Assembly: GCA_947258405.1 (NCBI GenBank)
Contig: CAMYIE010000001.1
Span: forward strand, 1-64,000
Length of the DNA: 64,000 bases
Direction: 5' to 3'
DNA from: an uncultured Eudoraea sp.
Lineage (GTDB): Bacteria > Bacteroidota > Bacteroidia > Flavobacteriales > Flavobacteriaceae
Shown: one piece after another, positions 1 through 64,000 of the stretch
How positions within the stretch are numbered: position 1 is the stretch's first letter
How the letters are laid out: every line of letters begins with the position of its first letter
Position numbers and translations under genes: made by a program
Notes under the pieces: model-generated
The model's database searches: none
What the model saw: the letters and a program-made list of their open reading frames with translations, nothing else
Told to the model about the DNA's origin: nothing

Positions 1-1001
1 TTCGATTCCCTGAATTTTTTAGCCGAAAAATTTATGCTGTCGATTAAGGGCGTAAATTCGAATTTCAGCTGATGGCGGACCTTTTGGTTTTCATAATAGC
101 TTCTCTTCATCAGGGATACAACCTGGGCCTGGGTAAGTCTCCTTCCGCGACCTCCTAAAAAACTACTCAGCCAATCCAAACGCCATAATATCTTTAGCAA
201 CCAAATAGGAATTTCCACCTTAGGGGCCTGGCGGCCTAATGCCGTTGCAATATCAGATAGCACCTGACGATAACTTAAATTGCTTTCTACTGCAACAAAT
301 TGCTCATTTTCAACATCTGATTCCATGAGCTGGATCATCATTCGAATTACATCTCCAACAGAAACAAACCCACTGCCACCAGGCGGATAAAACCGCGATC
401 CTTTTGATGCAGCCTTGAACAGCCTTCCACTGCCGCTTTCCCAATATCCGGGACCGATAATTACCCCTGGATTAACAATAACTGCAGGGATACCCTCCTG
501 GGTGGCCCGCCAAACCTCTATTTCAGCAAGATACTTGGTAAGGGCATATGGGTTGGAATTGGTGGAGTGCCACTCTGTATCCTCATCGATTTTGGCACCA
601 CCGATAGTTTTACCCAATGCTGCAATCGAACTTACATAGCAAAGTTTACGCACTTTATGAGCAATGCAGAGGTTTACGATATTCGCTGTCCCTATTTCAT
701 TGGTGTTAATAAGTGTTTTGAATTCTCCCGGATCAAAGGAGATAAGTGCCGCACAGTGATAAACATGAGTGACTCCGGAAAAAGCCTTCTGGAGGGCAGG
801 AATGTCGTTCAGAGTGGCTTCAGACCATTCAATTTGCGTGAAAATAGTATCGGCCTTGTCGGAGTATAAAGCAAAAAGTTTACGCACGGTCTCAAGCTTG
901 GCAGAATCGCGATAAACAGCCCTCACCGGTTTACCCTTCGATACCAACTGAAAAAGCAGATGGGAACCTACCAGCCCTGTTCCTCCGGTAACTAAGATCA
1001 T
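1..1001 (-). CDS. NAD-dependent epimerase/dehydratase (extended SDR), C-terminus cut by window edge
   Basis: Reading leftward from an ATG at 1001, the frame stays open to the window edge, giving about 333 residues. That is near the usual length of this family, so only the last few residues should be missing. Residues 1-15 form a Rossmann nucleotide-binding start with TGGTGLVG (GxxGxxG). The catalytic pair YxxxK is at Tyr152-Lys156 (YALTK), preceded by the expected serine stretch (CYVSS). This fits a cytoplasmic NAD(P)-dependent oxidoreductase acting on a sugar nucleotide, or a dihydroflavonol-reductase-like enzyme; the substrate cannot be read from sequence. It is divergent from tyrS, with about 100 bp between the starts. 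Confidence 0.85.
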   Translation of the reverse strand, partial: MILVTGGTGLVGSHLLFQLVSKGKPVRAVYRDSAKLETVRKLFALYSDKADTIFTQIEWSEATLNDIPALQKAFSGVTHVYHCAALISFDPGEFKTLINTNEIGTANIVNLCIAHKVRKLCYVSSIAALGKTIGGAKIDEDTEWHSTNSNPYALTKYLAEIEVWRATQEGIPAVIVNPGVIIGPGYWESGSGRLFKAASKGSRFYPPGGSGFVSVGDVIRMMIQLMESDVENEQFVAVESNLSYRQVLSDIATALGRQAPKVEIPIWLLKILWRLDWLSSFLGGRGRRLTQAQVVSLMKRSYYENQKVRHQLKFEFTPLIDSINFSAKKFRES

Positions 1002-1066
1002 ATTCCAAAAGTACTCATTTAGGCGGGATAAACGATTCCTGGTAATCGTGCTTCAATCCTTTATTT

Positions 1067-1074
1067 TATATTTG
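1067..1074 (+). promoter_or_regulatory. -7 promoter element upstream of tyrS
   Basis: TATATTTG matches the Bacteroidota -7 consensus TAnnTTTG and lies 27 nt upstream of the preferred tyrS ATG. No TTG was found at the ideal 19-nt spacing, so this is a partial match. Confidence 0.45.
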
Positions 1075-1100
1075 CAGCAATTATTGTAAAGCGAGTGATT

Positions 1101-2402
1101 ATGGTCTCAAATTTTGTTGAAGAACTGAAATGGCGAGGTATGTTGCACGATATAATGCCCGGAGTTGAAGAGCATTTATCGGGAGATATGCAATCGGCTT
1201 ACGTTGGTATAGATCCAACGGCCGATTCACTTCATATTGGTCATCTGGTTGGCGTTATGATGCTGAGGCATTTTCAACTGGCAGGGCATCGTCCTATCGC
1301 ATTAATTGGGGGAGCTACGGGTATGATCGGGGACCCGTCCGGCAGATCGGCCGAACGCAACCTTCTCGATGAAACTACTCTTCGACTTAACCAGGCGGCG
1401 ATCCGGGAACAGCTCTCACGATTTTTGGATTTTGACAGTGAAGCAGATAATGCAGCACTTCTGGTAAATAATTACGACTGGATGAAGGACTATTCATTTC
1501 TCGATTTTATCAGGGATGTTGGTAAACACATCACCGTTAATTATATGATTGCCAAGGACTCTGTAAAAAAAAGAGTTTCTTCAGATTCCAGTGAAGGTAT
1601 GTCCTTTACCGAATTTACCTATCAGCTCGTACAGGGCTATGATTTCCTTCATCTTTTCAGACATTTTCAATGTAGTTTGCAGATGGGTGGAAGTGACCAG
1701 TGGGGAAATATCACCACCGGTACTGAACTCATACGACGAATTGATGGCGGCAAGGGGTTTGCCCTTACCTGTCCTCTTATCACCAAAGCAGACGGAACCA
1801 AATTCGGAAAGACGGCCGAAGGAAATATCTGGCTCGATCCACACCGGACCAGCCCTTATAAATTCTATCAGTATTGGTTAAACACCTCCGATGAGGATGC
1901 CGCGAAGTACATAAAAATATTTACATTTCTTAAGCGTGAAGAAATCGATTCTTTGGTAGACAACCACAGCAATGCCCCACATCAGCGAGGTCTTCAAAAA
2001 ATCCTGGCAAAAGAGCTTACCACTATGGTGCATTCGGAGGAAGACTATCTGCGTGTTCTGAAGGCAAGTGATATACTTTTTGGCAAGTCGACTTCTGAAT
2101 CGATCAAAAGCCTCGACTCCGATACTTTTTTTGAGGTTTTTGAAGGTGTCCCACAAGCACAGATCAGCAGAAAAGAGCTTTCAGGGGGTATGGACATGAT
2201 TGCAGCCCTGGCGGCCAAAACAAATTTCCTTAGCTCCAATGGCGAGGCGAGGAGGGAGCTTAAACAGCATTCCATCTCGGTAAATAAAGATAAGATAAGC
2301 GAAGATTATCGCATAACCGAGGAAGACCTTATCAATAATCAATATATACTTCTACAAAGAGGAAAAAAGAATTATTATATAATCATTGTTGAGGACAGCT
2401 AG
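1101..2402 (+). CDS. tyrS: tyrosyl-tRNA synthetase
   Basis: Class I aminoacyl-tRNA synthetase that charges tRNA-Tyr in the cytoplasm. The HIGH signature is intact at residues 45-48 (LHIGHLVG). The second signature is KFGKT at 234-238, the TyrS form of KMSKS. The C-terminal part from about residue 350 resembles an S4-like RNA-binding domain. The length of 433 residues is normal for bacterial TyrS. The start at ATG 1101 is preferred over the in-frame GTG at 1095 because [13 protein letters not shown] matches the usual TyrS N-terminus. It appears monocistronic; a membrane hydroxylase gene begins 71 bp downstream. Confidence 0.97.
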
Positions 2403-2473
2403 TTTTAATAGAAACCGATTCCAATACACACCCTATACACCCGACCGATAACTACGGTCTGAAAAGATTTAAA

Positions 2474-3244
2474 ATGCAGGAACTGAACTTCGATATTATT
2501 ACTACACTAATTATGGTGGCGGTACTTTTTCTGATCATTGTAGTTCGGTATTTTATCTTTTCAGGGGCTTATTATTACACCACTTTTGTGCTGCTGAGAA
2601 AGAGACTTATTTCTCGAATCCTTGATCCAAAACCAGTTAGCGTTAAACAGATCCGCTCAGAAGTAGCCTATTCGGTTTTAAGTGCGGTTATCTTTGCAGT
2701 ATTTGGTATTGGCACTTATTGGTTGTGGTATAAAGGATTCACCGCGATCTACGACGACCTGAGTCTATATCCTTTATGGTATTTACCCTTGAGTATTTTT
2801 CTGGTACTTTTTGTTCAGGACACCTATTATTATTGGGTTCACAGATGGATGCATATACCAAAGGTCTATCGTTATTTTCATAAGGTGCATCATAACAGTG
2901 TACAAACTTCGGTCTGGACATCTTTCTCATTCCATCCCCTGGAAACACTTTTACAGGCAGTTATCCTGCCGTTGATCATTTTATGGGTGCCATTGCATAT
3001 ATACGCCTTATTGGTTATTCTGATCATCATGACGATTTCGGCTACTATTAATCACGCTGGCGTGGAAATATATCCAAAAGGCAAATATGGTGATTGGGTG
3101 GGTAAAATGATAATAGGAGCTACCCATCACGATGTTCACCATCGGAAATTCCTGTTTAATTATGGTTTGTATTTTACCTTCTGGGATCGAGTAATGGGCA
3201 CCGAACGGGAACTTTCCAGCAATGATAGAAGACCTAAATCCTGA
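2474..3244 (+). CDS. sterol desaturase / fatty acid hydroxylase superfamily membrane protein
   Basis: Integral membrane di-iron oxygenase of 256 residues. The three histidine clusters that bind the iron pair are visible: HRWMH, then HKVHH about 15 residues later, and HHDVHH near the C-terminus. Hydrophobic stretches near residues 8-30, 60-80, 100-118 and 165-195 fit four or more membrane helices. The family hydroxylates or desaturates lipids such as fatty acids, sterols and carotenoids; the substrate here is unknown. It converges on a LuxE-like gene 59 bp away, which may or may not be functionally linked. Confidence 0.85.
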   Translation: MQELNFDIITTLIMVAVLFLIIVVRYFIFSGAYYYTTFVLLRKRLISRILDPKPVSVKQIRSEVAYSVLSAVIFAVFGIGTYWLWYKGFTAIYDDLSLYPLWYLPLSIFLVLFVQDTYYYWVHRWMHIPKVYRYFHKVHHNSVQTSVWTSFSFHPLETLLQAVILPLIILWVPLHIYALLVILIIMTISATINHAGVEIYPKGKYGDWVGKMIIGATHHDVHHRKFLFNYGLYFTFWDRVMGTERELSSNDRRPKS

Positions 3245-3303
3245 ATTGCTAAAAAGGTCCTTGGGGCCGAAGTATTATAGGTTATGGGCCGTTCGCTGTT
3301 TTA

Positions 3304-4281
3304 TTATATCAGCATTAGATTGCAGCCCCGAACATCCGAATGATCGAACCTCCCCAAAACTTCAAATCCCCCATCAGGATACAACTTACCCAGATCCTGG
3401 GTAGCAATAAAAGAACAGGAATAGAGATTTGCCAGATCAATGACATTAATACCACCTGTGTTCTCTGTGTCAAGGATCTGTAAGGGATCTTCTGGGTCCC
3501 TTATTAATACGCGCATCCAACTGGGGCTATAAAAAATCCCTGATCTTCGGGCATATGCTTGTGACAACATTTCCGTCATCCCATATTCAGAGTGAATTTC
3601 CCTAAGCCCCCAGCTTTTCTTGAGATGATCATGTAGCTCGTTTCGGATCATTTCTTCACGGCGACCCTTCATCCCTCCGGTTTCCATTACAATGGTATTG
3701 ACTAGAGACATCGGATACCGGTCGGCCAGGTCGAACAGTGCAAATGAAACCCCGATAAGCAAAACTGGCGTCCCCTGCTTATCGAGCTCCTTAAGGGTTC
3801 GGGCAAGAAGCTCATAATCGTCTAGGTAAAATCCGCTTTTAGGATGGCCGCTTTGCTCGATCAGATCCCGGACCATGTAAATCAATGATGAGTCCTGACG
3901 CTCCAAATACGATGGCAACAAGGCCAGCAGGCAGTAATCGCTGATGGGGCCATAGAATTTATGGAACCCCTTTATAAAGCTATTTCGATAGATCTGTGGA
4001 TCGGCAACATAGTGTTTACTGACCTGGCTACCGGTGGTTCCACTACTTTTAAAACACACTTCATCGGCGCTGGTTCGTGTTTTTATTTCTTTTGTCTTGA
4101 ATAATTCTATAGGAAGAAATGGGATATCCTCAATTCGTCTTACACAAGCCGGATTTTTGCCAAGGTATTCGCAAAATGTTCGGTATACGGGCGAATTTTT
4201 GAATTGGTATGCAAATACTTCAAGACTTAGAGAGAGCAATTCTGCCTCCGTACTGACTTCGAATATCCGATCGAACTTCAT
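3304..4281 (-). CDS. LuxE/PaaK-like acyl-protein synthetase / acyltransferase
   Basis: Cytoplasmic enzyme of 325 residues resembling the LuxE acyl-protein synthetases of the adenylate-forming superfamily. The key sign is the phosphate-binding loop FKSSGTTGSQVSKH at about residues 77-90; a GMTE motif (SEYGMTEMLSQ) at about 234-244 matches the adenylate-binding region. The length fits single-domain LuxE homologues rather than full acyl-CoA synthetases. No luciferase or reductase gene is nearby, so a light-emission role is not supported; activation of an acyl or aryl acid for transfer is the safer reading. The gene downstream, read in the other direction, is a membrane lipid hydroxylase-like protein. 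Confidence 0.75.
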   Translation of the reverse strand: MKFDRIFEVSTEAELLSLSLEVFAYQFKNSPVYRTFCEYLGKNPACVRRIEDIPFLPIELFKTKEIKTRTSADEVCFKSSGTTGSQVSKHYVADPQIYRNSFIKGFHKFYGPISDYCLLALLPSYLERQDSSLIYMVRDLIEQSGHPKSGFYLDDYELLARTLKELDKQGTPVLLIGVSFALFDLADRYPMSLVNTIVMETGGMKGRREEMIRNELHDHLKKSWGLREIHSEYGMTEMLSQAYARRSGIFYSPSWMRVLIRDPEDPLQILDTENTGGINVIDLANLYSCSFIATQDLGKLYPDGGFEVLGRFDHSDVRGCNLMLI

Positions 4282-4302
4282 TAGAGGTCAAATTTATGAA
4301 AT

Positions 4303-4321
4303 AAAAAAAGCCCTTAAGGGC
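4303..4321 (-). terminator. Rho-independent terminator for the 108-aa T9SS-tail gene
   Basis: On the minus strand a GCCC-TTAA-GGGC hairpin (plus-strand 4310-4321) is followed directly by seven T residues (plus-strand A run 4303-4309). It lies about 30 bp past the stop codon of the 4350-4676 gene and just before the LuxE-like gene, so it separates the two transcripts. Confidence 0.75.
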
Positions 4322-4349
4322 CACTAGTATTATAATACCTTGTAAAAAA

Positions 4350-4676
4350 TTATTTTACTACTAGTTTACGAGTCATCGATTTGTTGTTTTCGTCGACCTG
4401 AAGAAAGTATACCCCGGGAATAAGACGGGATATGTTCAATTTATTAGCAGCTATTCTATCTTTTAAGACCACTTTTCCGAAAATATCATATATAGTAATA
4501 TCCTTACCCGAGTTGTTACTGGTAGTAACGTAGACCACATCCTGGAAAGCCGGATTGGGATAAAGATCGAACTTCATCGAATCCTTGGATGTCTTTGCAG
4601 TGGTTTGGTTAGGTTTTTCCTGCCCACTTAGAACCAGGCAGAAGCCCATAAAAAGGATCAAGTAGAGGTATTTCAT
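4350..4676 (-). CDS. minimal T9SS type A sorting-domain protein (108 aa)
   Basis: Small exported protein with a signal peptide (residues 1-18, hydrophobic core LILFMGFCLVLSG) and, after only about 15 residues of spacer, a Por/T9SS C-terminal sorting domain. The domain shows the classic signs: FDLYPNPA, ITIYDIFGKVV, a PGVYFLQV strand and a basic C-terminus (TRKLVVK). In this family the tail directs cargo across the outer membrane through type IX secretion and is then removed. Here almost nothing remains as cargo. A paralogue lies directly upstream (4865-5176). The product could be a secretion decoy or a short surface peptide, or a decayed gene; none of these is proven. Confidence 0.8.
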   Translation of the reverse strand: MKYLYLILFMGFCLVLSGQEKPNQTTAKTSKDSMKFDLYPNPAFQDVVYVTTSNNSGKDITIYDIFGKVVLKDRIAANKLNISRLIPGVYFLQVDENNKSMTRKLVVK

Positions 4677-4680
4677 GGAA

Positions 4681-4697
4681 ATTGATTTGGGATCAAT
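4681..4697. promoter_or_regulatory. inverted repeat abutting the start codon of the 108-aa tail protein
   Basis: ATTGAT-TTGGG-ATCAAT (6-bp arms, 5-nt loop) ends only four bases before the ATG at 4676 on the minus strand. In RNA it would form a hairpin in the ribosome-loading zone; in DNA it resembles a small dyad operator. It is short enough to arise by chance. Confidence 0.25.
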
Positions 4698-4864
4698 ACT
4701 GTAAATATACTCTCAAATCATGGAGAGGCATAAGAATTGTTGTCAATAGTAAATTTTTGTAGGTAAAATGCCATACTCGTCCGGTTAGTCGACGATTTTT
4801 GCATTTTATCGATGTTTTAATGGAAGGTTTAACCCTAAAAAGACGTAGTCCTGCAGGAATTCTA

Positions 4865-5176
4865 CTATTTAATGATCAGTTTTCGCGTTGCTACTTTGTT
4901 GGCTTCAAAAACCCTAAGTACATAGACACCAGTATCCAGATCGGAAAGATTCAGTTCTTTTCCCAATATGGTGGTTTCCATAATCGGGCTTCCAAAAACA
5001 TCGTAGATCATTATTTTTTTCGGTGCGTTGTGCTCGGTGGTTATATATACTTTACCCTGTGTCACCGGATTCGGATATAATGAAAAACCATCAATACCTC
5101 CGTCTGTATTCAGCTTGGTCTGACTATATCCTGTGGCAATAATAAAAAAGAAGATTATAGGGTAAAGTTTCTTCAT
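4865..5176 (-). CDS. minimal T9SS type A sorting-domain protein (103 aa)
   Basis: A second tail-only exported protein. Residues 1-18 are a signal peptide ending at TGYSQ. The rest, from about residue 30, is a T9SS sorting domain: FSLYPNPV, IMIYDVFGSPI, LDTGVYVLRV and the basic end ATRKLIIK. It aligns along its whole length with the neighbour at 4350-4676, so the pair probably arose by tandem duplication. The cargo part is about 12 residues. A TATATTTG -7 element lies about 29 nt upstream of the start, so it has its own promoter. Confidence 0.8.
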   Translation of the reverse strand: MKKLYPIIFFFIIATGYSQTKLNTDGGIDGFSLYPNPVTQGKVYITTEHNAPKKIMIYDVFGSPIMETTILGKELNLSDLDTGVYVLRVFEANKVATRKLIIK

Positions 5177-5204
5177 TCAAATGTCTAACTCCATTATTTC
5201 TAAA

Positions 5205-5212
5205 CAAATATA
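5205..5212 (-). promoter_or_regulatory. -7 promoter element of the 103-aa T9SS-tail gene
   Basis: The minus strand reads TATATTTG, an exact TAnnTTTG match, 29 nt upstream of the start codon at 5176. No TTG lies at 19-nt spacing. Confidence 0.5.
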
Positions 5213-5246
5213 AAGATTTTAGGTTGTCCTGAAAGTGGTCAACTAC

Positions 5247-5288
5247 GTTAAAATCTGCATTTTCGTTGAAATGCAACCTGACTTTAAC
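5247..5288. repeat. imperfect inverted repeat between the T9SS-tail and response-regulator genes
   Basis: Inner arms TGCATTT (5256-5262) and AAATGCA (5269-5275) pair perfectly around a 6-nt loop. Outer arms GTTAAA (5247-5252) and TTTAAC (5283-5288) pair across an internal bulge. There is no T run, so it is not a simple terminator. It lies in the divergent region between the tail proteins and the two-component operon. Confidence 0.5.
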
Positions 5289-5423
5289 ATCTCATTTTTG
5301 GCCCGCTCGGTTTTCAGAATTGATATTTTCCGCTTCTGTGATATAACATTAGCCCACTCCTGGCCTGTTTAGAGTGTAATTCATGACTTTTTTAATATAC
5401 AGAAAAAATGTTACTATATTGTT

Positions 5424-5621
5424 ATGAAATCAATTGACCCACAATCATTTCCTGCCAATACTGTTATATTTGTTAACACAGGAAGAAAGCAGAAGACAGC
5501 TGAATTGCAGGTTTTTAGCCAAATTAAATTTCTATCTAATTCCATAGGTAAAGAAGTGGTGATCATTAGCTCTGGGAAAGGAATTTTGCGACTTCAGTCT
5601 GCTACCAATTTTAAGAGATGA
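5424..5621 (+). CDS. hypothetical protein, 65 aa, overlapping the response regulator start
   Basis: Unrecognised small basic protein with no signal peptide or clear membrane segment. The case for a real gene is position: its TGA overlaps the ATG of the response regulator by 4 bases (ATGA), the arrangement of translationally coupled genes, and it opens the run into the two-component pair. The composition is plausible (GRKQKTAELQVF, KEVVIISSG). It could equally be a leader that sets regulator expression, or a chance open frame. I cannot assign a function. Confidence 0.4.
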   Translation: MKSIDPQSFPANTVIFVNTGRKQKTAELQVFSQIKFLSNSIGKEVVIISSGKGILRLQSATNFKR

Positions 5622-6304
5622 AAAAAAACGAGATAAAAATACTTTTGGTGGATGATGAACCAGATATTCTTGAGATACTCAAATATAATTTGTCGACCCA
5701 GGGATATCAGATTTTCACGGCCAAAAACGGTATAGAAGGTGTAGCAAAAGCAAAGAAAAAGAAACCGCACCTGATAATTCTCGATGTTATGATGCCCGAA
5801 ATGGATGGTATGGAAGCCTGCGAGATAATTCGCAATACCAAAGGTTTGGAAAACACCATTATCGCTTTTTTAACAGCCAGAGCTGAAGATTATTCACAGG
5901 TTGCCGGATTCGATGCGGGAGCCGATGATTATATTACCAAGCCAATTAAACCTAAAGTTTTGATCAGCAAGATCAAAGCGTTACTTAGAAGACTAAAGGA
6001 AGATACCGCTCAGGCAGAGGAAGTGGTAAAAGTTGGAAATATTATTATCAATCGTGAGGAATACAAAGTGGTGAATAATGGTGATGAAATATTTCTTCCA
6101 CGAAAGGAATTCGAATTACTCGCACTTCTGGCTTCCAAGCCCGATAAGGTCTTTAAAAGAGAAGTGATTTTGGACAAGGTTTGGGGCCAGGAAGTGGTTG
6201 TAGGTGGCCGAACGATCGATGTTCATATCAGAAAACTTCGGGAAAAAATCGGGGATGATCACTTTAAAACGGTCAAAGGCGTAGGATATAAGTTTGTTCT
6301 GTAA
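5618..6304 (+). CDS. OmpR/PhoB-family response regulator
   Basis: Cytoplasmic two-component transcription factor of 228 residues. The receiver domain spans residues 6-120, with the acidic pocket DD at 12-13, the phosphoacceptor Asp56 in LIILDVMMPEMDG, and the conserved switch lysine in YITKPIKP. The DNA-binding winged helix occupies about 135-228, with the family ending RTIDVHIRKLREKIG and VKGVGYKF. It overlaps the kinase gene by one base (TAATG), so the pair is coupled. It resembles PhoB of Flavobacteriaceae, but no phosphate-specific gene is next to it, so the PhoB name is not asserted. Confidence 0.93.
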   Translation: MKKNEIKILLVDDEPDILEILKYNLSTQGYQIFTAKNGIEGVAKAKKKKPHLIILDVMMPEMDGMEACEIIRNTKGLENTIIAFLTARAEDYSQVAGFDAGADDYITKPIKPKVLISKIKALLRRLKEDTAQAEEVVKVGNIIINREEYKVVNNGDEIFLPRKEFELLALLASKPDKVFKREVILDKVWGQEVVVGGRTIDVHIRKLREKIGDDHFKTVKGVGYKFVL

Positions 6305-7380
6305 TGGCCACCAGGTTAAAGAAGTCCTACAAGTTCGCATTTCGCTCTTCTCTATTGATTACCACGGTTCTCGCCATTTTCATTGGAGGTTTTTTATGGT
6401 ATAGTGGGCAGTTGTCTGAAAATGGCACGCTGCTAATTATGTTTGTGCTACTCGCCTTTGCCATCTCTTTTCTGGTTATCCAAATAAGGGTAGAAAAGTA
6501 TATCTACAGGCGTATGAAAAAGATATACGACGACGTATCATTACTGGAATCGACCGATTTTCCCCTGGGCCCTGTTACTACAGACATGAAGACCCTTACT
6601 GCAGAGATCGAAAGGTTTGCCAAGGACAAGAAAATAGAAATCGACACACTTAAAATCAGGGAAGCCTATAGGAAGGATTTTTTGGGTAATGTTGCACATG
6701 AACTAAAGACCCCACTCTTTACCGTACAGGGATATATCCTTACCCTCCTCGATGGGGCAATGGAAGACAAAAACGTCAGAAAAAAATATCTCCAACGCGC
6801 CAAGAAAGGGGTGGAACGCCTTATCTATATCGTAAAAGACCTGGACCTGATCACCAAACTTGAAATAGGCGATCTAAATCTCCAATATGGAGAATTTGAT
6901 ATTATCGAGCTTGTGCACACCGTGTTTGAGTTGCTCGAGATCAAAGCGTCAAAAAAAGGAGTGAGCCTTACTTATGATATGGCATATGACCAGCCTATTC
7001 TGGTGAATGCCGACAGAGAAAAGATTCAACAGGTTATTTCGAATCTAATCGTGAACTCCATAAAATATGGTCATAGGGATGGCACAACTGAAGTAAGCGT
7101 GGAAAACCTGATCAAGAACAAAGTCATTATCAGGATCACCGATAACGGGGAGGGCATCCCAGAGGAACACATCCCCAGGATTTTTGAACGGTTCTATCGT
7201 GTGGATAAAAGCGGCAGCCGGAAAGAAGGTGGCTCTGGCCTGGGGCTCTCTATCGTAAAACACATCATCGAAGCACATGGAGAAAAGATTTATGTGGAAA
7301 GTGTCCCCGGTGTTGGTTCCGAGTTCTCCTTTACACTCGAAAAGGTGGGGGTTTCAGCTGAAGGAGAAGAAAAGATTTGA
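6304..7380 (+). CDS. sensor histidine kinase (PhoR-like)
   Basis: Membrane kinase partner of the preceding regulator, 358 residues. Two hydrophobic helices near residues 14-34 and 41-60 are separated by only a few residues, so there is almost no periplasmic sensor domain and the signal is probably sensed in the membrane or through a partner. The dimerisation/phosphotransfer box NVAHELKTP carries His132. The ATPase domain has the N box (QVISNLIVNSIKYG), G1 box (DNGEGIP), F box (ERFYRVD) and G2 box (GSGLGLSIVKHI). The operon appears to continue into trmB after 34 bp. Confidence 0.93.
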   Translation: MATRLKKSYKFAFRSSLLITTVLAIFIGGFLWYSGQLSENGTLLIMFVLLAFAISFLVIQIRVEKYIYRRMKKIYDDVSLLESTDFPLGPVTTDMKTLTAEIERFAKDKKIEIDTLKIREAYRKDFLGNVAHELKTPLFTVQGYILTLLDGAMEDKNVRKKYLQRAKKGVERLIYIVKDLDLITKLEIGDLNLQYGEFDIIELVHTVFELLEIKASKKGVSLTYDMAYDQPILVNADREKIQQVISNLIVNSIKYGHRDGTTEVSVENLIKNKVIIRITDNGEGIPEEHIPRIFERFYRVDKSGSRKEGGSGLGLSIVKHIIEAHGEKIYVESVPGVGSEFSFTLEKVGVSAEGEEKI

Positions 7381-7414
7381 CTAGTTTTGCCAATAGCAAA
7401 AAAAGATCAGCGTT

Positions 7415-8086
7415 GTGGGAAGCAAAAATAAATTGCGCAGATTTCGCGAGAACCTAACCTTCGATAATTTAGTCCAACCCGACAGGGATCAGTTACTGAA
7501 GGGCCACAATGAGCTGAAGGGGAGCTGGCAACAGCGATTTGGCAATAAAAATCCAATTGTGCTGGAATTAGGTTGCGGGAAAGGTGAATATACCATAGGA
7601 CTTGCTGCCCGAAATCCTGAAAAAAACTATGTCGGAATAGATATCAAAGGCGCTCGTCTGTGGAGGGGAGCCAAGACAGCTATGGAAAATAGCATGAAGA
7701 ATGTATTATTTCTCAGGACCCAAATTGAACTCCTCGATCGACTTTTTGCCGAAAATGAGATCTCCGAAATTTGGATTACCTTCCCAGATCCGCAGATCAA
7801 GTACAAAAGGACCAAACACAGAATGACCAACAGGGAATTTTTAAAAGTGTACCAGCATATTATGACAGACCAGGGGGAGATTCATCTTAAAACAGATAGT
7901 GAGTTCCTTCATGGCTATACTATAGGTTTACTTCAGGGACTTGGTCATGAAATCCTATATGCCAATCACGATGTTTACCGTAATGAAGGGAGCCCTGCCG
8001 AGGTGTTGGATATTCAGACATTCTATGAGTCCCGATATTTAGAATCCGGAAAACCCATAACCTATTTAAGATTTAGGCTTAACTGA
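7415..8086 (+). CDS. trmB: tRNA (guanine-N7-)-methyltransferase
   Basis: Makes m7G in the tRNA variable loop using S-adenosylmethionine. The SAM-binding motif LELGCGKGEYT is at about residues 49-59, and the TrmB signature WITFPDPQIKYKRTKHR at about 120-136 is clear. The length of 223 residues is usual. The start is a GTG at 7415, chosen because GSKNKLRRFRE is the typical Flavobacteriaceae TrmB N-terminus and no ATG lies nearby. It follows the kinase by 34 bp and precedes a LysE gene by 3 bp. Confidence 0.95.
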   Translation: MGSKNKLRRFRENLTFDNLVQPDRDQLLKGHNELKGSWQQRFGNKNPIVLELGCGKGEYTIGLAARNPEKNYVGIDIKGARLWRGAKTAMENSMKNVLFLRTQIELLDRLFAENEISEIWITFPDPQIKYKRTKHRMTNREFLKVYQHIMTDQGEIHLKTDSEFLHGYTIGLLQGLGHEILYANHDVYRNEGSPAEVLDIQTFYESRYLESGKPITYLRFRLN

Positions 8087-8089
8087 CCC

Positions 8090-8719
8090 ATGACACATTT
8101 AATAATCTTGTTTTTTGCCACCTATTCTGCCGCCTTTATGGCAACCGTACCGCCTGGATTGTTGAATATGAATGCAGCGAAGACGTCTGTAGATAAAGGG
8201 AAATTGAATGGAATCATTTTCAGCACTGGGGTTGCAGTTATTATTATGACCCAGGCCTATATCGCGGTGCTGATCTCTAAATTCCTTTACAGGAATCCTG
8301 AAGTAATAGATCATCTGCTAAAAATCGCTCTTTTGGTTTTTGCTTTCTTCGCAGTCTTTTTCTTTATATCGGCAAAGAAGAACAAGGTTAAAAACATTCG
8401 TATGGTGAAGGTGAGTAAGAAGAACAGTTTTTTCAAGGGAATGCTGTTGGCCTCACTCAATCTCCTCACCATACCTTATTACGCTGGCTTAAACGCCATG
8501 TGGAATGCAAGCGGGTGGATTAAATTTGAGATCTGGGATATATTGACTTTTGTTTTTGCGGCTGGCTGCGGTTCATTTACCGTACTTTATCTCTACACTA
8601 TTTACTTTAATAAACTGGAGGCCAAAACCGACAGGTTTTCCAAAAATTCGAACTACATAATAAGCCTTTTGATGCTTATTCTGCTCACCATTACCATTAT
8701 TCGTATATTCTATAACTGA
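8090..8719 (+). CDS. LysE-family exporter
   Basis: Inner-membrane protein of 209 residues with about six hydrophobic helices. Its N-terminal part carries the family signature TVPPGLLNMNAAKTS, corresponding to the PGP/N motif of LysE/RhtB transporters. The family exports amino acids or small polar metabolites, and the substrate here is unknown. The gene starts 3 bp after trmB and ends 5 bp before an alkyltransferase-like gene, so the three are likely co-transcribed. Confidence 0.8.
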   Translation: MTHLIILFFATYSAAFMATVPPGLLNMNAAKTSVDKGKLNGIIFSTGVAVIIMTQAYIAVLISKFLYRNPEVIDHLLKIALLVFAFFAVFFFISAKKNKVKNIRMVKVSKKNSFFKGMLLASLNLLTIPYYAGLNAMWNASGWIKFEIWDILTFVFAAGCGSFTVLYLYTIYFNKLEAKTDRFSKNSNYIISLLMLILLTITIIRIFYN

Positions 8720-8724
8720 ACAGG

Positions 8725-9063
8725 ATGAAGGATCAAAGCTTTTTTGAGAAAGTTTACGAGGTTGCCCGACAGATTCCCTACGGAAGGGTTACTTCCTATG
8801 GTGCAATTGCGAGGTATTTGGGAACAGGCCGAAGCGCTAGAATGGTCGGCTGGGCGATGAATGGATCGATCAAGAATGGGGATATTCCCGCTCACAGGGT
8901 GGTTAATCGGAAAGGCCTTCTCAGTGGCAAACATCATTTTGGTGGAACCCATCTGATGCAACAACTCCTGGAGAATGAAGGTATTGAGGTGGAAGATGAC
9001 CAGGTGGTAGATTTTGAAAAGCACTTTTGGGATCCATCAGCAGAATTATCCCATGATCTCTGA
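8725..9063 (+). CDS. alkyltransferase-like protein (ATL; MGMT fold without the acceptor cysteine)
   Basis: 112 residues with the DNA-binding fold of O6-methylguanine-DNA methyltransferase. The helix-turn-helix region PYGRVTSYGAIAR (18-30) and arginine-finger region SARMVGWAM (37-45) are intact. The active-site motif, PCHRV in repair enzymes, is PAHRV here (residues 55-59). The alkyl-accepting cysteine is therefore Ala56 and the protein cannot repair DNA by suicide transfer. Known ATLs bind O6-alkylguanine lesions and hand them to nucleotide excision repair; that role is inferred here. The gene ends the phospho-relay/trmB/LysE run. Confidence 0.9.
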   Translation: MKDQSFFEKVYEVARQIPYGRVTSYGAIARYLGTGRSARMVGWAMNGSIKNGDIPAHRVVNRKGLLSGKHHFGGTHLMQQLLENEGIEVEDDQVVDFEKHFWDPSAELSHDL

Positions 9064-9161
9064 TCTTCTAATATTTAATCAGATCTCATTGCTATTCGAA
9101 AGCGCTATCTTTCCATAGTACATTTCAATTAGGCTTCACAATTATTTAGGCTGTAAAACCC

Positions 9162-9169
9162 TATCTTTG
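9162..9169 (+). promoter_or_regulatory. -7 promoter element upstream of the Mrp/ApbC gene
   Basis: TATCTTTG matches TAnnTTTG exactly, 32 nt before the ATG at 9202. The -33 TTG is not evident at the ideal spacing. Confidence 0.5.
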
Positions 9170-9201
9170 AATGTTAATTTATTAGGCTACAATAACTAGA
9201 T

Positions 9202-10338
9202 ATGAAACTGGCAAAGACCGATATTATAAAAGCCCTGGAAACGATCACTGTACCTGGTGAAGGCCAAAATATGGTAGAAAGTGGTGCAGTGAAGAATATT
9301 CAGGTCTTTGGGGACGAAGTTGTAATCGATATCACGATTAATAATCCCAGTCTTCAGGCACGTAAGAAAACAGAGGTAGAGATCCTGAAAACGATTCACC
9401 AAAAGGTCTATGAAAAAGCGAAAATTACGATCAACGTCAAAGTTGATGCACCTTCCAAACCTAAGGTAAATGAGATCAAAGGGAAACCTATTCCGGGGAT
9501 TCAGAATATTATTGCCATTGCATCTGGCAAAGGGGGTGTGGGAAAATCTACTATCACAGCCAATCTGGCGGTGACCCTGGCCAAAATGGGTTTTAAAGTA
9601 GGACTATTGGATGCCGACATTTACGGGCCATCCATGCCTTTGATGTTCGATGTTACCCATGAAAAACCCCTTGCAACCAACATTGATGGCAAGTCGAAGA
9701 TGAGACCTGTTGAAAACTATGGTGTAAAAGTATTGTCTATAGGATTTTTTACAGAACCTAATCAGGCAGTTATCTGGAGAGGCCCAATGGCGGCCAAAGC
9801 GCTTAATCAGTTGATTTTTGACGCACACTGGGCAGACCTGGACTTTATGCTTGTCGATCTGCCACCGGGGACAGGCGACATTCATTTGAGTATTATGCAG
9901 GCTATGCCTGTTACAGGAGCCGTTGTGGTAAGCACACCCCAGGAAGTAGCCCTTTCGGATGCGCGGAAAGGAGTTGCAATGTTCCAGCAAGAATCGATCA
10001 ATGTACCTGTACTGGGGGTCGTTGAAAATATGGCCTATTTCACTCCTGATGAATTACCAGATAAAAAATACTATATATTTGGAAAGGAAGGGGCAAAAAA
10101 CCTGGCGGAAGATCTCGATGTCCCTTTCCTTGGTGAGATCCCGTTAGTACAAAGTATACGTGAAGCCGGAGATATTGGGAGGCCTGCTGCCCTGCAAACT
10201 GCCACACTGGTGGAAACGGCTTTCGACAATCTCACGAAGAAGGTGGTGGAAGAATTGGTGAGGCGTAATGATGATTTACCACCTACCGAAGCGATAAAGA
10301 TCACAACCATGGCAGGTTGTTCGGCCGTAAAAAAATAA
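9202..10338 (+). CDS. Mrp/NBP35-family iron-sulfur cluster carrier ATPase (ApbC)
   Basis: Cytoplasmic P-loop ATPase of 378 residues that carries and transfers Fe-S clusters. Residues 1-95 are a MIP18/DUF59-type domain. The deviant Walker A motif GKGGVGKST is at 109-117, followed by the switch DADIYGPSMP and the Walker B region LVDLPPGTGD. The usual CxxC of the Mrp core is not clear; a GCSAVKK tail at the C-terminus has a single cysteine. The NifU C-domain gene follows after 5 bp, giving a two-gene Fe-S assembly unit. Such a unit would serve cluster-rich neighbours such as complex I, PFOR and ferredoxin, though that link is only inferred. Confidence 0.92.
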   Translation: MKLAKTDIIKALETITVPGEGQNMVESGAVKNIQVFGDEVVIDITINNPSLQARKKTEVEILKTIHQKVYEKAKITINVKVDAPSKPKVNEIKGKPIPGIQNIIAIASGKGGVGKSTITANLAVTLAKMGFKVGLLDADIYGPSMPLMFDVTHEKPLATNIDGKSKMRPVENYGVKVLSIGFFTEPNQAVIWRGPMAAKALNQLIFDAHWADLDFMLVDLPPGTGDIHLSIMQAMPVTGAVVVSTPQEVALSDARKGVAMFQQESINVPVLGVVENMAYFTPDELPDKKYYIFGKEGAKNLAEDLDVPFLGEIPLVQSIREAGDIGRPAALQTATLVETAFDNLTKKVVEELVRRNDDLPPTEAIKITTMAGCSAVKK

Positions 10339-10343
10339 AGAAT

Positions 10344-10580
10344 ATGAAACCGGAAGAATTAAGAACAAATGTTGAAAAAGCACTGGATGAGATTCGCCCT
10401 TTCCTGCAAAGCGATGGTGGAGACATCTCACTGATCTCTATCAACGACAATAGTGTGAGAGTCCGGTTGGAAGGTAATTGCGTGGGTTGTTCTGTTAATC
10501 AGATGACATTAAAAAGCGGTGTTGAGATGACCATTAAAAAACACGCTCCTCAGATAGAAAGTGTTATCAATATCGATTAA
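10344..10580 (+). CDS. NifU C-terminal domain protein (Nfu-type Fe-S scaffold)
   Basis: A 78-residue scaffold protein. The core is the NFU domain with the cluster-binding pair Cys46-x-x-Cys49 (GNCVGCSVN) and the preceding FLQSDGGDI signature. ATG 10344 is preferred as start: the longer reading from 10317 would overlap the preceding gene, and MKPEELRTNV suits the family. It probably works with the Mrp ATPase 5 bp upstream in assembling or delivering 4Fe-4S clusters in the cytoplasm. Confidence 0.92.
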   Translation: MKPEELRTNVEKALDEIRPFLQSDGGDISLISINDNSVRVRLEGNCVGCSVNQMTLKSGVEMTIKKHAPQIESVINID

Positions 10581-10639
10581 CTTCTTAAGTCTCAGTTCCA
10601 GTCACGTATAGTATTATAATATATTCCCGGAATTCCTTT

Positions 10640-12376
10640 TTATATCCTTGCCTGATAGGTAAACAGATGATAATAGCGCCCCCTGGCGTCGATCAATTGG
10701 TCGTGATTGCCTTGTTCTGCGATCTGGCCATTTTCTATTACCAAAATCTGATCGGCTTTTCTTATGGTACTCAGTCTGTGGGCTATCACAAAAGTGGTTC
10801 TCCCCCGGGTCAGTTCAGCAAGACTCTTTTGTATTAAAGCTTCACTTTCGGTATCGAGGTTTGAAGTGGCTTCATCCAGGATCAGGATTTTGGGATCGGC
10901 AAGTACAGCCCTGGCAATAGCAATCCGCTGGCGCTGCCCGCCCGACAACTTAATACCCCGCTCGCCTATGAGTGTATCTAAACCGTCCTCAAAACGATCG
11001 GTGAATTCATCCACATAGGCGGCTTGGACGGCTCTTTTTAATTCAGATTCAGTAGCGTCGGGTCTGGGAAACAATATGTTTTCGCCAATAGTTCCTTCAA
11101 ATAGAAAATCATCCTGTAATACTACCCCAAGATATTGCCTGAAACTATTCAAATCTATCCTCGACAGGTCCTTACCATCTATCTTTACCACACCGTTTTG
11201 AGGAGTGAGGAAGCTCGCCGCGAGTCCTGCTATAGTGCTTTTGCCAGAACCCGAACTCCCTACAAGGGCCACAACGCTTCCGGCTGGCGCCTTAAAACTC
11301 ACATTATGCAGTACCGCCTTGTCTTCTTCATAGGCAAAAGACACATCTGCGAACTCCATATCGCCACTGATGGTTTCAAGCACCATATCCCTGTTATTCT
11401 GGTCTGCCTCTGGCACAAAATTCATCAGTTCTTCGGTACGGTCTAACCCGGCAAGTGCTTCTGTCAGCTGACTGCCGATATTACTCATTTGGACGATGGG
11501 GGCAATCATTAATCCAAGAAGGAATGTAAAAGTTAGAAATTCACCCACGGTAAGTTCATCTATCATAATCTTATAACCTCCGATACCCATTATACCGGTT
11601 GTGGCGAGGCCCAGCAGGAAAGTGGATGAACTGGTCATAAATGCTGTAGCGGTAAGGCTTCTTTTTACATTTTGATACAGTTTATAGACACCTTTTTCAA
11701 AGACACTATGTTCCTGGACTTCGGCATTAAATCCTTTTATTACTCGAATTCCACCTAGTGTTTCGGTTAATCTACCGGTTACTTCGGCATTGATTTTCCC
11801 CCGGTTTCTAAATATCGGACGGATGATCTTAAATGCTTTTAAAGCGATTACCGCAAAAATTGCCAGGGGAATAAGCACAAACAGGGTCATGCTTGGGCTT
11901 ATGTTGATCAGTAAAATCAATGAGACTATAGCGGTAATACTACCGCCCACTAATTGTACAAGTCCTGTACCGATAAGATTCCGTACTCCCTCTACATCGG
12001 TCATGATACGCGATACCAATTCACCAGATTTGGTATTATCGAAAAAACGTATTGGAAGCGATAGCACCTGCTTCTGTACCTGGGCCCTTAATTCTGATAT
12101 CATGAACTGTGCCTGTACACTTAGGATCCTGGTTAACAGGAAGGAAGTCACAGATTGAACCAATATAGCCAGGATCACCAGTATGACAAGGATCTTAAGA
12201 AAATCCATATCCTTATTAGGAATGATATCGTCCATAAGATATTTTAAAGACAACGGAGCCACAAAACTCGCTCCCTTACTGATAATAATAAGGAGCAAGC
12301 CTATAAAGACCAGGTTTCTCCTTGGCCAGATAATTGTCTTAAAAGCCTTATAAACACTTATTTTTTTGTCTGACAT
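10640..12376 (-). CDS. ABC transporter, fused permease and ATPase (MsbA-like exporter)
   Basis: Half-transporter of 578 residues. The N-terminal 310 residues hold a six-helix type IV (exporter) membrane domain. The ATPase domain has Walker A (VGSSGSGKST), the Q loop (VLQDDFLF), the ABC signature LSGGQRQRIAIARA, Walker B (ILILDEATSNLD) and the H loop (IAHRLST). It works as a homodimer or with a partner and resembles lipid and drug exporters; the substrate cannot be told. A TAAATTTG -7 element sits about 40 nt upstream, and a palindrome lies in the shared region with the divergent acylase gene. Confidence 0.93.
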   Translation of the reverse strand: MSDKKISVYKAFKTIIWPRRNLVFIGLLLIIISKGASFVAPLSLKYLMDDIIPNKDMDFLKILVILVILAILVQSVTSFLLTRILSVQAQFMISELRAQVQKQVLSLPIRFFDNTKSGELVSRIMTDVEGVRNLIGTGLVQLVGGSITAIVSLILLINISPSMTLFVLIPLAIFAVIALKAFKIIRPIFRNRGKINAEVTGRLTETLGGIRVIKGFNAEVQEHSVFEKGVYKLYQNVKRSLTATAFMTSSSTFLLGLATTGIMGIGGYKIMIDELTVGEFLTFTFLLGLMIAPIVQMSNIGSQLTEALAGLDRTEELMNFVPEADQNNRDMVLETISGDMEFADVSFAYEEDKAVLHNVSFKAPAGSVVALVGSSGSGKSTIAGLAASFLTPQNGVVKIDGKDLSRIDLNSFRQYLGVVLQDDFLFEGTIGENILFPRPDATESELKRAVQAAYVDEFTDRFEDGLDTLIGERGIKLSGGQRQRIAIARAVLADPKILILDEATSNLDTESEALIQKSLAELTRGRTTFVIAHRLSTIRKADQILVIENGQIAEQGNHDQLIDARGRYYHLFTYQARI

Positions 12377-12415
12377 GAATAGGGGTATTCTTTCGGTAAG
12401 CCCTGCAATTTAGTG

Positions 12416-12423
12416 CAAATTTA
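12416..12423 (-). promoter_or_regulatory. -7 promoter element of the ABC exporter gene
   Basis: The minus strand reads TAAATTTG, an exact TAnnTTTG match, 40 nt upstream of the ATG at 12376. Confidence 0.45.
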
Positions 12424-12462
12424 CGGGGTGTGAATCGATGTACCCCTTGTGTAGAGAATTAT

Positions 12463-12480
12463 TATGCTAAAATTAGCATA
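12463..12480. promoter_or_regulatory. 18-bp palindrome, candidate operator between divergent genes
   Basis: TATGCTAA and TTAGCATA (12463-12470 and 12473-12480) form 8-bp perfect arms around an AA centre. It lies between the ABC exporter and the penicillin-acylase-family gene, about 40 bp upstream of the exporter's -7 element. Position and symmetry suit a dimeric repressor or activator; no regulator gene is adjacent. Confidence 0.4.
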
Positions 12481-12544
12481 TAAGAGTACTGACGCTTAAA
12501 TTAAACCCGGCATACTAAAAGCCTCTTCTTAAATGTATTCAACT

Positions 12545-14716
12545 ATGAAGAATTTTACTGCGATTTTCATCTTGATCCTGATGGGTTGTAAAACCGATGG
12601 TTTCCACTCAGAAATAGAACGTTGGGAGCAGCATGCTGAGAATACTACCATTATCAGGGATCAATATGGGGTTCCTCATATCTATGGTAAAACCGATGCT
12701 GATGCGGTATTTGGGATGCTTTATGCACAATGTGAGGATGATTTTAATCGTGTTGAACGGAATTATATCTGGGCCATTGGCCGTTTGGCAGAAGTTGAGG
12801 GCGAGATAGCTCTTTACAGCGATCTGCGGGCCAGGCTTTTTATGACCAAGGAGGAGGCCATTGAACAATACAACAGGAGTCCGGAATGGTTAAAGAAACT
12901 GTGCAGGGCATTTGCCGACGGGATCAATTACTATCTACATACCCATCCTGATGTAAAACCCCGTTTGCTGACCAGGTTTGAACCTTGGATGCCGATGTAT
13001 TTCAGCGAAGGTTCTATCGGGGGAGATATCGAAAGAGTCAGTACCAATAAGATCAGGACGCTTTATCAGGAGGATATCCGCAAAAGTGTCCCCGCTCTTA
13101 CTCAAAAATCCAGTATCGCTCCGGAGCCCCAGGGATCTAACGGGATTGCTTTATCGGGTAAGCTTACTGCTTCAGGTAATACAATGCTGCTAATTAATCC
13201 ACATACTTCCTTTTATTTCAGGGGGGAAGTACATGTGGTTAGCGAGGAAGGACTTAATGCCTATGGAGCGGTTACCTGGGGCCAGTTTTTTATCTATCAG
13301 GGCTTTAATGAAAAAACAGGCTGGATGCACACTTCTACTTATACAGATGTGTTAGATGAGTATATTGAAACCACCGAGGAGCGAGATGATCGTCTTTATT
13401 ATCATTATGGTGAAGAATGGAGAGAGGTTGAGACCGGAGAGGTAATTCTGGACTACAAGGATGGGAATAGTATTAAGAAAAAAACCTTTCCGGTTTACAG
13501 GACCCATCATGGGCCTATAACCCATAAAATAGGTGACAAGCTGGTGGCTACTTCAATGATGTGGGAACCTTCCAAAGCATTGAGCCAATCTTATTTGCGC
13601 ACAAAACAGAGCGGATACAAGGGATTTAGAGAAATGATGGATATCAGGACAAATTCTTCCAACAACACGGTCTATGCCGATGCGGAGGGGAATATCGCCT
13701 ATTTTCACGGGAACTTTATTCCGGTACGAGATACTATTTTTGATTTTACCAGGGCTGTTGATGGCAGCGATCCCAATACAGATTGGAAAGGGCTCCATCG
13801 GGTAGATGAAAATATCCTTGTCCTTAATCCTCAGAATGGCTGGATTCAAAATTGTAATTCCACCCCCTTTACCGCGGCGGCCGAATTCAGCCCCAAAAAA
13901 GAAGACTATCCCAGATATATGTCCAGGGATCAAGAGAATTTCAGGGGTGTGCACGCGATCGAATTGCTGGAAGACATCAAAGAATTTACCCCCGACAGCC
14001 TTGTAAAACTTGCCTACGATCCTTTTCTTCCGGCATTTGAGGCGCTGATCCCGGGTCTTATAGAAGCATATGACCGCTCTTTATCACCTTCAGAAGAACT
14101 CGTGGAACCGCTGGAGGTACTTAGACAATGGAATTACGAGACCTCTGCAGAATCTGTGGCGATGAGCCTGGCACATTACTACGGGACACATTATCTGAAG
14201 AAGGGATCAAGACCCGAACCTATGAGCCAAATGGAGCTGCTCACCTATTTCGGAAGTCGTTCCCCGGAGAAGGAAAGGATTAAAATTTTTGAGAATGCCC
14301 TTGCCCAGCTTCAATCGGATTTCGGTAGCTGGAATATTCCCTGGGGGGAGATCAACCGCTATCAAAGGATTAACGGTGATATTACTCAGGCCTTTAATGA
14401 TAATTTACCGAGTATTCCCATCGGATTTGCTTCTGGCAGGTGGGGTGCCCTTGCGGCCTATGGTGCGCGCTATCATAACAACACTAAAAAGATTTATGGA
14501 ACACGTGGCAACAGTTTTGTTGCTGTGGTAGAATTTGGCCTAAAAGTAAATGCTATGTCAATTCTGGCTGGTGGTCAGAAGGGAGACCCTGGATCTGCTC
14601 ATTTCGATGACCAGTCAGAGATGTATGCCAAAGGGAAATTCAAAAAAGTATTGTACTATAAGGAAGATGTGATGAAAAATGCCAAAACTCAGTATCGACC
14701 CGGCCTGGTGGAATAA
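12545..14716 (+). CDS. penicillin acylase family (Ntn-hydrolase) lipoprotein
   Basis: Exported amidase of about 723 residues. Starting at ATG 12545 gives a compact SPII signal with lipobox LMGC; the ATG at 12533 would only add four residues. The fold is a self-processing Ntn hydrolase: an alpha part, a spacer, then the nucleophile serine at about residue 198 in the context PQGSNGIAL, which would become the beta-chain N-terminus after cleavage. Downstream family marks include NPHTSFYF and TTRGN-like GTRGNSF near the C-terminus. The family hydrolyses acyl amides such as penicillins, acyl-homoserine lactones and N-acyl amino acids; the substrate here is unknown. The lipid anchor places it in the periplasm or on the outer membrane. 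Confidence 0.9.
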   Translation: MKNFTAIFILILMGCKTDGFHSEIERWEQHAENTTIIRDQYGVPHIYGKTDADAVFGMLYAQCEDDFNRVERNYIWAIGRLAEVEGEIALYSDLRARLFMTKEEAIEQYNRSPEWLKKLCRAFADGINYYLHTHPDVKPRLLTRFEPWMPMYFSEGSIGGDIERVSTNKIRTLYQEDIRKSVPALTQKSSIAPEPQGSNGIALSGKLTASGNTMLLINPHTSFYFRGEVHVVSEEGLNAYGAVTWGQFFIYQGFNEKTGWMHTSTYTDVLDEYIETTEERDDRLYYHYGEEWREVETGEVILDYKDGNSIKKKTFPVYRTHHGPITHKIGDKLVATSMMWEPSKALSQSYLRTKQSGYKGFREMMDIRTNSSNNTVYADAEGNIAYFHGNFIPVRDTIFDFTRAVDGSDPNTDWKGLHRVDENILVLNPQNGWIQNCNSTPFTAAAEFSPKKEDYPRYMSRDQENFRGVHAIELLEDIKEFTPDSLVKLAYDPFLPAFEALIPGLIEAYDRSLSPSEELVEPLEVLRQWNYETSAESVAMSLAHYYGTHYLKKGSRPEPMSQMELLTYFGSRSPEKERIKIFENALAQLQSDFGSWNIPWGEINRYQRINGDITQAFNDNLPSIPIGFASGRWGALAAYGARYHNNTKKIYGTRGNSFVAVVEFGLKVNAMSILAGGQKGDPGSAHFDDQSEMYAKGKFKKVLYYKEDVMKNAKTQYRPGLVE

Positions 14717-14725
14717 TAGTGGTAT

Positions 14726-15367
14726 TTATTCCTGAACTACAATTAGAGAGGCCTTAGATCCGGTAGACAGCAACCACTTGTTGGAATAGATCAACTTTCC
14801 CTGGTCGTCATAGACATCTACCTGAGCGGTATTGGGCCCTGAAGAGCCTTGATTTAAAGCTTCAAAATCGAGCCTGTTAAACCCTTTGTCCAGATTAAGA
14901 TTTATGCCCTTGAAGCTGCCGGTTAGCAAGATATTGGCATCTACCACAAATCCGTTGGCATAGACTTTTACCCGATCACCATCCACATATTCGTGGTCTC
15001 TGCAAACCACCCCGATAAACTTCGATTTCGTCTTTACATCCCCAAGGTACATGTCTCCAAAATGCTTGTTGGAATTCGCTTTGGAACGCTCACCGATTTT
15101 AGTGTCCAGTTTCAGATCATGACCTGCCTGCTTAAGCTCTCCGTCGGGGAGCATTTTAACCACACGTTCAGTTTCCTTAAAATCACTGTCGAGTTCTTTT
15201 TTGTAAACCGATGGAATGCTCAGACTGGTATTGCTTTCGGGATTACTCTTGATATCAAGCTTATTACTGGCCTGTATATTAAGTTGCTGCGACTGTGGCA
15301 GGTCTGTTTGAGCCAGGATGCCGACAGTTACAAAAGAAAGAATACTAACTAAAACGATCCGTTTCAT
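14726..15367 (-). CDS. secreted hypothetical protein with a C-terminal beta-rich domain
   Basis: Exported protein of about 213 residues. The ATG at 15367 is preferred because it gives a standard signal peptide (MKRIVLVSILSFV, cleavage near ILAQ), whereas the frame from 15409 adds an unlikely leader. The mature part starts polar (residues 20-75) and continues into a domain of about 115 residues with hydrophobic alternation typical of beta strands (VKVYANGFVVDANILLTG, AQVDVYDDQGKLIY). There are no catalytic motifs I recognise. It ends 9 bp from the convergent acylase gene. Confidence 0.75.
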   Translation of the reverse strand: MKRIVLVSILSFVTVGILAQTDLPQSQQLNIQASNKLDIKSNPESNTSLSIPSVYKKELDSDFKETERVVKMLPDGELKQAGHDLKLDTKIGERSKANSNKHFGDMYLGDVKTKSKFIGVVCRDHEYVDGDRVKVYANGFVVDANILLTGSFKGINLNLDKGFNRLDFEALNQGSSGPNTAQVDVYDDQGKLIYSNKWLLSTGSKASLIVVQE

Positions 15368-15493
15368 AGCAACGCTAATAGACCATAAAATTAGCAAATA
15401 CCTTGCCACAGCTATATAAAATGCTGTTAAATTCGATAAAAGTGGGGTTCAAATACAAAAATGCGCTACTTCATGAAGACAAACTGATCTAAC

Positions 15494-15829
15494 TCATTTG
15501 TTTTCCAGCCTTGTCTTCCAATACTGAGGAGCGGCATCATCTGAGCGCTGATGCCAGAAATCGGGCGTAACTTTTCGTCCATCAAAAGTTTTTAATCGGC
15601 GTTGGTATACCCAAATGGTAGGATTGAAGACCATATCGGTTACGGCTACCGTATACAGTTGAGGATCCTCTTCGGAGGCTCTTTTATCTTCCTGCAATAG
15701 GACCTCAAAGCCATTGTGCTCCAGAAGTTTTTTGAGGAATTCAGCCCTGTCCTCATCGACTTTTTTTTCCACAAAGGTGACCCTTGTATCGTCTAAGCTC
15801 CCAAAAAGATGTTTCCCTCCTAACCCCAT
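15494..15829 (-). CDS. conserved hypothetical protein at the end of the kor-nuo operon
   Basis: A 111-residue cytoplasmic protein with no recognised family. It has no signal peptide or membrane segment. The sequence has a possible ferredoxin-like or DUF2007-like layout: an N-terminal alpha/beta part (TFVEKKVDEDRAEFLKKLLE, then FEVLLQED) and a strand YTVAVTDMVFN. It starts 4 bp after the nuoN stop codon, so it is co-transcribed with complex I. That suggests an accessory role, but nothing in the sequence shows one. Confidence 0.75.
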   Translation of the reverse strand: MGLGGKHLFGSLDDTRVTFVEKKVDEDRAEFLKKLLEHNGFEVLLQEDKRASEEDPQLYTVAVTDMVFNPTIWVYQRRLKTFDGRKVTPDFWHQRSDDAAPQYWKTRLENK

Positions 15830-15833
15830 TTTA

Positions 15834-17264
15834 TCAATTCATAAGATTCATACTCAGTTCATAAATATAGTCATAGACCGGACTGTAGATCCCAAGAACG
15901 ACAATACCGGCTATAGTGATTGCCAATCCCAAACGCATGTAGAGTTTACTTCGGAAAAAGGGGATCGGTGTTTCACTTGTTCTCAGGAACATGGCCCTGA
16001 TGACAAGAAGATAATAGTAGAGAGAGATAGTAACATTTACCACAGCAAGGAATACCAGCCAGAAAAACCCTTTACTAGCCGCAGCGGTAAAGAGGAAAAA
16101 CTTACCGAAAAAACCAGCCACCGGTGGGATACCGGCTAAGGAAAACAATGCCAGCATCATTACCAGGCTTAAATTGGGGTTGGTTCGGTAAAGACCTTCA
16201 TAATCTGTCATATTCTCTTTGCCTGTTTGGTTAGAGATGGCCTGGACAACACCAAAGGCGGCCAAATTGGAGAAAATATATATAAGGATAAAATAGACCA
16301 CTGTTGCCATACCCATACTGGTGCCGGATATTATCCCCAACAGAATGAATCCTGCTTGCGCTATTGAGGAGAAAGCAAGGAAACGTTTCATGTTTTTTTG
16401 TCGCAATGCGAACAGGTTACCTATGAACATCGTCGCTACAGCCAATGCGTAGATTACATTTTCCCAAACGTCGATCAGTGATTTTAATACAGTGAACAGC
16501 AATATGGTGAGAATAAATACCGCCGACCCTTTGGAAATCACCGAGAGATAAGAGGCAATACTGATAGGTGCTCCTTCGTAAACATCGGCAGTCCAGAAAT
16601 GAAAAGGCACCAAAGAAATCTTAAAAGCGAGTCCTGAAAAGAACAGGATAATACCCATTAATAATAGGTGATTACTTCCCACCAAGTTCACCAATTCTGC
16701 AAAATATATGGAACCGGAACTCGCATAGATCATAGAAATTCCAAAAAGTGAAATGCCGGAGGCGAGTGCGGAAGAAAGGATGAGTTTTATGCCCGCCTCG
16801 CTGGAAGCACGTTTAGTGATTTCGTAGGATGCCAATGCGGCAACTGGAAGAGTGGACAGTTCCAGACCGAGGTAGAACATAAGAAAATCTCCGGAAGAGA
16901 TCATAAAATACATTCCGATCAGTGAGGCAAAAAGAAGTATAAAGAATTCTGAAGCTTTTTGCTCGGTTATCAACCTGGCTCGGATCCATTCGGCCGACTG
17001 TAACAATAGAATGAGAACGCCTATATTCAATATATTTTTTACCAAATGGATAAGTCCGTTGGTATGGAATGTGCCGCCAAAAATTTGGTTTTCTTCCATA
17101 GGTAAAAATCCAATAATGGTATGGATTCCGAAAAGGAATATCCCCAGATGGATAATACTTTCCTTTTTCTTTGAAGGAATGGCAATTTCTGCCACAAGGA
17201 TGGCCAGTATGATCAATAACAATACAACCTCATGTCTTAAGATCAAAAAGTTACTCCAGGTCAT
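15834..17264 (-). CDS. nuoN: complex I subunit N (antiporter-like membrane subunit)
   Basis: Inner-membrane proton-pumping subunit of 476 residues with about 14 hydrophobic helices. Conserved charged positions of the antiporter-like subunits are visible: a glutamate in YLGLELSTLPV, a lysine in GLAFKISLVPFHFWTADVY, and the PPVAGFFGKFFLF segment. The distal membrane-arm order L-M-N is standard. It starts 22 bp after nuoM. Confidence 0.95.
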   Translation of the reverse strand: MTWSNFLILRHEVVLLLIILAILVAEIAIPSKKKESIIHLGIFLFGIHTIIGFLPMEENQIFGGTFHTNGLIHLVKNILNIGVLILLLQSAEWIRARLITEQKASEFFILLFASLIGMYFMISSGDFLMFYLGLELSTLPVAALASYEITKRASSEAGIKLILSSALASGISLFGISMIYASSGSIYFAELVNLVGSNHLLLMGIILFFSGLAFKISLVPFHFWTADVYEGAPISIASYLSVISKGSAVFILTILLFTVLKSLIDVWENVIYALAVATMFIGNLFALRQKNMKRFLAFSSIAQAGFILLGIISGTSMGMATVVYFILIYIFSNLAAFGVVQAISNQTGKENMTDYEGLYRTNPNLSLVMMLALFSLAGIPPVAGFFGKFFLFTAAASKGFFWLVFLAVVNVTISLYYYLLVIRAMFLRTSETPIPFFRSKLYMRLGLAITIAGIVVLGIYSPVYDYIYELSMNLMN

Positions 17265-17286
17265 AATTCATCAATTTGGTGTTATA

Positions 17287-18774
17287 TCACAATACCCCTT
17301 GTATGAAGGGATGTAAACTTTTATAGATCAAATCACTTAGCCATAACGGAGCTACTCCGATCCCGATTATGGGCAATAGCAACAGCAATATCCCCATTCT
17401 TTCGTACCACGTCACCCTTGGGAATTGTGTATAGGCTTCTTCTTTTACAGGACCCATGAGCATGATGCCAACAACTCGTAGAATATAAACCGCTGTTACC
17501 ACAATTGCCGATACCGAAAATATGGTGGCGATCCTGTAATAGATATTCTCGTGTTCAAAGGCCCCTACAAAAATGTTCATCTCGGCTACGAATCCACTAA
17601 ACCCGGGGAGCCCCAAAGAAGCCAGACCCGCAATAACGTAGGTGGCAGAGATCATAGGTATCACTTTAAGCAGTCCACCCATTTTTCGTACATCGCGGGT
17701 ATGCGTCCGTTCGTAGATCATTCCGATCAATGCAAAGAATAGCGCAGTCATAAAGCCGTGGGAAAGCGATTGGATGATAGCTCCATTCCAGGCCGTTTTA
17801 TTAAACATCAGCAGAGCAAATAAGACCAGGCCCAAATGACTTACCGAGGAATAGGCGTTGATATATTTCAGATCGGTTTGCCTTACCGCGGCAAATGCAC
17901 CGTATATGACTCCAAAAGCAGAAAGGAAAATAAAGATCCACGACCATTCAACTGCGCCCTCAGGTAATACGTAGAGCGCTACTCTGAAGACCCCGTATCC
18001 CCCCAGTTTCATCAGTACCCCTGCATGGAGCATAGATACTGCTGTTGGGGCCGAAGCATGTCCGTCTGGTGACCAGGTATGGAATGGAAACAGCGCACCG
18101 ATCACCGCAAAACCTATAAAGGTCAGGGGGAAAAATATTTTCTGTGCTTCTGCCGGGATATTCGCAGCGGCCAATTCAATGATATTAAAGGTGAATCCGT
18201 TTCCAGCAGTATCTGAATTGAAATAGATCCCAAGAATACCAACAAGAAGCACAGCAGACGCGGCCATCAGCATTAAGGTAAGCTTCATGGCCGAAAACTC
18301 TCTCCTTCCGGATCCCCAGATGCCTATAAGAAGATACATGGGGATTACCGCAAGCTCGAAGAATACGAACATGATAAAGAGATCAAGACTGATGAAGAAT
18401 CCATAGACTCCAGTAGCCAGGACAATAAGCGAAATAAAGAATTCTTTGGGAAGATCGCCGATCCTCCACGAAATAAAAATACCGGCCATAACAACAATAC
18501 TGGTCAGGACCAGCATGGTCACCGTGATCCCATCTGCACCTATGCTGTAATGAATATTAAAGGGTTCAAACCAGATGAGGTCTTTGGTAAATAACATTAT
18601 TGAATCGTTAATCGCCCTTTCTTTCATATAAGAAAAGACCAGATTAACGCTCATGGCAAATTGGGCGATACTACCCAGGAGGGCAATGAGTCGTGCCTGG
18701 CCTAAGTTTCGTGTAAAGACCAACAACAGGATGGTAATGCCGGGAACGATTAAAAAAAGTGATAAAATATCCAT
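17287..18774 (-). CDS. nuoM: complex I subunit M (antiporter-like membrane subunit)
   Basis: Inner-membrane subunit of 495 residues. Family marks include FVFFELAVIPMYLLIG with the essential glutamate, PFHTWSPDGHASAPT, the lysine-containing HAGVLMKLGGYG, and SHLGLVLF. It forms one of the proton channels in the membrane arm, between L and N. It starts 9 bp after nuoL and ends 22 bp before nuoN. Confidence 0.96.
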   Translation of the reverse strand: MDILSLFLIVPGITILLLVFTRNLGQARLIALLGSIAQFAMSVNLVFSYMKERAINDSIMLFTKDLIWFEPFNIHYSIGADGITVTMLVLTSIVVMAGIFISWRIGDLPKEFFISLIVLATGVYGFFISLDLFIMFVFFELAVIPMYLLIGIWGSGRREFSAMKLTLMLMAASAVLLVGILGIYFNSDTAGNGFTFNIIELAAANIPAEAQKIFFPLTFIGFAVIGALFPFHTWSPDGHASAPTAVSMLHAGVLMKLGGYGVFRVALYVLPEGAVEWSWIFIFLSAFGVIYGAFAAVRQTDLKYINAYSSVSHLGLVLFALLMFNKTAWNGAIIQSLSHGFMTALFFALIGMIYERTHTRDVRKMGGLLKVIPMISATYVIAGLASLGLPGFSGFVAEMNIFVGAFEHENIYYRIATIFSVSAIVVTAVYILRVVGIMLMGPVKEEAYTQFPRVTWYERMGILLLLLPIIGIGVAPLWLSDLIYKSLHPFIQGVL

Positions 18775-18783
18775 ATTGTTGGT

Positions 18784-20703
18784 TTATTGAGTCAGGTAAT
18801 AGACAAAGAAAATAACGATCACTAATACACCGGCCACAAAGGCCATTGCATAGTCCTGAACTTTGCCCGATTGCATAGCTTTTATTTTTTCCGATGTCCT
18901 TACGGTACTATTACCAATCCCCACCATGGTTCCGTCTACAACCTGGCGATCGAACTTGGCTGCGGGTTCAGCAACTCTTTTGAAGAGCACTTTTCTGGTG
19001 ACAAACAGATAGACCTCGTCGATATAAAACTTATGATAGGACCATGTATATAATTTCCCCAGGGACGCGGCTAACCTGTCAGGGAGATCGGTCTCTTTCT
19101 TGTAAAAGAGCCATGCCAGTCCGATACCTGCAATTCCCATTAACACGGCTGTGATAGCAAGAGGGACATTGATATGGACATCGAGAGCTATTCGATCTGC
19201 ACTGATGTATTGCCCAAAGGGCACAAAACCGGCAAGGGCACTGAAAATTGCGAGTATAATCAGGGGTATTGTCATTGTTGCGGGCGACTCATGAGGTGTT
19301 GTTGCGTATTCCGGATCCTTTTTCCAAAAAATACCGAAGTAGATCCGGAACATGTAGAAGGCGGTTAAGCCGGCGACCAGCAACGCGATGGTATAAAGCA
19401 GCATATCTTTTTCATAAACCGCCGCCAAAATTTCGTCCTTGCTCCAGAAACCGGCTAGTGGTGGGATACCTGCAATGGCAAGGGCAGCTATGAGAAAGGT
19501 AATATGAGTGATCGGCATATGTTTTCGGAGTCCGCCCATATCTTTTAGGTAATTGCTGTGAACAGCGTGGATTACCGAGCCGGCACAGAGGAATAAGAGA
19601 GCCTTGAACATGGCATGGGTAAAGAGATGGAACATCGATGCCATATAGCCTAGTCCGGCTTCTCCGTCATATCCCGAAACGCCAAGGGCAAGCATCATAT
19701 AGGCAAGCTGCGACATCGTGGAATACGCCAGGACACGCTTTATGTCGTTTTGAGTTATCGCAATTATGGCGGCAAAAAGCGCCGAAAAAGCTCCTACGAA
19801 GGCCACAACCTGCAAAATGATTCCGTCTTCGACAAAATAATACATCGGGAACAGACGCGCCACCAGATAGACACCGGCTACCACCATGGTCGCCGCATGA
19901 ATCAGAGCCGAAACGGGGGTAGGCCCTTCCATCGCATCTGGCAGCCAGATATGAAGTGGAAACATAGCCGATTTCCCTGCGCCGCCTAAAAATATCAGCA
20001 ACAGCCCCCAGCTGAGTACAGACATTCCAAAAAAGGAAGATGCAGCCCAGCTAAGCAATGGGCTTCCCTGTGGATCGTTGAGGAGTTCAAAATCGTATGT
20101 ACCGGTATAAAAGCCAATGATAAGAATACCGATCAGGAATCCCAGATCTGCAAAACGAGTAACGATGAACGCTTTTTTTGCGGCCGCTACGGCAGAAGGC
20201 TTGGTATAGTAAAACCCGATCAGCAGGTAGGATGATACCCCCACTAACTCCCAGAAAATATAGATCTGGAACAAATTAGTAGCCAGGACCAGTCCATACA
20301 TGGAGAACGTAAACAAGGATAAAAAGGCAAAAAATTTCGTGTAGCCCGGATCTCCTTTCATATAACCACGACTGTAAATATGCACCATCAGCGAAACAAT
20401 GGAGACCACGAGAAGCATCATGATCGATATCGGATCGAGAAGTACTCCCATATCGATCCTAAGGGTTTCGGTAAAATTCATCCAGGCGGTTTTATGAACA
20501 ATTGCCTGATATGCCCCGCCGTCCTTACCTAAAACAAAGAAGTACTGATAGGCGACTTTTATCGAGAGCAAGGTAGAGATCAAAAGACCGAGTACACCGA
20601 TAATTCCTGAAACGGCTGGTTTAATTCGGTTGTAAAATATTCCCAGCACAAGGAAAACAGCGAGGGGAATAAAGGGAATAAGAAGAATCTCGGCGTAATT
20701 CAT
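18784..20703 (-). CDS. nuoL: complex I subunit L (distal antiporter-like subunit)
   Basis: The largest membrane-arm subunit, 639 residues (usual range 600-660). Marks include the helix-5 segment FWELVGVSSYLLIGFYY with the key glutamate, PLHIWLPDAMEGPTPVSAL, SQLAYMMLALG and PLAGFWSKDEIL. The long C-terminal part after about residue 500 includes the transverse helix that braces the membrane arm. It follows nuoK by 12 bp. Confidence 0.96.
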   Translation of the reverse strand: MNYAEILLIPFIPLAVFLVLGIFYNRIKPAVSGIIGVLGLLISTLLSIKVAYQYFFVLGKDGGAYQAIVHKTAWMNFTETLRIDMGVLLDPISIMMLLVVSIVSLMVHIYSRGYMKGDPGYTKFFAFLSLFTFSMYGLVLATNLFQIYIFWELVGVSSYLLIGFYYTKPSAVAAAKKAFIVTRFADLGFLIGILIIGFYTGTYDFELLNDPQGSPLLSWAASSFFGMSVLSWGLLLIFLGGAGKSAMFPLHIWLPDAMEGPTPVSALIHAATMVVAGVYLVARLFPMYYFVEDGIILQVVAFVGAFSALFAAIIAITQNDIKRVLAYSTMSQLAYMMLALGVSGYDGEAGLGYMASMFHLFTHAMFKALLFLCAGSVIHAVHSNYLKDMGGLRKHMPITHITFLIAALAIAGIPPLAGFWSKDEILAAVYEKDMLLYTIALLVAGLTAFYMFRIYFGIFWKKDPEYATTPHESPATMTIPLIILAIFSALAGFVPFGQYISADRIALDVHINVPLAITAVLMGIAGIGLAWLFYKKETDLPDRLAASLGKLYTWSYHKFYIDEVYLFVTRKVLFKRVAEPAAKFDRQVVDGTMVGIGNSTVRTSEKIKAMQSGKVQDYAMAFVAGVLVIVIFFVYYLTQ

Positions 20704-20715
20704 AGGTCTTTACAT

Positions 20716-21033
20716 TCAATATTTCATGGTTTCCACATCTTTTACTTCCACAGAACTTATCTGTCGGTAAAGGTTGATAATGATAGCCACAGCCAAAGCT
20801 GTTTCTGCGGCTGCCACCGCAATGATAAAGATGGAGAACACCACGCCCTGCAATACATCAGGATAGAGATATTTATTTATCGCAACGAAATTTACCACCG
20901 AAGCATTCAACAGCAACTCGACTGAAATCAGTATCGAGATCAGGTTTTTCCTGGTAATAAATCCATATACCCCGATAAAAAATAAGATGGATGTAACGGT
21001 CAGTATTTCATATAGGCTTACATCTTCTATCAT
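20716..21033 (-). CDS. nuoK: complex I subunit K
   Basis: Small three-helix membrane subunit of about 105 residues. The helix pair ILFFIGVYGFITRKNLI and ISVELLLNASVVNF carries the conserved glutamate of the proton path, and AAAETALAVAIIINLYRQ is the third helix with its conserved glutamate. ATG 21033 is preferred over the in-frame TTG at 21042, because NuoK proteins usually start a few residues before the first helix. It practically abuts nuoJ. Confidence 0.94.
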   Translation of the reverse strand: MIEDVSLYEILTVTSILFFIGVYGFITRKNLISILISVELLLNASVVNFVAINKYLYPDVLQGVVFSIFIIAVAAAETALAVAIIINLYRQISSVEVKDVETMKY

Positions 21034-21038
21034 ATAGG

Positions 21039-21554
21039 TCAACTGTTTTTATCCATTAGCTTGGTTCCTTTAGCGATAACAATAGCACCGATCATGGCTG
21101 CGAGCAGCAGGATACTGATCACTTCAAAAGGCAATATGAAACCGCCGTCTCCATAACTCAACAGTCGGTCACCTATGTCTTGGGTGGTAGTGCTTTTTGT
21201 ATTCTCCACCATTTCAAACTCAAAACTGTGTATGGTATAGATAAATACCCCCATGCCTACAAGGCAAAGAACAGCGGTGGTGATTCTTTTAGCTATCGAT
21301 GCCATTTCGAGCCTCATTTCAATATGGTGTACGAGCAAAACTGAAAAAATGATCAGCACAATGATGCCTCCTGCATAGACAGTTAGCTGAATAGCGGCCA
21401 GGAGATTGTAATCGATAAGGAAAAAGAAACCGGCTATGCTGATCAGTACAAAAGCCAGGTAAACTACAGATCGCAGCATTCTGCGGCTGTTGACCGAGGC
21501 GACAGCAAAAGCAATAATTACAAATGCTAAAATGTAGAAAATAATTCTTTCCAT
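21039..21554 (-). CDS. nuoJ: complex I subunit J
   Basis: Membrane subunit of 171 residues with five predicted helices. The signature helix LTVYAGGIIVLIIFSVLLV, with its pi-bulge tyrosine-glycine region, is clear. It ends with the hydrophobic helix VISILLLAAMIGAIVIAK. The gene starts 3 bp after nuoI. Confidence 0.94.
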   Translation of the reverse strand: MERIIFYILAFVIIAFAVASVNSRRMLRSVVYLAFVLISIAGFFFLIDYNLLAAIQLTVYAGGIIVLIIFSVLLVHHIEMRLEMASIAKRITTAVLCLVGMGVFIYTIHSFEFEMVENTKSTTTQDIGDRLLSYGDGGFILPFEVISILLLAAMIGAIVIAKGTKLMDKNS

Positions 21555-21557
21555 AGG

Positions 21558-22034
21558 TTAGTCTTCAACTCCAGGTCTCAATTTAGACCCTGGCTTGTTC
21601 AGGACTCGGGTTAGCTGGGTTCTGTCGTATACCGAATTTTCAAAGTTTTGCCCCCATTTGATCGCGTCGGTAGGGCAAACATCTATACATAAGCCACACA
21701 TGGTGCAAAGGCTTAGATGATAAACGAACTTGTCTATTTTCTTTTTTTTCTTACCGCTATGTTCATCAATCCCCCGATCCCAAATTATTTCTATCGATCC
21801 GTTAGGGCAGGCTATTTCGCATTTTTGGCAACCGGTACAGGTATGTTCATTATTCACATCATGTGGCATGATTACTTCTCCCCGGAAACGATCGAACATT
21901 TTCAGGGTATCCCGATTGTCTGGATACTGTTGGGTAATGGCTCCTTTACGAGAATTCAAAAAGTATTTTCCCGTTACGCCCATCCCTGTCAGAAGTGTTT
22001 TAATACCATGGAATATTTCTGAGAAATAGCTCAT
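21558..22034 (-). CDS. nuoI: complex I subunit I (dicluster 4Fe-4S subunit)
   Basis: Peripheral-arm subunit of 158 residues carrying clusters N6a and N6b. The two CxxCxxCxxxCP motifs are at Cys66-69-72-76 and Cys110-113-116-120. The length is normal and there is no extra domain that would replace NuoEFG. In complexes lacking NuoEFG, this end of the peripheral arm is where a ferredoxin is thought to dock; that is inference for this organism. Confidence 0.96.
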   Translation of the reverse strand: MSYFSEIFHGIKTLLTGMGVTGKYFLNSRKGAITQQYPDNRDTLKMFDRFRGEVIMPHDVNNEHTCTGCQKCEIACPNGSIEIIWDRGIDEHSGKKKKKIDKFVYHLSLCTMCGLCIDVCPTDAIKWGQNFENSVYDRTQLTRVLNKPGSKLRPGVED

Positions 22035-22038
22035 CGGC

Positions 22039-23103
22039 CTAAAATTTTATAGTTAGATTTAGCCATACAAGCACGGCCATAATGACAATATTCATAAGGT
22101 TCATGGGCAAGAGGTATTTCCATTCGAGCGTTAACAGCTGATCGATACGCAACCGTGGAAATGTCCACCTGAACCACATCATCAGGAAAACAAGTAACAT
22201 AGTCTTGAGCATGAACCAGAATACACCCAACACCGGGATACTTTCGGTAATTCCAAAAGGAGAAAGCCAGGCTCCGAAGAAAACAGTGGTGGCAATAGCA
22301 CAAATAATAAACATATTGATAAATTCGGCCAGGAAGAAATAAGCGAATTTCATTCCTGAATACTCCGTGTGGAAACCTGCCCCAAGCTCCGATTCGGCTT
22401 CCACCATATCGAAAGGTGCCCGGTTAGTCTCGGCAGTGCCCGAGATCATAAAGATCATAAAAGCTATTATCGCAGGAATATGTCCCTGAACGATGAGCCA
22501 ACCGCTTTTCTGCACTTCTACTATCTGTGACAGCTGCAATGTCCCTGTGAGGAGTACCATAGTAAGTAGCGAAAGGCCAACGGAAAGCTCATAGCTGATG
22601 GTCTGAACGCCACTTCGCATTGCCCCGATAAGGGCATATTTATTGTTACTTCCCCATCCTCCGAGCAGGATCCCTATTACTCCAATAGAAGAAACTGCAA
22701 TCAAAAAAAACAGACCGATGTTTATATCAAAAGCCTGAAACTCCTGAGTAAATGGAAATACGCTGAGCGCCATCAGTGAAGATATGATCACAAAATATGG
22801 TGCAAGGTTATACAGGAAGGTGTCTGCTCTGTTGGTCCCGGTTAGCTCCTTGGAAAGGAGTTTGAGGGCATCAGCCATAGTTTGAAGCAATCCCTGAAAG
22901 CCCACTCTGTTGGGGCCTAAACGCTGTTGAAACCATGCGGCGATCCGTCTTTCCAGAAGAACCAGGAACAGACCGGCAATTGCAAATATCCCGAGGTAAA
23001 CGAGGGCAATCAGCACCATTTCAACCAGAGATGCAGCCCATTCCGGCATAGCACCGTATAACCAGTCGTGAATATTCCCGGTGATGCTCAAGGCTGAACT
23101 CAT
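22039..23103 (-). CDS. nuoH: complex I subunit H (quinone-site membrane subunit)
   Basis: Membrane subunit of about 354 residues at the junction of the two arms. Marks include ERRIAAWFQQRLGPNRVG near the N-terminus, the glutamate-rich loop APFDMVEAESELGAGFHTEY, and the quinone-tunnel segment WFRWTFPRLRIDQL. ATG 23103 is preferred; an in-frame GTG at 23121 would add six residues. It directly follows nuoD except for a repeat-bearing gap, whereas the standard operon has nuoE, nuoF and nuoG between them. Confidence 0.95.
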   Translation of the reverse strand: MSSALSITGNIHDWLYGAMPEWAASLVEMVLIALVYLGIFAIAGLFLVLLERRIAAWFQQRLGPNRVGFQGLLQTMADALKLLSKELTGTNRADTFLYNLAPYFVIISSLMALSVFPFTQEFQAFDINIGLFFLIAVSSIGVIGILLGGWGSNNKYALIGAMRSGVQTISYELSVGLSLLTMVLLTGTLQLSQIVEVQKSGWLIVQGHIPAIIAFMIFMISGTAETNRAPFDMVEAESELGAGFHTEYSGMKFAYFFLAEFINMFIICAIATTVFFGAWLSPFGITESIPVLGVFWFMLKTMLLVFLMMWFRWTFPRLRIDQLLTLEWKYLLPMNLMNIVIMAVLVWLNLTIKF

Positions 23104-23132
23104 AATCAGGTTATTTATCACTTATTCTCAAT

Positions 23133-23208
23133 TTCCAACTTCCAACTTCCAACTTCTTTTATCCACCGAATCCGCCTGAGGCGGAGAAGGTGGGCAACTT
23201 CCAACTTC
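23133..23208. repeat. TTCCAAC repeats flanking a nested palindrome in the nuoD-nuoH gap
   Basis: Three tandem TTCCAAC units lie at 23133-23153 and a further unit at 23199-23205. Between them is a nested inverted repeat: outer CCACC (23163-23167) with GGTGG (23189-23193), and inner TCCGCC (23171-23176) with GGCGGA (23180-23185) around TGA. No coding frame uses it. It resembles a small interspersed intergenic repeat and sits at the exact place where nuoEFG would be in a 14-gene operon. Confidence 0.8.
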
Positions 23209-23214
23209 CCTTTC

Positions 23215-24336
23215 TCACCTATCGATATCCGGTATCACCAGATCCAGTGTCGCCATGGTGGCCACCAGATCACCAATTTTTCCACCTACTGCTATATGAT
23301 TGAGCAGGGAAAGATTGGAGAATCCCGGAGATCTGAATTTTAGTCTGTAAGGACTCTTTGTCCCTGTACTTATAATATAAACCCCAAGCTCGCCCCTGGC
23401 GGTCTCAACTCTCTGGAAGTACTCCCCTTTCGGGAGTTTGATAACGGCTTTAGTAGGGATTCTGAAATCTCCTTCAGGAATGTTATCGATCAATTGTTCA
23501 ACGATCGACAAGGACTCCCACATTTCCTGAATACGCACGGAATAGCGCGCGAATGTATCGCCCTCAGTTCGTATTGCCTCATTAAAATCAACCTGACTTA
23601 GTGCGCTGTAGGGATGATATTTTCTTACGTCGCATGAATAACCCGAACCGCGGCCTACCGGTCCTGAAGCCCCGAATGATATCGCATCTTCCCTGCTTAG
23701 TACGCCCACACCTTTGGTGCGTTTATGGAATATCACATTATCGGTAAGTAAACGGTCGTATTCAGGGATTTTAGTCTTAAAATGGGTGATGAACTCCTTT
23801 ACCCTTGAAACAAAATTAGGATGGATATCAAACATCAATCCGCCCGGTACATTGTAATTCATTGTTAATCGGGCACCACAGGTCTCCTCGAAAATATCGT
23901 TAAGCAACTCCCTGTCCCTGAACCCGTAGAAAAATGTAGTGAGTGCCCCCACATCCATACCCATGACGCCCCACCAAAGACAGTGGGAGGAGATCCGGGT
24001 TAGTTCCCCGATGATGGTACGTATCACCTTTACGCGTTCCGGTATTTCCATTTCCAGCGCCTTCTCAACGCACAGGCATACGGCCTCGTTATTGATGTTG
24101 GCCGACAGGTAGTCCATTCGGTCTGTAAGGTGAACGATTTGCTGGTAGCTATCCCTTTCACACATCTTTTCAATAGATCTGTGGATATAACCCAGGTCTG
24201 GCTCTACCTTCTTAATGATTTCCCCGTCGATAGTAAGCAATAGCCGAAGTACTCCATGGGTAGCCGGATGTTGGGGTCCCATATTGATAAAGTATTCCTC
24301 GGACTTAAAATTGCTCTTGACGGTTGTATCTTCCAT
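23215..24336 (-). CDS. nuoD: complex I subunit D (49-kDa-type, quinone site)
   Basis: Peripheral-arm subunit of 373 residues that shapes the quinone pocket with NuoB and NuoH. The N-terminal signature INMGPQHPATHGVLRL is intact, with the quinone-binding histidine. Other marks are DLGYIHRSIEK, DRMDYLSA, GARLTMNYNVPGG and the C-terminal DLVIPDIDR. NuoC and NuoD are separate genes here, with a 5-bp gap. Confidence 0.96.
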   Translation of the reverse strand: MEDTTVKSNFKSEEYFINMGPQHPATHGVLRLLLTIDGEIIKKVEPDLGYIHRSIEKMCERDSYQQIVHLTDRMDYLSANINNEAVCLCVEKALEMEIPERVKVIRTIIGELTRISSHCLWWGVMGMDVGALTTFFYGFRDRELLNDIFEETCGARLTMNYNVPGGLMFDIHPNFVSRVKEFITHFKTKIPEYDRLLTDNVIFHKRTKGVGVLSREDAISFGASGPVGRGSGYSCDVRKYHPYSALSQVDFNEAIRTEGDTFARYSVRIQEMWESLSIVEQLIDNIPEGDFRIPTKAVIKLPKGEYFQRVETARGELGVYIISTGTKSPYRLKFRSPGFSNLSLLNHIAVGGKIGDLVATMATLDLVIPDIDR

Positions 24337-24341
24337 GCAGT

Positions 24342-24806
24342 CTATTTGATGATCATATTGATTTCATCCACATAATCCTTTCTGAGCGGAAATCCTTCCC
24401 ATTCTTCGGTTAGGAAGAGCCGCTTTAAATTTGGGTGATTACTAAAAGTGATTCCAAAAAAGTCGAATACCTCCCTTTCATGGAAATCAGCAGTGTACCA
24501 GATAGAACTTACCGAATCTAAAGTCGGTTGATCCCTGTCTTTGGTCTGAACCCTCACCACGACACTGTGGCGGTGATTGGTGGATTCCAGGTGATAGATC
24601 ACCCCGAGTGTCTCACCCCAGTCTACACCTGACAGGCAATAGAGGTAGTCGAAACTACTTTGCTCATCTTCTTTTAATCGTCTCATCAAAGCGAATAATT
24701 GATCGGGTGCCACTTCAATGTTCAGAAATTCAGAACCTTCTTCCCAGAATTCAAGTTCCGGGAACCAACTGTTAATCAACTCCTTTAAAGCCTCGTTATT
24801 CATCAT
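24342..24806 (-). CDS. nuoC: complex I subunit C (30-kDa-type)
   Basis: Peripheral-arm subunit of 154 residues. The family signature [17 protein letters not shown], followed by HPNLKRLFL and the end [10 protein letters not shown], is clear. There are two adjacent ATG codons at 24806 and 24803; the first overlaps the nuoB stop by four bases, which points to translational coupling. It has no redox centre. Confidence 0.95.
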
Positions 24807-25393
24807 TTTTCGTAAATACCTTCGTCAAAACCTTCGATGGGGTTTATCTTATTTTTTCTGTTTTCACGGCGTATCTTATCCTGTAACATGAGCATTCCTT
24901 CGAGTAGTGCTTCTGGTCTCGGAGGGCATCCAGGGACATATACATCAACTGGTATAACATGGTCTGCTCCCTTTACTACAGAATAGGTGTTGTAAAAGAA
25001 AGGTCCGCCTGAGATCGCACAGGCGCCCATGGCGATAACATAGCGCGGTTCTGCCATCTGGTCGTATAGCCTTCTCAATACAGGTGCCATCTTGTTAACA
25101 ATGGTCCCTGCTATAATGATGAGGTCTGCCTGCCGGGGGGAAGGTCTTGCCACTTCAAAACCAAAGCGAGAGTAATCGTGCCTGGAGGCACCTGTCTGCA
25201 TCATTTCTATGGCACAACAACTGGTGCCGAAATAGAGCGACCAGAGTGAATTGGACCTGCCCCAGTTGATGATTTTATCTAAATTGGTTACCACGATATT
25301 GGCGCCGTTTCCAGCAGGGATAACCTTGCCAGGAAAATCTTCCGGTATTTTGTTATGTTCTTCTATTCCCATTCCAATGCTCCTTTTTTCCAT
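24803..25393 (-). CDS. nuoB: complex I subunit B (N2 cluster subunit)
   Basis: Peripheral-arm subunit of 196 residues carrying the terminal cluster N2. Its ligands are visible: the tandem Cys59-Cys60 ([10 protein letters not shown]), Cys125 (MGACAISGG) and Cys156 ([10 protein letters not shown]). The ATG at 25393 overlaps nuoA by 31 bases; an in-frame ATG at 25372 overlaps by only 10 and may be the true start, giving 189 residues. Confidence 0.95.
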
Positions 25394-25713
25394 GCATATA
25401 TTAAACCCAATCCCAGAATTATGAGGAATATCAAAACCTCAATAAAAGCTACAAATCCAATTCCTTCATAGACTACGGCCCATGGTACAAGGAAGGCCAC
25501 CTCCACATCGAAAATCAGGAAGAGGATGGCAAAAAGATAATAACCCACCTTAAACTGAACCCAGGTAGGGCCTATGGTCGTCATACCACTTTCGTAAGGT
25601 TCTCTTTTTTGAGGATTGTCCGATTTGTGGGAAACCAGGTTAGATAAAAAATTAGCTCCCGCAACAAGAACAATACCTGAAAGTAAGAATACAATTATAG
25701 CTTCTGATCCCAT
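25363..25713 (-). CDS. nuoA: complex I subunit A
   Basis: Small three-helix membrane subunit of 116 residues. The family signature [16 protein letters not shown], followed by [20 protein letters not shown] with the conserved acidic pair, is clear. It starts 16 bp after korB, so the complex I genes are transcribed directly behind the 2-oxoacid oxidoreductase genes rather than from their own promoter. Confidence 0.95.
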
Positions 25714-25729
25714 TGGGTATTAATTTTAT

Positions 25730-26740
25730 TTAGCTTACTTCATAGGTCTCACCAGAAAAGAACAAATCGTCCGTTTTGGCAAAACTGGAATCGGCTTTTA
25801 CCTGTCTGGTAACCTCATCCACTCTTTCTTCCAAAGTGATATCTGTAAAGCTTCGAATAATTCCGGTGACCAGCGGGTATTCCGACCTAACCAGCATTTG
25901 ATGTAGAGTGGGATCCTGGTTTTCGGCATCATGAACTATCAAGTCGTCTTCTGTTATACCATTTTCACCGATGGTTACCACCTCAAGTTTTAGCCCATTT
26001 AATACAAGGCCCTTATCCCTTTCTTTGCCAAAGATCATGGGTTTGCCATGTTCCACGAACAACTGCTTATCTTGCCTAACAGTTTTATCGGTGTATTTTG
26101 AGAAGGCCCCGTCGTTAAATATTGGGCAGTTCTGCAATACTTCTATCAATGAAGTGCCTTTGAATTTTGCGGCATCTACAAAGACCTGAGTCATCTCTTT
26201 TGGGGTATTACCCCCGACTCTGGCAAAAAACCTCGCCTGGGCTCCTATGGCCAGTTCCCCCGGTTGAAATGGCGGTTGTGTGTTGCCATAAGGCGAAGAT
26301 TTAGTTCGTTGCCCCACGATGGAAGTTGGTGAAAATTGTCCTTTGGTAAGCCCGTAGATCTCATTGTTGAACAGCACAATATTGAGGTCTAAATTTCTGC
26401 GTAACACATGGATAAAATGATTTCCTCCAATAGCCATAGCATCTCCGTCTCCGGTGATGATCCAAACCTGTAGATTTGGGTTTGCCAGTTTTACACCCGA
26501 TGCGATTGCCGGGGCTCTCCCATGGATACTGTGCATACCATAAGTATCCATATAATATGGAAACCTCGAAGAACATCCTATTCCTGAAATGAAAACTACA
26601 TCTTCCTTCTGTATGCCCATTTCAGGAAGGGCCTTTTGCATTGCTCTTAAAATGACGTAGTCATCACAACCAGGGCACCAGCGAACTTCCTGATCGCTCG
26701 CAAAATCTTTAAAAGTATACTGCTTAACCGTTGATTCCAT
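25730..26740 (-). CDS. korB: 2-oxoglutarate (2-oxoacid):ferredoxin oxidoreductase, beta subunit
   Basis: TPP-binding beta subunit of 336 residues. The thiamine-diphosphate motif GDGDAMAIGGNH starts at residue 97, and NNEIYGLTKGQFSPTS is the typical KOR/2-oxoacid signature. Cluster ligands include Cys22 and Cys25 (WCPGC) and the cysteine in ISGIGCSSR. The enzyme decarboxylates a 2-oxoacid to the acyl-CoA and reduces ferredoxin. 2-Oxoglutarate is the usual assignment for this Bacteroidota form; other 2-oxoacids are possible. It starts 3 bp after korA and is followed by nuoA. Confidence 0.9.
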   Translation of the reverse strand: MESTVKQYTFKDFASDQEVRWCPGCDDYVILRAMQKALPEMGIQKEDVVFISGIGCSSRFPYYMDTYGMHSIHGRAPAIASGVKLANPNLQVWIITGDGDAMAIGGNHFIHVLRRNLDLNIVLFNNEIYGLTKGQFSPTSIVGQRTKSSPYGNTQPPFQPGELAIGAQARFFARVGGNTPKEMTQVFVDAAKFKGTSLIEVLQNCPIFNDGAFSKYTDKTVRQDKQLFVEHGKPMIFGKERDKGLVLNGLKLEVVTIGENGITEDDLIVHDAENQDPTLHQMLVRSEYPLVTGIIRSFTDITLEERVDEVTRQVKADSSFAKTDDLFFSGETYEVS

Positions 26741-26743
26741 GTT

Positions 26744-28597
26744 TTAGAGATATTGTTTGAATTTTTCAACTAACTCGCTGTTTCCGAACGGCAAGCCCTG
26801 CACCTTGTTGAACTGTGCGTATTTATAACCTTCCAGCCTTGATTTTAAAACCGTGATAAATTGCCCGGAATTAAGTTCGCAGACCAGGATACGATCAAAT
26901 TTATCGAAGACCTCCTTTGTATTCGAAGGAAGTGGGTTGATATAGTTGAAATGAGCCAGCCCTATATCCTTATGGCCTTCCTGAGTCATTTGCTTCACGG
27001 CAGAGTAAAGCGAGCCATAGGTGCCGCCCCATCCAACCACCAGGAGTTTGCCTTCGGAACAGAATTCAGGTTTGATATGAGGGATATACTTTTGAACCCT
27101 GTTCACTTTTTCGGCTCTTATATCGGTCATATATTGATGGTTCTCGGGATTATATGACACATTGCCGCTTACTTTATCTTTTTCCAAACCTCCTATCCTG
27201 TGTTCAAGACCAGCAGTGCCGGGCACTGCCCAGTCTCTGGCCAGTGTTTCCTCATCCCGGTCGTATGGATGCCAGGTATCGGGAGCACTCTTTAGCTTGC
27301 GAGGTACGATGTCTGGCATTTCTGAGGTTGACTGGATCTTCCAGGGGGCAGAACCATTAGCGATATAACCATCGGTAAGCAGCAATACCGGCGTCATGTG
27401 TTCTAATGCTAATTTAGATGCCTCATATGCAAAATTGAAGCAATTCGATGGGGTGCTGGCTGCGATCACGATGATCGGGCTTTCACCATTACGCCCATAA
27501 AGCGCTTGCAAAAGATCGGATTGTTCTGTTTTTGTAGGCAGACCTGTAGAAGGCCCCCCTCTTTGAACGTTTACCACCACCAGCGGAAGTTCGAGCATCA
27601 TCGCGAGCCCGAGGGCTTCACCTTTAAGGGCCAGACCCGGTCCTGAAGTTGTGGTTATGGCAAGATCGCCCGCAAACGCGGCCCCGATAGCAGAACTGAT
27701 ACCGGCAATCTCATCTTCGGCCTGTAATGCTTTTACGCCAAAGTGTTTGTGTTTGGCCAGTTCGTGGAGGATATCGGAGGCGGGAGTAATCGGATAGGAA
27801 CCCAAAAATAATTCCAATCCGGATTTTTCCGCTGCAGCGAGGAAACCCCAGGCAATGGCCGTATTGCCCATAATAATACGATAGGTGCCGGAAGCCATTT
27901 TGGCCGGGGCAACCGTATAGGAATTCGGTATCAGTTCAAGGGTTTCGGCAAAATAATAACCAGCATTTAACACCTTGGTGTTGGCTTCGATTATCGCCGG
28001 TTTTGATTCGAATTTTTTGTTGAAGAACTCGATGGTATATTCCGTGGACCGGTTATACATCCAGTAGACCATGCCCAAAGCAAACATATTTTTACTCCGA
28101 ACGATACTTTTATTGTCCAATCCCTGAACATCTTTGAGGGTCTCTTTCGTTAAAGAGGTCATCTTTACCTCGATCACCTGAAAGTTTTCAAGGCTATCGT
28201 CTTCCAAAGGATTGGATTCATATTGTGCCTTTTCCAAATTCTTCTTGCTAAAGGAATCAATATCTACTATAAGGGTGTGACCAGGTTTTAACGCATGCAG
28301 ATTGGTTTTAAGCCCTGCCGGATTCATGGCAACCAGCAGATCCACATTATCGCCGGGTGTACTTATCTCCACACTTCCTATATGTACCTGAAATCCGGAT
28401 ACCCCATAAAGGCTACCCTGAGGAGCTCTGATCTCGGCCGGATAATTGGGAAAAGTTGCCACATCATTACCGAACATGGCCGAAGTATCTGAGAACTGTG
28501 TGCCCGTAAGTTGCATCCCGTCTCCGGAATCACCGACAAATCGCACAACTACCGCCTCCAATACTTCTTGCTGAGGGCTTTCTTTAGCTGTAATCAT
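26744..28597 (-). CDS. korA: 2-oxoglutarate (2-oxoacid):ferredoxin oxidoreductase, fused gamma-alpha subunit
   Basis: Fused subunit of 617 residues. Residues 15-190 are the gamma domain, starting with FVGDSGDGMQLTG. From about residue 230 it is the alpha (pyrimidine-binding) domain, with YPITPASDILHEL, AEDEIAGISSAIGAAFAG and TTSGPGLALKGE, and the transketolase C-like domain follows (GWGGTYGSLYSAV). It forms the catalytic dimer with KorB and gives reduced ferredoxin from 2-oxoacid oxidation. It is the first gene of the leftward operon that ends with nuoN, so KOR and complex I are made together. A dyad-plus-minus-7 promoter lies about 65 nt upstream. Confidence 0.92.
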   Translation of the reverse strand: MITAKESPQQEVLEAVVVRFVGDSGDGMQLTGTQFSDTSAMFGNDVATFPNYPAEIRAPQGSLYGVSGFQVHIGSVEISTPGDNVDLLVAMNPAGLKTNLHALKPGHTLIVDIDSFSKKNLEKAQYESNPLEDDSLENFQVIEVKMTSLTKETLKDVQGLDNKSIVRSKNMFALGMVYWMYNRSTEYTIEFFNKKFESKPAIIEANTKVLNAGYYFAETLELIPNSYTVAPAKMASGTYRIIMGNTAIAWGFLAAAEKSGLELFLGSYPITPASDILHELAKHKHFGVKALQAEDEIAGISSAIGAAFAGDLAITTTSGPGLALKGEALGLAMMLELPLVVVNVQRGGPSTGLPTKTEQSDLLQALYGRNGESPIIVIAASTPSNCFNFAYEASKLALEHMTPVLLLTDGYIANGSAPWKIQSTSEMPDIVPRKLKSAPDTWHPYDRDEETLARDWAVPGTAGLEHRIGGLEKDKVSGNVSYNPENHQYMTDIRAEKVNRVQKYIPHIKPEFCSEGKLLVVGWGGTYGSLYSAVKQMTQEGHKDIGLAHFNYINPLPSNTKEVFDKFDRILVCELNSGQFITVLKSRLEGYKYAQFNKVQGLPFGNSELVEKFKQYL

Positions 28598-28663
28598 AAG
28601 CTATGGGGTTTAATGATTTTTATTTAAATTTATCAAAAATAAAGCAGACCCGATTAAAGGACT

Positions 28664-28737
28664 CAAATATAATTGCGCCTTTGTCACCGATTTATGACTT
28701 TTATCATTGATCGGAGGAAAATAGAATTATAATTTCA
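28664..28737. promoter_or_regulatory. shared divergent promoter/operator of kor-nuo and ferredoxin
   Basis: A 12-bp dyad (TGACTTTTATCA, 28695-28706) lies centrally. Leftward, exactly 23 nt away, the minus strand has TATATTTG (28671-28664), a perfect TAnnTTTG -7 box for korA. Rightward, also exactly 23 nt away, is TAATTTCA (28730-28737), a weaker -7-like box 22 nt before the ferredoxin ATG. The dyad would be centred near -41.5 of both predicted start sites, the classical class II activator position. The same layout occurs before nifJ and the tonB-like gene. Confidence 0.65.
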
Positions 28738-28759
28738 CCCTATATTTTAAATTAACACT

Positions 28760-29110
28760 ATGGCTATTATCATCACAGACGAATGTATCAATTGTGACGC
28801 ATGTTTATCAGAATGCCCAAACAATGCCATCTATGAACCGGATCAGGAATGGGCGTATTCCGATGAGACTGCCCTTAGTGGCTCAACAACTACTCCTGAT
28901 GGCCGGGATGTGGATGCCGATGAGGAAAATGAACCTATTTCCGACGAATTCTATTATATAGTACCAGATAAGTGTACCGAATGCAAAGGATTTCATGATG
29001 AGCCACAGTGTGCTGCTGTATGTCCTGTAGATTGCTGTGTTCCAGATGAGGATCATGTTGAATCAGAGGAGGTACTGCTGGAGAAAAAAGCATGGATGCA
29101 CGGAGAATAA
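28760..29110 (+). CDS. dicluster 4Fe-4S ferredoxin, Alvin-type with acidic insert
   Basis: Soluble electron carrier of 116 residues. Cluster 1 ligands are Cys9-12-15-19 (CxxCxxCxxxCP). Cluster 2 has the expanded spacing of Allochromatium vinosum-type ferredoxins: Cys72-x2-Cys75-x8-Cys84-x3-Cys88, followed by CC at 92-93. That type is known for very low potentials. Between the clusters is an unusual acidic insert of about 45 residues (25-69, with DVDADEENEP). It is divergent from korA under a shared promoter site and upstream of nifJ, so it is the likely carrier between PFOR/KOR and complex I. Confidence 0.93.
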   Translation: MAIIITDECINCDACLSECPNNAIYEPDQEWAYSDETALSGSTTTPDGRDVDADEENEPISDEFYYIVPDKCTECKGFHDEPQCAAVCPVDCCVPDEDHVESEEVLLEKKAWMHGE

Positions 29111-29175
29111 ACTTTTGGCTCATCTTTTTCTGAAGTGAATAATAAACCTGCCGGATACAGGATTTTATCCCATTG

Positions 29176-29211
29176 AGTCGCCCTGTGCGTTATGTACAGG
29201 GCGATTCTTTT
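29176..29211 (+). terminator. Rho-independent terminator after the ferredoxin gene
   Basis: TCGCCCTGT (29178-29186) and ACAGGGCGA (29196-29204) form a 9-bp perfect stem with a 9-nt loop, followed by TTCTTTT. It ends the ferredoxin transcript and separates it from nifJ. Confidence 0.88.
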
Positions 29212-29277
29212 GTTCTATACCCTTCTGCGGATTTCCTCACTTATCGATGTAGACTATATCCGCTTGCTACCGTCAAC

Positions 29278-29347
29278 TGACAAATATCATATTCTGAGCG
29301 GCGTTAGCCCACTATTTTTATGCACGTTCTCAGGTATGGTTATACCT
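29278..29347 (+). promoter_or_regulatory. nifJ promoter region with dyad activator site and downstream inverted repeat
   Basis: The dyad TGACAAATATCA (29278-29289) is followed after exactly 23 nt by TATTTTTA (29313-29320), one base from TAnnTTTG. The transcript would start near 29325, about 80 nt before the nifJ ATG. A second small inverted repeat, AGGTAT-GGTT-ATACCT (29332-29347), falls just inside the predicted transcript. Confidence 0.6.
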
Positions 29348-29406
29348 CAGGCCGATATTAATAGATCACCAGTAAAGACAAGAATTCCTACAGAAATCCA
29401 AGAATC

Positions 29407-32400
29407 ATGAAAAGGAACTTTCCAAAACTCATCTGCGATGCGAATGAAGCCGTTGCGCGTATCGCCCACAAGACTAATGAAGTATGTGCCATTTACCCTA
29501 TTACCCCTGCTTCACCCATGGGGGAACATGTGGATGTTTTTAGCTCCGATGGCGAAAAGAATATCTGGGGAAACGTTCCACGGATTGTTGAAATGCAGAG
29601 TGAGGGAGGCGCTTCAGGTGCCGTTCACGGTTCGCTTCAGGCAGGAGCACTCACTACCACCTTTACGGCTTCTCAGGGTTTGTTGTTGATGGTGCCCAAT
29701 ATGTATAAGATGGCTGGAGAATTATTGCCAGGTGTAATACATGTTGCAGCACGAACGGTTGCCACTCATGCACTTTCAATTTTTGGTGATCATTCCGATG
29801 TTATGGCAACCAGGCAAACAGGATTCTCAATGCTATTTGGAGGTTCGGTACAGGAGGCGATGGATTTTGCATTAATCTCCCAGGTGGCAGCCCTGAAAAC
29901 TAGAGTTCCATTCCTAAATGTATTTGACGGTTTTAGGACCTCCCACGAGATCTCCAAGATCGAGAATATTCCAGATGAAGTGATCAAAGCTATGATGCCC
30001 GAAAAAGAGATCATGGAACATAAGAATCGTTCCCTCGATCCTGATCACCCTGTGGTGAGGGGTACATCGCAAAACCCCGATGTATTCTTTCAGGCCCGTG
30101 AGGCAGCCAATACCTATTACGATGAGGTGCCACAGATGGTGGAAGATATCATGACAGATTTTTATAATCATACGGGAAGGCGATATAGCATATTTTACTA
30201 TCTGGGCCATCCTGAGGCAGAACGGGTAATTGTCATCATGGGATCTGGTCAGGGTGCTGTCCGTGAAGCTGTGGAGGCTATGCTCGACAAGGATGAGAAA
30301 GTCGGGGTACTTTTCGTAAGGCTTTATCGTCCGTTTTCCGTAAAACACTTTATAGATAACATACCCGAAACCGTAAAGAAAATAGCTGTTCTCGATCGAA
30401 CAAAAGAGCCCGGTAGTACAGGTGAACCGCTCTACCTGGATGTAGTAGCTGCGCTTGCAGAAAGCAAACGCGCGATCCCGGTGGTAGGAGGTCGTTACGG
30501 TCTTTCATCCAAGGAGTTTACGCCGCAAATGGTAAAAGGAGTTTTTGATGAATTGAATAAATCTGAACCAAAAAACCACTTTACTGTTGGTATAAACGAT
30601 GATGTTACCCATACCAGCCTTTCTCTTGATCCGGACTTTAAAGTAAAGACACATACCATTAACTGTATGTTCTACGGATTGGGATCGGACGGTACAGTTG
30701 GTGCCAACAAGAATTCTATCAAAATTATCGGTGAGACCACTAAAAACCACGTACAGGGATATTTCGTTTACGATTCCAAAAAAGCCGGCGCACAGACTAT
30801 TTCACACCTGCGTTTCGGACCGGATCCTATCTATTCCTCATACCTGATAGACAGTGCCGATTTTATCGCCTGTCATCAGTTCAATTTCATCGAGAAATAC
30901 GATGTGATCGGCAAATTAAAATCAGGGGGAACTTTTCTATTGAATGCACCCTATGACAAGGATGAGGTTTGGAATAAAATACCCAGAAAACTTCAGGAAG
31001 GAATCATTGAGAAGAAAGCTAAGTTCTATGTGGTAGATGCTACCAAAGTGGCCCATGATGCCAAACTGGGAAAACGCACAAACACCGTGCTCCAGACATG
31101 CTTTTTTGCCATTTCCGGAGTACTGCCAAGAGAAGAGGCGATTCAAAAGATAAAGGATGCCATCGTTAAATCGTATTCTCATAAGGGAGATAAGATCGTT
31201 CAGATGAATTTCAATGCGGTAGATAAAGCCCTTGAAAATCTGTTTGAAGTAAAATATCCCGAATTGGTAACCAGTGATATCCCATTGCAACCCGTCATGA
31301 CGAATGCCCCCGATGGTTTCGTTAGCGAAGTACTTCAAAAGATTTTAGGCGGACTGGGAGATGAATTACCCGTAAGTGCCTTCCCTGTAGATGGTACTTT
31401 CCCTATGGGCACTACCCAGTACGAGAAAAGAGGAATTGCCAGTTTTATTCCGGTCTGGGACGACGAGGTATTATGTACACAATGCAACAAATGTGTTGCA
31501 ATATGTCCCCACGCCGCAATTCGGGCCAAGGTAATACCCAATAACATGCTATCTGAAGCCCCCGATTCCCTCAAAGCGGTTCCGGCTAAAGGCAGACCTT
31601 TTAACAAGGAAGAGGAATCCTATATCCTGCAGGTTTCACCTGAGGATTGTACGGGCTGTGATCTTTGTGTCGCTGTTTGTCCGGCCGAAAGCAAGGAGGT
31701 GGAAGACTTTAAAGCCATCAATATGAGACGTAAGATGGATGTTGATACAGATGAAAATGTAAACTGGGATTATTTTGTTCAGTTACCCGATTACGACCGT
31801 ACGGCACTTCAGATTACAAACCTGAAAGGCTCACAGTTTCTAGAACCTCTTTTCGAATTCTCCGGGGCCTGTTCCGGTTGTGGGGAAACCCCCTATATAA
31901 AAATGCTGACCCAATTATATGGCGACAGTATTATGATCGCAAATGCTACAGGATGTTCTTCCATATATGGTGGTAACCTGCCTACAACTCCATATAAAAC
32001 CAACAAGGATGGCAGGGGTCCTGCCTGGGCTAATTCTCTTTTCGAGGATAATGCGGAATTCGGATATGGAATGAAACTTGCCCTGAGCAAGAAACAGGAA
32101 ATAGCAGTTGGACTGCTCAGGTCATTACAATCCCTGGCAGGCTCTGAATTGGTAGAGGCTATACTTGAGAATTCTGAAGAAACAGAGACAGATCGCAGCG
32201 AAAAATTTGCCCAGATCGAAAAGCTCAAAACCATATTAGGTAAATACAAGGACAATGCCGATGCTGCAAAGCTTATCCAGCTGGCAGATTATCTTAGGCG
32301 AAAGTCGGTCTGGATCTTAGGTGGCGACGGCTGGGCATACGATATTGGTTATGGAGGCCTCGATCATGTTATGGCCTCGGGAGAGGATATAAATATTATG

Positions 32401-32937
32401 GTTCTGGACACCGAGGTATACTCAAATACCGGCGGGCAGACCTCCAAGGCTACACCACTGGGCGCAAGCGCTAAATTTTCAGTATCTGGTAAGCGAACAG
32501 GGAAAAAGAACCTTGCACTGCAGGCTATTTCGTATGGAAATGTATATGTGGCACAGGTGGCTATGGGAGCTAAAGATATGCAAACGCTAAGGGCTATTGA
32601 GGAGGCCGAAGCTTATCCGGGCCCTTCTTTGATCGTGGCTTACTCCCATTGTGGTGAACACGGCTATGACCTTAAGGAAGGTGCAGATCACCAGGTCCGT
32701 GCTGTGGATACCGGTTACTGGCCTTTATTCCGATTCGATCCTTCTAAACCAAAAGGCAAGAAATTCAAATTGGACTCCAAAGCGCCTACTAAACCCTTAA
32801 GCGATTTTATGTATAAGGAAACCCGCTTTACCAGGGTGGTTAAGGACAACAAGGAACTCGGTGAAGAATTGTTAAAACAAGCCCAGGAAGAAGTGGATAC
32901 TAAATGGGAGCGATTAGAGCTCTTTAAGACGATGTAA
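29407..32937 (+). CDS. nifJ: pyruvate:ferredoxin oxidoreductase (PFOR), single-chain
   Basis: Homodimeric enzyme of 1176 residues that converts pyruvate and CoA to acetyl-CoA, CO2 and reduced ferredoxin. Domain order is complete: pyrimidine-binding domain I (YPITPASPMGE near residue 27), domain II, the gamma domain (about 425-600), a ferredoxin domain with CTQCNKCVAICP at 690 and CTGCDLCVAVCP at 748, then the TPP domain with the cluster motif CSGCGE at 822, ATGCSSIYGG and GGDGWAYDIGYGG. No key residue is missing. It is oxygen-sensitive in many bacteria. It lies beside ferredoxin and the ferredoxin-type complex I under a matching promoter. Confidence 0.97.
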   Translation: MKRNFPKLICDANEAVARIAHKTNEVCAIYPITPASPMGEHVDVFSSDGEKNIWGNVPRIVEMQSEGGASGAVHGSLQAGALTTTFTASQGLLLMVPNMYKMAGELLPGVIHVAARTVATHALSIFGDHSDVMATRQTGFSMLFGGSVQEAMDFALISQVAALKTRVPFLNVFDGFRTSHEISKIENIPDEVIKAMMPEKEIMEHKNRSLDPDHPVVRGTSQNPDVFFQAREAANTYYDEVPQMVEDIMTDFYNHTGRRYSIFYYLGHPEAERVIVIMGSGQGAVREAVEAMLDKDEKVGVLFVRLYRPFSVKHFIDNIPETVKKIAVLDRTKEPGSTGEPLYLDVVAALAESKRAIPVVGGRYGLSSKEFTPQMVKGVFDELNKSEPKNHFTVGINDDVTHTSLSLDPDFKVKTHTINCMFYGLGSDGTVGANKNSIKIIGETTKNHVQGYFVYDSKKAGAQTISHLRFGPDPIYSSYLIDSADFIACHQFNFIEKYDVIGKLKSGGTFLLNAPYDKDEVWNKIPRKLQEGIIEKKAKFYVVDATKVAHDAKLGKRTNTVLQTCFFAISGVLPREEAIQKIKDAIVKSYSHKGDKIVQMNFNAVDKALENLFEVKYPELVTSDIPLQPVMTNAPDGFVSEVLQKILGGLGDELPVSAFPVDGTFPMGTTQYEKRGIASFIPVWDDEVLCTQCNKCVAICPHAAIRAKVIPNNMLSEAPDSLKAVPAKGRPFNKEEESYILQVSPEDCTGCDLCVAVCPAESKEVEDFKAINMRRKMDVDTDENVNWDYFVQLPDYDRTALQITNLKGSQFLEPLFEFSGACSGCGETPYIKMLTQLYGDSIMIANATGCSSIYGGNLPTTPYKTNKDGRGPAWANSLFEDNAEFGYGMKLALSKKQEIAVGLLRSLQSLAGSELVEAILENSEETETDRSEKFAQIEKLKTILGKYKDNADAAKLIQLADYLRRKSVWILGGDGWAYDIGYGGLDHVMASGEDINIMVLDTEVYSNTGGQTSKATPLGASAKFSVSGKRTGKKNLALQAISYGNVYVAQVAMGAKDMQTLRAIEEAEAYPGPSLIVAYSHCGEHGYDLKEGADHQVRAVDTGYWPLFRFDPSKPKGKKFKLDSKAPTKPLSDFMYKETRFTRVVKDNKELGEELLKQAQEEVDTKWERLELFKTM

Positions 32938-32961
32938 AGTTTTAATTATAATGCCGAAATC

Positions 32962-33339
32962 ATGGAACAAAAAGCTCAGAAGCTCTACCAGGAAGCGGTA
33001 CAGAAATTAAAAGAGGCAAATGATGAGCTCTGCCGGCCCGAAGAAGACGTTGTAGCGTTTATGGTGTGCAAAAATTCTCAGGTGGCCATCGATCATTTCC
33101 TGAGAGGATATCTGTTGCAGAATGGAATTGAAGCTTCAAAAGATGCCACACTCGATGTTCTGTATGAACAGTGTAAAGGATTAAATGAGCATTTTAATCG
33201 AATAGATCTAGCCGGATTTGATTGCCAGGCCGATTCATTGGAGTCCCGCTATTGTAGCGGTACCGAGAAAGTTAGTCGCTGTTTTGATATCGCCGATAGT
33301 CTGGATAGCTTCCTAAGGGCGGAAAACATCATCAGCTAG
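32962..33339 (+). CDS. HEPN-like helical protein downstream of nifJ
   Basis: Cytoplasmic, mainly helical protein of 125 residues, starting 24 bp after nifJ and likely co-transcribed. The pattern (QEAVQKLKEANDEL, then VAIDHFLRGYLLQNG, then a C-terminal helix) resembles HEPN domains, but the RxxxxH catalytic motif of toxic HEPN RNases is not visible, so an RNase role is not supported. It has four cysteines (CRPEED, CKNS, QCKG, DCQ) plus two more near the end. The function is unknown; co-transcription suggests a role around PFOR. Confidence 0.65.
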   Translation: MEQKAQKLYQEAVQKLKEANDELCRPEEDVVAFMVCKNSQVAIDHFLRGYLLQNGIEASKDATLDVLYEQCKGLNEHFNRIDLAGFDCQADSLESRYCSGTEKVSRCFDIADSLDSFLRAENIIS

Positions 33340-33467
33340 AAACAGTTTCGGGAATTCCGGGTAAGAAAATCACAGAGTTGGGACATCCATAGATGGCACT
33401 GGTCCTAAACAACTTGGTGCTGCACTTACTTATCAGTAATTTTTTTATCTAACCGAGAAAATCAACA

Positions 33468-34256
33468 ATGATGAAAAAGTTACTATTACTCATTGCCATC
33501 GTATGGATAGGCAATACGGCAATTGCACAGGAGGCAGAAACTCTTTATCTGCTTTTCGAATTTATGCACGTGGATAACGAGCAGGAATCTGCCTATGGGG
33601 AGACCGAAAATTTTTGGGAAAAAATCCACGAACAAAGGATTAAAAATGGTGACGCCCTTGGATGGGATCTCTGGAGAATTACCCCAGGCGGAGAAAACCA
33701 GGGAAGTCAATATATGACGGTAAGCCTTTACAATGATCCGGTAAAAATGATGGAGGGTGGAGATTTTGACAAAGCATTTGACGGAGCTTATCCGGACATG
33801 TCCGATATGGATCGCATGAAAAAAATGGAGCACACATCAAAAAGCAGAGATCTTACCCATAGGGTTTATCTACAGCAGATCGCAACCACAACACCCGAAT
33901 ATGAGATGCCCATCGGCATGGTGGCCCGTTTAAATTTTATGAAAGTGGAACCAGGGCAAGCCGATGATTTTGAAAAGGCAGAAGTTGAGGTCTTCCAGCC
34001 ATTGCATCAGCAATCGGTGAACGATGGAAGTCTCGCAAACTGGGGATTAATGAGGAATATGCTGGGATATGGCAGTGACTCATATGCAACCCATATGACC
34101 GTAGATATGTATTCCAGCTATGATCAGATGTTTAATTCTGGAGGGATTGTTCAGGATCCAACGGCGGCTCAGATAAAGGCCATGGACGATGCGATGGCTA
34201 CAAGAGATCTGAGATCGGTAAGGATTATTCAGCTGATCAGAAAAGTACGGCCTTAA
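33468..34256 (+). CDS. secreted protein with two tandem related domains
   Basis: Exported protein of 262 residues with a signal peptide (LLLLIAIVWIGNTAIAQ). ATG codons at 33468 and 33471 are adjacent. The mature part consists of two similar halves, about 22-125 and 148-250. Each has the order of a strand, an acidic helix and an amphipathic segment ending in a MTV strand (FMHVDNEQES...QYMTVSLYND and FMKVEPGQAD...THMTVDMYSS). That suggests two dimeric alpha/beta-barrel-like domains made by internal duplication. No catalytic motif is recognised. It ends before a bidirectional terminator. Confidence 0.75.
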   Translation: MMKKLLLLIAIVWIGNTAIAQEAETLYLLFEFMHVDNEQESAYGETENFWEKIHEQRIKNGDALGWDLWRITPGGENQGSQYMTVSLYNDPVKMMEGGDFDKAFDGAYPDMSDMDRMKKMEHTSKSRDLTHRVYLQQIATTTPEYEMPIGMVARLNFMKVEPGQADDFEKAEVEVFQPLHQQSVNDGSLANWGLMRNMLGYGSDSYATHMTVDMYSSYDQMFNSGGIVQDPTAAQIKAMDDAMATRDLRSVRIIQLIRKVRP

Positions 34257-34287
34257 GCCAATAACCAAATTTTCGATTAGACCTTAG

Positions 34288-34315
34288 AAATCCTCCCTGA
34301 AAGGAGGATTTCTTT
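34288..34315. terminator. bidirectional terminator between convergent genes
   Basis: AAATCCTCC (34288-34296) and GGAGGATTT (34303-34311) form a 9-bp stem with a 6-nt loop, followed by CTTT on the plus strand. It lies between the secreted protein and the convergent dipeptidase gene. Confidence 0.7.
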
Positions 34316-35381
34316 ATGCCCAGTGATGCATCAGAAACCTTAGGAAATTTTCCGATGTGATGTTTCGGACATCTTGTGGAGTATAGCCTCTGTTCGACAT
34401 TAGGATCTCTAGTTTTTGTAGGTCTGCTATAGTATCGATATCCGAAGGACTTTGATCTTTGCCAAAACCACCATCCAGATCAGTACCGATCCCAGCGTGT
34501 AGGCTGTTACCTGCCAGCTGGCAAATATGATCGATGTGGTTAACCATATGTTCAAGTGTAAGTCCCTCGCCCTCTGGTGTGGATTTCCCTTTAATCCAGC
34601 CCGGGATCATCATCCAGGCATCCAAGGCAACGCCTATCACTGCATCCCTTTTTAGGAGCTCTTTAATCTGTTCGTCCGAGAATTGACGGTTATGGTCAAC
34701 AAGGGCCCGACAATTACTGTGACTGGCCCATAAAGGACCGCGATAATTATGAAGTGTCTCCCAAAAACTGTCATCACAAAGATGGGTTACATCGAGGATG
34801 ACGCCAAGGCGCTCAATTTCCTTGAGTAATTCCTTTCCTTTTTGACCTATTCCCCCTTTAGTATTGGTTCCCTGGGCATAAGTACCGGGGCCGTAATGAG
34901 CTGGTCCTATTGCCCGTAATCCGTTTTCGAATGCCTTTTCCAGCCAGGCTGGGGAGATAATCGAATCGGCCCCTTCAAGACTAAGAATATAACCGATGGG
35001 TTTCGCGGTCTCGGATTTGGATTCCCAAAGCGTCAGGTGTTTTTCAAGCCCCTCTTTATCCTGTATTTGAACCATTTCTCCCTGAGCTTCCATTGCCCGG
35101 TACCAGGCTAATTGCCCCTGGGTTTGGGCCCAGGCCTGTTCCGGAGAATGCCATCCCGGCAAAGGGTTTTTATCCTTTACATATCGGGCGATTTGCGTGG
35201 CCACACAAATCCCTATATTACCTTTTCGCATGGCATCAAGAGATACTGTATTTTGCCCCCGACCCGGTTTGTCGTTAAGCCCTTTCTCCTTTTCGCGAAT
35301 CTTAGAAACGGGTAACCTGAGGTCCCTGTTCCATTCCATCGCGTTCATTGCCAGGTCGAGATGTGCGTCGAAAACAAACAT
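34314..35381 (-). CDS. membrane-dipeptidase family (M19, renal dipeptidase-like) metallopeptidase
   Basis: Zinc hydrolase of 355 residues with the M19 TIM-barrel. The first metal-binding HxD is at His7-Asp9 (FDAHLDL). Later marks are GADSI (bridging-acidic-residue region), ILDVTHLCDDSF, ASHSNCRAL (histidine ligand) and GTDLDGGFG. No signal peptide is seen, so it appears cytoplasmic here. M19 enzymes cleave dipeptides and accept a D-residue at the C-terminal side. It sits at the end of a leftward run with a D-TA-like enzyme, RidA and a permease, 9 bp from the former, which supports D-amino-acid release. Confidence 0.9.
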   Translation of the reverse strand: MFVFDAHLDLAMNAMEWNRDLRLPVSKIREKEKGLNDKPGRGQNTVSLDAMRKGNIGICVATQIARYVKDKNPLPGWHSPEQAWAQTQGQLAWYRAMEAQGEMVQIQDKEGLEKHLTLWESKSETAKPIGYILSLEGADSIISPAWLEKAFENGLRAIGPAHYGPGTYAQGTNTKGGIGQKGKELLKEIERLGVILDVTHLCDDSFWETLHNYRGPLWASHSNCRALVDHNRQFSDEQIKELLKRDAVIGVALDAWMMIPGWIKGKSTPEGEGLTLEHMVNHIDHICQLAGNSLHAGIGTDLDGGFGKDQSPSDIDTIADLQKLEILMSNRGYTPQDVRNITSENFLRFLMHHWA

Positions 35382-35390
35382 AAGCCTCGG

Positions 35391-36509
35391 TCAGATGGTA
35401 ATTTTATGGTTCCTTGCAGCAACCTCCCATGTACCGGTAATCTTGCTGTTCTCTACCACCATTAGCTTTGGATATTTAGCAACAGTCGGACAGATATGCA
35501 TCGGGATGGCATAAAAATAGTCGCCAATGGCGTGTTCAGATGTATCGGGACAGCGCACTACCAAATGCTCTTCACTTTGTCCGATTTGTTCACAGTCTTC
35601 CAGTCCAAAGAGTATTACCCGCGGAAAATCCATTTCCGGAGCAATTGCCTTATGTCCGAGGTCGAGACACAACAAATCCTTCCCCGGTTTACTGATAACC
35701 CTGCAGAACAATACCGCCGACTGTAAAAAGTCCAGATCATCGAACAAACTATCATAACGTTCATCCCACAAAAGAGTTGTTCCGGGGCTGGCTTCTATTC
35801 CATCGCGCTTCGCGTGAATTGGAAAAGTAGGAGATCCTCCGGCTACGATTACCGGAACCGCCATTTGTTGTTTTTCGAGCTCGGATTTTAGCTCTAGTAC
35901 CCCCTCGAAAGCCTTGTCGCATACCTCCTTACGCTCTATAATATCAGGGTGTCTGATATGACCATCATAGCAGTGCAAACCTTTAGCATCCAGTCCGGGA
36001 GCATTACAAATGGCCTGGTAAACTTTTAATGCTTTTTCCCCGGGTTCAATTCCGGTTCTGTTCATCCCTGTGTTAAGATCCAGGAATATGGGAATGATAA
36101 AATCGTTGTTTACGGCCAGATTGGAAAGCTCCGCAATCACGTTTTCACAATCTACCAGCGTAGAAAACCGGGTATCAGGGAAAGAGCGAATCAGCGCGCC
36201 TAATCTTGCTATGTTGGCTCCAACCGGCTGCATGGCGAGCAGCACATCTCTCGCGCCGCACATACCTAATAACTCAGCTTCGGCAATGGTGGCACATTTA
36301 AATTTTTCTATACCTGCCTCCATTTGCATTCGGATTATCTCAGCGGTCTTATGGGTTTTGATATGCGGCCTCAACCGACTTACATCTCCGGTCATTTCGA
36401 TCATAAGGAGGATATTCTTCCTGATCCTGTCGGGATAAACAAGCAAAGAGGGACTTACCACATCTGATGTGTCGTTTACGGCATACCAATTCTGCCTCTC
36501 ATCTCTCAT
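35391..36509 (-). CDS. D-threonine aldolase / eukaryotic-type D-serine dehydratase-like PLP enzyme
   Basis: Fold-type III PLP enzyme of 372 residues with an alanine-racemase-like barrel. The PLP-lysine signature PHIKTHK is at 48-54 (Lys51 likely). The C-terminal metal pair typical of this family is His338-x-Cys340 (PMHICPTV), the HxC form used by zinc D-serine dehydratases; many D-threonine aldolases have HxD. It should act on a D-3-hydroxy amino acid. It overlaps the RidA gene by four bases (ATGA), and RidA removes reactive enamines made by dehydratases, which favours a dehydratase reading. Confidence 0.85.
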   Translation of the reverse strand: MRDERQNWYAVNDTSDVVSPSLLVYPDRIRKNILLMIEMTGDVSRLRPHIKTHKTAEIIRMQMEAGIEKFKCATIAEAELLGMCGARDVLLAMQPVGANIARLGALIRSFPDTRFSTLVDCENVIAELSNLAVNNDFIIPIFLDLNTGMNRTGIEPGEKALKVYQAICNAPGLDAKGLHCYDGHIRHPDIIERKEVCDKAFEGVLELKSELEKQQMAVPVIVAGGSPTFPIHAKRDGIEASPGTTLLWDERYDSLFDDLDFLQSAVLFCRVISKPGKDLLCLDLGHKAIAPEMDFPRVILFGLEDCEQIGQSEEHLVVRCPDTSEHAIGDYFYAIPMHICPTVAKYPKLMVVENSKITGTWEVAARNHKITI

Positions 36510-36973
36510 CGGCGAAGTTTAAAAATAGCTTCAATTTCCACCGCAACATGACCGGGCAAGACCATACCCACGGCACTGCGGGCACCTACACCACAATCCA
36601 TACCGAAGACATCTGCCATGAGCTCACTAAAACCGTTAATCACCAAAGGATGCTGATCAAACTCAAGGGTAGAATTGACCATCCCAAGCGTTTTTACAAG
36701 TCTTTCTATACGGTCAATATCTCCAAAATGTTTAAATATGGTGGCCAGCATAGTTAGCCCTACCTGCTCAGCAGCAAGTTTTCCCTGGCTGAGGTCCATG
36801 TCGTCACCTATTCTACCGGTAATATAGCTTCCGTCATTTTTCATCGGCCCCTGACCAGAAATATAGAGATACCCATCTGCTTCCAAGACCGGTTTATATA
36901 GGCCGGCTGGTGGAGGGGCCGGAGGTAAAACCAGTCCCAGTGCCTTGATACGTTCAGAAGTTAAATTGCTCAT
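36506..36973 (-). CDS. RidA family (YjgF/YER057c) enamine/imine deaminase
   Basis: 155 residues, slightly longer than the usual 125-130 through an N-terminal helix (ERIKALGLVLPPAPPP). The family core is present: GYLYISGQGPMKND, EQVGLTMLATI and a C-terminal arginine in GARSAVGMVLPGH, corresponding to the substrate-binding Arg. RidA hydrolyses 2-aminoacrylate and similar enamines produced by PLP-dependent dehydratases. Its four-base overlap with the PLP gene supports that pairing. Confidence 0.88.
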   Translation of the reverse strand: MSNLTSERIKALGLVLPPAPPPAGLYKPVLEADGYLYISGQGPMKNDGSYITGRIGDDMDLSQGKLAAEQVGLTMLATIFKHFGDIDRIERLVKTLGMVNSTLEFDQHPLVINGFSELMADVFGMDCGVGARSAVGMVLPGHVAVEIEAIFKLRR

Positions 36974-36983
36974 AATGGTAAAT

Positions 36984-38300
36984 TTAAATGAAAAGACTTA
37001 AAATCATCACACCGATGAGTCCCATAATGCCAACAGTGGTTTCCATGACGGTCCATGTTCTGAGGGTGTCTCGTACCGAAAGATTGAAATACTCCTTAAA
37101 TAGCCAAAACCCGCTGTCGTTCACATGGGAAAGCATCAGGCTGCCCGATCCGATGGCAAGTACCATAAGTTCAGGACTAACACCGGTATTGTCGATCATG
37201 GGCAGAACAATTCCTGCAGCTGTAAGGCCGGCAACAGTGGCCGATCCTACACAAACTCTTATTACGGTTGCGATCAGCCAGGCGAGGACCAGCGGAGAAG
37301 CCGATGACCCCTGTAGCATATCTGCGATATAGTCGCTCACTCCACTGTCTACCAAAACCTGTTTCAGCGCACCGGCTCCTGCAATGATCAGAAGCACCAT
37401 AGTAATACCTTTAATAGATTCGGATACGGTCTGCATTACCTCCGTCATTTTTTTGCCACGCGCGAGCCCAAGGGCATAAATGGCGACTAATACCGATATG
37501 AGCATGGCTATCACAGGATTTCCAAGGAATAGAATGATGTTTTTTAATGGAAAAGGTCCCTGAACCAGTAGTTCAATCAGGGTGGCAAGCGCTATGAGGA
37601 GGATCGGCAACAGGGCCGTGAATATACTTATTCCCATTGAAGGCATCTCATGATCTTCTAATACCCGGGGATTGACAAATTCCTTGAGCGGTGTTGCCTT
37701 AATATTTTTTAGAGTACGACCAAAGAGTGGGCCGCCAACGATGATCGCTGGTATAGCCACGATCAGTCCGTATACTAAAGTTTTGCCCAGATCAGCTTCA
37801 AACATAACCGTAATGGCGGTTGGAGCAGGATGGGGCGGAAGATAACCGTGGGTTACCGATAGTGATGCGAGCATGGGGATACCTACGTAGAGCAAGGGAA
37901 GTCTGGTAGCTGCAGCCACTGTAAATACCAGGGGTACCAGTATGACAAAGCCAACGGAGTAGAACATTGGAATGCCAACAATAAATCCGGTTAGCACTAA
38001 AGCCCACTGGATGTTTTTTCGACCAAATTTTTCGACCAGCTTCGAGGTTATTCTCTGGGCAGCACCACTGTCGGCCACAAGTTTACCGAGCATTGCACCT
38101 AATCCCAGGATAAGGATAAGAAAGCCAAGCGTATTTCCGATCCCGTTTTGAATGGAGCTAACCACCTGTTCCAGGTTCATCCCTTCTGCTATACCCACCA
38201 ACAAAGAAACAATGATGAAAGTGATGAAGGCATTGAGTTTAAATCTTGCGATGAGAAGGAAAAGCAATAGGATTCCAAGAATAACGATCAGTAGCGGCAT
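36984..38300 (-). CDS. GntP-family permease (gluconate/D-serine transporter-like)
   Basis: Inner-membrane carrier of 438 residues with about 12 hydrophobic helices. The family signature is visible in ILGLGAMLGKLVADSGAAQRI and VTHGYLPPHPAPTAITVMFEADLG. GntP members carry gluconate, D-glycerate-type acids or, as in DsdX, D-serine. Its position as first gene of a run with a D-3-hydroxy-amino-acid enzyme, RidA and a dipeptidase favours a D-amino acid substrate, but gluconate cannot be excluded. The RidA gene follows after 10 bp. Confidence 0.9.
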   Translation of the reverse strand: MPLLIVILGILLLFLLIARFKLNAFITFIIVSLLVGIAEGMNLEQVVSSIQNGIGNTLGFLILILGLGAMLGKLVADSGAAQRITSKLVEKFGRKNIQWALVLTGFIVGIPMFYSVGFVILVPLVFTVAAATRLPLLYVGIPMLASLSVTHGYLPPHPAPTAITVMFEADLGKTLVYGLIVAIPAIIVGGPLFGRTLKNIKATPLKEFVNPRVLEDHEMPSMGISIFTALLPILLIALATLIELLVQGPFPLKNIILFLGNPVIAMLISVLVAIYALGLARGKKMTEVMQTVSESIKGITMVLLIIAGAGALKQVLVDSGVSDYIADMLQGSSASPLVLAWLIATVIRVCVGSATVAGLTAAGIVLPMIDNTGVSPELMVLAIGSGSLMLSHVNDSGFWLFKEYFNLSVRDTLRTWTVMETTVGIMGLIGVMILSLFI

Positions 38301-38400
38301 CGGCTTTTGGTTGGCTATTGGTTACAAAGCCTTAAATATAGCATTTTGACTATGATTTAAATCCATCTATTAATATCTTGTGGAGATAACTTCTTTTCTG

Positions 38401-39657
38401 ATGGATAAAAGGACCTTTTTAAAGCAGTTGGGTAGCACAGCGCTGCTGACACCATTCCTCCCCTACGATTTACGGGCGATTTCAGATGATAAGGAAGGGT
38501 ATCCGTCGCCTGACACCGAAGATTTCTGGCTGCGCATTCGACGCGACTATGCCCTAAAACCAGATTATATCAACCTGGAGAATGGATATTATTGTATCAC
38601 ACCCAGGCCAACGCTTAAAAAATATTTCGAGCATATAGAAGAAATAAACCTGCATGGATCATATTATATGAGAACGGTACAATGGGATAATAAAAAAAGG
38701 ATCGCCCAAAGATTGGCCAAATGGCTTGGATGTGGCAGCGATGAATTAATTATCACCCGTAATACTACAGAATCACTCGATATGATCATCTCCGGTTTTC
38801 CCTGGAAAGCTGGCGATGAGGCTATCTATGCCAGGCAGGACTATGGTTCCATGATAGATCAGTTCGAAATGATCGGAAGCCGATATGGTGTGGTAAACAA
38901 GGTAATCTCTGTACCGAATCATCCCGAGTCCGATGATGAAATCGTAGCACTTTATGAGCAGGAGATAACCTCAAAAACAAAGCTGATTATGCTCTGTCAT
39001 ATGATCAACATCACCGGTCATATACTACCGGTTAAAAAGATATGCGAAATGGCACATCGGTACGGGGTTGAAGTAATGGTCGACGGGGCGCATTGTGCAG
39101 GTCATATCGATGTAGACATAGGAGCATTGGGTTGTGACTATTATGCATCTAGCCTCCACAAATGGCTAAGTGTGCCCCTAGGTGCCGGTATTCTCTACGT
39201 TTCAAGAAAGAATATTCCAAAGATATGGCCTTTATTGGCCGAACACGAAAGAGAGGAAGGAGGTATCAGCAGGCTCAATCATACCGGTACACATCCGGTT
39301 TATACAGATCTGGCCATAGCCGACGCCCTGGACTACCTGGATATGATAGGACTTGAACGGAAGGAAAAGAGGTTGCGGTATTTACAACGCTATTGGAGCG
39401 AGCCACTCAGGGAAGTGTCCGGACTGAACGTTAATACCCCTAAAGAGTTGGGCAGAAGCTGCGGAATAGGAAATATAGGTGTAAAGCATATTGAACCTTT
39501 AACTTTGGCCAAAACACTTTTAGAGGAATACAAGATCTTTACAGTGGCTATCGATCAATCTAACGTTCACGGTTGCAGGATCACTCCGAATATCTATACA
39601 ACAACTGCCGAACTGGATAGGTTTATCGAGGTGATGACCTCCCTCTCAGCTCCCTGA
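38401..39657 (+). CDS. class V aminotransferase-fold PLP enzyme with Tat-like leader
   Basis: About 418 residues counted from ATG 38401; the frame starts at 38380 but MDKRTFLKQLGSTALLTPFL is a better N-terminus. That leader is Tat-like (KRTFLK, with Lys-Arg instead of twin Arg), so the protein may be exported folded. The enzyme core resembles isopenicillin N epimerase/cysteine desulfurase-type proteins. The PLP lysine is Lys254 in SLHKWLS, preceded by the acidic MVDGAHCAGHID motif. It is divergent from the GntP permease and may act on the same compounds; the reaction is unknown. Confidence 0.85.
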   Translation: MDKRTFLKQLGSTALLTPFLPYDLRAISDDKEGYPSPDTEDFWLRIRRDYALKPDYINLENGYYCITPRPTLKKYFEHIEEINLHGSYYMRTVQWDNKKRIAQRLAKWLGCGSDELIITRNTTESLDMIISGFPWKAGDEAIYARQDYGSMIDQFEMIGSRYGVVNKVISVPNHPESDDEIVALYEQEITSKTKLIMLCHMINITGHILPVKKICEMAHRYGVEVMVDGAHCAGHIDVDIGALGCDYYASSLHKWLSVPLGAGILYVSRKNIPKIWPLLAEHEREEGGISRLNHTGTHPVYTDLAIADALDYLDMIGLERKEKRLRYLQRYWSEPLREVSGLNVNTPKELGRSCGIGNIGVKHIEPLTLAKTLLEEYKIFTVAIDQSNVHGCRITPNIYTTTAELDRFIEVMTSLSAP

Positions 39658-39779
39658 TTATTGCACCTGAACCAGCATCGATGGTAGTTGGAACGGACAA
39701 AAATTACTTGTACCTTAGCAAGGCAGACGGCCTTTAATAAAAGGTCCAATATCGGATATTCAACTCTAAATAGTACTAC

Positions 39780-40271
39780 ATGTCTGGATCTAAAAGCAAA
39801 TGGGAATTGCGGCATAGCGTGGCCATATTGCGCATATTTATCGGCTGGCACTTCCTTTATGAAGGAGTGATCAAGATCTATAATCCTGATTGGTCCTCGT
39901 TTGGCTATCTGGCTACAGCTCAGGGACCATTTAAACCACTATTCATCTGGATCAGTCAGGAACCAATGATCGATTGGGCCGACTCGCTAAACTGGATGGC
40001 ATTGATGTTTGTTGGAATATCATTGCTCCTCGGTGTTTTTGAAAAAATGGGAGCCCTGGCAGGCATATTTTTATTGGCATTGTATTATCTCGCTCATCCC
40101 TCATTCCCGTGGTTACCACAAGTAAATGTTGAAGGTAGTTATTGGTTTGTGAATAAGAACCTAATCGAATTAGCGGCTTGCCTGGTCCTTTATAAGCTGC
40201 CCACCAGTGAAACTTTCGGACTTGCGGCGGTCTTGAAAAAACGTAAGAAAGCCCAGATCGAACCATCATAA
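39780..40271 (+). CDS. DoxX-family membrane protein
   Basis: 163 residues with four hydrophobic helices. The DoxX-type N-terminus ILRIFIGWHFLYEGVIKI is clear. Middle helices fall at about 75-95 and 97-115, followed by a last helix near 133-150 that ends in a basic tail (KKRKKAQ). DoxX-like proteins are linked to quinone or sulfur chemistry in a few organisms but are mostly uncharacterised. It lies between the aminotransferase-like gene and a Tat-exported oxidoreductase, 56 bp before the latter. Confidence 0.82.
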   Translation: MSGSKSKWELRHSVAILRIFIGWHFLYEGVIKIYNPDWSSFGYLATAQGPFKPLFIWISQEPMIDWADSLNWMALMFVGISLLLGVFEKMGALAGIFLLALYYLAHPSFPWLPQVNVEGSYWFVNKNLIELAACLVLYKLPTSETFGLAAVLKKRKKAQIEPS

Positions 40272-40327
40272 CTCCTTGTGAGATAGTTATTTAAATATTA
40301 CTCCAATCGTTATTAAATCCCAGAAGT

Positions 40328-41959
40328 ATGAAATGGACTAGAAGAGACGTTCTAAAAGGCCTAGGAGGCATTCCTATATTAGGTGCTGTATGGTGGGCCG
40401 GTGCGTCGAATGCGGTCACAAAGAGAAGAAAAAGAAATGAAATACTCCAACAACTAAATATTCAACCAACATTGCTACCTTCAATTCCTGAAATTGGAGG
40501 TGAGCCCATTCGGGTTGGTATTATTGGATTTGGTATTCGTGGCGAACAATTATGCCGTGCACTCGGATTCGCAACCAAGGAGTGGAAAGAGGCTATGAAA
40601 CTGGAAGCACAGGAAGATTCTAAACACACGGCACTTAAAGACTTTATGAATCAGGATAAGCTCAATGTTAGGTTGGCCGGAGTATGCGATATTTTCGATG
40701 TGAGAGCAGAAAATGCCCTTACCTCCTTTAATACGACCGATAATAAAATAAAGCGATATAAGACCCATCAGGAGATGATACGCAGTGGCGAAATAGACGC
40801 TGTGGTCATCGCCACCCCCGATCACTGGCATGCGCCAATGGCCATAGATGCGCTGGAAAATGGTGTTAATGTATATATCGAAAAACCCATGACACATACC
40901 GTTGAGGAAACATACCGGCTGAAGCAAGCCGCTATAAATTCCAAGGGAGTATTGCAGGTGGGTCACCAGCACCGGCAAACAATGAGTTTCAGGACCGCAC
41001 AGGATATCATCGAAAAAGGGGTCATAGGGCATGTCTCCCTCATTCAGACCAATACCAATCGGAACGATGATAACGGGGCCTGGAACTACGAAATCCATGA
41101 TAAGGCGAGTCCACAAACTATCGATTGGGATCTCTTCCTGGGTTCTGCCCCCAAGATTCCTTTTAACAAGAACCACTTCTTCCGATGGCGCAAATGGTGG
41201 GCCTACGGAAGTGGATTATCCGGAGATCTGTTAACGCACGACTATGACCGGCTCAATTGTGTCCTCAGAATGGGTATTCCCGGTTCCGTTATCGCCTCAG
41301 GGGGTATCTATACCCATAACGATGGCAGAAATGTTCCCGATGTTCTTCAGGCCAATATGGAATTTCCCAATTTTAGCACAGGGAGCAGTCAGGCTGACGG
41401 AAAAGAGAAAGGAATGACCTTTGTTTACAGTGCCACACTGGGCAATGGTTTCAGCAGGCCAACTATATTAATGGGTCATGATGGAACTATGGAGCTGGGC
41501 AACAGGCTTACCATATGGCCCGATGGGTCATCTACGAAATATGCCGAGATGCTGGAAAGTGAAAAAATGAATCCCGGGACACCGATCTATCAGTACGATC
41601 CAGGAGCTAATTCTCCCGATGCCGTGTCATCGGCTACTTCGCAATATTTTGCAGATAAAGGCCTGATGTGGACCTATATCGACGGAAAGAGGGTAGATTC
41701 CACTTTCCTGCATATGAGAGAATGGTTAAGTGTTATTCGCAATGGAGGCACTGTTAGTTGCGGAATTCAGGAAGGCTTCGAGGAAGCCATCGCTGCTCAT
41801 ATGGCTGGTTTGTCATGGAAACTAGGCAAAAGAATTGAATGGGATATAGAAAATGATAAGATCAAGCCTATTGAGGGAATCGATTTTGATCAGGTATTAC
41901 TATCCGATCCATTTGCAATATCCGAAGAGCTCGAAGCGGATATAATTTCCCAGGTCTGA
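40328..41959 (+). CDS. Gfo/Idh/MocA-family oxidoreductase with Tat signal
   Basis: NAD(P)-dependent sugar-type dehydrogenase of 543 residues. Residues 1-30 are a twin-arginine leader (RRDVLKGLGG with a hydrophobic stretch). The Rossmann domain begins at about 60 (VGIIGFGIRGEQL), followed by the family motif YIEKPMTHT with the catalytic-region EKP and a GHQHRQ segment. The C-terminal domain is long, as in Bacteroidota secreted members. Tat export fits a cofactor-loaded periplasmic enzyme. The substrate is unknown. A strong terminator follows. Confidence 0.9.
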   Translation: MKWTRRDVLKGLGGIPILGAVWWAGASNAVTKRRKRNEILQQLNIQPTLLPSIPEIGGEPIRVGIIGFGIRGEQLCRALGFATKEWKEAMKLEAQEDSKHTALKDFMNQDKLNVRLAGVCDIFDVRAENALTSFNTTDNKIKRYKTHQEMIRSGEIDAVVIATPDHWHAPMAIDALENGVNVYIEKPMTHTVEETYRLKQAAINSKGVLQVGHQHRQTMSFRTAQDIIEKGVIGHVSLIQTNTNRNDDNGAWNYEIHDKASPQTIDWDLFLGSAPKIPFNKNHFFRWRKWWAYGSGLSGDLLTHDYDRLNCVLRMGIPGSVIASGGIYTHNDGRNVPDVLQANMEFPNFSTGSSQADGKEKGMTFVYSATLGNGFSRPTILMGHDGTMELGNRLTIWPDGSSTKYAEMLESEKMNPGTPIYQYDPGANSPDAVSSATSQYFADKGLMWTYIDGKRVDSTFLHMREWLSVIRNGGTVSCGIQEGFEEAIAAHMAGLSWKLGKRIEWDIENDKIKPIEGIDFDQVLLSDPFAISEELEADIISQV

Positions 41960-41982
41960 ACTTCTTTAACACCTTAAACAAG

Positions 41983-42012
41983 AACCCTGTAGCTCTAAAT
42001 ACAGGGTTTTTT
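41983..42012 (+). terminator. Rho-independent terminator after the Gfo/Idh/MocA gene
   Basis: AACCCTGT (41983-41990) and ACAGGGTT (42001-42008) form an 8-bp perfect stem with a 10-nt loop, running into a six-T tract (42007-42012). Confidence 0.9.
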
Positions 42013-42037
42013 ATCTAATTGGCTTACGATCAAAAAC

Positions 42038-42080
42038 TGACAAATGTCATAGGACAAATTTGGTACTATGGGTAATTTCA
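42038..42080 (+). promoter_or_regulatory. dyad activator site and -7 box upstream of the tonB-like gene
   Basis: TGACAAATGTCA (42038-42049) is a perfect 5-bp-arm dyad. Exactly 23 nt downstream is TAATTTCA (42073-42080), identical to the -7-like box of the ferredoxin promoter. The context ACTGACAAATGTCAT differs from the nifJ site at one of 15 bases. The predicted start site lies about 16 nt before the ATG. Confidence 0.6.
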
Positions 42081-42100
42081 TGCTATAAAATCCTAGTATC

Positions 42101-42823
42101 ATGCAAGTCAAAAAAAACCCTCAAGCAGATTTGAATAAGAACAGTGGTCTGTACTTCGTCATAGGGCTTGCGATTGTATTATTTGTTACATGGAGGGCCC
42201 TTGAGTATAAGACCTATCCCAAAGATAAAACTTTGGTAGACATGATTGAAGCCGTAGATGAGCTCAAAGAAGACATTCCGATTACTGAACAGATTCGGAC
42301 TACACCTCCGCCTCCACCGCCAGCAGCGCCCGAGGTGATTGAAGTTGTGGAAGACACTGAGGAGATCGAGGAAACTATTATCGAGAGTACCGAAACCAGT
42401 CAGGATGCTGTTGTTGAAGACATTTTGGATGTTAGCGATGTGGAAGCGGCTGAAGATGAAGAAGAGATCATTGTACCCTTTGCGGTTATTGAGAATGTTC
42501 CAGTCTTTCCAGGCTGTGAGAATGCAAAAAACAATGATGAACGTAAGGCTTGTTTCCAGAGGATGGTTCAGGAACATGTTCGAAAACAGTTCACCTATCC
42601 ACCTGCCGCACTTGAATTAGGGATCACTGGCCGTGTCTTTGTTCAATTTTATATCAATACCAAAGGTCAGGTTGAAAGTATCAGGACCAGGGGACCGGAT
42701 AAACTTTTGGAAAAAGAATCACACCGTATAATAGCCTCCCTTCCCGATATGTTGCCTGGGAAGCAAAGGGGGCAAGCGGTTAAAGTACCTTATAGTATAC
42801 CTATTAACTTCATTATTCAGTAG
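42101..42823 (+). CDS. TonB-like energy transducer
   Basis: Inner-membrane-anchored periplasmic protein of 240 residues. A single helix (about 18-31, LYFVIGLAIVLFVTW) follows a short basic N-terminus. Next comes a proline stretch (TTPPPPPPAAPE) and a very acidic linker (80-130, rich in E and D). The C-terminal TonB domain has YPPAALELGITGRVFVQFYI and ends with VPYSIPINFIIQ. It transfers proton-motive force to outer-membrane receptors. Its promoter site matches those of ferredoxin, kor-nuo and nifJ, which ties its control to the respiratory module. Confidence 0.9.
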   Translation: MQVKKNPQADLNKNSGLYFVIGLAIVLFVTWRALEYKTYPKDKTLVDMIEAVDELKEDIPITEQIRTTPPPPPPAAPEVIEVVEDTEEIEETIIESTETSQDAVVEDILDVSDVEAAEDEEEIIVPFAVIENVPVFPGCENAKNNDERKACFQRMVQEHVRKQFTYPPAALELGITGRVFVQFYINTKGQVESIRTRGPDKLLEKESHRIIASLPDMLPGKQRGQAVKVPYSIPINFIIQ

Positions 42824-42847
42824 AAACAATAAGATTATTATTGAGGA

Positions 42848-42906
42848 ATTGATCCGCAGACAAGCACGGGGGATTGGCAGGTTCCCTTGTGATACTGCGG
42901 ATCAAT
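42848..42906. terminator. long bidirectional hairpin between tonB-like and phosphoesterase genes
   Basis: ATTGATCCGCAG (42848-42859) and CTGCGGATCAAT (42895-42906) form a 12-bp perfect stem. The 35-nt loop carries an inner pairing ACAAG/CTTGT (42860-42864, 42886-42890). CGTTTT follows. The stop codon of the convergent phosphoesterase gene (42902-42904) lies inside the stem. Confidence 0.75.
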
Positions 42907-43804
42907 CGTTTTCCAACTGATAGTCGAGGATATCTTGTGGTCCCTCAAGCAGAACCCGCACAATTTGTAAAGTACCATCTTCCCTTGTCGCGATTTGCCA
43001 TTTTATCAGCGATATAGAGCCATTTTCAATCTCAATTCCCGTAATACTCCTCGGATGTACACAACTACCATCATTAAAAAATGGAATGTCGCCGGGTTCA
43101 GGAAAACGTGGCCGGTGTGTATGTCCTGCCACCGTCATGAGGAGTCCGTTGTTCAGGATCCAGCGTTTAATCCTCTTTTCTACCTTTATTAATTCCTTAT
43201 GATTCCTCGCGGGGCTTGTTGGATCCGCTATGCCCCAAACCTGTAATGGCTTCCATAAAACCCGCACTAAGAACCTTTGAAATCGCCAGCCATGATAGTT
43301 CATAAAATCGGCCTGATGCCCGTGAGTCAGGAATATCTCCTGCCCTGTTTTATCATGCTTTAACCTCAGGGCTTCATGAAATTTCAGATCGTCAAATAAA
43401 ATCGTTTCACGTTCGTTTTTAGGATCGAAATATGTTTTGAGGTGTTTTTGAACATAATCGGGATTTTTATATACCATATCATGATTCCCATACACAAGAT
43501 GCAATCGGTTTTGCTCATGGTATTGCTTCATGAGAAGGTATACATTTTTGTGAGCCTCAAACAGAGGCTCGAAACTTAGATGCTCCCATAATTCGTCTCC
43601 ATCACCTAATTCGCAGTAATGAAATCCATGGGTGAAATAATGGCGCAGGGCGTGGTAATAAATATTCCGGTTGTTCGCGAATTCATCGGCGAAGCTATTG
43701 TCTCCTCTATGACAATCGCTAAAGAGGATAAATTTAGAATCATCGTCAAAACGGATCAATTTTGCGTTCTTATAGGCTCGGGAAAGTCTTTTTTGGGAAG
43801 ACAT
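42902..43804 (-). CDS. calcineurin-like metallophosphoesterase
   Basis: Cytoplasmic phosphoesterase of 300 residues with the dimetal motif set: Asp30-x-His32 (FSDCHRGD), GDGDELWE (the GD motif with an extra D), YGNHD, and later LTHGHQADF and VAGHTHRPRF. The layout resembles UDP-2,3-diacylglucosamine hydrolase-like and related Bacteroidota phosphatases, but the lipid-A precursor role is not asserted. It is convergent with the tonB-like gene and divergent from the GAF protein. Confidence 0.88.
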   Translation of the reverse strand: MSSQKRLSRAYKNAKLIRFDDDSKFILFSDCHRGDNSFADEFANNRNIYYHALRHYFTHGFHYCELGDGDELWEHLSFEPLFEAHKNVYLLMKQYHEQNRLHLVYGNHDMVYKNPDYVQKHLKTYFDPKNERETILFDDLKFHEALRLKHDKTGQEIFLTHGHQADFMNYHGWRFQRFLVRVLWKPLQVWGIADPTSPARNHKELIKVEKRIKRWILNNGLLMTVAGHTHRPRFPEPGDIPFFNDGSCVHPRSITGIEIENGSISLIKWQIATREDGTLQIVRVLLEGPQDILDYQLEND

Positions 43805-43969
43805 GCTTCAAATTTCCATAAATATCCAAAAAAATGCATCGTAAAAGGAAATAAAACCCTGTCTCCTTCGTCTATAGTGAAAAGGACCGAAGTTTTAGCC
43901 TTAGAACGTCTTTAACAGTACTGTATCACAATGTTTTGTAATTTTACTTAGTTAAACCGACTAATTCGT

Positions 43970-46342
43970 ATGATGGGAACCAAGGACAAGGAGATGCCGA
44001 TGAAGGCGTTTATCAGCTTCGATAAGTATTTGAGGCAGTACGATGCAATGGCAGAAAGCGAAGACCCCGTAATAGCTGCAAGAGCTAAGGAAGTATTAGA
44101 TGCCCAGGCGCCTTATCCCTTCCTTAGGGAAGGATTCCAGGATGTGGAGCTTCTGGAGAAACACAAGGATGTGATTAAAGTTATCCTGAGGGATTCCTTT
44201 GCGGAAGTGCTTACCAATAATGAAATAAAGGCAGCCTCATTACCATATTTTGATATTGTATTTAATTCCTCCAAACGATTTGAGAAAATCCTTGAACAGG
44301 CAGGCCCTGATTTTAATCCCTTTATAAGGAATCAGGAAGATGGCATCGATTACATGATGGCTTGTACTGTGGTCCTGAACTTCTATTACGGTTTTAAACT
44401 GGATTTCAGCAGGCCTTACTTTTATGATATACCCGATGCTGATGGGGTTATGCATCACTATCGAATTCTCTATAATGCCGATTTTATGGAGATCCTCCCC
44501 ACCGAAAATTCTCTTGAACTCACCCAAGACGACCTTGATGAATTATTGGAAAGCCCTGAAAACCTCGAACTCTGGAAAGAAAAAATCCCTCCGGAAAGTT
44601 TTATATCTAAAGGATTTGTGATTTCCAATATGTTCAACGTCACCGCCGAACAATCCATCTCCGAAATTAAGTCGGAACTGATTGCAAGCGATAAGAGGGG
44701 TAGTGAAAATTTCATGGAAGACCTTCAGGAAACCTTCAGGTCGTTCTTCAGGGTAAAAGACCTCAGGGTAGGATTTTCAACTTATAATTCTAAGGCTGAT
44801 CGATTTGAACGGGTGCATGGCAAGGGGATGGACAGTTTCCTTCTCAACCAGGGAGATTCTGTGGTTTGCGATAAGGCGCTTTGCCCGAATTCCTATGACA
44901 AATTGGTAAACAGCAAAACCTATTTCACGGTCGCCGATGTGGATAAGTATTATGAGATATCCAAAGGAAAACCACCCTACAAAGGGCTTTATGAACAGGG
45001 GATCAAAAGTGCCATTTTTGCGCCTATAGCACATGAAGGCCAGTTGCTGGGTATTCTCGAAATTGTATCCACCAAAAGCAATGCGTTAAATGGTGTGAAC
45101 GCCACCAAACTGGATGACGTTATGCCTTATATCGTATCTGCGGTGGTGCGGTCAAAGATCGAGGAGGAAAACCTAATCGATGCTGTTATTCAGAATGAAT
45201 GCACTTCCGTACATTCTTCGGTATTCTGGAGATTCCAGGAAGAGGCCAAGAAGTTTATCATAGACAACTTGCAGGGGAAGCAGGCTTCATTCAATGAGAT
45301 TGTCTTTAAAGATGTCTATCCGCTTTACGGTCAGGTAGATATAAAACAATCTGCCAACGCCAGAAATCAGGCGATCCAACGGGATCTGATGATCCAGTTG
45401 AGCAATATCGAAGAGGTATTGAAAGCAGCTCATAAAAAAGAAGGACTACCCATATATGAGGAATTGCTTTTCCGTCTCAACAATTGGACGGAAAGTATAA
45501 AAGATACACTTTACTCCAGTAGCGAGCAGAATATCTTCGATTTTATCCAGGAGGAAATCAATCCTGTACTGGAACATATCAAGATAGTAAATAAATCCCT
45601 GGAGAAGAAGGTTAAAGCCTATGAGAAAACCATAGACCAGGAGACACAAACCTACTATGACCATCGCAGGAATTACGATGAAAGTGTGATGGAAATCAAT
45701 CGAAAACTGGTAACTGTCCTCGACAAGCGCCAGGAAGAAGCACAGAATATGTTCCCGCATTATTTCGAACGTTTTAAAACCGACGGAATAGAGCACAATA
45801 TGTATATCGGTGCATCTATTGCCGGAAACAGGAATTATAATCCCCTTTATTTGAACAACCTCAGATTATGGGAACTTCAGGTAATGTGTGAGATGGAAAA
45901 TACCTATTACCGACTTAAACCAGAGCTTCCTATTCAGCTCGATGTGGCTTCATTAGTCCTGGTATATAGTACCGCTCTGTCTATCCGCTTCCGTATGGAT
46001 GAAAAACAGTTCGATGTAGATGGGACCTATAATGCGCGTTATGAGATCATCAAAAAACGCATCGATAAATCATATATAAAGGGAACCCGTGAAAGGCTTA
46101 CCCAGACTGGAAAGATTGCCATTGTATATTCTCATAAAAAGGATGAACAGGAATACCTGAGATATATCTCATTCCTGAAATCCAAAGGATATTTTACAAA
46201 TAATATCGAGATTGTGGAACTGGAAGGCTTACAGGGTGTTACAGGCCTTAAAGCGATTCGCGCTGAAATTCTTTATACGAAAGGGAAGGAATCCGAACAG
46301 ACCTATACGTATGAAGATCTGATGGAAGAATTAAAAACCTAG
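43970..46342 (+). CDS. large GAF-domain protein of unknown function
   Basis: Cytoplasmic protein of 790 residues with no signal or membrane segment. ATG codons at 43970 and 43973 are adjacent. Residues 1-230 are an unassigned helical-rich part. A GAF-like domain lies at about 245-395 (SFLLNQGDSVVCDKALCPN, GIKSAIFAPIAHEGQLLGILEIVS). The C-terminal half is predicted helical with long acidic and basic stretches, partly coiled coil (about 500-590). No kinase, cyclase or HTH domain was seen. GAF domains bind cyclic nucleotides or other small ligands. The 3' end overlaps the convergent HD-PycTM gene by 12 bp. Confidence 0.82.
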   Translation: MMGTKDKEMPMKAFISFDKYLRQYDAMAESEDPVIAARAKEVLDAQAPYPFLREGFQDVELLEKHKDVIKVILRDSFAEVLTNNEIKAASLPYFDIVFNSSKRFEKILEQAGPDFNPFIRNQEDGIDYMMACTVVLNFYYGFKLDFSRPYFYDIPDADGVMHHYRILYNADFMEILPTENSLELTQDDLDELLESPENLELWKEKIPPESFISKGFVISNMFNVTAEQSISEIKSELIASDKRGSENFMEDLQETFRSFFRVKDLRVGFSTYNSKADRFERVHGKGMDSFLLNQGDSVVCDKALCPNSYDKLVNSKTYFTVADVDKYYEISKGKPPYKGLYEQGIKSAIFAPIAHEGQLLGILEIVSTKSNALNGVNATKLDDVMPYIVSAVVRSKIEEENLIDAVIQNECTSVHSSVFWRFQEEAKKFIIDNLQGKQASFNEIVFKDVYPLYGQVDIKQSANARNQAIQRDLMIQLSNIEEVLKAAHKKEGLPIYEELLFRLNNWTESIKDTLYSSSEQNIFDFIQEEINPVLEHIKIVNKSLEKKVKAYEKTIDQETQTYYDHRRNYDESVMEINRKLVTVLDKRQEEAQNMFPHYFERFKTDGIEHNMYIGASIAGNRNYNPLYLNNLRLWELQVMCEMENTYYRLKPELPIQLDVASLVLVYSTALSIRFRMDEKQFDVDGTYNARYEIIKKRIDKSYIKGTRERLTQTGKIAIVYSHKKDEQEYLRYISFLKSKGYFTNNIEIVELEGLQGVTGLKAIRAEILYTKGKESEQTYTYEDLMEELKT

Positions 46343-47545
46343 ATTTACCAGTCCTTCCAACGCCCTTTCCGAACCATAAAGTTTAAATGAAAGCCCGAAG
46401 GCGAATACCGAAACTACAATTCCAATAATAAAAATTGTATAGGTCCATCGAAGGATTTTATATTTCCTGTTTAACACTAATCCAAGAAAATAGAGGTCTT
46501 TGGTCAGCGAAGAATACACGTAGTCCTTGTCTTTTATTAGTTCCTGTATTGCCCACTCGTATTCCTCCAGTTTCATCTGGTGAAAATTCCCGAAAAACAA
46601 CAGATTTACCCGTTTTTGTTCCACATCTTCCTTTGTGAATTGGCCCCGGGTAACATTTGGTCTGGTTGCTATTACAGCGAGCACCATTGTTGCAACTGTA
46701 AAGAGAAGGAAAACGGCAGTGGGCCAGATGAGGTAGAAATTGGTGGGATTATCCAGCTTAGGTATCAGATTGGCCAGGACTATCGAAAGTATGATGGCGT
46801 TAACAGAGAGGAGGATATTGGATTTGGTATCGGCAATATCACTTAATGTCAGGTGGTTCCTTAATGTGACACGGAAAAGTGTCTGAACACCACGGTCAGG
46901 AGTGTCGCTCTTAAATTTGGCTTTGAGTTGTTCTTTCTTTGCAATTTTTTTAGCCGCTTTTTGTTCCTTGATGATAAGACGTATATTCTTGTCTTTCCCA
47001 TCCTGCCATTGCTCCTTGGCAAAGTTTGTATAAAAATGGTGTTCTGTATTCAGCATTTTTAAATTCGCATCTAACCACTCTTCATTTGAATAATCACCCA
47101 GGCCCAATAATTCTAATTCCTCATGCAGCAGCTCGCATGTCTCCATATAGGATTTTTTACCAAAATGTGACGCATCCGCGTCTCTTATGATCTCCTCTAG
47201 TAAATTTGCAGGTTCGTAATATCTTCTGGTGGCCAGTATAAGATGCTGCACTTTTTTAATTCCCTCTTCCGGATAATTTTGTTCCCTGAGAAACTCCGCC
47301 GCAATAATACCGCTGCTTTCCTCATGCTTGTCGCAACCCCTGGTATATCCTGTATCATGAAGCCATGCCGTGAGTAAAAGCGCTTCCGTATCTGCATTTG
47401 ACAAATCGTGGGCACTGATCAATTGTCTTGTGCTCTTGACAACCCGTTCTGTGTGCTTGAGATTGTGATAGAGAAAATTTGGATCCAACTGGTTTTTGAG
47501 TAGATCCGAGGCAAAGATTTCCACTTTTTCGACGATTCCAGACAT
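46331..47545 (-). CDS. HD-domain protein fused to a PycTM (DUF5706)-like membrane domain
   Basis: 404 residues. The N-terminal HD phosphohydrolase domain has His31, the HD pair His63-Asp64 (AWLHDTGY) and a late Asp in RDADASHFG (122-124). A basic, lysine-rich linker (about 185-215) leads to a membrane domain: the signature ADTKSNILLSVNAI at 238-251, two adjacent helices (about 243-262 and 270-292) and a last helix near 370-392. That signature is the one I associate with PycTM, the effector domain of Pycsar anti-phage systems. HD domains cut or bind nucleotides. No pyrimidine cyclase is next to it, so a defence role is not proven. Confidence 0.85.
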   Translation of the reverse strand: MSGIVEKVEIFASDLLKNQLDPNFLYHNLKHTERVVKSTRQLISAHDLSNADTEALLLTAWLHDTGYTRGCDKHEESSGIIAAEFLREQNYPEEGIKKVQHLILATRRYYEPANLLEEIIRDADASHFGKKSYMETCELLHEELELLGLGDYSNEEWLDANLKMLNTEHHFYTNFAKEQWQDGKDKNIRLIIKEQKAAKKIAKKEQLKAKFKSDTPDRGVQTLFRVTLRNHLTLSDIADTKSNILLSVNAIILSIVLANLIPKLDNPTNFYLIWPTAVFLLFTVATMVLAVIATRPNVTRGQFTKEDVEQKRVNLLFFGNFHQMKLEEYEWAIQELIKDKDYVYSSLTKDLYFLGLVLNRKYKILRWTYTIFIIGIVVSVFAFGLSFKLYGSERALEGLVNLGF

Positions 47546-47862
47546 ACGTACTATTTAGGTAATACCAAAGTACTAAAAAATATGAATTTAGCCTTACTTT
47601 AAATAGGATTGAAATCAGGACTGTCCTATCTTGAAACCCACCATCTATTATGGGATTCTATATTATTTGCTATCTTTAATTTCCCCGTGCTTTTTGGAAA
47701 ATCTGTAATAGCAAATATAAATTCTGTTGATTTAGATAAAGCATTATGAATTGTCCTTTTTTTACGAGAAATTACTTTTGTTATTAGACGACAAAATTGG
47801 AAAATACACTCATACGATATTATCTTACATAGTAAATAGCTAATCCTCGAGAATTACATAAT
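47546..47862. other. 317-bp AT-rich intergenic region
   Basis: Upstream region shared by two divergent genes. It contains a full rightward promoter (47751-47780) and a small inverted repeat AGGAC-T-GTCCT (47617-47627). No coding frame or structured RNA was recognised. Confidence 0.6.
47751..47780 (+). promoter_or_regulatory. complete Bacteroidota promoter of the phosphoesterase-barrel gene
   Basis: TTG (47751-47753), 19 nt, then TACTTTTG (47773-47780) matches the -33/-7 consensus TTG-N19-TAnnTTTG exactly. It predicts a leader of about 75-80 nt before the ATG at 47863. Confidence 0.75.
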
Positions 47863-50800
47863 ATGAAAATTTCCAACCATCAACTAGTTTTAGGAATAGG
47901 GGCATTATTACTGCTACAGGCATGTGCTACCTATAAAGCCCAGTACAAAGACCCCAATAGGCAATCATCATTGCCTGATAAAGAAATCGCCCATAGTTTC
48001 TACCTGATAGGTGATGCCGGAGCTTCTGAATTGGGAAGCAAGTCCATGGCGCTTACTGCTCTGGAAAAAGAGTTAAAAATAGCTCCGGATGAGAGCACCG
48101 TACTTTTTTTGGGCGATAATATTTACCAGCGAGGCCTGGTGGCCGAGGATCATCCGAATTATGAGCTGGCCAGGCATCAAATCGATGCGCAGTCTAGTGT
48201 GGTTAAGAATTTCAAGGGCCGAAGTATTTTTATTCCAGGCAATCATGACTGGTATAGCGGTCTTGAAGGACTAAAACGCCAGGAACGTTATGTGGAAGAT
48301 AAACTAGGAAAAGACAGTTTTCTCCCGGAAAATGGTTGCCCATTGGAAAAGATTGAAATTAGTGACGAGATCGTAATGCTCATCGTGGATCCGGAATGGT
48401 ATATTACCAAATGGGATAAGCACCCGAATATCAATGACAATTGCGACATCAGAACACGTGAACGATTTTGGGAGGAATACGGTAGTGAAATCAAAAAAGC
48501 TCGTGGAAAGACAACCATTGTGGCCTTACATCACCCTATGTATACCAATGGACCACATGGAGGACAGTACTCATTTGGCTCCCATATGTCTCCGCTGCCT
48601 GTTCTGGGATCATTAAAAAATTTGTTGCTAAAGACAGGTGGATTCTCCCCTGCCGACCTGATGCACAACCGCTATGGTGAATTCAAGAAAAGAGTTGTGG
48701 CCCTCTCCCGGGAAAATGACAAAGTGGTATTTGTGTCCGGTCATGAACACAGCCTTCAATATATCTTACAGGACAACCTGGTTCAAATCATCAGCGGGTC
48801 TGGTTCTAAAACGACGGCTACAAAGAATATTGAGGGCGGGCAGTTTTCATATGGCACTCCCGGCTTTGCACGACTGGATGTTTACCAGGATGGATCTTCC
48901 TATGTTAGATTCTATTCTGCCACGGAAAATAAGTTGGTCTTTGAGACCGATGTATTAAAGGAGGATGGTGATATCAATCCGGATATCTCAAAAGACTTTC
49001 CATCTGAACAAACAGCTTCCATATACAGTAAGCAGGAAACGGAGAAATCCAATTTCTATAAATGGCTTTGGGGAGAACGCTATCGAAAATTATACAGCAC
49101 GCCCGTTACTGTGCCAACAGTAGATCTGGATACTCTGTACGGAGGACTTATACCTATAAGAAAGGGCGGCGGGACTCAATCTGTTTCCCTGCGAATGGAG
49201 AATCCAAAAGGACAGCAATACGTGTTGCGCGCCATGCGCAAAAATGCAGCTCAATTCATCCAGGCAGAGGCATTTCAGGAACAATTTGTCCGCAACGAAT
49301 TTGAAGGGACAGGGACAGAAGCACTGGTACTAGACGTGTTTACAGGATCGCACCCATACGTACCCTTCATTATTGGCGATCTCTCTGATGCCGTTGGAAT
49401 TTTCCACACAAATCCCAGATTATTTTATGTCCCTAAACAAAATGCCCTTGGGAAATATGTCAACCAATTCGGAGATGATCTATATATGATTGAGGAAAGG
49501 ACCACCGATGGTCATGGAGATAAAGCCAGTTTTGGTTATGCAGATGAAATGATCAGCACTTTTGATATGATTGATAAATTGCATGAAGATGAGGAAAACC
49601 GGATAGATGAGGTAGCCTTTGTGCGTGCAAGACTTTTTGATATGCTCATAGGTGACTGGGACAGACATGATGACCAGTGGCGCTGGGCTGAGTTTAAAGA
49701 AGATGGATATACTATCTACAGGCCGGTACCCCGGGATCGCGATCAGCCATTTTCCAAAATGGATGATGGCTTTCTTCTGAGTTTGGGAACTTCCCTGATT
49801 CAACCCATCAGGATATTGAATTCTTATGAGGAAGAAATAAAAGATATTAATTACGCTAGCCTTAGTGCCTTCCCTTTAGATGTAGCCCTTATGCAAAGAG
49901 CGGATAAGAAGGTTTGGGATGAACAAGCAGCTTATATCAGCTCTAAAATTACTGATGAAGTAATTGACAAAGCTTTTGCCGGACTTCCGAAAGAGGTCCG
50001 GGATGAATCCGTAGAAGACATTAAACGAAAATTAAAAGGCAGAAGAGCTAATTTGAAAAGAATCTCCGATGCCTATTACGAGGTGGTCAATAAACATGCA
50101 CTCATAAAAGGCACTGACAAGGACGATTGGTTTGACATAGACCGTATGCCTGACGGGTTGACTAAGGTAACTGGTTACCGGATCAAAGATGGTAAGAAAG
50201 CCGATGTGATCCATGAAAGGGTATATAGCAGAGAGCATACCAAAGAGATTTGGTTGTACGCCATGGACGATGATGATTATATCCAGGTGACCGGTAAGGG
50301 TGATAAACTGATCCGTTTGCGATTGGTGGGGGGATCAAATAAAGACACTTACGATATTCAAAATGGCAGCAAAGCCCATGTATATGACTTTAAAGGCAAG
50401 CCTAATACATTTATTACCAGCAAAGGGAAGAGGCATATCAAAAATGATTATGAAACCAATAATTATTTTTACGAGAAACCCAAGCACAATGCCAATTCAC
50501 TGGTTCCAATAATTGCGGGAAACCCTGATGATGGATTGCTATTGGGACTGGCAGATACCTATACCATCATGGGTTTCGACCGCAATCCATTCACAGCCAA
50601 ACACAGATTGGGTGCGGCATATTATTTTGCAACTAATGGGTTTCAATTTGCATATAACGGCGAGTTCGCAAATGCTGTGGGGAGATTGAATCTCGAAATT
50701 GACGGTAGATTCACCACTCCGAATTTTGCCATCAATTTCTTCGGTTTCGGTAATTCAACCCCGAACCCAAATATAGTAGACGACGAAACCTTCGATCTGG

Positions 50801-51558
50801 ATTACAATCGGGTGAAAATAGGAACCCTTGGGGGATATATTGGTCTGGTATGGCGCGGCGAAAATAATGGTCGCATACATTTCGGAACACGTCTGGAATC
50901 GGTAGAGGTAGAGATAACTGAAGGCAGGTTTATTGAAGACTATGATGCTGTTTTTCAGGCACCCACTAAAGATGACTATTTTTCGGCAGAAGCAACCTAT
51001 CGTTATGATAACTTCGATGAGAGGGCCTTCCCAACCCTTGGATTTGAATTCGAGGTAAAGACCGGAGTAACTGCCAATACGGGTAACTCAGATGTATTTG
51101 GATTTGTGATCCCGGAACTTACATTTCACCATAAACTCGTTCCAAGCGGACAATTGGTATTTAATACCACATCCAAGGCTCATATCAACATCGGAGATGA
51201 TTTTCAATTCTATCAGGCGGCAAGCATAGGAGGAAACGACGGGCTTAGAGGGTATAGGAACGAACGCTTTACAGGGAAAGAATCTTTCTATCAAAGTTCT
51301 AATATTCTATTTAATTTCCGACGATACAAAACCGCTCTGGCTCCAATGGAGATAGGTCTTTTTGCAGGTTTTGATGTGGGGAGAGTGTGGGTTGATGACA
51401 TACTGGCCGCCGATCCTTCTTTTAACAGAAACATCTGGAATACCTCGGCTGGCGGAGGTTTTTTCCTAAATGCCTCCGACCTTATTGCCTTAAATTTAGG
51501 GCTATTTAATTCCGATGATAATCTAAGAATATTTGTAGCCTTCAAACTGGGAATTTAA
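47863..51558 (+). CDS. lipoprotein metallophosphoesterase fused to an outer-membrane barrel-like domain
   Basis: 1231 residues. A SPII signal ends at Cys21 (LLQAC). Residues 45-360 are a calcineurin-like phosphoesterase with all motifs: IGDAGAS, FLGDNIY, PGNHDWYSG, ALHHPMY and SGHEHSLQY. A middle region (about 380-830) contains RARLFDMLIGDWDRHDDQW, a kinase-like or ligand-binding block. From about 880 the sequence alternates in the way of beta strands and ends in FVAFKLGI, matching BamA/TamA-type surface-antigen barrels. The barrel would place the phosphatase at the outer membrane. It opens a run with a lipoprotein, a transporter and a HAD-type lipoprotein. Confidence 0.88.
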   Translation: MKISNHQLVLGIGALLLLQACATYKAQYKDPNRQSSLPDKEIAHSFYLIGDAGASELGSKSMALTALEKELKIAPDESTVLFLGDNIYQRGLVAEDHPNYELARHQIDAQSSVVKNFKGRSIFIPGNHDWYSGLEGLKRQERYVEDKLGKDSFLPENGCPLEKIEISDEIVMLIVDPEWYITKWDKHPNINDNCDIRTRERFWEEYGSEIKKARGKTTIVALHHPMYTNGPHGGQYSFGSHMSPLPVLGSLKNLLLKTGGFSPADLMHNRYGEFKKRVVALSRENDKVVFVSGHEHSLQYILQDNLVQIISGSGSKTTATKNIEGGQFSYGTPGFARLDVYQDGSSYVRFYSATENKLVFETDVLKEDGDINPDISKDFPSEQTASIYSKQETEKSNFYKWLWGERYRKLYSTPVTVPTVDLDTLYGGLIPIRKGGGTQSVSLRMENPKGQQYVLRAMRKNAAQFIQAEAFQEQFVRNEFEGTGTEALVLDVFTGSHPYVPFIIGDLSDAVGIFHTNPRLFYVPKQNALGKYVNQFGDDLYMIEERTTDGHGDKASFGYADEMISTFDMIDKLHEDEENRIDEVAFVRARLFDMLIGDWDRHDDQWRWAEFKEDGYTIYRPVPRDRDQPFSKMDDGFLLSLGTSLIQPIRILNSYEEEIKDINYASLSAFPLDVALMQRADKKVWDEQAAYISSKITDEVIDKAFAGLPKEVRDESVEDIKRKLKGRRANLKRISDAYYEVVNKHALIKGTDKDDWFDIDRMPDGLTKVTGYRIKDGKKADVIHERVYSREHTKEIWLYAMDDDDYIQVTGKGDKLIRLRLVGGSNKDTYDIQNGSKAHVYDFKGKPNTFITSKGKRHIKNDYETNNYFYEKPKHNANSLVPIIAGNPDDGLLLGLADTYTIMGFDRNPFTAKHRLGAAYYFATNGFQFAYNGEFANAVGRLNLEIDGRFTTPNFAINFFGFGNSTPNPNIVDDETFDLDYNRVKIGTLGGYIGLVWRGENNGRIHFGTRLESVEVEITEGRFIEDYDAVFQAPTKDDYFSAEATYRYDNFDERAFPTLGFEFEVKTGVTANTGNSDVFGFVIPELTFHHKLVPSGQLVFNTTSKAHINIGDDFQFYQAASIGGNDGLRGYRNERFTGKESFYQSSNILFNFRRYKTALAPMEIGLFAGFDVGRVWVDDILAADPSFNRNIWNTSAGGGFFLNASDLIALNLGLFNSDDNLRIFVAFKLGI

Positions 51559-51637
51559 ATTAAAAAGGAACGGCATTTCAAATTATTTGCTTAGTTTTCT
51601 GATCTCTAACATAAGTTAGCAACCAACTCTATATTTC

Positions 51638-52321
51638 ATGAAAAAAATTGCCTCTACGATATTGCTCGTCGCCCTGTTTTTTCAATCCTGCTCTAGTGTA
51701 AAAGTCCTGGATGCCTGGAGAGGAGATGAGGAGAGTGTTGAGAAGTTTTTAGGAAAAAATGTCCTGGTCTTTACAAGGACCGCCGATAATAGTGCTCGGA
51801 TCGCTTTCGAAGAAGCTATTGCCAACCAATTGCGAACCGACGGGATTAAATGTACTGAAAGCTTTAAAAAATTCCCTAAAATCCATATGGAAAGGGAGAT
51901 GACTCCCGAGCGCGAGCAGATGATTAACAGTATTCTTGAAAGTGAACAATACAACGGGATTGTGGTCACCACGGTAAAAGATAAGGAGCGGACCACACGT
52001 ACCGAGAATACCGGGGTTTATATGGGAGCCTCATACGGTATGGGATACCCGGGTTACTACGGCGGGTTTAATAGCTATTACCGTACTCCCTATGCCTATG
52101 GGCCTTATTATTCCGGGGGGGGGGGCTATATTCCAACGGGATCTACTACAAGAACCTCCACTACCTATATCCTTGAAACCGTAGGTTACAATCTTGATGA
52201 GCCTGAAGAAAACCAATTGGTTTTCGTAGTAACCACAAGCCTGGACGATCCCTCGGATGCATACAAGACTGCTGAAAAATACGTTGCGAAAATAGCTGAA
52301 GCCTACGATAAAATTAAATGA
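51638..52321 (+). CDS. uncharacterised lipoprotein, family A copy 1
   Basis: Exported lipoprotein of 227 residues with lipobox FFQSC (Cys18). The mature start SSVKVLDAWRGD and the strand-helix segment GKNVLVFTRTADNSARIAFEEAI match the protein at 57980-58657. A glycine- and tyrosine-rich region (about 128-170, MGYPGYYGGFNSYYR) is inserted before the C-terminal strand TYILETVGYNLDEPEENQLV. No catalytic motif is seen. It overlaps the AI-2E transporter gene by four bases (ATGA), so the two are coupled. The family function is unknown. Confidence 0.78.
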   Translation: MKKIASTILLVALFFQSCSSVKVLDAWRGDEESVEKFLGKNVLVFTRTADNSARIAFEEAIANQLRTDGIKCTESFKKFPKIHMEREMTPEREQMINSILESEQYNGIVVTTVKDKERTTRTENTGVYMGASYGMGYPGYYGGFNSYYRTPYAYGPYYSGGGGYIPTGSTTRTSTTYILETVGYNLDEPEENQLVFVVTTSLDDPSDAYKTAEKYVAKIAEAYDKIK

Positions 52322-53370
52322 TTCGGGAAAAGACACCTGTAACTGCGATACTCAGGATAGTGCTATTGCTATTGGTATTAGCATGGTGTTTTTATATAAT
52401 ACAGCCTTTTATAATTATCCTGGTTTGGGCTACTATTATCGGGGTGGCGCTGTACCCTGTTTACAAAAAGCTATTGCTCTTTTTCGGCCAGAAGAAACAA
52501 AAGGCAGTGACAGTCCTTTTTACAGTGATCGCTATGGCGATTATTGTGGTACCCAGCTACTATCTCGCATCCTCTTTGGTAAAGACCACTAAGATCACAG
52601 CCGAGAAGATCCGCACCAACACCCTGAAGATTCCAGCCCCCAAAGAATCCGTTCGTGAATGGCCCTTGGTGGGGGAGAACCTTTATGAACAATGGAGCGG
52701 AATTTCAGATAATTTAGAAAACTATATACGTCAAAATCAGGACATATTACTGGAAATAGGAGGGAAACTTCTCGGAGGGGTCACCGGTTCTTTGGCCGCT
52801 CTGGCGATTTTTATAATTTCCTTGTTGATATCGATTGTCTTTATGTATAATGCGGACCATAGTTATAGCGCTGCAAAGAAACTCTCCGCCAAACTCCTGG
52901 GTGCCCCCGGAGACGAAGTTGTTGAAATGTCGCGCGATACCATAAGAAGTGTGGTGAAAGGCATCCTTGTGGTGGCTATTATACAGGCCTTCTTGGCATT
53001 GCTCGGATTTGAATTGATAGGGCTACCCGGTGCGGGATTATGGGCACTGGCGGCCTTGCTGGCTGGCGTTGTACAGCTTCCAATGCTTCTGGTAATGATC
53101 CCGGCGATTGCTGTTGCATTTTCCACAGCGGATAATACTACCTACGCCATAGTTTTTGCGGTCTATATCGTTCTGGTATCGTTTTCCGATACCTTCCTGA
53201 AACCCCTACTATTGGGCAAAGGGTTAAAGACGCCCATGGTGGTGATACTTATTGGTGCGATAGGGGGTCTTCTTCTGCATGGTATCGTAGGACTATTTGT
53301 TGGGCCGGTGGTTCTGGCAGTGGTTTACCAATTATACTCATATTGGGTAGATTCTAACGAAGAGGCTTAA
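52318..53370 (+). CDS. AI-2E family transporter
   Basis: Inner-membrane protein of 350 residues with about eight hydrophobic helices: two pairs near 12-48 and 62-78, one after residue 150, then three to four in 215-345. The family signature is visible in the region LALLGFELIGLPGAGLWAL and in SFSDTFLKPLLLGKGLKTP. Members are named for autoinducer-2 export but many carry other substrates or cations. It follows the lipoprotein with a four-base overlap, which suggests a joint role in the envelope. Confidence 0.9.
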   Translation: MIREKTPVTAILRIVLLLLVLAWCFYIIQPFIIILVWATIIGVALYPVYKKLLLFFGQKKQKAVTVLFTVIAMAIIVVPSYYLASSLVKTTKITAEKIRTNTLKIPAPKESVREWPLVGENLYEQWSGISDNLENYIRQNQDILLEIGGKLLGGVTGSLAALAIFIISLLISIVFMYNADHSYSAAKKLSAKLLGAPGDEVVEMSRDTIRSVVKGILVVAIIQAFLALLGFELIGLPGAGLWALAALLAGVVQLPMLLVMIPAIAVAFSTADNTTYAIVFAVYIVLVSFSDTFLKPLLLGKGLKTPMVVILIGAIGGLLLHGIVGLFVGPVVLAVVYQLYSYWVDSNEEA

Positions 53371-53445
53371 ATGATCATAATTTAACATGCGAATGTTTTC
53401 AAAGCTTCTCAATTTTATCTAGATTTCGCTATGAATTTCTACCCA

Positions 53446-54486
53446 ATGTTAAAAACGCAAAGAGTATTCAGCTTGCTAGTAGTGCTACTACTTTTGACCT
53501 ATTCCTGTAAGGAGCGGCAACAGGATCAGACAGATGCTTCTTCTAAGCAAATGACCGAAAATTCGGATCCCTTGCCTTCTTGGAATGAAGGAGCGACCAA
53601 GACTGCCATTATCGATTTTGTAAACCGTGTAAGTCAGGAGGGAAGTCCTGATTTTGTGCCGGTAACCGACAGGATCGCAACATTCGACAACGACGGGAAC
53701 CTCTGGTCGGAGCAACCTCTTTATTTCCAGCTTTTTTTCGCACTCGACCGTGTCCGGGAATTGGCTTCTGATCATCCGGAGTGGAAGCAAAAGCAGCCCT
53801 TTAAAGGAGTGCTGGAAGAAGATATGGATGCAGTGCTTCAATCTGGCATGCACGGACTTCTGGAGCTTGTAATGGCCAGCCATGCTGGAATGAGCGCTAT
53901 GGAATTTGATAGTATCGTCACTAACTGGCTCTCTACAGCCCTCCACCCAAGGTTTAACCGTCCGTATACAGAGCTTGTCTATCAACCTATGCTCGAATTG
54001 CTGGATTTTCTCCGGAGCAATGATTTCAAAGTCTTTATCGTCTCCGGCGGAGGTGTCGAATTTATGAGAACCTGGGTGCCCGAGGTATATGGGATACCTG
54101 CAGACCGAATTGTAGGGAGCAGTATAAAAACCGAATTTTCTTATGAGAATGGGAATGCCCGGATACTTCGTTTACCCGAGATCGATTTTATAGACGATAA
54201 GGAAGGAAAACCGGTAGGGATCCATAAGGTAATCGGCAAAAAGCCCATCTTCGCATCAGGTAATTCAGATGGAGATCTGCAAATGTTGCAATACACGGCC
54301 TCGAACAACCTGCCAAGTTTTATGCTCTACCTGCACCATACCGACGAGAAACGGGAATGGGCCTACGATCGGGATTCTCATATTGGGAAGTTAGACAAAG
54401 GTTTGGACGAGGCTGCCGCCCGTGGCTGGACTGTGATCGACATGGAGAATGATTGGAAACTGATCTATCCTTTTGAACTGCCCTAA
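53446..54486 (+). CDS. HAD-family phosphatase lipoprotein
   Basis: Exported phosphatase of about 346 residues. ATG 53446 gives a standard SPII signal with lipobox TYSC; 53431 would add five residues. The HAD catalytic loop is present as TFDNDGNLW (DxDGN type), followed by FIVSGGGVEFM (motif II serine region) and the acidic pair in ASGNSDGDLQML. It resembles phosphoserine-phosphatase-like HAD proteins placed in the periplasm. The gene is 75 bp after the AI-2E gene and may share its transcript. Confidence 0.87.
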   Translation: MLKTQRVFSLLVVLLLLTYSCKERQQDQTDASSKQMTENSDPLPSWNEGATKTAIIDFVNRVSQEGSPDFVPVTDRIATFDNDGNLWSEQPLYFQLFFALDRVRELASDHPEWKQKQPFKGVLEEDMDAVLQSGMHGLLELVMASHAGMSAMEFDSIVTNWLSTALHPRFNRPYTELVYQPMLELLDFLRSNDFKVFIVSGGGVEFMRTWVPEVYGIPADRIVGSSIKTEFSYENGNARILRLPEIDFIDDKEGKPVGIHKVIGKKPIFASGNSDGDLQMLQYTASNNLPSFMLYLHHTDEKREWAYDRDSHIGKLDKGLDEAAARGWTVIDMENDWKLIYPFELP

Positions 54487-54588
54487 AGGCATACTTTTGC
54501 TCTTGTGTTAACAAGGCGAAAATTCTGCTTTACAATATGCTTCTGGTAAACCAAGCGGTTTGTGTACTTTTAACACAGTACCTTTTCT

Positions 54589-56022
54589 ATGTGGATCTAT
54601 ATCTCTCTTATCGCCGAAGGGCTGCTTGCTATCACTGCATTATATATGGTGATCAGGGACGGGACCAAACCCGTACGCATCTGGGCATGGATCCTGCTGA
54701 TTGTGTTCTTACCCATAATTGGGGCCATAGCCTACTTCTCACTGGGGATGAACCTTCGAAAAGAAAAGCTTTTTGATCTGAAAAGGGAGATCGATTATGA
54801 CCAGTTCGAGAAGTTTATTGCACATTATTCGGCCATCGCTGAGGAGAAGGTAATTACAAGGGCAGATATTACTACCAAATATATTCATTTGATCAGGTTG
54901 CTGACAAGGGTGAACAGCTCACTCATATCGTTTAATAACAAGGTACGTATCCTACACGATGGTCCTGATACCTTCGATTCAATATTTGAAGCATGTGAGA
55001 AGGCAGAGAAATATATACACCTACAGTATTACATTTTTATAGATGGTGTATTAGTAGATAAGTTTATAGATCTATTTAAGGAAAAAATTCAGAATGGTGT
55101 TGAAGTTCGAATTATTTATGATGCGGTTGGAAGTTGGGAACTATCCAATAAAAATATAAGACGCTTCGAAGAAATAGGGGTAAAGATTTTTGCTTTTATG
55201 CCTGTCCGATTCGGGCGTTTAGCGCGACTCAATTACAGGAATCATCGTAAAATACTGGTTGTCGATGGTCGTGTTGGATTTACCGGCGGGATCAATGTGG
55301 ATGATAAATACATCAAAGACGATCCGGTTCTGGGGCATTGGACTGATACACATCTGCGTATCGAAGGGATGAGTGTTAACTTCCTTCACTTCGTTTTCCT
55401 GTCGGACTGGCTCTTCGTTTCCAGGGAAAATCTGATAAAAAAAGGTATGTTGCAAAAGTTTGATGCTATCGGAAACACGGCGGTTCAGATTGTTTCCAGC
55501 GGTCCGGATACCGACTACCCCAATATTCTTCAGCAATATCTTTATATCCTTTATCAGGCTAAAGATTATGTATATATCGTAAACCCATATCTGGTACCCA
55601 ATGCCACCCTTTCTCTAGCCTTAAAAACAGTAGCACTAAGTGGAATAGATGTTCGGATCCTACTCCCAGAAAAGTCGGAATCGGCGATGATCCATTGGAC
55701 AGTGCGTTCCTATTTGGGCAGGTTTCTGGAAGCGGGTGTAAAGGTCTACCTCTATCAGACGGGATTTATCCACTCTAAAGTGATTATTTCAGACAATTCG
55801 GTATGTTCGATCGGTACAGCGAATTTAGATGTGCGCAGCTTAGAGCAGAATTTTGAGGTAAATGCATTGATTTATGATGAAAAAGTAACACTTGAAATGA
55901 AAAAGCAAATGAGTCTTTTTGTAGAATCGAGCAGATTACTTACGGTTGAGGAACACAGGGCCAGGCCCTCTTCAGACCGAATAAAAGAAAAACTAGCGCG
56001 CTTGTCCAGTCCGCTGATGTAA
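54589..56022 (+). CDS. cls: cardiolipin synthase (phospholipase D-type)
   Basis: Membrane phospholipid enzyme of 477 residues that joins two phosphatidylglycerols into cardiolipin. Two N-terminal helices (about 4-22 and 33-52) anchor it. The two HKD motifs are at His219-Lys221 (NHRKILVVDGRVGFTGG) and His395-Lys397 (FIHSKVIISD, followed by SIGTANLD). The length and the order are typical for bacterial ClsA-type enzymes. It appears to be transcribed alone. Confidence 0.94.
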   Translation: MWIYISLIAEGLLAITALYMVIRDGTKPVRIWAWILLIVFLPIIGAIAYFSLGMNLRKEKLFDLKREIDYDQFEKFIAHYSAIAEEKVITRADITTKYIHLIRLLTRVNSSLISFNNKVRILHDGPDTFDSIFEACEKAEKYIHLQYYIFIDGVLVDKFIDLFKEKIQNGVEVRIIYDAVGSWELSNKNIRRFEEIGVKIFAFMPVRFGRLARLNYRNHRKILVVDGRVGFTGGINVDDKYIKDDPVLGHWTDTHLRIEGMSVNFLHFVFLSDWLFVSRENLIKKGMLQKFDAIGNTAVQIVSSGPDTDYPNILQQYLYILYQAKDYVYIVNPYLVPNATLSLALKTVALSGIDVRILLPEKSESAMIHWTVRSYLGRFLEAGVKVYLYQTGFIHSKVIISDNSVCSIGTANLDVRSLEQNFEVNALIYDEKVTLEMKKQMSLFVESSRLLTVEEHRARPSSDRIKEKLARLSSPLM

Positions 56023-56123
56023 ACTATGTTACACAGGTACGGGAATTTATCAGGGCACCTATAGATATTCTGACTATTAGGCGTATTTTTAAGGGTTCAT
56101 TTATTAGACGGAATATGGCGAGT

Positions 56124-57239
56124 ATGAAATTCAATATCCTTGGAACAGCAATCCTGATCGCTTTATTGGTCGGGTGTAATTCTAAAGCAGGCACCAAGAA
56201 AACCGCTGAAACAGCAGAGGATGCCAAGGACTGTTGTCCGCCTTCCGGTGGAAGGGCTGCGCTTCTTAGCAAAACGGAGGATAACGAGACACAAAAAGTA
56301 TCAGAAGGCATGGTATTAATTCCCGCGGGCAGTTATATGATGGGGGGTGAAGGAAAATTTGCACTGCCACGTGAATATCCAAGACATCCGGTAAAAGTAG
56401 ATGCATTCTATATGGATACCCACGAAGTAACTAATGCGAATTTTCGAAAATTTGTGGAAGCAACAGCGTACACCACGATTGCCGAACGAAAGATCGACTG
56501 GGACGAATTAAAAAAGCAATTACCGCCAGGCACACCCAAGCCCCCGGATGAAAATCTAAAACCCGGATCTTTGGTATTTACCCCGAAGCCGGGCACTACT
56601 GATCTGTCTAATTTTTATCAGTGGTGGGAGTGGGTAAACTATACAGACTGGCGTCATCCGGAAGGTCCTGATAGTTCAATAAAAGGGAAAGATAATCACC
56701 CTGTGGTGCATATTGCTTTGGCAGATGCACTGGCCTATGCCGAATGGGCAGGGAAACGATTGCCCACTGAAGCCGAATGGGAATGGGCCGCCCGTGGAGG
56801 ATTAAAAGATAAAACCTATCCATGGGGAGATAAAGACGTGAACGAGGCGCCATACGAATGCAATTCCTGGCAGGGCACCTTTCCGAATACAAATACTGCG
56901 GCAGATGGATTTGAAAAGAGAGCTCCGGTAGGGAGTTTTGCTCCAAACGGATATGGGTTATACGATATGGCCGGTAATGTATGGGAGATCACCACAGATC
57001 TTTTTGATGTGAATTATTATAAAACATTATCATCTACTGAGGTCCTATATAATCCGAAAGGATCTACAAAGAGTTTTAACCCTCATTCCCCATACGGACG
57101 AAACACGGTTATTAAAGGCGGATCGTTTCTTTGTAATGATAGTTATTGTGCAAGTTACCGGGTGTCGGCCAGGATGCCTCTTGAATGGGACAGCGCAATG
57201 AACCATGTAGGTTTCAGGCTGGTTAAGGACGCTGAATAA
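56124..57239 (+). CDS. formylglycine-generating enzyme (SUMF1) family lipoprotein
   Basis: Exported protein of about 371 residues. ATG 56124 gives an SPII signal with lipobox LLVGC; the frame from 56115 only adds three residues. Marks of the SUMF1 domain are MVLIPAGSYMMGG, NHPVVHIALADALAYAEW, RLPTEAEWEWAARGG and GNVWEITTDLF. In the catalytic core, Cys337 and Cys342 (GGSFLCNDSYC) sit five residues apart as in true FGE, whereas many Bacteroidota relatives lack these. It may convert cysteine to formylglycine in exported sulfatases. No sulfatase is in the window. Confidence 0.88.
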   Translation: MKFNILGTAILIALLVGCNSKAGTKKTAETAEDAKDCCPPSGGRAALLSKTEDNETQKVSEGMVLIPAGSYMMGGEGKFALPREYPRHPVKVDAFYMDTHEVTNANFRKFVEATAYTTIAERKIDWDELKKQLPPGTPKPPDENLKPGSLVFTPKPGTTDLSNFYQWWEWVNYTDWRHPEGPDSSIKGKDNHPVVHIALADALAYAEWAGKRLPTEAEWEWAARGGLKDKTYPWGDKDVNEAPYECNSWQGTFPNTNTAADGFEKRAPVGSFAPNGYGLYDMAGNVWEITTDLFDVNYYKTLSSTEVLYNPKGSTKSFNPHSPYGRNTVIKGGSFLCNDSYCASYRVSARMPLEWDSAMNHVGFRLVKDAE

Positions 57240-57241
57240 AA

Positions 57242-57283
57242 AAACCCCTCTACAGAATTGTAAAAGGGTTATATAAAAAAAGG
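57242..57283. terminator. probable bidirectional terminator between FGE-like and SYLF genes
   Basis: An imperfect hairpin with AACCC(C)T and A(A)GGGTT arms and an inner ACA/TGT pairing lies between the convergent stop codons. It is flanked by A runs on the left and a later A run on the right, so either strand could supply a T tract after the stem. Confidence 0.45.
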
Positions 57284-57294
57284 TAAATTTCTGA

Positions 57295-57840
57295 TTATTC
57301 TACAGGTACAAAGCTGAAATGTTGTCCGCCTAATGCCGCTTCGGCCATAATGCCACCTTTAACCCGGGTAAATACAGCAACACCTTCGTCGTAGGCAACA
57401 TCGAAAGAAGCTCCTGGTACAATGGCCACAGCAGATGTCTGGGCACTGAATTTCAGATTCCCGTTTTTAAATTTCTCAAAGGCTTCCTTGTTTTGAAAGA
57501 AAATAACCTCGCTATACTGTTGGCCACCGGCTTGAAGACCAAAAGAACCCTGCTTTATTTTAGAGGTACCCACCGGATTCCCGTTATGGAATACCATTCC
57601 TTCACCACCGGCACCGCCAATAACAAAAGCCGCTTTGGTAATTTTCGGGTATACGGCCCATGCATAAGCCTTATCCTTGTATGACTTTAGTTTTGGGGCA
57701 TCGGTCATCATTGTAGACAAAGCATCTCGAGAATCTTTTTCCAATTCGGGTTTCCACCCCTGGCTGTACGAAACGCTGACCAGCAAAAAGCTAAAAGCGA
57801 ATAGGGAAAGGGGCAATTTTTTGAACATCGATGTTTTCAT
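57295..57840 (-). CDS. SYLF-domain (YSC84-related) lipid-binding exported protein
   Basis: Exported protein of 181 residues with a signal peptide ending near SVSYSQ. The rest is the SYLF domain: AYAWAVYPKITKAAFVIGGAGGEG, GSFGLQAGGQQYSEVIFF and the C-terminal VAIVPGASFDVAYDEGVAVFTR. The family binds phosphoinositides or phospholipids in eukaryotes; bacterial members are exported and their role is unclear. It appears monocistronic. Confidence 0.92.
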   Translation of the reverse strand: MKTSMFKKLPLSLFAFSFLLVSVSYSQGWKPELEKDSRDALSTMMTDAPKLKSYKDKAYAWAVYPKITKAAFVIGGAGGEGMVFHNGNPVGTSKIKQGSFGLQAGGQQYSEVIFFQNKEAFEKFKNGNLKFSAQTSAVAIVPGASFDVAYDEGVAVFTRVKGGIMAEAALGGQHFSFVPVE

Positions 57841-57979
57841 TATCTGTTATTTAAGGTTTTATTATGCTATTTAAAAATGTCCGATCATGTATTTTTTATT
57901 TATGAACGCACAGTCTGATAAAGATAGTAAATCTATGAGATTTCTAAACCGGTTACAGCACTAATAATGACCGAAATGA

Positions 57980-58657
57980 TCAGGATCGGTCTAGCGTTTT
58001 TGCTATGGATTTAGCGTAGCTTTTGGCTGTAGACATCGCACCATCGGGATTTTCAATTGAGGCCCTGAACAAGCCCACCATTTGTTCGTCCTCCGGAAGG
58101 TCTAGATTAAAAGCTATGGAATCGAGTACATACGACTTGGAGGTAATGGTGAATTCATCAGTTTGTTCTACCTCTACATCTTCGGTGGAGTAGGCCAGCG
58201 GATGGTAAAAGTAGGTATAGAAACCCCAACCGAGGTAGGTTGGCCGATCTATATAACCGTAGTTTACCGAGGCTTCATAACCACCTTCAACAGCCGATCT
58301 GGTTTCTTCCTGTATATCTTTCAGCACGGTAAGCACCACAGCGTCGTATCCATTTTCATCTAATATTTTTTTGATTTCACCTTTTTCCTTATCGGAATAT
58401 TTTTTTTCCGGGTCGTAATCAGGAAATTTCTCATAGCTGGCTGTAGCCTTCATACCCGCATCGGTAAGCGTCTTTGTGATCTCCTTTTCAAACGCCTTCC
58501 GTATCTCCAGATCCGATGTTCTGGCTACCACAAGGATATTTTTCCCCTCTACGCTTTCACGATCGTCTGCGCTCCAGTTGTACAATACTTTAAAGCTCTT
58601 ACAACTTCCCAATATGAGCAGGAGTGAGAGGGTTCCTAAAACCTTGAATTTGTTCAT
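57980..58657 (-). CDS. uncharacterised lipoprotein, family A copy 2
   Basis: Exported lipoprotein of 225 residues with lipobox LGSC (Cys19). It is the closest match in the window to the 51638-52321 protein: KSFKVLYNWSADDRESVEGKN against SSVKVLDAWRGDEESVEKF, and both have the LVVARTSD / LVFTRTAD segment. The C-terminal part again ends with a tyrosine strand and SIAFNLDLPEDEQMV. It is the last gene of a three-gene leftward run (lipoprotein, HtrA-like protease, this gene), 13 bp after the protease. Function unknown. Confidence 0.8.
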   Translation of the reverse strand: MNKFKVLGTLSLLLILGSCKSFKVLYNWSADDRESVEGKNILVVARTSDLEIRKAFEKEITKTLTDAGMKATASYEKFPDYDPEKKYSDKEKGEIKKILDENGYDAVVLTVLKDIQEETRSAVEGGYEASVNYGYIDRPTYLGWGFYTYFYHPLAYSTEDVEVEQTDEFTITSKSYVLDSIAFNLDLPEDEQMVGLFRASIENPDGAMSTAKSYAKSIAKTLDRS

Positions 58658-58670
58658 AGTAAATTTGAGT

Positions 58671-59699
58671 TTATAATTTGGTGAATTTTCCCTGACCTAT
58701 TTTACCATTTCTAAGTATGGACATACTAATGTCTGTTCCGATATCGGTATTGGCAATTTTTTGACGTATTTCGAAAATGGAGTTCAGATCGGTTACCTTG
58801 ATTCCTGCCATTTCTAATATGATATCGCCCCCAAGCAAGATATCGACACCTTCAATGGTAGCCGGGAGATAGCCTCCTTGCAAGCCCAGCTGACTGGCTG
58901 CTCCCTTAGAGGAGAGGGTCAAAACCAAAATGCCGGCTTCCTGAGGGACGTTCAAAGCAGCTGCCAAACTACCGTTAACCACCATAGATTGCATACCACC
59001 CCATAAGGTGGTTTCTTCCATTAGCAGTTTATTGGCCACATTCGATGACATAGCAAAACCAATGCCCTCAAATCCTCCGGAATTCGTAAAAATTCTACTG
59101 GCTATACCGATTACCTCCCCTTTCATATTGAACATCGGACCACCTGAGTTACCAGGATTAATGGAAGCATCTGTTTGCAGGAATTCGATCTTTATAAAAT
59201 TATTCATCAGGTTTTCAGGAGAGTAACGCCCGCTTAATATTCCCCTGGATAAAGATTGTTTAAACCCGTGAGGTGCTCCCAATACAAATACATCTTCACC
59301 CACGTTTACCTTATCGGAATCGCCGATAGGCGCCACTTTCTTATTTTTGATCTCGAAGCCTCCATTAATCTGTATCAGGGCCACATCTGCTTCTTCATTT
59401 GACGACAGCACATCAGCCTGGTAGATATCTCCATCGATAAATTCAACCTGAACTTCTTCCGCAGATTGTACTACATGTGCCGCGGTCCAGATCAAACCGT
59501 CATCAGATATCAATACCCCTGAACCCTGTGAGGCCTGGGCTACCAATTCAACCTGGTTGCCGCTTTTTTCTGGAGCAACACTTATGATGTCTATAACCAC
59601 AACAGAAGAGTTTACCTGCTTGTATAGATTGGCTAAGTTTTGTCCGCTAACTGTACTAATGGCAAACAGAAACAGTAAATAAGAAATCTTTTTCATCAT
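58671..59699 (-). CDS. HtrA/DegP-like periplasmic serine protease
   Basis: Exported trypsin-like protease of 342 residues; ATG codons at 59699 and 59696 are adjacent. The signal peptide ends near VSGQ. The catalytic triad is intact: His75 (TAAHVV), Asp105 (EADVALIQ) and Ser185 (NPGNSGGP). From about 240 a single PDZ-like domain follows (GILVLTLSSKGAASQLGLQ). The length fits a one-PDZ DegS/HtrA form. It lies between two lipoproteins of the same family and may act on them. Confidence 0.92.
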   Translation of the reverse strand: MMKKISYLLFLFAISTVSGQNLANLYKQVNSSVVVIDIISVAPEKSGNQVELVAQASQGSGVLISDDGLIWTAAHVVQSAEEVQVEFIDGDIYQADVLSSNEEADVALIQINGGFEIKNKKVAPIGDSDKVNVGEDVFVLGAPHGFKQSLSRGILSGRYSPENLMNNFIKIEFLQTDASINPGNSGGPMFNMKGEVIGIASRIFTNSGGFEGIGFAMSSNVANKLLMEETTLWGGMQSMVVNGSLAAALNVPQEAGILVLTLSSKGAASQLGLQGGYLPATIEGVDILLGGDIILEMAGIKVTDLNSIFEIRQKIANTDIGTDISMSILRNGKIGQGKFTKL

Positions 59700-59722
59700 G
59701 GATATTTTATACCTGGCAATGT

Positions 59723-60361
59723 TCAGGGCGCTATACTCTGTGCCAGTAACTCGGTGGTCAATTCCTGGGAGTACTTTTGAATTACCGTTATTAGGTCTGA
59801 AGGGTCCTTTACTTTAAATCTTCCTACCCACTGTAAATTATCTTCACCTTTTGCTGTAATGTCATAGAAACAACTCTCTAATGTATATACTACCCCTGTC
59901 TCCACCCTGTCCGGTTCCCAGTAAGTAGCCGGATAGGCACTGTAGTAGCGACCAAAGCGTCCATAACGTACAGGCATATAGGCAGTGCGTGTGCTTCCAG
60001 GGATTATATCGCTGTATTGAGAAGCATCCACGAGGTTGGTAAGCACCACACCTTGATATCCTTCTAACAATAGCTTATCAACTAGATCATCCAGCTCCTG
60101 TTCACTGAGTTCTTTATTAAAACTTTCAGTCTTAATAACATCTATAGAGGATTCGGCTTTGACCCCTCTTGCATTCAGGTCACTTACCATCTGCCTTTCG
60201 GTTTTAAGTCGAGCAGATAAATCCTTTGATCTGGATACCACCAATATCTTATCGTAGTTTTTTTTAACATTACTAACATTGGTAGACTGTTGTAAATAGG
60301 TGGTAGCACAACCCATTAAAAGGAAGGCACAAATACTAAAAGGCAGCCAATATTTCTTCAA
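59723..60361 (-). CDS. uncharacterised lipoprotein, distant family A copy 3
   Basis: Exported lipoprotein of 212 residues with lipobox LMGC (Cys18). It shares the layout of the other two copies: a strand ending in LVVSRSKDLSARLKTERQM, a helix-turn part with GYQGVVLTNLVDAS, a tyrosine-rich stretch (YGRFGRYYSAYPATYW), and a C-terminal TLESCFYDITAKGEDNLQWV. Identity is lower than between the other two. It is the first gene of the run with the HtrA-like protease, 23 bp upstream of it. Confidence 0.75.
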   Translation of the reverse strand: MKKYWLPFSICAFLLMGCATTYLQQSTNVSNVKKNYDKILVVSRSKDLSARLKTERQMVSDLNARGVKAESSIDVIKTESFNKELSEQELDDLVDKLLLEGYQGVVLTNLVDASQYSDIIPGSTRTAYMPVRYGRFGRYYSAYPATYWEPDRVETGVVYTLESCFYDITAKGEDNLQWVGRFKVKDPSDLITVIQKYSQELTTELLAQSIAP

Positions 60362-60490
60362 AGTATCTTTTTACTTATCCAGAAAGATAAGATTCAGCAA
60401 ATTAAGATAAATCCTGCAGTTGCCAAAAATTGTAATGTCAATTCTCGATATTTTAAACCCGATTTACTTCGATCAAAATCAAAGATTTAT

Positions 60491-61333
60491 TTGTATGGAA
60501 TAGTAAAATTGAAGTGGCTCCAGTATCTATTCTTCGGGGCCAAGAATTTATTAGGCTTGCAAAATTGGTTCTCACAAAAAGAACATAACTTTTTCAATGC
60601 GGGTATCCTTTTCGAAGGCTATACCCTTACCAATAAGGTAGTAACCAAAGAACAGTTCCAGTGCGACAGTCTGGTTATATTAGACCGTCCGTTTATCGGG
60701 TTGTTATTCGGTATGCTCGAGTCGACCTATACCTTTGAGCGATCTTTTTTTACCGCTGGTGTGTTACTTGGTATCATGGGCCCTTCCTCTGGAGCTGGCA
60801 GGCTTCAGCGCTGGATCCACGATAATGTTAGCCAGGGCGATGTGTTCGATGCCTGGCGTTTTCAATTACCAAATCAATTGATTCTAAACTTTTCCGGACA
60901 ATATGTTTACGATTTTATGCCTGAGAACAATAGGTTTGATATCTATAGGGCCTTGCATGCCCGGATAGGTAATCTTTATATAGATACCGGGCCTACATTA
61001 GGTTTTCGGATAGGCCGGTTTAATGAAATTCACAAAACCGTCGCTCTTGGCGGTGAATTACTGGCCGGTAAGTCGGATTGGGAATTGTATGCACACTCTA
61101 CATTTTCAACTACTCTTGCGTTCTTCGATGGCACGGCACAAGGGAGATTATTCGGCCCTAAATTTGAATATGCCCTGGATGAAATCAATCCTTTATACCT
61201 GGCTATGTCGCATGGGATTTATTTTGCTTACAGACGGGTTGTAATAAGCTTCGATCATTTTTTCACCTTAGGTAAGGTAGTTGAAAAAAAGAGGCATATC
61301 TACGCAAGGATGGAATTCAGATTTCGATTCTGA
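60491..61333 (+). CDS. LpxR-like (DUF2219) outer-membrane barrel, N-terminus not resolved
   Basis: A barrel-like protein of about 280 residues. The core matches the lipid A 3'-O-deacylase family: DRPFIGLLFGML, GIMGPSSGAGRLQRWIHD with the family histidine, then repeated beta strands up to MEFRFRF. The start is uncertain: 60491 is a TTG codon, no ATG lies in frame upstream, and the frame stays open back to about 60362. The N-terminal signal peptide and the family's catalytic Asn-Asp and Thr motif are not seen in this or the other two frames upstream. It is either a divergent member or a 5'-decayed gene. Confidence 0.6.
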   Translation: MYGIVKLKWLQYLFFGAKNLLGLQNWFSQKEHNFFNAGILFEGYTLTNKVVTKEQFQCDSLVILDRPFIGLLFGMLESTYTFERSFFTAGVLLGIMGPSSGAGRLQRWIHDNVSQGDVFDAWRFQLPNQLILNFSGQYVYDFMPENNRFDIYRALHARIGNLYIDTGPTLGFRIGRFNEIHKTVALGGELLAGKSDWELYAHSTFSTTLAFFDGTAQGRLFGPKFEYALDEINPLYLAMSHGIYFAYRRVVISFDHFFTLGKVVEKKRHIYARMEFRFRF

Positions 61334-61345
61334 GAGAACTTCATT

Positions 61346-62314
61346 TTAATCCGTTCCACCCAGATGATCTTCCCAGATCAAGGCCGCGGCCCCACAAATA
61401 GCCGCATTTTTACCCTTCATTCCGGAACGAAGTAGCTTGACTTTGCCTTTATAAACTTCCAGGAGATATTCGTCAAAATATTTTTTCAGCGGCTCTGTAA
61501 TCCATTTCCCGCTGCCGATCAGTCCGCCCAAGAGGAAAAACGCTTCTGGTTGGGAGAATGCAGTAAAATTAGCAAGCGCCTGGCCTAGTATATCGGCCGT
61601 ATAATCAAATGCCTTTAGAGCGATAGGATCGCCTTCTTCGGCCGCCTTTGTGATATCTTCCCCATGGAGATCGCTATAGGCGATAGAGCGAAACCGACTA
61701 TCATCCATATACTTGCTCATCATATACAGGATTGTGCGTTTTAAGCCCGTGGCAGAAACATAAGCTTCGAGTCCGCCCCGTACACCCAGGCCGGTCATAC
61801 GACCGTCACCCAGGGTCATATCTACATGGCCAAGTTCACCGGCAAAGCCGTCATAACCATCAATTAACTGACCATTTGCGACAATACCGGCTCCAAAGCC
61901 CGTACCCAGGGTCACTACAATAAAATCTCGCATTCCTTTGGCATTGCCAAACAACATTTCTCCCAAGGCTGCTGCACTGGCATCATTCATGAGTTTCATC
62001 GGGACGGATATTCTCGTTTTTAGTTTTTCAAGAATGGGAACACTTCCTTTCCAAACCAGGTTTGAGGCATTTTCTATGGTTCCGTGCCTGCTGGAAGCGT
62101 TGGGAGCCCCGATTCCAACACCAAGTACGGTCAGATCTTCGGGATAGTCATTTACAAGAGACTTTACCGTATCGTAGAGTTTATCCAGATATTTGTCAAA
62201 ATCCGGATATTCACGGGTGCGGAACCAGGTGTCTTTTAAGCAATCGCCCTCTTTGGTTACAAGGCCAACCTTGGTTTTGGTGCCTCCTATATCAATGCCA
62301 GCTACTATATCCAT
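61346..62314 (-). CDS. ROK-family sugar kinase without the zinc cysteines
   Basis: Cytoplasmic kinase of 322 residues of the glucokinase/N-acetylmannosamine kinase type. The N-terminal phosphate motif AGIDIGGTKTKVGL, the catalytic segment MNDASAAALGE and TLGTGFGAGIV are intact, and the histidine in GELGHVDM is kept. The family's zinc motif CxCGxxGCxE reads TGLGVRGGLE here, so all three cysteines are replaced. Many ROK proteins need that site for folding, so this one may use another stabilisation. Convergent with the LpxR-like gene, 12 bp away. Confidence 0.9.
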   Translation of the reverse strand: MDIVAGIDIGGTKTKVGLVTKEGDCLKDTWFRTREYPDFDKYLDKLYDTVKSLVNDYPEDLTVLGVGIGAPNASSRHGTIENASNLVWKGSVPILEKLKTRISVPMKLMNDASAAALGEMLFGNAKGMRDFIVVTLGTGFGAGIVANGQLIDGYDGFAGELGHVDMTLGDGRMTGLGVRGGLEAYVSATGLKRTILYMMSKYMDDSRFRSIAYSDLHGEDITKAAEEGDPIALKAFDYTADILGQALANFTAFSQPEAFFLLGGLIGSGKWITEPLKKYFDEYLLEVYKGKVKLLRSGMKGKNAAICGAAALIWEDHLGGTD

Positions 62315-62407
62315 GAGTTTCTAAATGTGTTATGGATGAATAAATTGAGGGGTCAAGATATTATTTTTTTGATTGAAAAGGGGCAATTTGAAGTTATGAA
62401 ACAACCA

Positions 62408-63421
62408 CTATTTATTAAACTTCCAGCCAAAGCCCGTATTTAATGTATAATCAAAAGTGGCCCCTGCCGTTGAGGGTTGGTTATCGTAGTTGAAGGACAG
62501 TCCGGCACTGATATAAAAATCCTTTATGAACTTATACTTAAACTTAAAACTATAATCGATACGAAAACGATTGTTTTCAGTAAGACTGGGCAAAAACCTT
62601 ATTCCGGTAATCAGATCTATTTTATCATAATCGAACATATTAAGAGCAAGAGACACAAAGACTTCCGCGGATTCCGCGTTTTCGTCATTATCTACAAAAT
62701 TCTCGATATTGTAGTTAAGACCAGCTGCGACCCCGAAATACATTTTATTGGTATTGACCAGAAACTTGCCATAACCCAGGCTGGGGCTGATTCTGGAATC
62801 GAGTGCCTGTGCGGTATTTTGGAGATAGGCGATCTCCGCAGTTATAAAATAATTATTCCCAAGGAGTCTTAATCCTTCGATCTGTGCGTCGGTACGGCTT
62901 GTCTCTGCAACACTGTCCTGGGCAGAGATCAAAATATCCAGACTTCCATCTAAAAGCCATCGCACCCCGGAGTAGGAAATACCGGCTGTAGTATTGAACT
63001 GTCTATTATTATTGGCTTTGGTAATATTGGCCCCAATATCTATGGACCCTCTGAACCGACCCCAGAAATTGTCAGCCACCTCCTGAAGAGAGGTAATCTG
63101 ATTGATCGGTACTAATACAACATTGCCATTATTTTCAGTAATGCCGATCTGACCTTCCTTAGTACTTCGCACAAAGCCAAAGAGGTTCCGGGCTTGAGTA
63201 AGTGTAACGATGCACTTGCGTTCGATGGTCATCTCCTTAACCCTGTGGAATTTTATTGTGAAATCACTCTTGCTATAACGGGTTTTTATAGTGATGACAC
63301 CACTGGCCAGGTTCTTTATTTCACCTACCATAAGATCCCCATTTTTAAAACGCAGCGTATCTCTCTGTCCAAAAGATGACAAAGTAGTTATCAGAAGAAG
63401 GAATACACTCAGGCGCAACAT
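62408..63421 (-). CDS. exported DUF481-like beta-barrel protein, copy 1
   Basis: Exported protein of 337 residues with a signal peptide ending near LSSFGQ. Residues 20-110 form a small beta domain (RFKNGDLMVGEI, FHRVKEMTIERK) of the SH3-like or DUF481-leader type. From about 130 the sequence alternates as an outer-membrane barrel and ends in FGWKFNK. A near-identical C-terminal part continues in the next gene upstream (63512 onward). DUF481 barrels of this type are linked to salt or acid stress in proteobacteria; the role here is unknown. Confidence 0.85.
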   Translation of the reverse strand: MLRLSVFLLLITTLSSFGQRDTLRFKNGDLMVGEIKNLASGVITIKTRYSKSDFTIKFHRVKEMTIERKCIVTLTQARNLFGFVRSTKEGQIGITENNGNVVLVPINQITSLQEVADNFWGRFRGSIDIGANITKANNNRQFNTTAGISYSGVRWLLDGSLDILISAQDSVAETSRTDAQIEGLRLLGNNYFITAEIAYLQNTAQALDSRISPSLGYGKFLVNTNKMYFGVAAGLNYNIENFVDNDENAESAEVFVSLALNMFDYDKIDLITGIRFLPSLTENNRFRIDYSFKFKYKFIKDFYISAGLSFNYDNQPSTAGATFDYTLNTGFGWKFNK

Positions 63422-63511
63422 GGAACAGCACTTGTTATATCGGTATACAATATAAAGAAACCTTTGAAACTAAGAATCAATTACGTTTAAATGAAAATCC
63501 TGTATAACGAA

Positions 63512-64000
63512 TCAATCATTAAATTTCCACCCCAGGCCACTGGTAATGATATAATCGAATTCGTTTCCGGCTACGGCGGGTTGGTTGTCGTAATTCACAT
63601 TAAACCCCAGTTTTATATATAAGTCCAGGGGGAGATCGTACTTTAACGTAAGGTCATAGTCGGTTCGGAAACGTCCACTTTCCGTTAAACTGGGATATAA
63701 GCGCACACCTGTAATCAAATCGATATCCTTAAAATCGTACATATTAAAACTAGTATCGACAAATACTTCGGCCGAGGTCTTATTTTGTGAATCATCTACA
63801 AAATCCTCTATATTGAGTGTTAAACCTGTTGATACGGCCATGTACAGCTTGTTGGTGCTTACAGGTAATCTACCAACACCTAAACTGGGGGTGGTTCTGC
63901 CGTCGAGTGCCTGTTCGGTATTTCTCAAAAAGGAGACCGATCCACTTATAAACCAGTTCTTTTTTAATATTCGCTGGATATTCACCTTGGCATCTAAACG
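63512..64000 (-). CDS. exported DUF481-like beta-barrel protein, copy 2, N-terminus beyond the window
   Basis: The frame is open to the window edge, so only the C-terminal 162 residues are seen. The ATG-like GTG at 63985 is internal; residues before it (RLDAKVNIQRI) align with copy 1. The two proteins match along the whole visible part, for example SAEVFVDTSFNMYDF against SAEVFVSLALNMFDY, DLITGVRLYPSLTES against DLITGIRFLPSLTEN, and NYDNQP in both. The stop is 90 bp from the start of copy 1, so the pair is a tandem duplication. Confidence 0.85.
   Translation of the reverse strand, partial: RLDAKVNIQRILKKNWFISGSVSFLRNTEQALDGRTTPSLGVGRLPVSTNKLYMAVSTGLTLNIEDFVDDSQNKTSAEVFVDTSFNMYDFKDIDLITGVRLYPSLTESGRFRTDYDLTLKYDLPLDLYIKLGFNVNYDNQPAVAGNEFDYIITSGLGWKFND

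Follow-up and report, generated by a model that had tools for sequence, protein, structure and literature searches.

A shared dyad between divergent kor-nuo and ferredoxin promoters as a probable CRP/FNR-type class II operator in Flavobacteriaceae

Introduction

In soil, marine and freshwater communities, Flavobacteriaceae make up a major share (PMC9723704, in part), and among the matches listed from the open-licence PMC literature none describes an FNR-type regulon for this family. In the 64,000-nucleotide stretch of DNA analysed here (the window), a gene run encoding a 2-oxoacid:acceptor oxidoreductase and complex I subunits (kor-nuo) diverges from a ferredoxin gene (fd), and a single dyad lies between the two candidate -7 boxes. 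A first-pass annotation of the sequence had proposed that one CRP/FNR-family activator turns on both transcripts from this dyad, possibly in response to oxygen, redox state or a cyclic nucleotide. The locus raises three questions: whether the dyad is an activator site, whether it serves both promoters, and which regulator and signal would act through it. The answer that we favour, with good confidence, is a CRP/FNR-type class II operator belonging to a regulon of about 50 promoters and serving kor-nuo and ferredoxin, with low oxygen as its most likely signal.

Results

The kor/ferredoxin intergenic region

The features relevant to this question are the following (column identities refer to 73 aligned intergenic regions, see below):

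18784..25713, minus strand: complex I genes of the NuoA, B, C, D, H, I, J, K and L types, in line with kor (Pfam)
25730..26740, minus strand: 2-oxoacid:acceptor oxidoreductase beta subunit, korB-type (Pfam TPP_enzyme_C; best NCBIfam model TIGR02177, just below cut-off)
26744..28597, minus strand: 2-oxoacid:acceptor oxidoreductase alpha subunit, korA-type (Pfam POR_N and POR; NCBIfam TIGR03710 over cut-off)
28664..28671, minus strand: kor-nuo -7 box TATATTTG, with 23 nt to the dyad (TA and TTT columns 0.96-0.99 identical)
28695..28706, no strand: shared dyad TGACTTTTATCA, centre 28700.5 (TGA and TCA columns 0.97-0.99 identical)
28730..28737, plus strand: ferredoxin -7 box TAATTTCA, with 23 nt to the dyad (TA and TT columns 0.95-0.99 identical)
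28760..29110, plus strand: ferredoxin, 4Fe-4S dicluster type (Pfam)
29278..29320, plus strand: dyad TGACAAATATCA and -7 box TATTTTTA, 23 nt apart, upstream of nifJ
29407..32937, plus strand: NifJ-type pyruvate:ferredoxin oxidoreductase (Pfam)
42038..42080, plus strand: dyad TGACAAATGTCA and -7 box TAATTTCA, 23 nt apart, upstream of the tonB-like gene
42101..42823, plus strand: protein with a TonB C-terminal domain (Pfam)

The dyad lies exactly where the first-pass annotation had located it, with 23 nt to the -7 box on each side, and the recurrence of this spacing at nifJ and the tonB-like gene was likewise borne out at 29278 and 42038. It is an imperfect palindrome, with a TGA/TCA pair and a C at the fourth position opposite A, and the closest start codons are those of korA (28597, minus strand) and ferredoxin (28760, plus strand). 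Outer arms CCGAT...ATCGG surround the same centre (window 28687-28714); a functional role of the resulting 28-bp palindrome was rejected, the arms being probably due to chance because they occur only in the window and in one 94%-identical relative (L065).

The korA-type oxidoreductase scored over the cut-off of the 2-oxoacid family model and of none of the substrate-specific models, and no match to the NuoF family was found anywhere in the genome. The running of the kor genes into complex I genes (18784-26740, minus strand) and the lack of a NuoF match suggest a ferredoxin-driven complex I, and for these same reasons reduced ferredoxin is likely to be its electron donor.

Promoter register of the dyad

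Mapped start sites in Flavobacterium psychrophilum place a TAnnTTTG -7 box at -12 to -5 (PMC9723704, in part). A 12-bp dyad ending 23 nt upstream of such a box covers -47 to -36 and is centred at -41.5, a register that uses the box position of this relative. Provided that the -7 boxes span -12 to -5 here as well, the dyad would thus occupy the class II activator position at both divergent promoters, an assignment that our analysis supports. In E. coli, 19 of the 23 directly FNR-activated promoters with a known start have their site at -41.5 +/-4 (PMC3688515, in part).

Genome-wide occurrence and spacing of the motif

The window alone gives a modest excess over shuffled sequence. TGA-N6-TCA-N23-TANNTT matches four times with zero mismatches (the kor/fd dyad in both directions, 29278 at nifJ and 42038 at the tonB-like gene), and with one mismatch allowed there are 12 matches; shuffled sequence gives 7.2 +/- 2.5, and a total of 12 is reached by 3 of 100 shuffles. 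The window holds seven strict dyads, four of them intergenic (three with a box at 23 nt) and three coding (none with such a box), while only 5,368 of its bases lie outside the ORFs taken as genes.

We scanned the whole genome (3.27 Mb, 69 contigs) with the reversed pattern as control. TGA-N6-TCA-N23-TANNTT occurs 69 times (33+36 on the two strands) versus 7 (2+5) for the reversed pattern, and stricter half-sites in the form TGAYNNNNRTCAT-N22-TANNTT occur 50 times (24+26) versus 0 (0+0). When the gap was left free over 12-40 nt, the spacing peaked sharply at 23, which accounted for 12 of 19 matches to TGAT...TANNTTTG and for 19 of 42 to TGAC...TANNTT, no other spacing being used more than twice in either scan. 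The combination of motif and spacing is not chance.

Strict half-sites (TGAY...RTCA) are present in 55 of the 69 genome sites, and these favour promoters over coding DNA. A right-strand ORF starts between -35 and +330 nt from the -7 box in 48 of the 55, and at 14 to 73 nt in 32 of those 48; five of the 55 were flagged within an ORF of at least 60 aa by a mechanical caller whose nifJ flag, at least, is wrong.

The consensus of the 55 strict sites is [A/C]TGAYNNNNRTCAT. Beyond the searched letters only a T at -35 is strong (50/55) and the -33 region is weak; position -48 is A in 30 sites, C in 19, G in 4 and T in 2. These letters bear on two other explanations of the dyad. It could be a repressor operator, or part of the core promoter of an alternative sigma factor, and its location just upstream of the -33 region would indeed allow contact with RNA polymerase. 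We hold this to be very improbable, as the -7 box is of the sigma-A type, the -33 region is little conserved, as expected where an activator replaces it, and a spacing fixed to one base is needless for a repressor operator. The site could also be used by a CRP-type activator bound to cAMP or another ligand, with carbon or stress as the signal. The half-site of CRP is TGTGA, and no half-site of this type was seen in the 55 strict sites, where -48 is A or C in 49; the remaining evidence on this alternative, which we consider improbable, is given below with the candidate regulators.

Conservation in relatives

The genome's nearest relatives place it in the Flavobacteriaceae. We sampled the best 80 of 260 kor loci, the nearest named one among the matches listed being that of a Robiginitalea MAG (94%). 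A strict dyad is present upstream of kor in 68 of the 80, and in the 78 upstreams with at least 200 bases the dyad with a box at 23 nt is kept on the kor side in 63, versus 0.03 expected from dinucleotide shuffles. Twelve of the 80 lack a strict dyad; these include two cut by contig ends (L125, L141) and three with a weaker TGA-N6-TCA at 23 nt (L123, L130, L142). In the other seven, two of them from Aquimarina, no box lies 23 nt from any dyad. When the intergenic regions of 72 relatives with a divergent ferredoxin were aligned with that of the window (73 in total), the mean share of the commonest base was 0.86 in the dyad and 0.86 and 0.82 in the -7 boxes against 0.54 elsewhere, so that dyad and both boxes stand out. 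The class II placement at about -41.5 that the first-pass annotation had anticipated thus holds through all computable checks, namely genome scan, spacing register, promoter placement and conservation.

Two-sidedness deserves separate consideration, since the dyad might serve one promoter while the other box falls at 23 nt by chance. Two-sided dyads are indeed few in the genome (3 of 66 distinct dyads), and the ferredoxin-side spacing, which is 23 in 42 of the 80 loci and 22 or 23 in 61, is 22 in many Lutibacter loci. Coincidence is nonetheless very unlikely: a single dyad lies at 23 from both boxes in 34 of the 80 loci, a number that rises to 57 when 22 is also allowed on either side, and the ferredoxin -7 box is nearly as conserved as that of kor. 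Furthermore, two dyads replace the single one in L097, L106, L127 and L144 (Gramella, Christiangramia, Salegentibacter), the first being spaced at 23 nt from the ferredoxin box and the second at that same distance from the box of kor; L124, cut by a contig end, resembles them. Because these loci keep 23 nt for each promoter, their arrangement argues that each promoter would need its own contact at this distance. Two further dyads of the window's genome, C7:16089 and C7:22304, are flanked on each side by a -7-like box at 23 nt, the latter sitting between a thioredoxin gene and a universal stress protein gene.

Farther downstream, a dyad at 22-23 nt from a box is found within 700 nt past ferredoxin in 34 of 64 relatives, and in 32 of the 38 loci with a NifJ-like start past ferredoxin, as defined by a loose motif. 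Two records of the sample, titled Piscirickettsiaceae (L076) and Chlorobiota (L111), carry flavobacterial-type kor loci (83% and 80% identity, respectively) and are perhaps mis-binned contigs or wrongly labelled.

Apparent targets of the regulon

As apparent targets we took the 48 genes nearest downstream of strict sites and named them by Pfam, a mechanical assignment in which some entries will be wrong. They include the oxidoreductase, ferredoxin, NifJ and TonB-like genes together with those for FixS/CcoS, a cytochrome c, a multihaem cytochrome, HSP20, thioredoxin, two YgaP-like proteins and several Usp proteins. A radical SAM protein among them is HemN (TIGR00538 over cut-off). Thirteen of the 48 had no Pfam match at 1e-5. 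An alanine dehydrogenase label for the AlaDh/PNT target was dropped, the nearest NCBIfam models being transhydrogenase alpha subunits, just below cut-off, and the SufD gene is a doubtful target because its site was flagged as coding. Two sites, L005 (C2:2062-2102) and L064 (C2:50292-50332), precede small YgaP-like membrane protein genes. The former has no T following TCA and is situated where another CRP-type gene ends, perhaps a separate regulon. Under oxygen limitation, F. psychrophilum raises its cbb3 oxidase and haem synthesis enzymes (PMC9723704, in part).

Candidate regulators

Four proteins of the genome contain an HTH_Crp_2 domain. The first is an FNR-like protein of 231 aa (C3:199236-199928) encoded divergently from a P-type ATPase gene, with Pfam PF00027 (cNMP_binding) and PF13545 (HTH_Crp) above cut-off. 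In single-sequence comparison with the PDB it is matched best by chains named FNR type regulator, and it scores below the cut-off of the curated NCBIfam Fnr model NF008365 (115 bits versus 228). The neighbouring ATPase has a metal-binding N-terminal domain and is followed by a FixS/CcoS gene with its own dyad site, a neighbourhood from which it would be of the CcoI type; of the best 30 loci (the own one among them), 22 have a CcoI-like N-terminus near the FNR-like gene.

These 30 loci yielded 29 FNR-like proteins (L173 was left out for want of a full ORF), in all of which Cys7, Cys10, Cys56 and Cys109 are invariant, as they are again in all 26 of these 29 that were re-aligned. The cluster cysteines of FNR are Cys20, 23, 29 and 122. 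Cys7, Cys10 and Cys109 align with Cys20, Cys23 and Cys122, but no cysteine occupies the Cys29 position, for which reason a normal FNR cluster is not assured, and the invariant Cys56 aligns with an alanine of FNR. A search with the 40 N-terminal residues returned no match, and the best profile match, PDB 2gau, was rejected as a guide to the cluster as it has no cysteine at the Cys56 and Cys109 positions. In the recognition helix E194 and R198 are invariant in 26 of 26 aligned FNR-like proteins (the E...R that reads TGA).

The second candidate is a 350-aa protein at C7 in which Response_reg, cNMP_binding and HTH_Crp_2 domains are fused, with a kinase just upstream; kinase motifs adjoin this receiver-CRP fusion in 15 of 15 loci, own included, and its recognition helix carries E...R like that of the FNR-like protein. 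The PAS domain of the kinase of one relative (G008) has DosP and FixL as its best PDB matches, and that of the own kinase a multi-sensor kinase (10jx) and then FixL, with weaker E-values and with the CitA PAS also among the matches. A LOV core is present in three of the seven kinases examined, and that of the own kinase is backed by PDB LOV matches. At L033:8439-11445 (plus strand) a histidine kinase with a FixL-like PAS and a LOV domain adjoins a receiver-CRP fusion within a universal stress protein cluster. Near that cluster, L033:456-1379 (minus strand) encodes a MerR-type protein with a B12-binding domain (Pfam) that resembles the CarH/LitR light regulators.

The remaining two CRP-type genes, C2:2103 and C2:54593, are what a ligand-bound CRP would draw upon. 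In a meta-regulon study, a Flavobacteriales CRP/FNR homolog was read as a carbon sensor on account of its similarity to MalR (PMC8510549, in part). The C2:2103 and C2:54593 proteins are unlikely drivers: C2:2103 was rejected as genome G011 has a 56% ortholog and 0 sites, and the recognition helix of C2:54593, judged by eye, is without the glutamate.

Co-occurrence of regulators and sites

Across 37 same-family genomes, own included, the median number of sites was 35 in those with both regulators (n=11), 11 with the FNR-like protein only (n=17), 25.5 with the fusion only (n=4) and 1 with neither (n=5), on identity thresholds (at least 41% for FNR-like, at least 38% for the fusion) that were set after the counts were known. 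These medians are confounded by ancestry and genome size, four of the five genomes with neither being of at most 2.6 Mb, and one genome with a 37% FNR-like match and 4 sites (G021) is counted among them. Some carriers of the FNR-like protein have few sites (3-6; in G003, 4 versus 4 in the control). Of 23 same-order genomes, 11 contain an FNR-like match of 36-40%; these have 1-12 sites and the other 12 have 0-2, the controls giving 0-2 in both groups. As far as these genomes indicate, the two candidate regulators track the motif.

The same class II site might answer mainly to the kinase and its receiver-CRP fusion, with a narrower regulon for the FNR-like protein. Sites are more numerous in fusion-bearing genomes (Mann-Whitney p 4e-5, without correction for ancestry), G008, G028 and G032 have 35, 17 and 34 sites without a close FNR-like ortholog, and both regulators share the E...R helix. 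On the other hand, the 17 genomes with the FNR-like protein alone still show their median of 11 sites, and the kor/fd site is kept in many genera; such predominance of the fusion is possible, and we lean against it.

Discussion

From motif, spacing and conservation we infer binding and activation at the kor/fd dyad. A CRP/FNR-type dimer on it would activate sigma-A promoters, recognizable by their TAnnTTTG -7 box, from -41.5. Given the symmetry of the site and the equal distances to the two boxes, RNA polymerase would meet the same face of a single bound dimer from either direction, and this dimer could drive kor-nuo or ferredoxin. Through the shared site the oxidoreductase would be coordinated with its electron carrier and with a complex I that has no NADH module, and the three could make up one electron route from 2-oxoacid to quinone.

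As for the signal and the acting regulator at kor/fd, gene context and co-occurrence lead us to infer an FNR/FixK-type dimer that would recruit sigma-A polymerase when oxygen is low. The regulators most likely to do so are the FNR-like protein beside the CcoI-type ATPase gene and the receiver-CRP fusion with its FixL/DosP-like kinase, and it is these two candidates that make low oxygen the most likely signal. Of the signals originally offered, oxygen fits best, given the FNR-like regulator by the CcoI-type gene, the ccoS and HemN targets and the kinase PAS, whereas cAMP acting through CRP loses ground with the missing TGTGA half-site. The single activator of the first-pass annotation should probably be refined to two paralogous regulators sharing one site.

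It is tempting to speculate further, and we do so tentatively, on a low-oxygen programme of Flavobacteriaceae run by one class II regulon, with two oxygen receptors converging on the same dyad. One would be an FNR variant with an iron-sulfur cluster on Cys7/Cys10/Cys56/Cys109, in which one ligand would sit in the cNMP-type domain and no longer in the N-terminal loop; the other would be a FixL-FixJ-FixK pathway cut short, with a haem-PAS kinase that would phosphorylate the receiver directly on the CRP fusion and, in some species, a LOV domain that would add blue light as a further input. At kor/fd, the equal class II distances would force two polymerases to share one dimer.

The motif and its fixed spacing provide a ready list of about 50 promoters, and the regulon ties 2-oxoacid oxidation, via ferredoxin and a complex I without the NADH module, to what is probably control by oxygen. 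How oxygen would be sensed becomes a concrete question with the displaced cysteine and the receiver-CRP fusion, and the kor/fd site, with its equal class II distances and with relatives that have two sites, constitutes a natural test of two polymerases on one activator. As far as our literature search reaches, what is new is the regulon in flavobacteria, the two-sided class II geometry with its conservation, the displaced cysteine and a receiver-CRP fusion sharing one motif; the terms 'FNR' and 'CRP' do not appear in the main text of the F. psychrophilum study (PMC9723704, in part).

Comparison with known systems

The class II regulons of FNR and ANR, as exemplified by E. coli FNR, share with the present system the TGA-N6-TCA dyad centred at -41.5, the CRP/FNR fold with its E...R helix, a cbb3 maturation gene and HemN among the apparent targets, and a CxxC plus an equivalent of Cys122. 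They differ from it in that the promoters here have a Bacteroidota -7 box and the FNR-like protein, below the curated Fnr cut-off, has an invariant Cys56 instead of a Cys29 equivalent. The FixLJ-FixK cascade is the comparison for the second candidate, with which it shares a FixL/DosP-like PAS kinase, a receiver domain, a CRP-family DNA-binding protein and a cbb3-type target gene; here, in contrast, receiver and CRP domain are one protein with no separate FixJ step, and some kinases have an extra LOV domain. Finally, a single CRP site controls divergent promoters in 11 cases in E. coli, where a model study by El-Robh and Busby is cited (PMC3105977, in part). The principle of one-site control is therefore not new, one dimer site between two promoters controlling both there and, as proposed, here; what sets the flavobacterial site apart is a regulator not CRP-like in its half-site and identical class II distances, kept in many genera, with the site divided into two in a few loci.

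Follow-up and report, generated by a model that had tools for sequence, protein, structure and literature searches.

The window, a stretch of 64,000 nt, harbors a gene for a TonB paralogue of 240 amino acids, which follows a GFO/IDH gene (Table 1). The upstream gene ends in a hairpin with the arms CCCTGTA/TACAGGG and a T-run. Since this putative terminator would close the GFO/IDH gene, tonB probably needs a promoter of its own. Between the hairpin and the start codon lie a dyad, a spacer, and a box of the Bacteroidota type. The dyad was called perfect in the first-pass annotation, which is true of its 5-bp arms (TGACA..TGTCA) and not of its central AA, which is not palindromic. The box had been described as identical to that of the ferredoxin promoter, and this is the case: both read TAATTTCA and both are located 23 nt from their dyad. 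The ferredoxin dyad itself is imperfect. Between 28664 and 28737 of the window, this single dyad stands between two divergent promoters, one for ferredoxin on the forward strand and one for korA/korB/complex I on the reverse strand, each at exactly 23 nt.

Table 1. Features of the tonB promoter, other members of its class in the window, and candidate regulator genes elsewhere in the genome
Feature	Position	Strand	Remark
Hairpin CCCTGTA/TACAGGG with T-run	41985..42012	+	terminator-like, end of upstream GFO/IDH gene; read from sequence
Dyad TGACAAATGTCA	42038..42049	+	predicted Crp/Fnr-family activator operator (TGA-N6-TCA)
Spacer	42050..42072	+	23 nt, fixed length, sequence mostly free
-7 box TAATTTCA	42073..42080	+	Bacteroidota TAnnTTTG type; position rule from PMC9723704
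tonB paralogue	42101..42823	+	240 aa, TonB_C domain, ATG at 42101
Dyad TGACTTTTATCA	28695..28706	.	common to divergent ferredoxin and kor/complex I promoters
-7 box TAATTTCA, ferredoxin promoter	28730..28737	+	23 nt from dyad
-7 box TATATTTG, korA/complex I promoter	28664..28671	-	23 nt from dyad
PFOR (nifJ) promoter	29278..29320	+	TGACAAATATCA 29278-29289, 23 nt, TATTTTTA 29313-29320
FNR-like protein gene	G000:C3:199236-199928 (L001 1486-2181)	- (in L001)	
Response regulator fused to Crp unit	G000:C7:19892-20941 (L002 664-1716)		

The geometry of the tonB promoter can be read against that of Flavobacterium psychrophilum, in which the TAnnTTTG box occupies -12 to -5 (PMC9723704). When this position is carried over, the fixed spacing of 23 nt would place the center of the dyad at -41.5, where the activator sits in Crp/Fnr promoters of class II. 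The dyad also contains the TGA-N6-TCA core that is characteristic of the operators of such promoters. A set of 54 non-redundant tonB promoters was used to derive a footprint, in which the letters of the search pattern are invariant by construction. Outside of this pattern, the first spacer base, a T directly after the dyad, and an A at -2 are invariant in all 54 promoters. Most of the spacer, including its far part, is unconserved in sequence despite its constant length. An upstream (-33) element, searched for as TTTG 17 to 21 nt above the box, occurs in none of the 54.

The arrangement is not restricted to the tonB locus. A scan of the window's own genome for TGAYNNNNRTCA, followed after a gap of 8 to 38 nt by TAnnTTnR, yields 98 matches, 44 of which have a gap of exactly 23 nt; the other spacings take 0 to 5 matches each (approximately 1.8 on average). 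A stricter 43-mer, in which the T after the dyad is required and the spacing is fixed, matches the genome 42 times, compared to 0 times for the reversed pattern. The first-pass annotation had assigned tonB to the ferredoxin/complex I promoter class and proposed a genome-wide motif scan as a check. The assignment holds by the common dyad, spacing, and box, and the class is found throughout the genome. A feature of tonB only is rejected, as there are more than 40 sites. Across a sample of the phylum, it is mainly Flavobacteriaceae, along with some other members of their taxonomic class, in which the pattern clearly exceeds its control.

The tonB product takes on the C-terminal domain of its family, with 54 bits for PF03544 (cut-off 24.6) and 27.6 bits for TIGR01352 (cut-off 27.1), and three ExbD-family genes are present elsewhere in the genome. 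Conservation of the site was followed along the gene family. Among 43 TonB relatives fetched from named genomes, 40 carry the site with its spacing of exactly 23 nt. The fetched relatives were combined with further genes, taken from 60 genomes within the family, in a tree of 112 TonB proteins. This tree, which was built from the protein alone, contains two clades (27 and 32 rows) that spread across Flavobacteriaceae. In these clades, 57 of the 59 members have the site at exactly 23 nt, a count that, like the Fisher value calculated from it, describes the pattern rather than testing it independently, as the clades were named after motif scoring. The two members without a site are from Winogradskyella (L073) and from genome G056 (L082). 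Loss of the motif upstream of orthologous tonB genes had been named beforehand as a refutation of the class assignment, and the motif is kept. The assignment applies to one specific paralogue clade and not to TonB in general: none of the 53 rows outside of the two clades has the site, by which the idea that all TonB genes are alike is rejected. Among these rows is a TonB paralogue of 60% identity from the window's own genome (C3:56815-57516). The clustering of the site on the tree was reached in 0 of 500 label shuffles. The tree needs at least three label changes and may reflect one gain and two losses, so that the clades are not one demonstrated group. Neighboring genes were also compared in the fetched flanks of the 43 loci, where GFO/IDH is found in 22 and the phosphoesterase in 23. 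Hitch-hiking with this neighborhood is rejected, since 17 of the 20 loci with neither of the window's neighbors in the flank carry the site. Several TonB paralogues without the site (L133, L075, L107) have a common upstream block resembling TTTTTTGnCAAATnAATnGTTAnTTTAGC, perhaps a promoter of their own.

The genes behind the 23-nt sites give the class its character. Located directly behind them are the fused cbb3 oxidase ccoNO, the oxygen-independent hemN, and a cytochrome c, and PFOR, ferredoxin, and korA-korB-complex I stand behind such sites as well. Further first genes encode universal stress proteins, thioredoxin, a PPDK-like protein, a flavin reductase, and a small heat-shock-like protein. 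The first gene of a site was taken as the open frame within approximately 300 nt, and single assignments may be wrong because of this simple rule. The respiratory character that had been proposed for the class of tonB is borne out by the cbb3 oxidase, hemN, PFOR, Kor/complex I, and ferredoxin. Together with the stress proteins, these targets make the class look like a low-oxygen regulon. The universal stress proteins, the small heat-shock-like protein, and thioredoxin would suit a Crp/Fnr promoter that answers to general stress, energy state, nitric oxide, or carbon supply instead of low oxygen, with tonB as one of many general response genes, and the non-standard cysteine pattern of the candidate regulator described below points in the same direction. 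This reading is unlikely, though it deserves the most weight among the alternatives, as hemN, ccoNO, PFOR, Kor/complex I, and ferredoxin belong to the typical gene set of low-oxygen life and the cbb3 oxidase is raised by F. psychrophilum under oxygen limitation (PMC9723704).

Four proteins with an HTH_Crp_2 domain are encoded in the genome. Two of them, an FNR-like protein and a fusion of a response regulator with a Crp unit, have the recognition helix TATExxIR. The remaining two, L003 and L004, have different recognition helices and are less likely candidates. The genes next to the FNR-like one encode a universal stress protein and a putative ccoI-type copper ATPase, the latter named from a reading of its translated start. 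Between the fnr-like gene and ccoI (L001 2206-2234), a dyad TGATAATTATCA is located 9 nt from a TACTTTTA box that faces the fnr-like gene, and this close arrangement would fit self-repression. The fnr-like gene of four other genomes (G018, G037, G011, G001) differs in that it is preceded by a 23-nt site, at approximately -67.

The presence of both regulators was assigned by hand from E-values in the 60 genomes of the family. Site numbers rise with the presence of the fusion, as if two signals met on one promoter class: the median number of 23-nt sites per genome is 29 with both regulators, 16 with the fusion only, 9 with the FNR-like protein only, and 1.5 with neither. The tonB site follows the FNR-like gene. 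Judged from the best one or two TonB matches per genome, it is found in 16 of the 37 sampled genomes that have this gene versus 1 of the 23 that do not (Fisher p 8e-4, or 1e-4 when G048 is left out, both values ignoring kinship among the genomes). The excluded genome, a poor assembly (82% complete, 6% contaminated), is the exception to the trend in site numbers: it contains 27 sites and the tonB site, with neither regulator found. Many genomes with the FNR-like gene have no tonB of this kind. In G025, which has 46 sites, the best TonB match is without a site. Because the tonB site goes with the FNR-like protein, the protein encoded beside ccoI, which the first-pass annotation had not named, is the likeliest candidate for the tonB activator.

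It is improbable that the fusion activates tonB instead, in which case the gene would answer a two-component signal rather than an FNR-like sensor. Its recognition helix has the same pattern and the rise in site numbers speaks in its favor, but of the 16 genomes that combine the FNR-like gene with a tonB site, 9 have no fusion, and the 11 genomes that have the fusion and no FNR-like gene are all without a tonB site. In one of these, G056, the clade tonB lacks the site despite 46 other sites. The fusion probably recognizes the same sites, but tonB is not explained by it. Taken singly, the dyad and box words are no more frequent in the window than chance predicts (6 matches versus 6.9 expected, and 3 versus 5.7). 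A chance occurrence of a common short palindrome upstream of tonB is nevertheless close to negligible and is rejected on the spacing peak, the reversed-pattern control, and the orthologue conservation (57/59).

The FNR-like protein, to which the argument returns as preferred activator, combines a cNMP-binding domain with a Crp-type helix-turn-helix (PF00027, PF13545, PF00325), and among solved structures its best relatives are those of FNR. The best NCBIfam model, Fnr (NF008365), scores 115 bits, which is below its cut-off of 228. Cysteines 7, 10, 56, and 109 show no variation (30 of 30), and C7, C10, and C109 align with cysteines of FNR. The set of four Fe-S ligands at the known FNR positions is incomplete, with the third N-terminal cysteine substituted by an asparagine in this protein and C56 being extra. 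It is this departure from the FNR cysteine pattern that leads to the name "FNR-like." In the AlphaFold2 model (mean pLDDT 79), the N-terminus is of low confidence. The protein may sense oxygen; that it does so via an Fe-S cluster is not assured, because the third N-terminal FNR cysteine is missing.

Starting from the site, its geometry, class, conservation, and paralogue specificity and from the co-occurrence with the regulator, we infer how an activator may bind and activate, with oxygen as the likely signal, and what purpose this may have. With good confidence, positions 42038 to 42080 can be regarded as a promoter of the class II Crp/Fnr-dependent kind that serves one specific tonB paralogue, most likely has the FNR-like protein as its activator, and probably responds to low oxygen. 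A dimer of the activator, most likely the FNR-like protein, would bind TGA-N6-TCA centered at -41.5. The bound dimer would substitute for the missing -33 element and recruit RNA polymerase to the -7 box. The same switch would drive the cbb3 oxidase, hemN, PFOR, the Kor/complex I operon, ferredoxin, and stress proteins. As it is shared with low-oxygen genes, this TonB would probably be made at low oxygen, on top of the second TonB copy that has no site. The evidence suggests that one tonB copy is turned on together with low-oxygen genes in this bacterium and in many of its relatives.

Iron uptake for Fe-S enzymes, which had been offered as the purpose of this regulation, is a guess. No TonB-dependent receptor occurs among the annotated first genes of class sites, in the part of the first genes that was scanned, and iron uptake is therefore one possible purpose among several. 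Others could be to supply the oxidase with copper or heme, or to provide more TonB at low proton motive force. No paper that describes the promoter class or its tonB target was found in titles, abstracts, and word counts, in a search that covered mainly papers outside of subscription journals. Judged from sequence, the element appears to be an FNR-type class II promoter that is conserved in front of one particular TonB paralogue; promoters of this kind are known, and the target is unexpected. If this is true, a large family of marine bacteria would couple energy transduction at the outer membrane to its mode of respiration. The rule TGAY-N4-RTCAT, 22 nt, TAnnTT would make the low-oxygen regulon of many Flavobacteriaceae legible from the genome, and the analysis names one candidate regulator gene for the class. 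More tentatively, and with slightly less than even chances, Flavobacteriaceae may possess a TonB paralogue reserved for low oxygen and switched on by an FNR-like sensor, whose cluster would use the displaced cysteine C56, and a two-component Crp fusion may read the same class, so that oxygen and a second signal would converge on a promoter of fixed geometry.

The low-oxygen regulons of the FNR/Anr/FixK2 type in Proteobacteria likewise comprise the cbb3 oxidase, hemN, and universal stress proteins. Beyond these, the present class adds PFOR, Kor/complex I, ferredoxin, and a conserved TonB paralogue; the one paper on an FNR-type regulon that was searched for it, on D. shibae, has no mention of TonB (PMC5398030). 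With FNR of the A. fischeri/E. coli type, the FNR-like protein shares the cNMP-binding and HTH_Crp domains, an N-terminal CxxC, and a central VCxIP cysteine, whereas it lacks the third N-terminal cysteine and has the invariant C56 instead. The TonB paralogue resembles other TonB energy transducers in its TonB_C domain and N-terminal hydrophobic stretch; unlike these in general, its clade has an own promoter of apparent low-oxygen type. In E. coli, class II promoters use a TATAAT box and FNR sites are flanked as TTGAT/ATCAA, which differs from the Bacteroidota -7 box TAnnTTTG and the dyad flank TCAT of the tonB class. The TGA-N6-TCA core, by comparison, is common to class II FNR/CRP promoters of E. 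coli and to the fnr1 promoter of H. seropedicae, a described class II promoter with Fnr centered at -42 (PMC5934665). In these promoters, the center lies near -41.5 to -42 and the site overlaps the place of the upstream promoter element, as is predicted for tonB.
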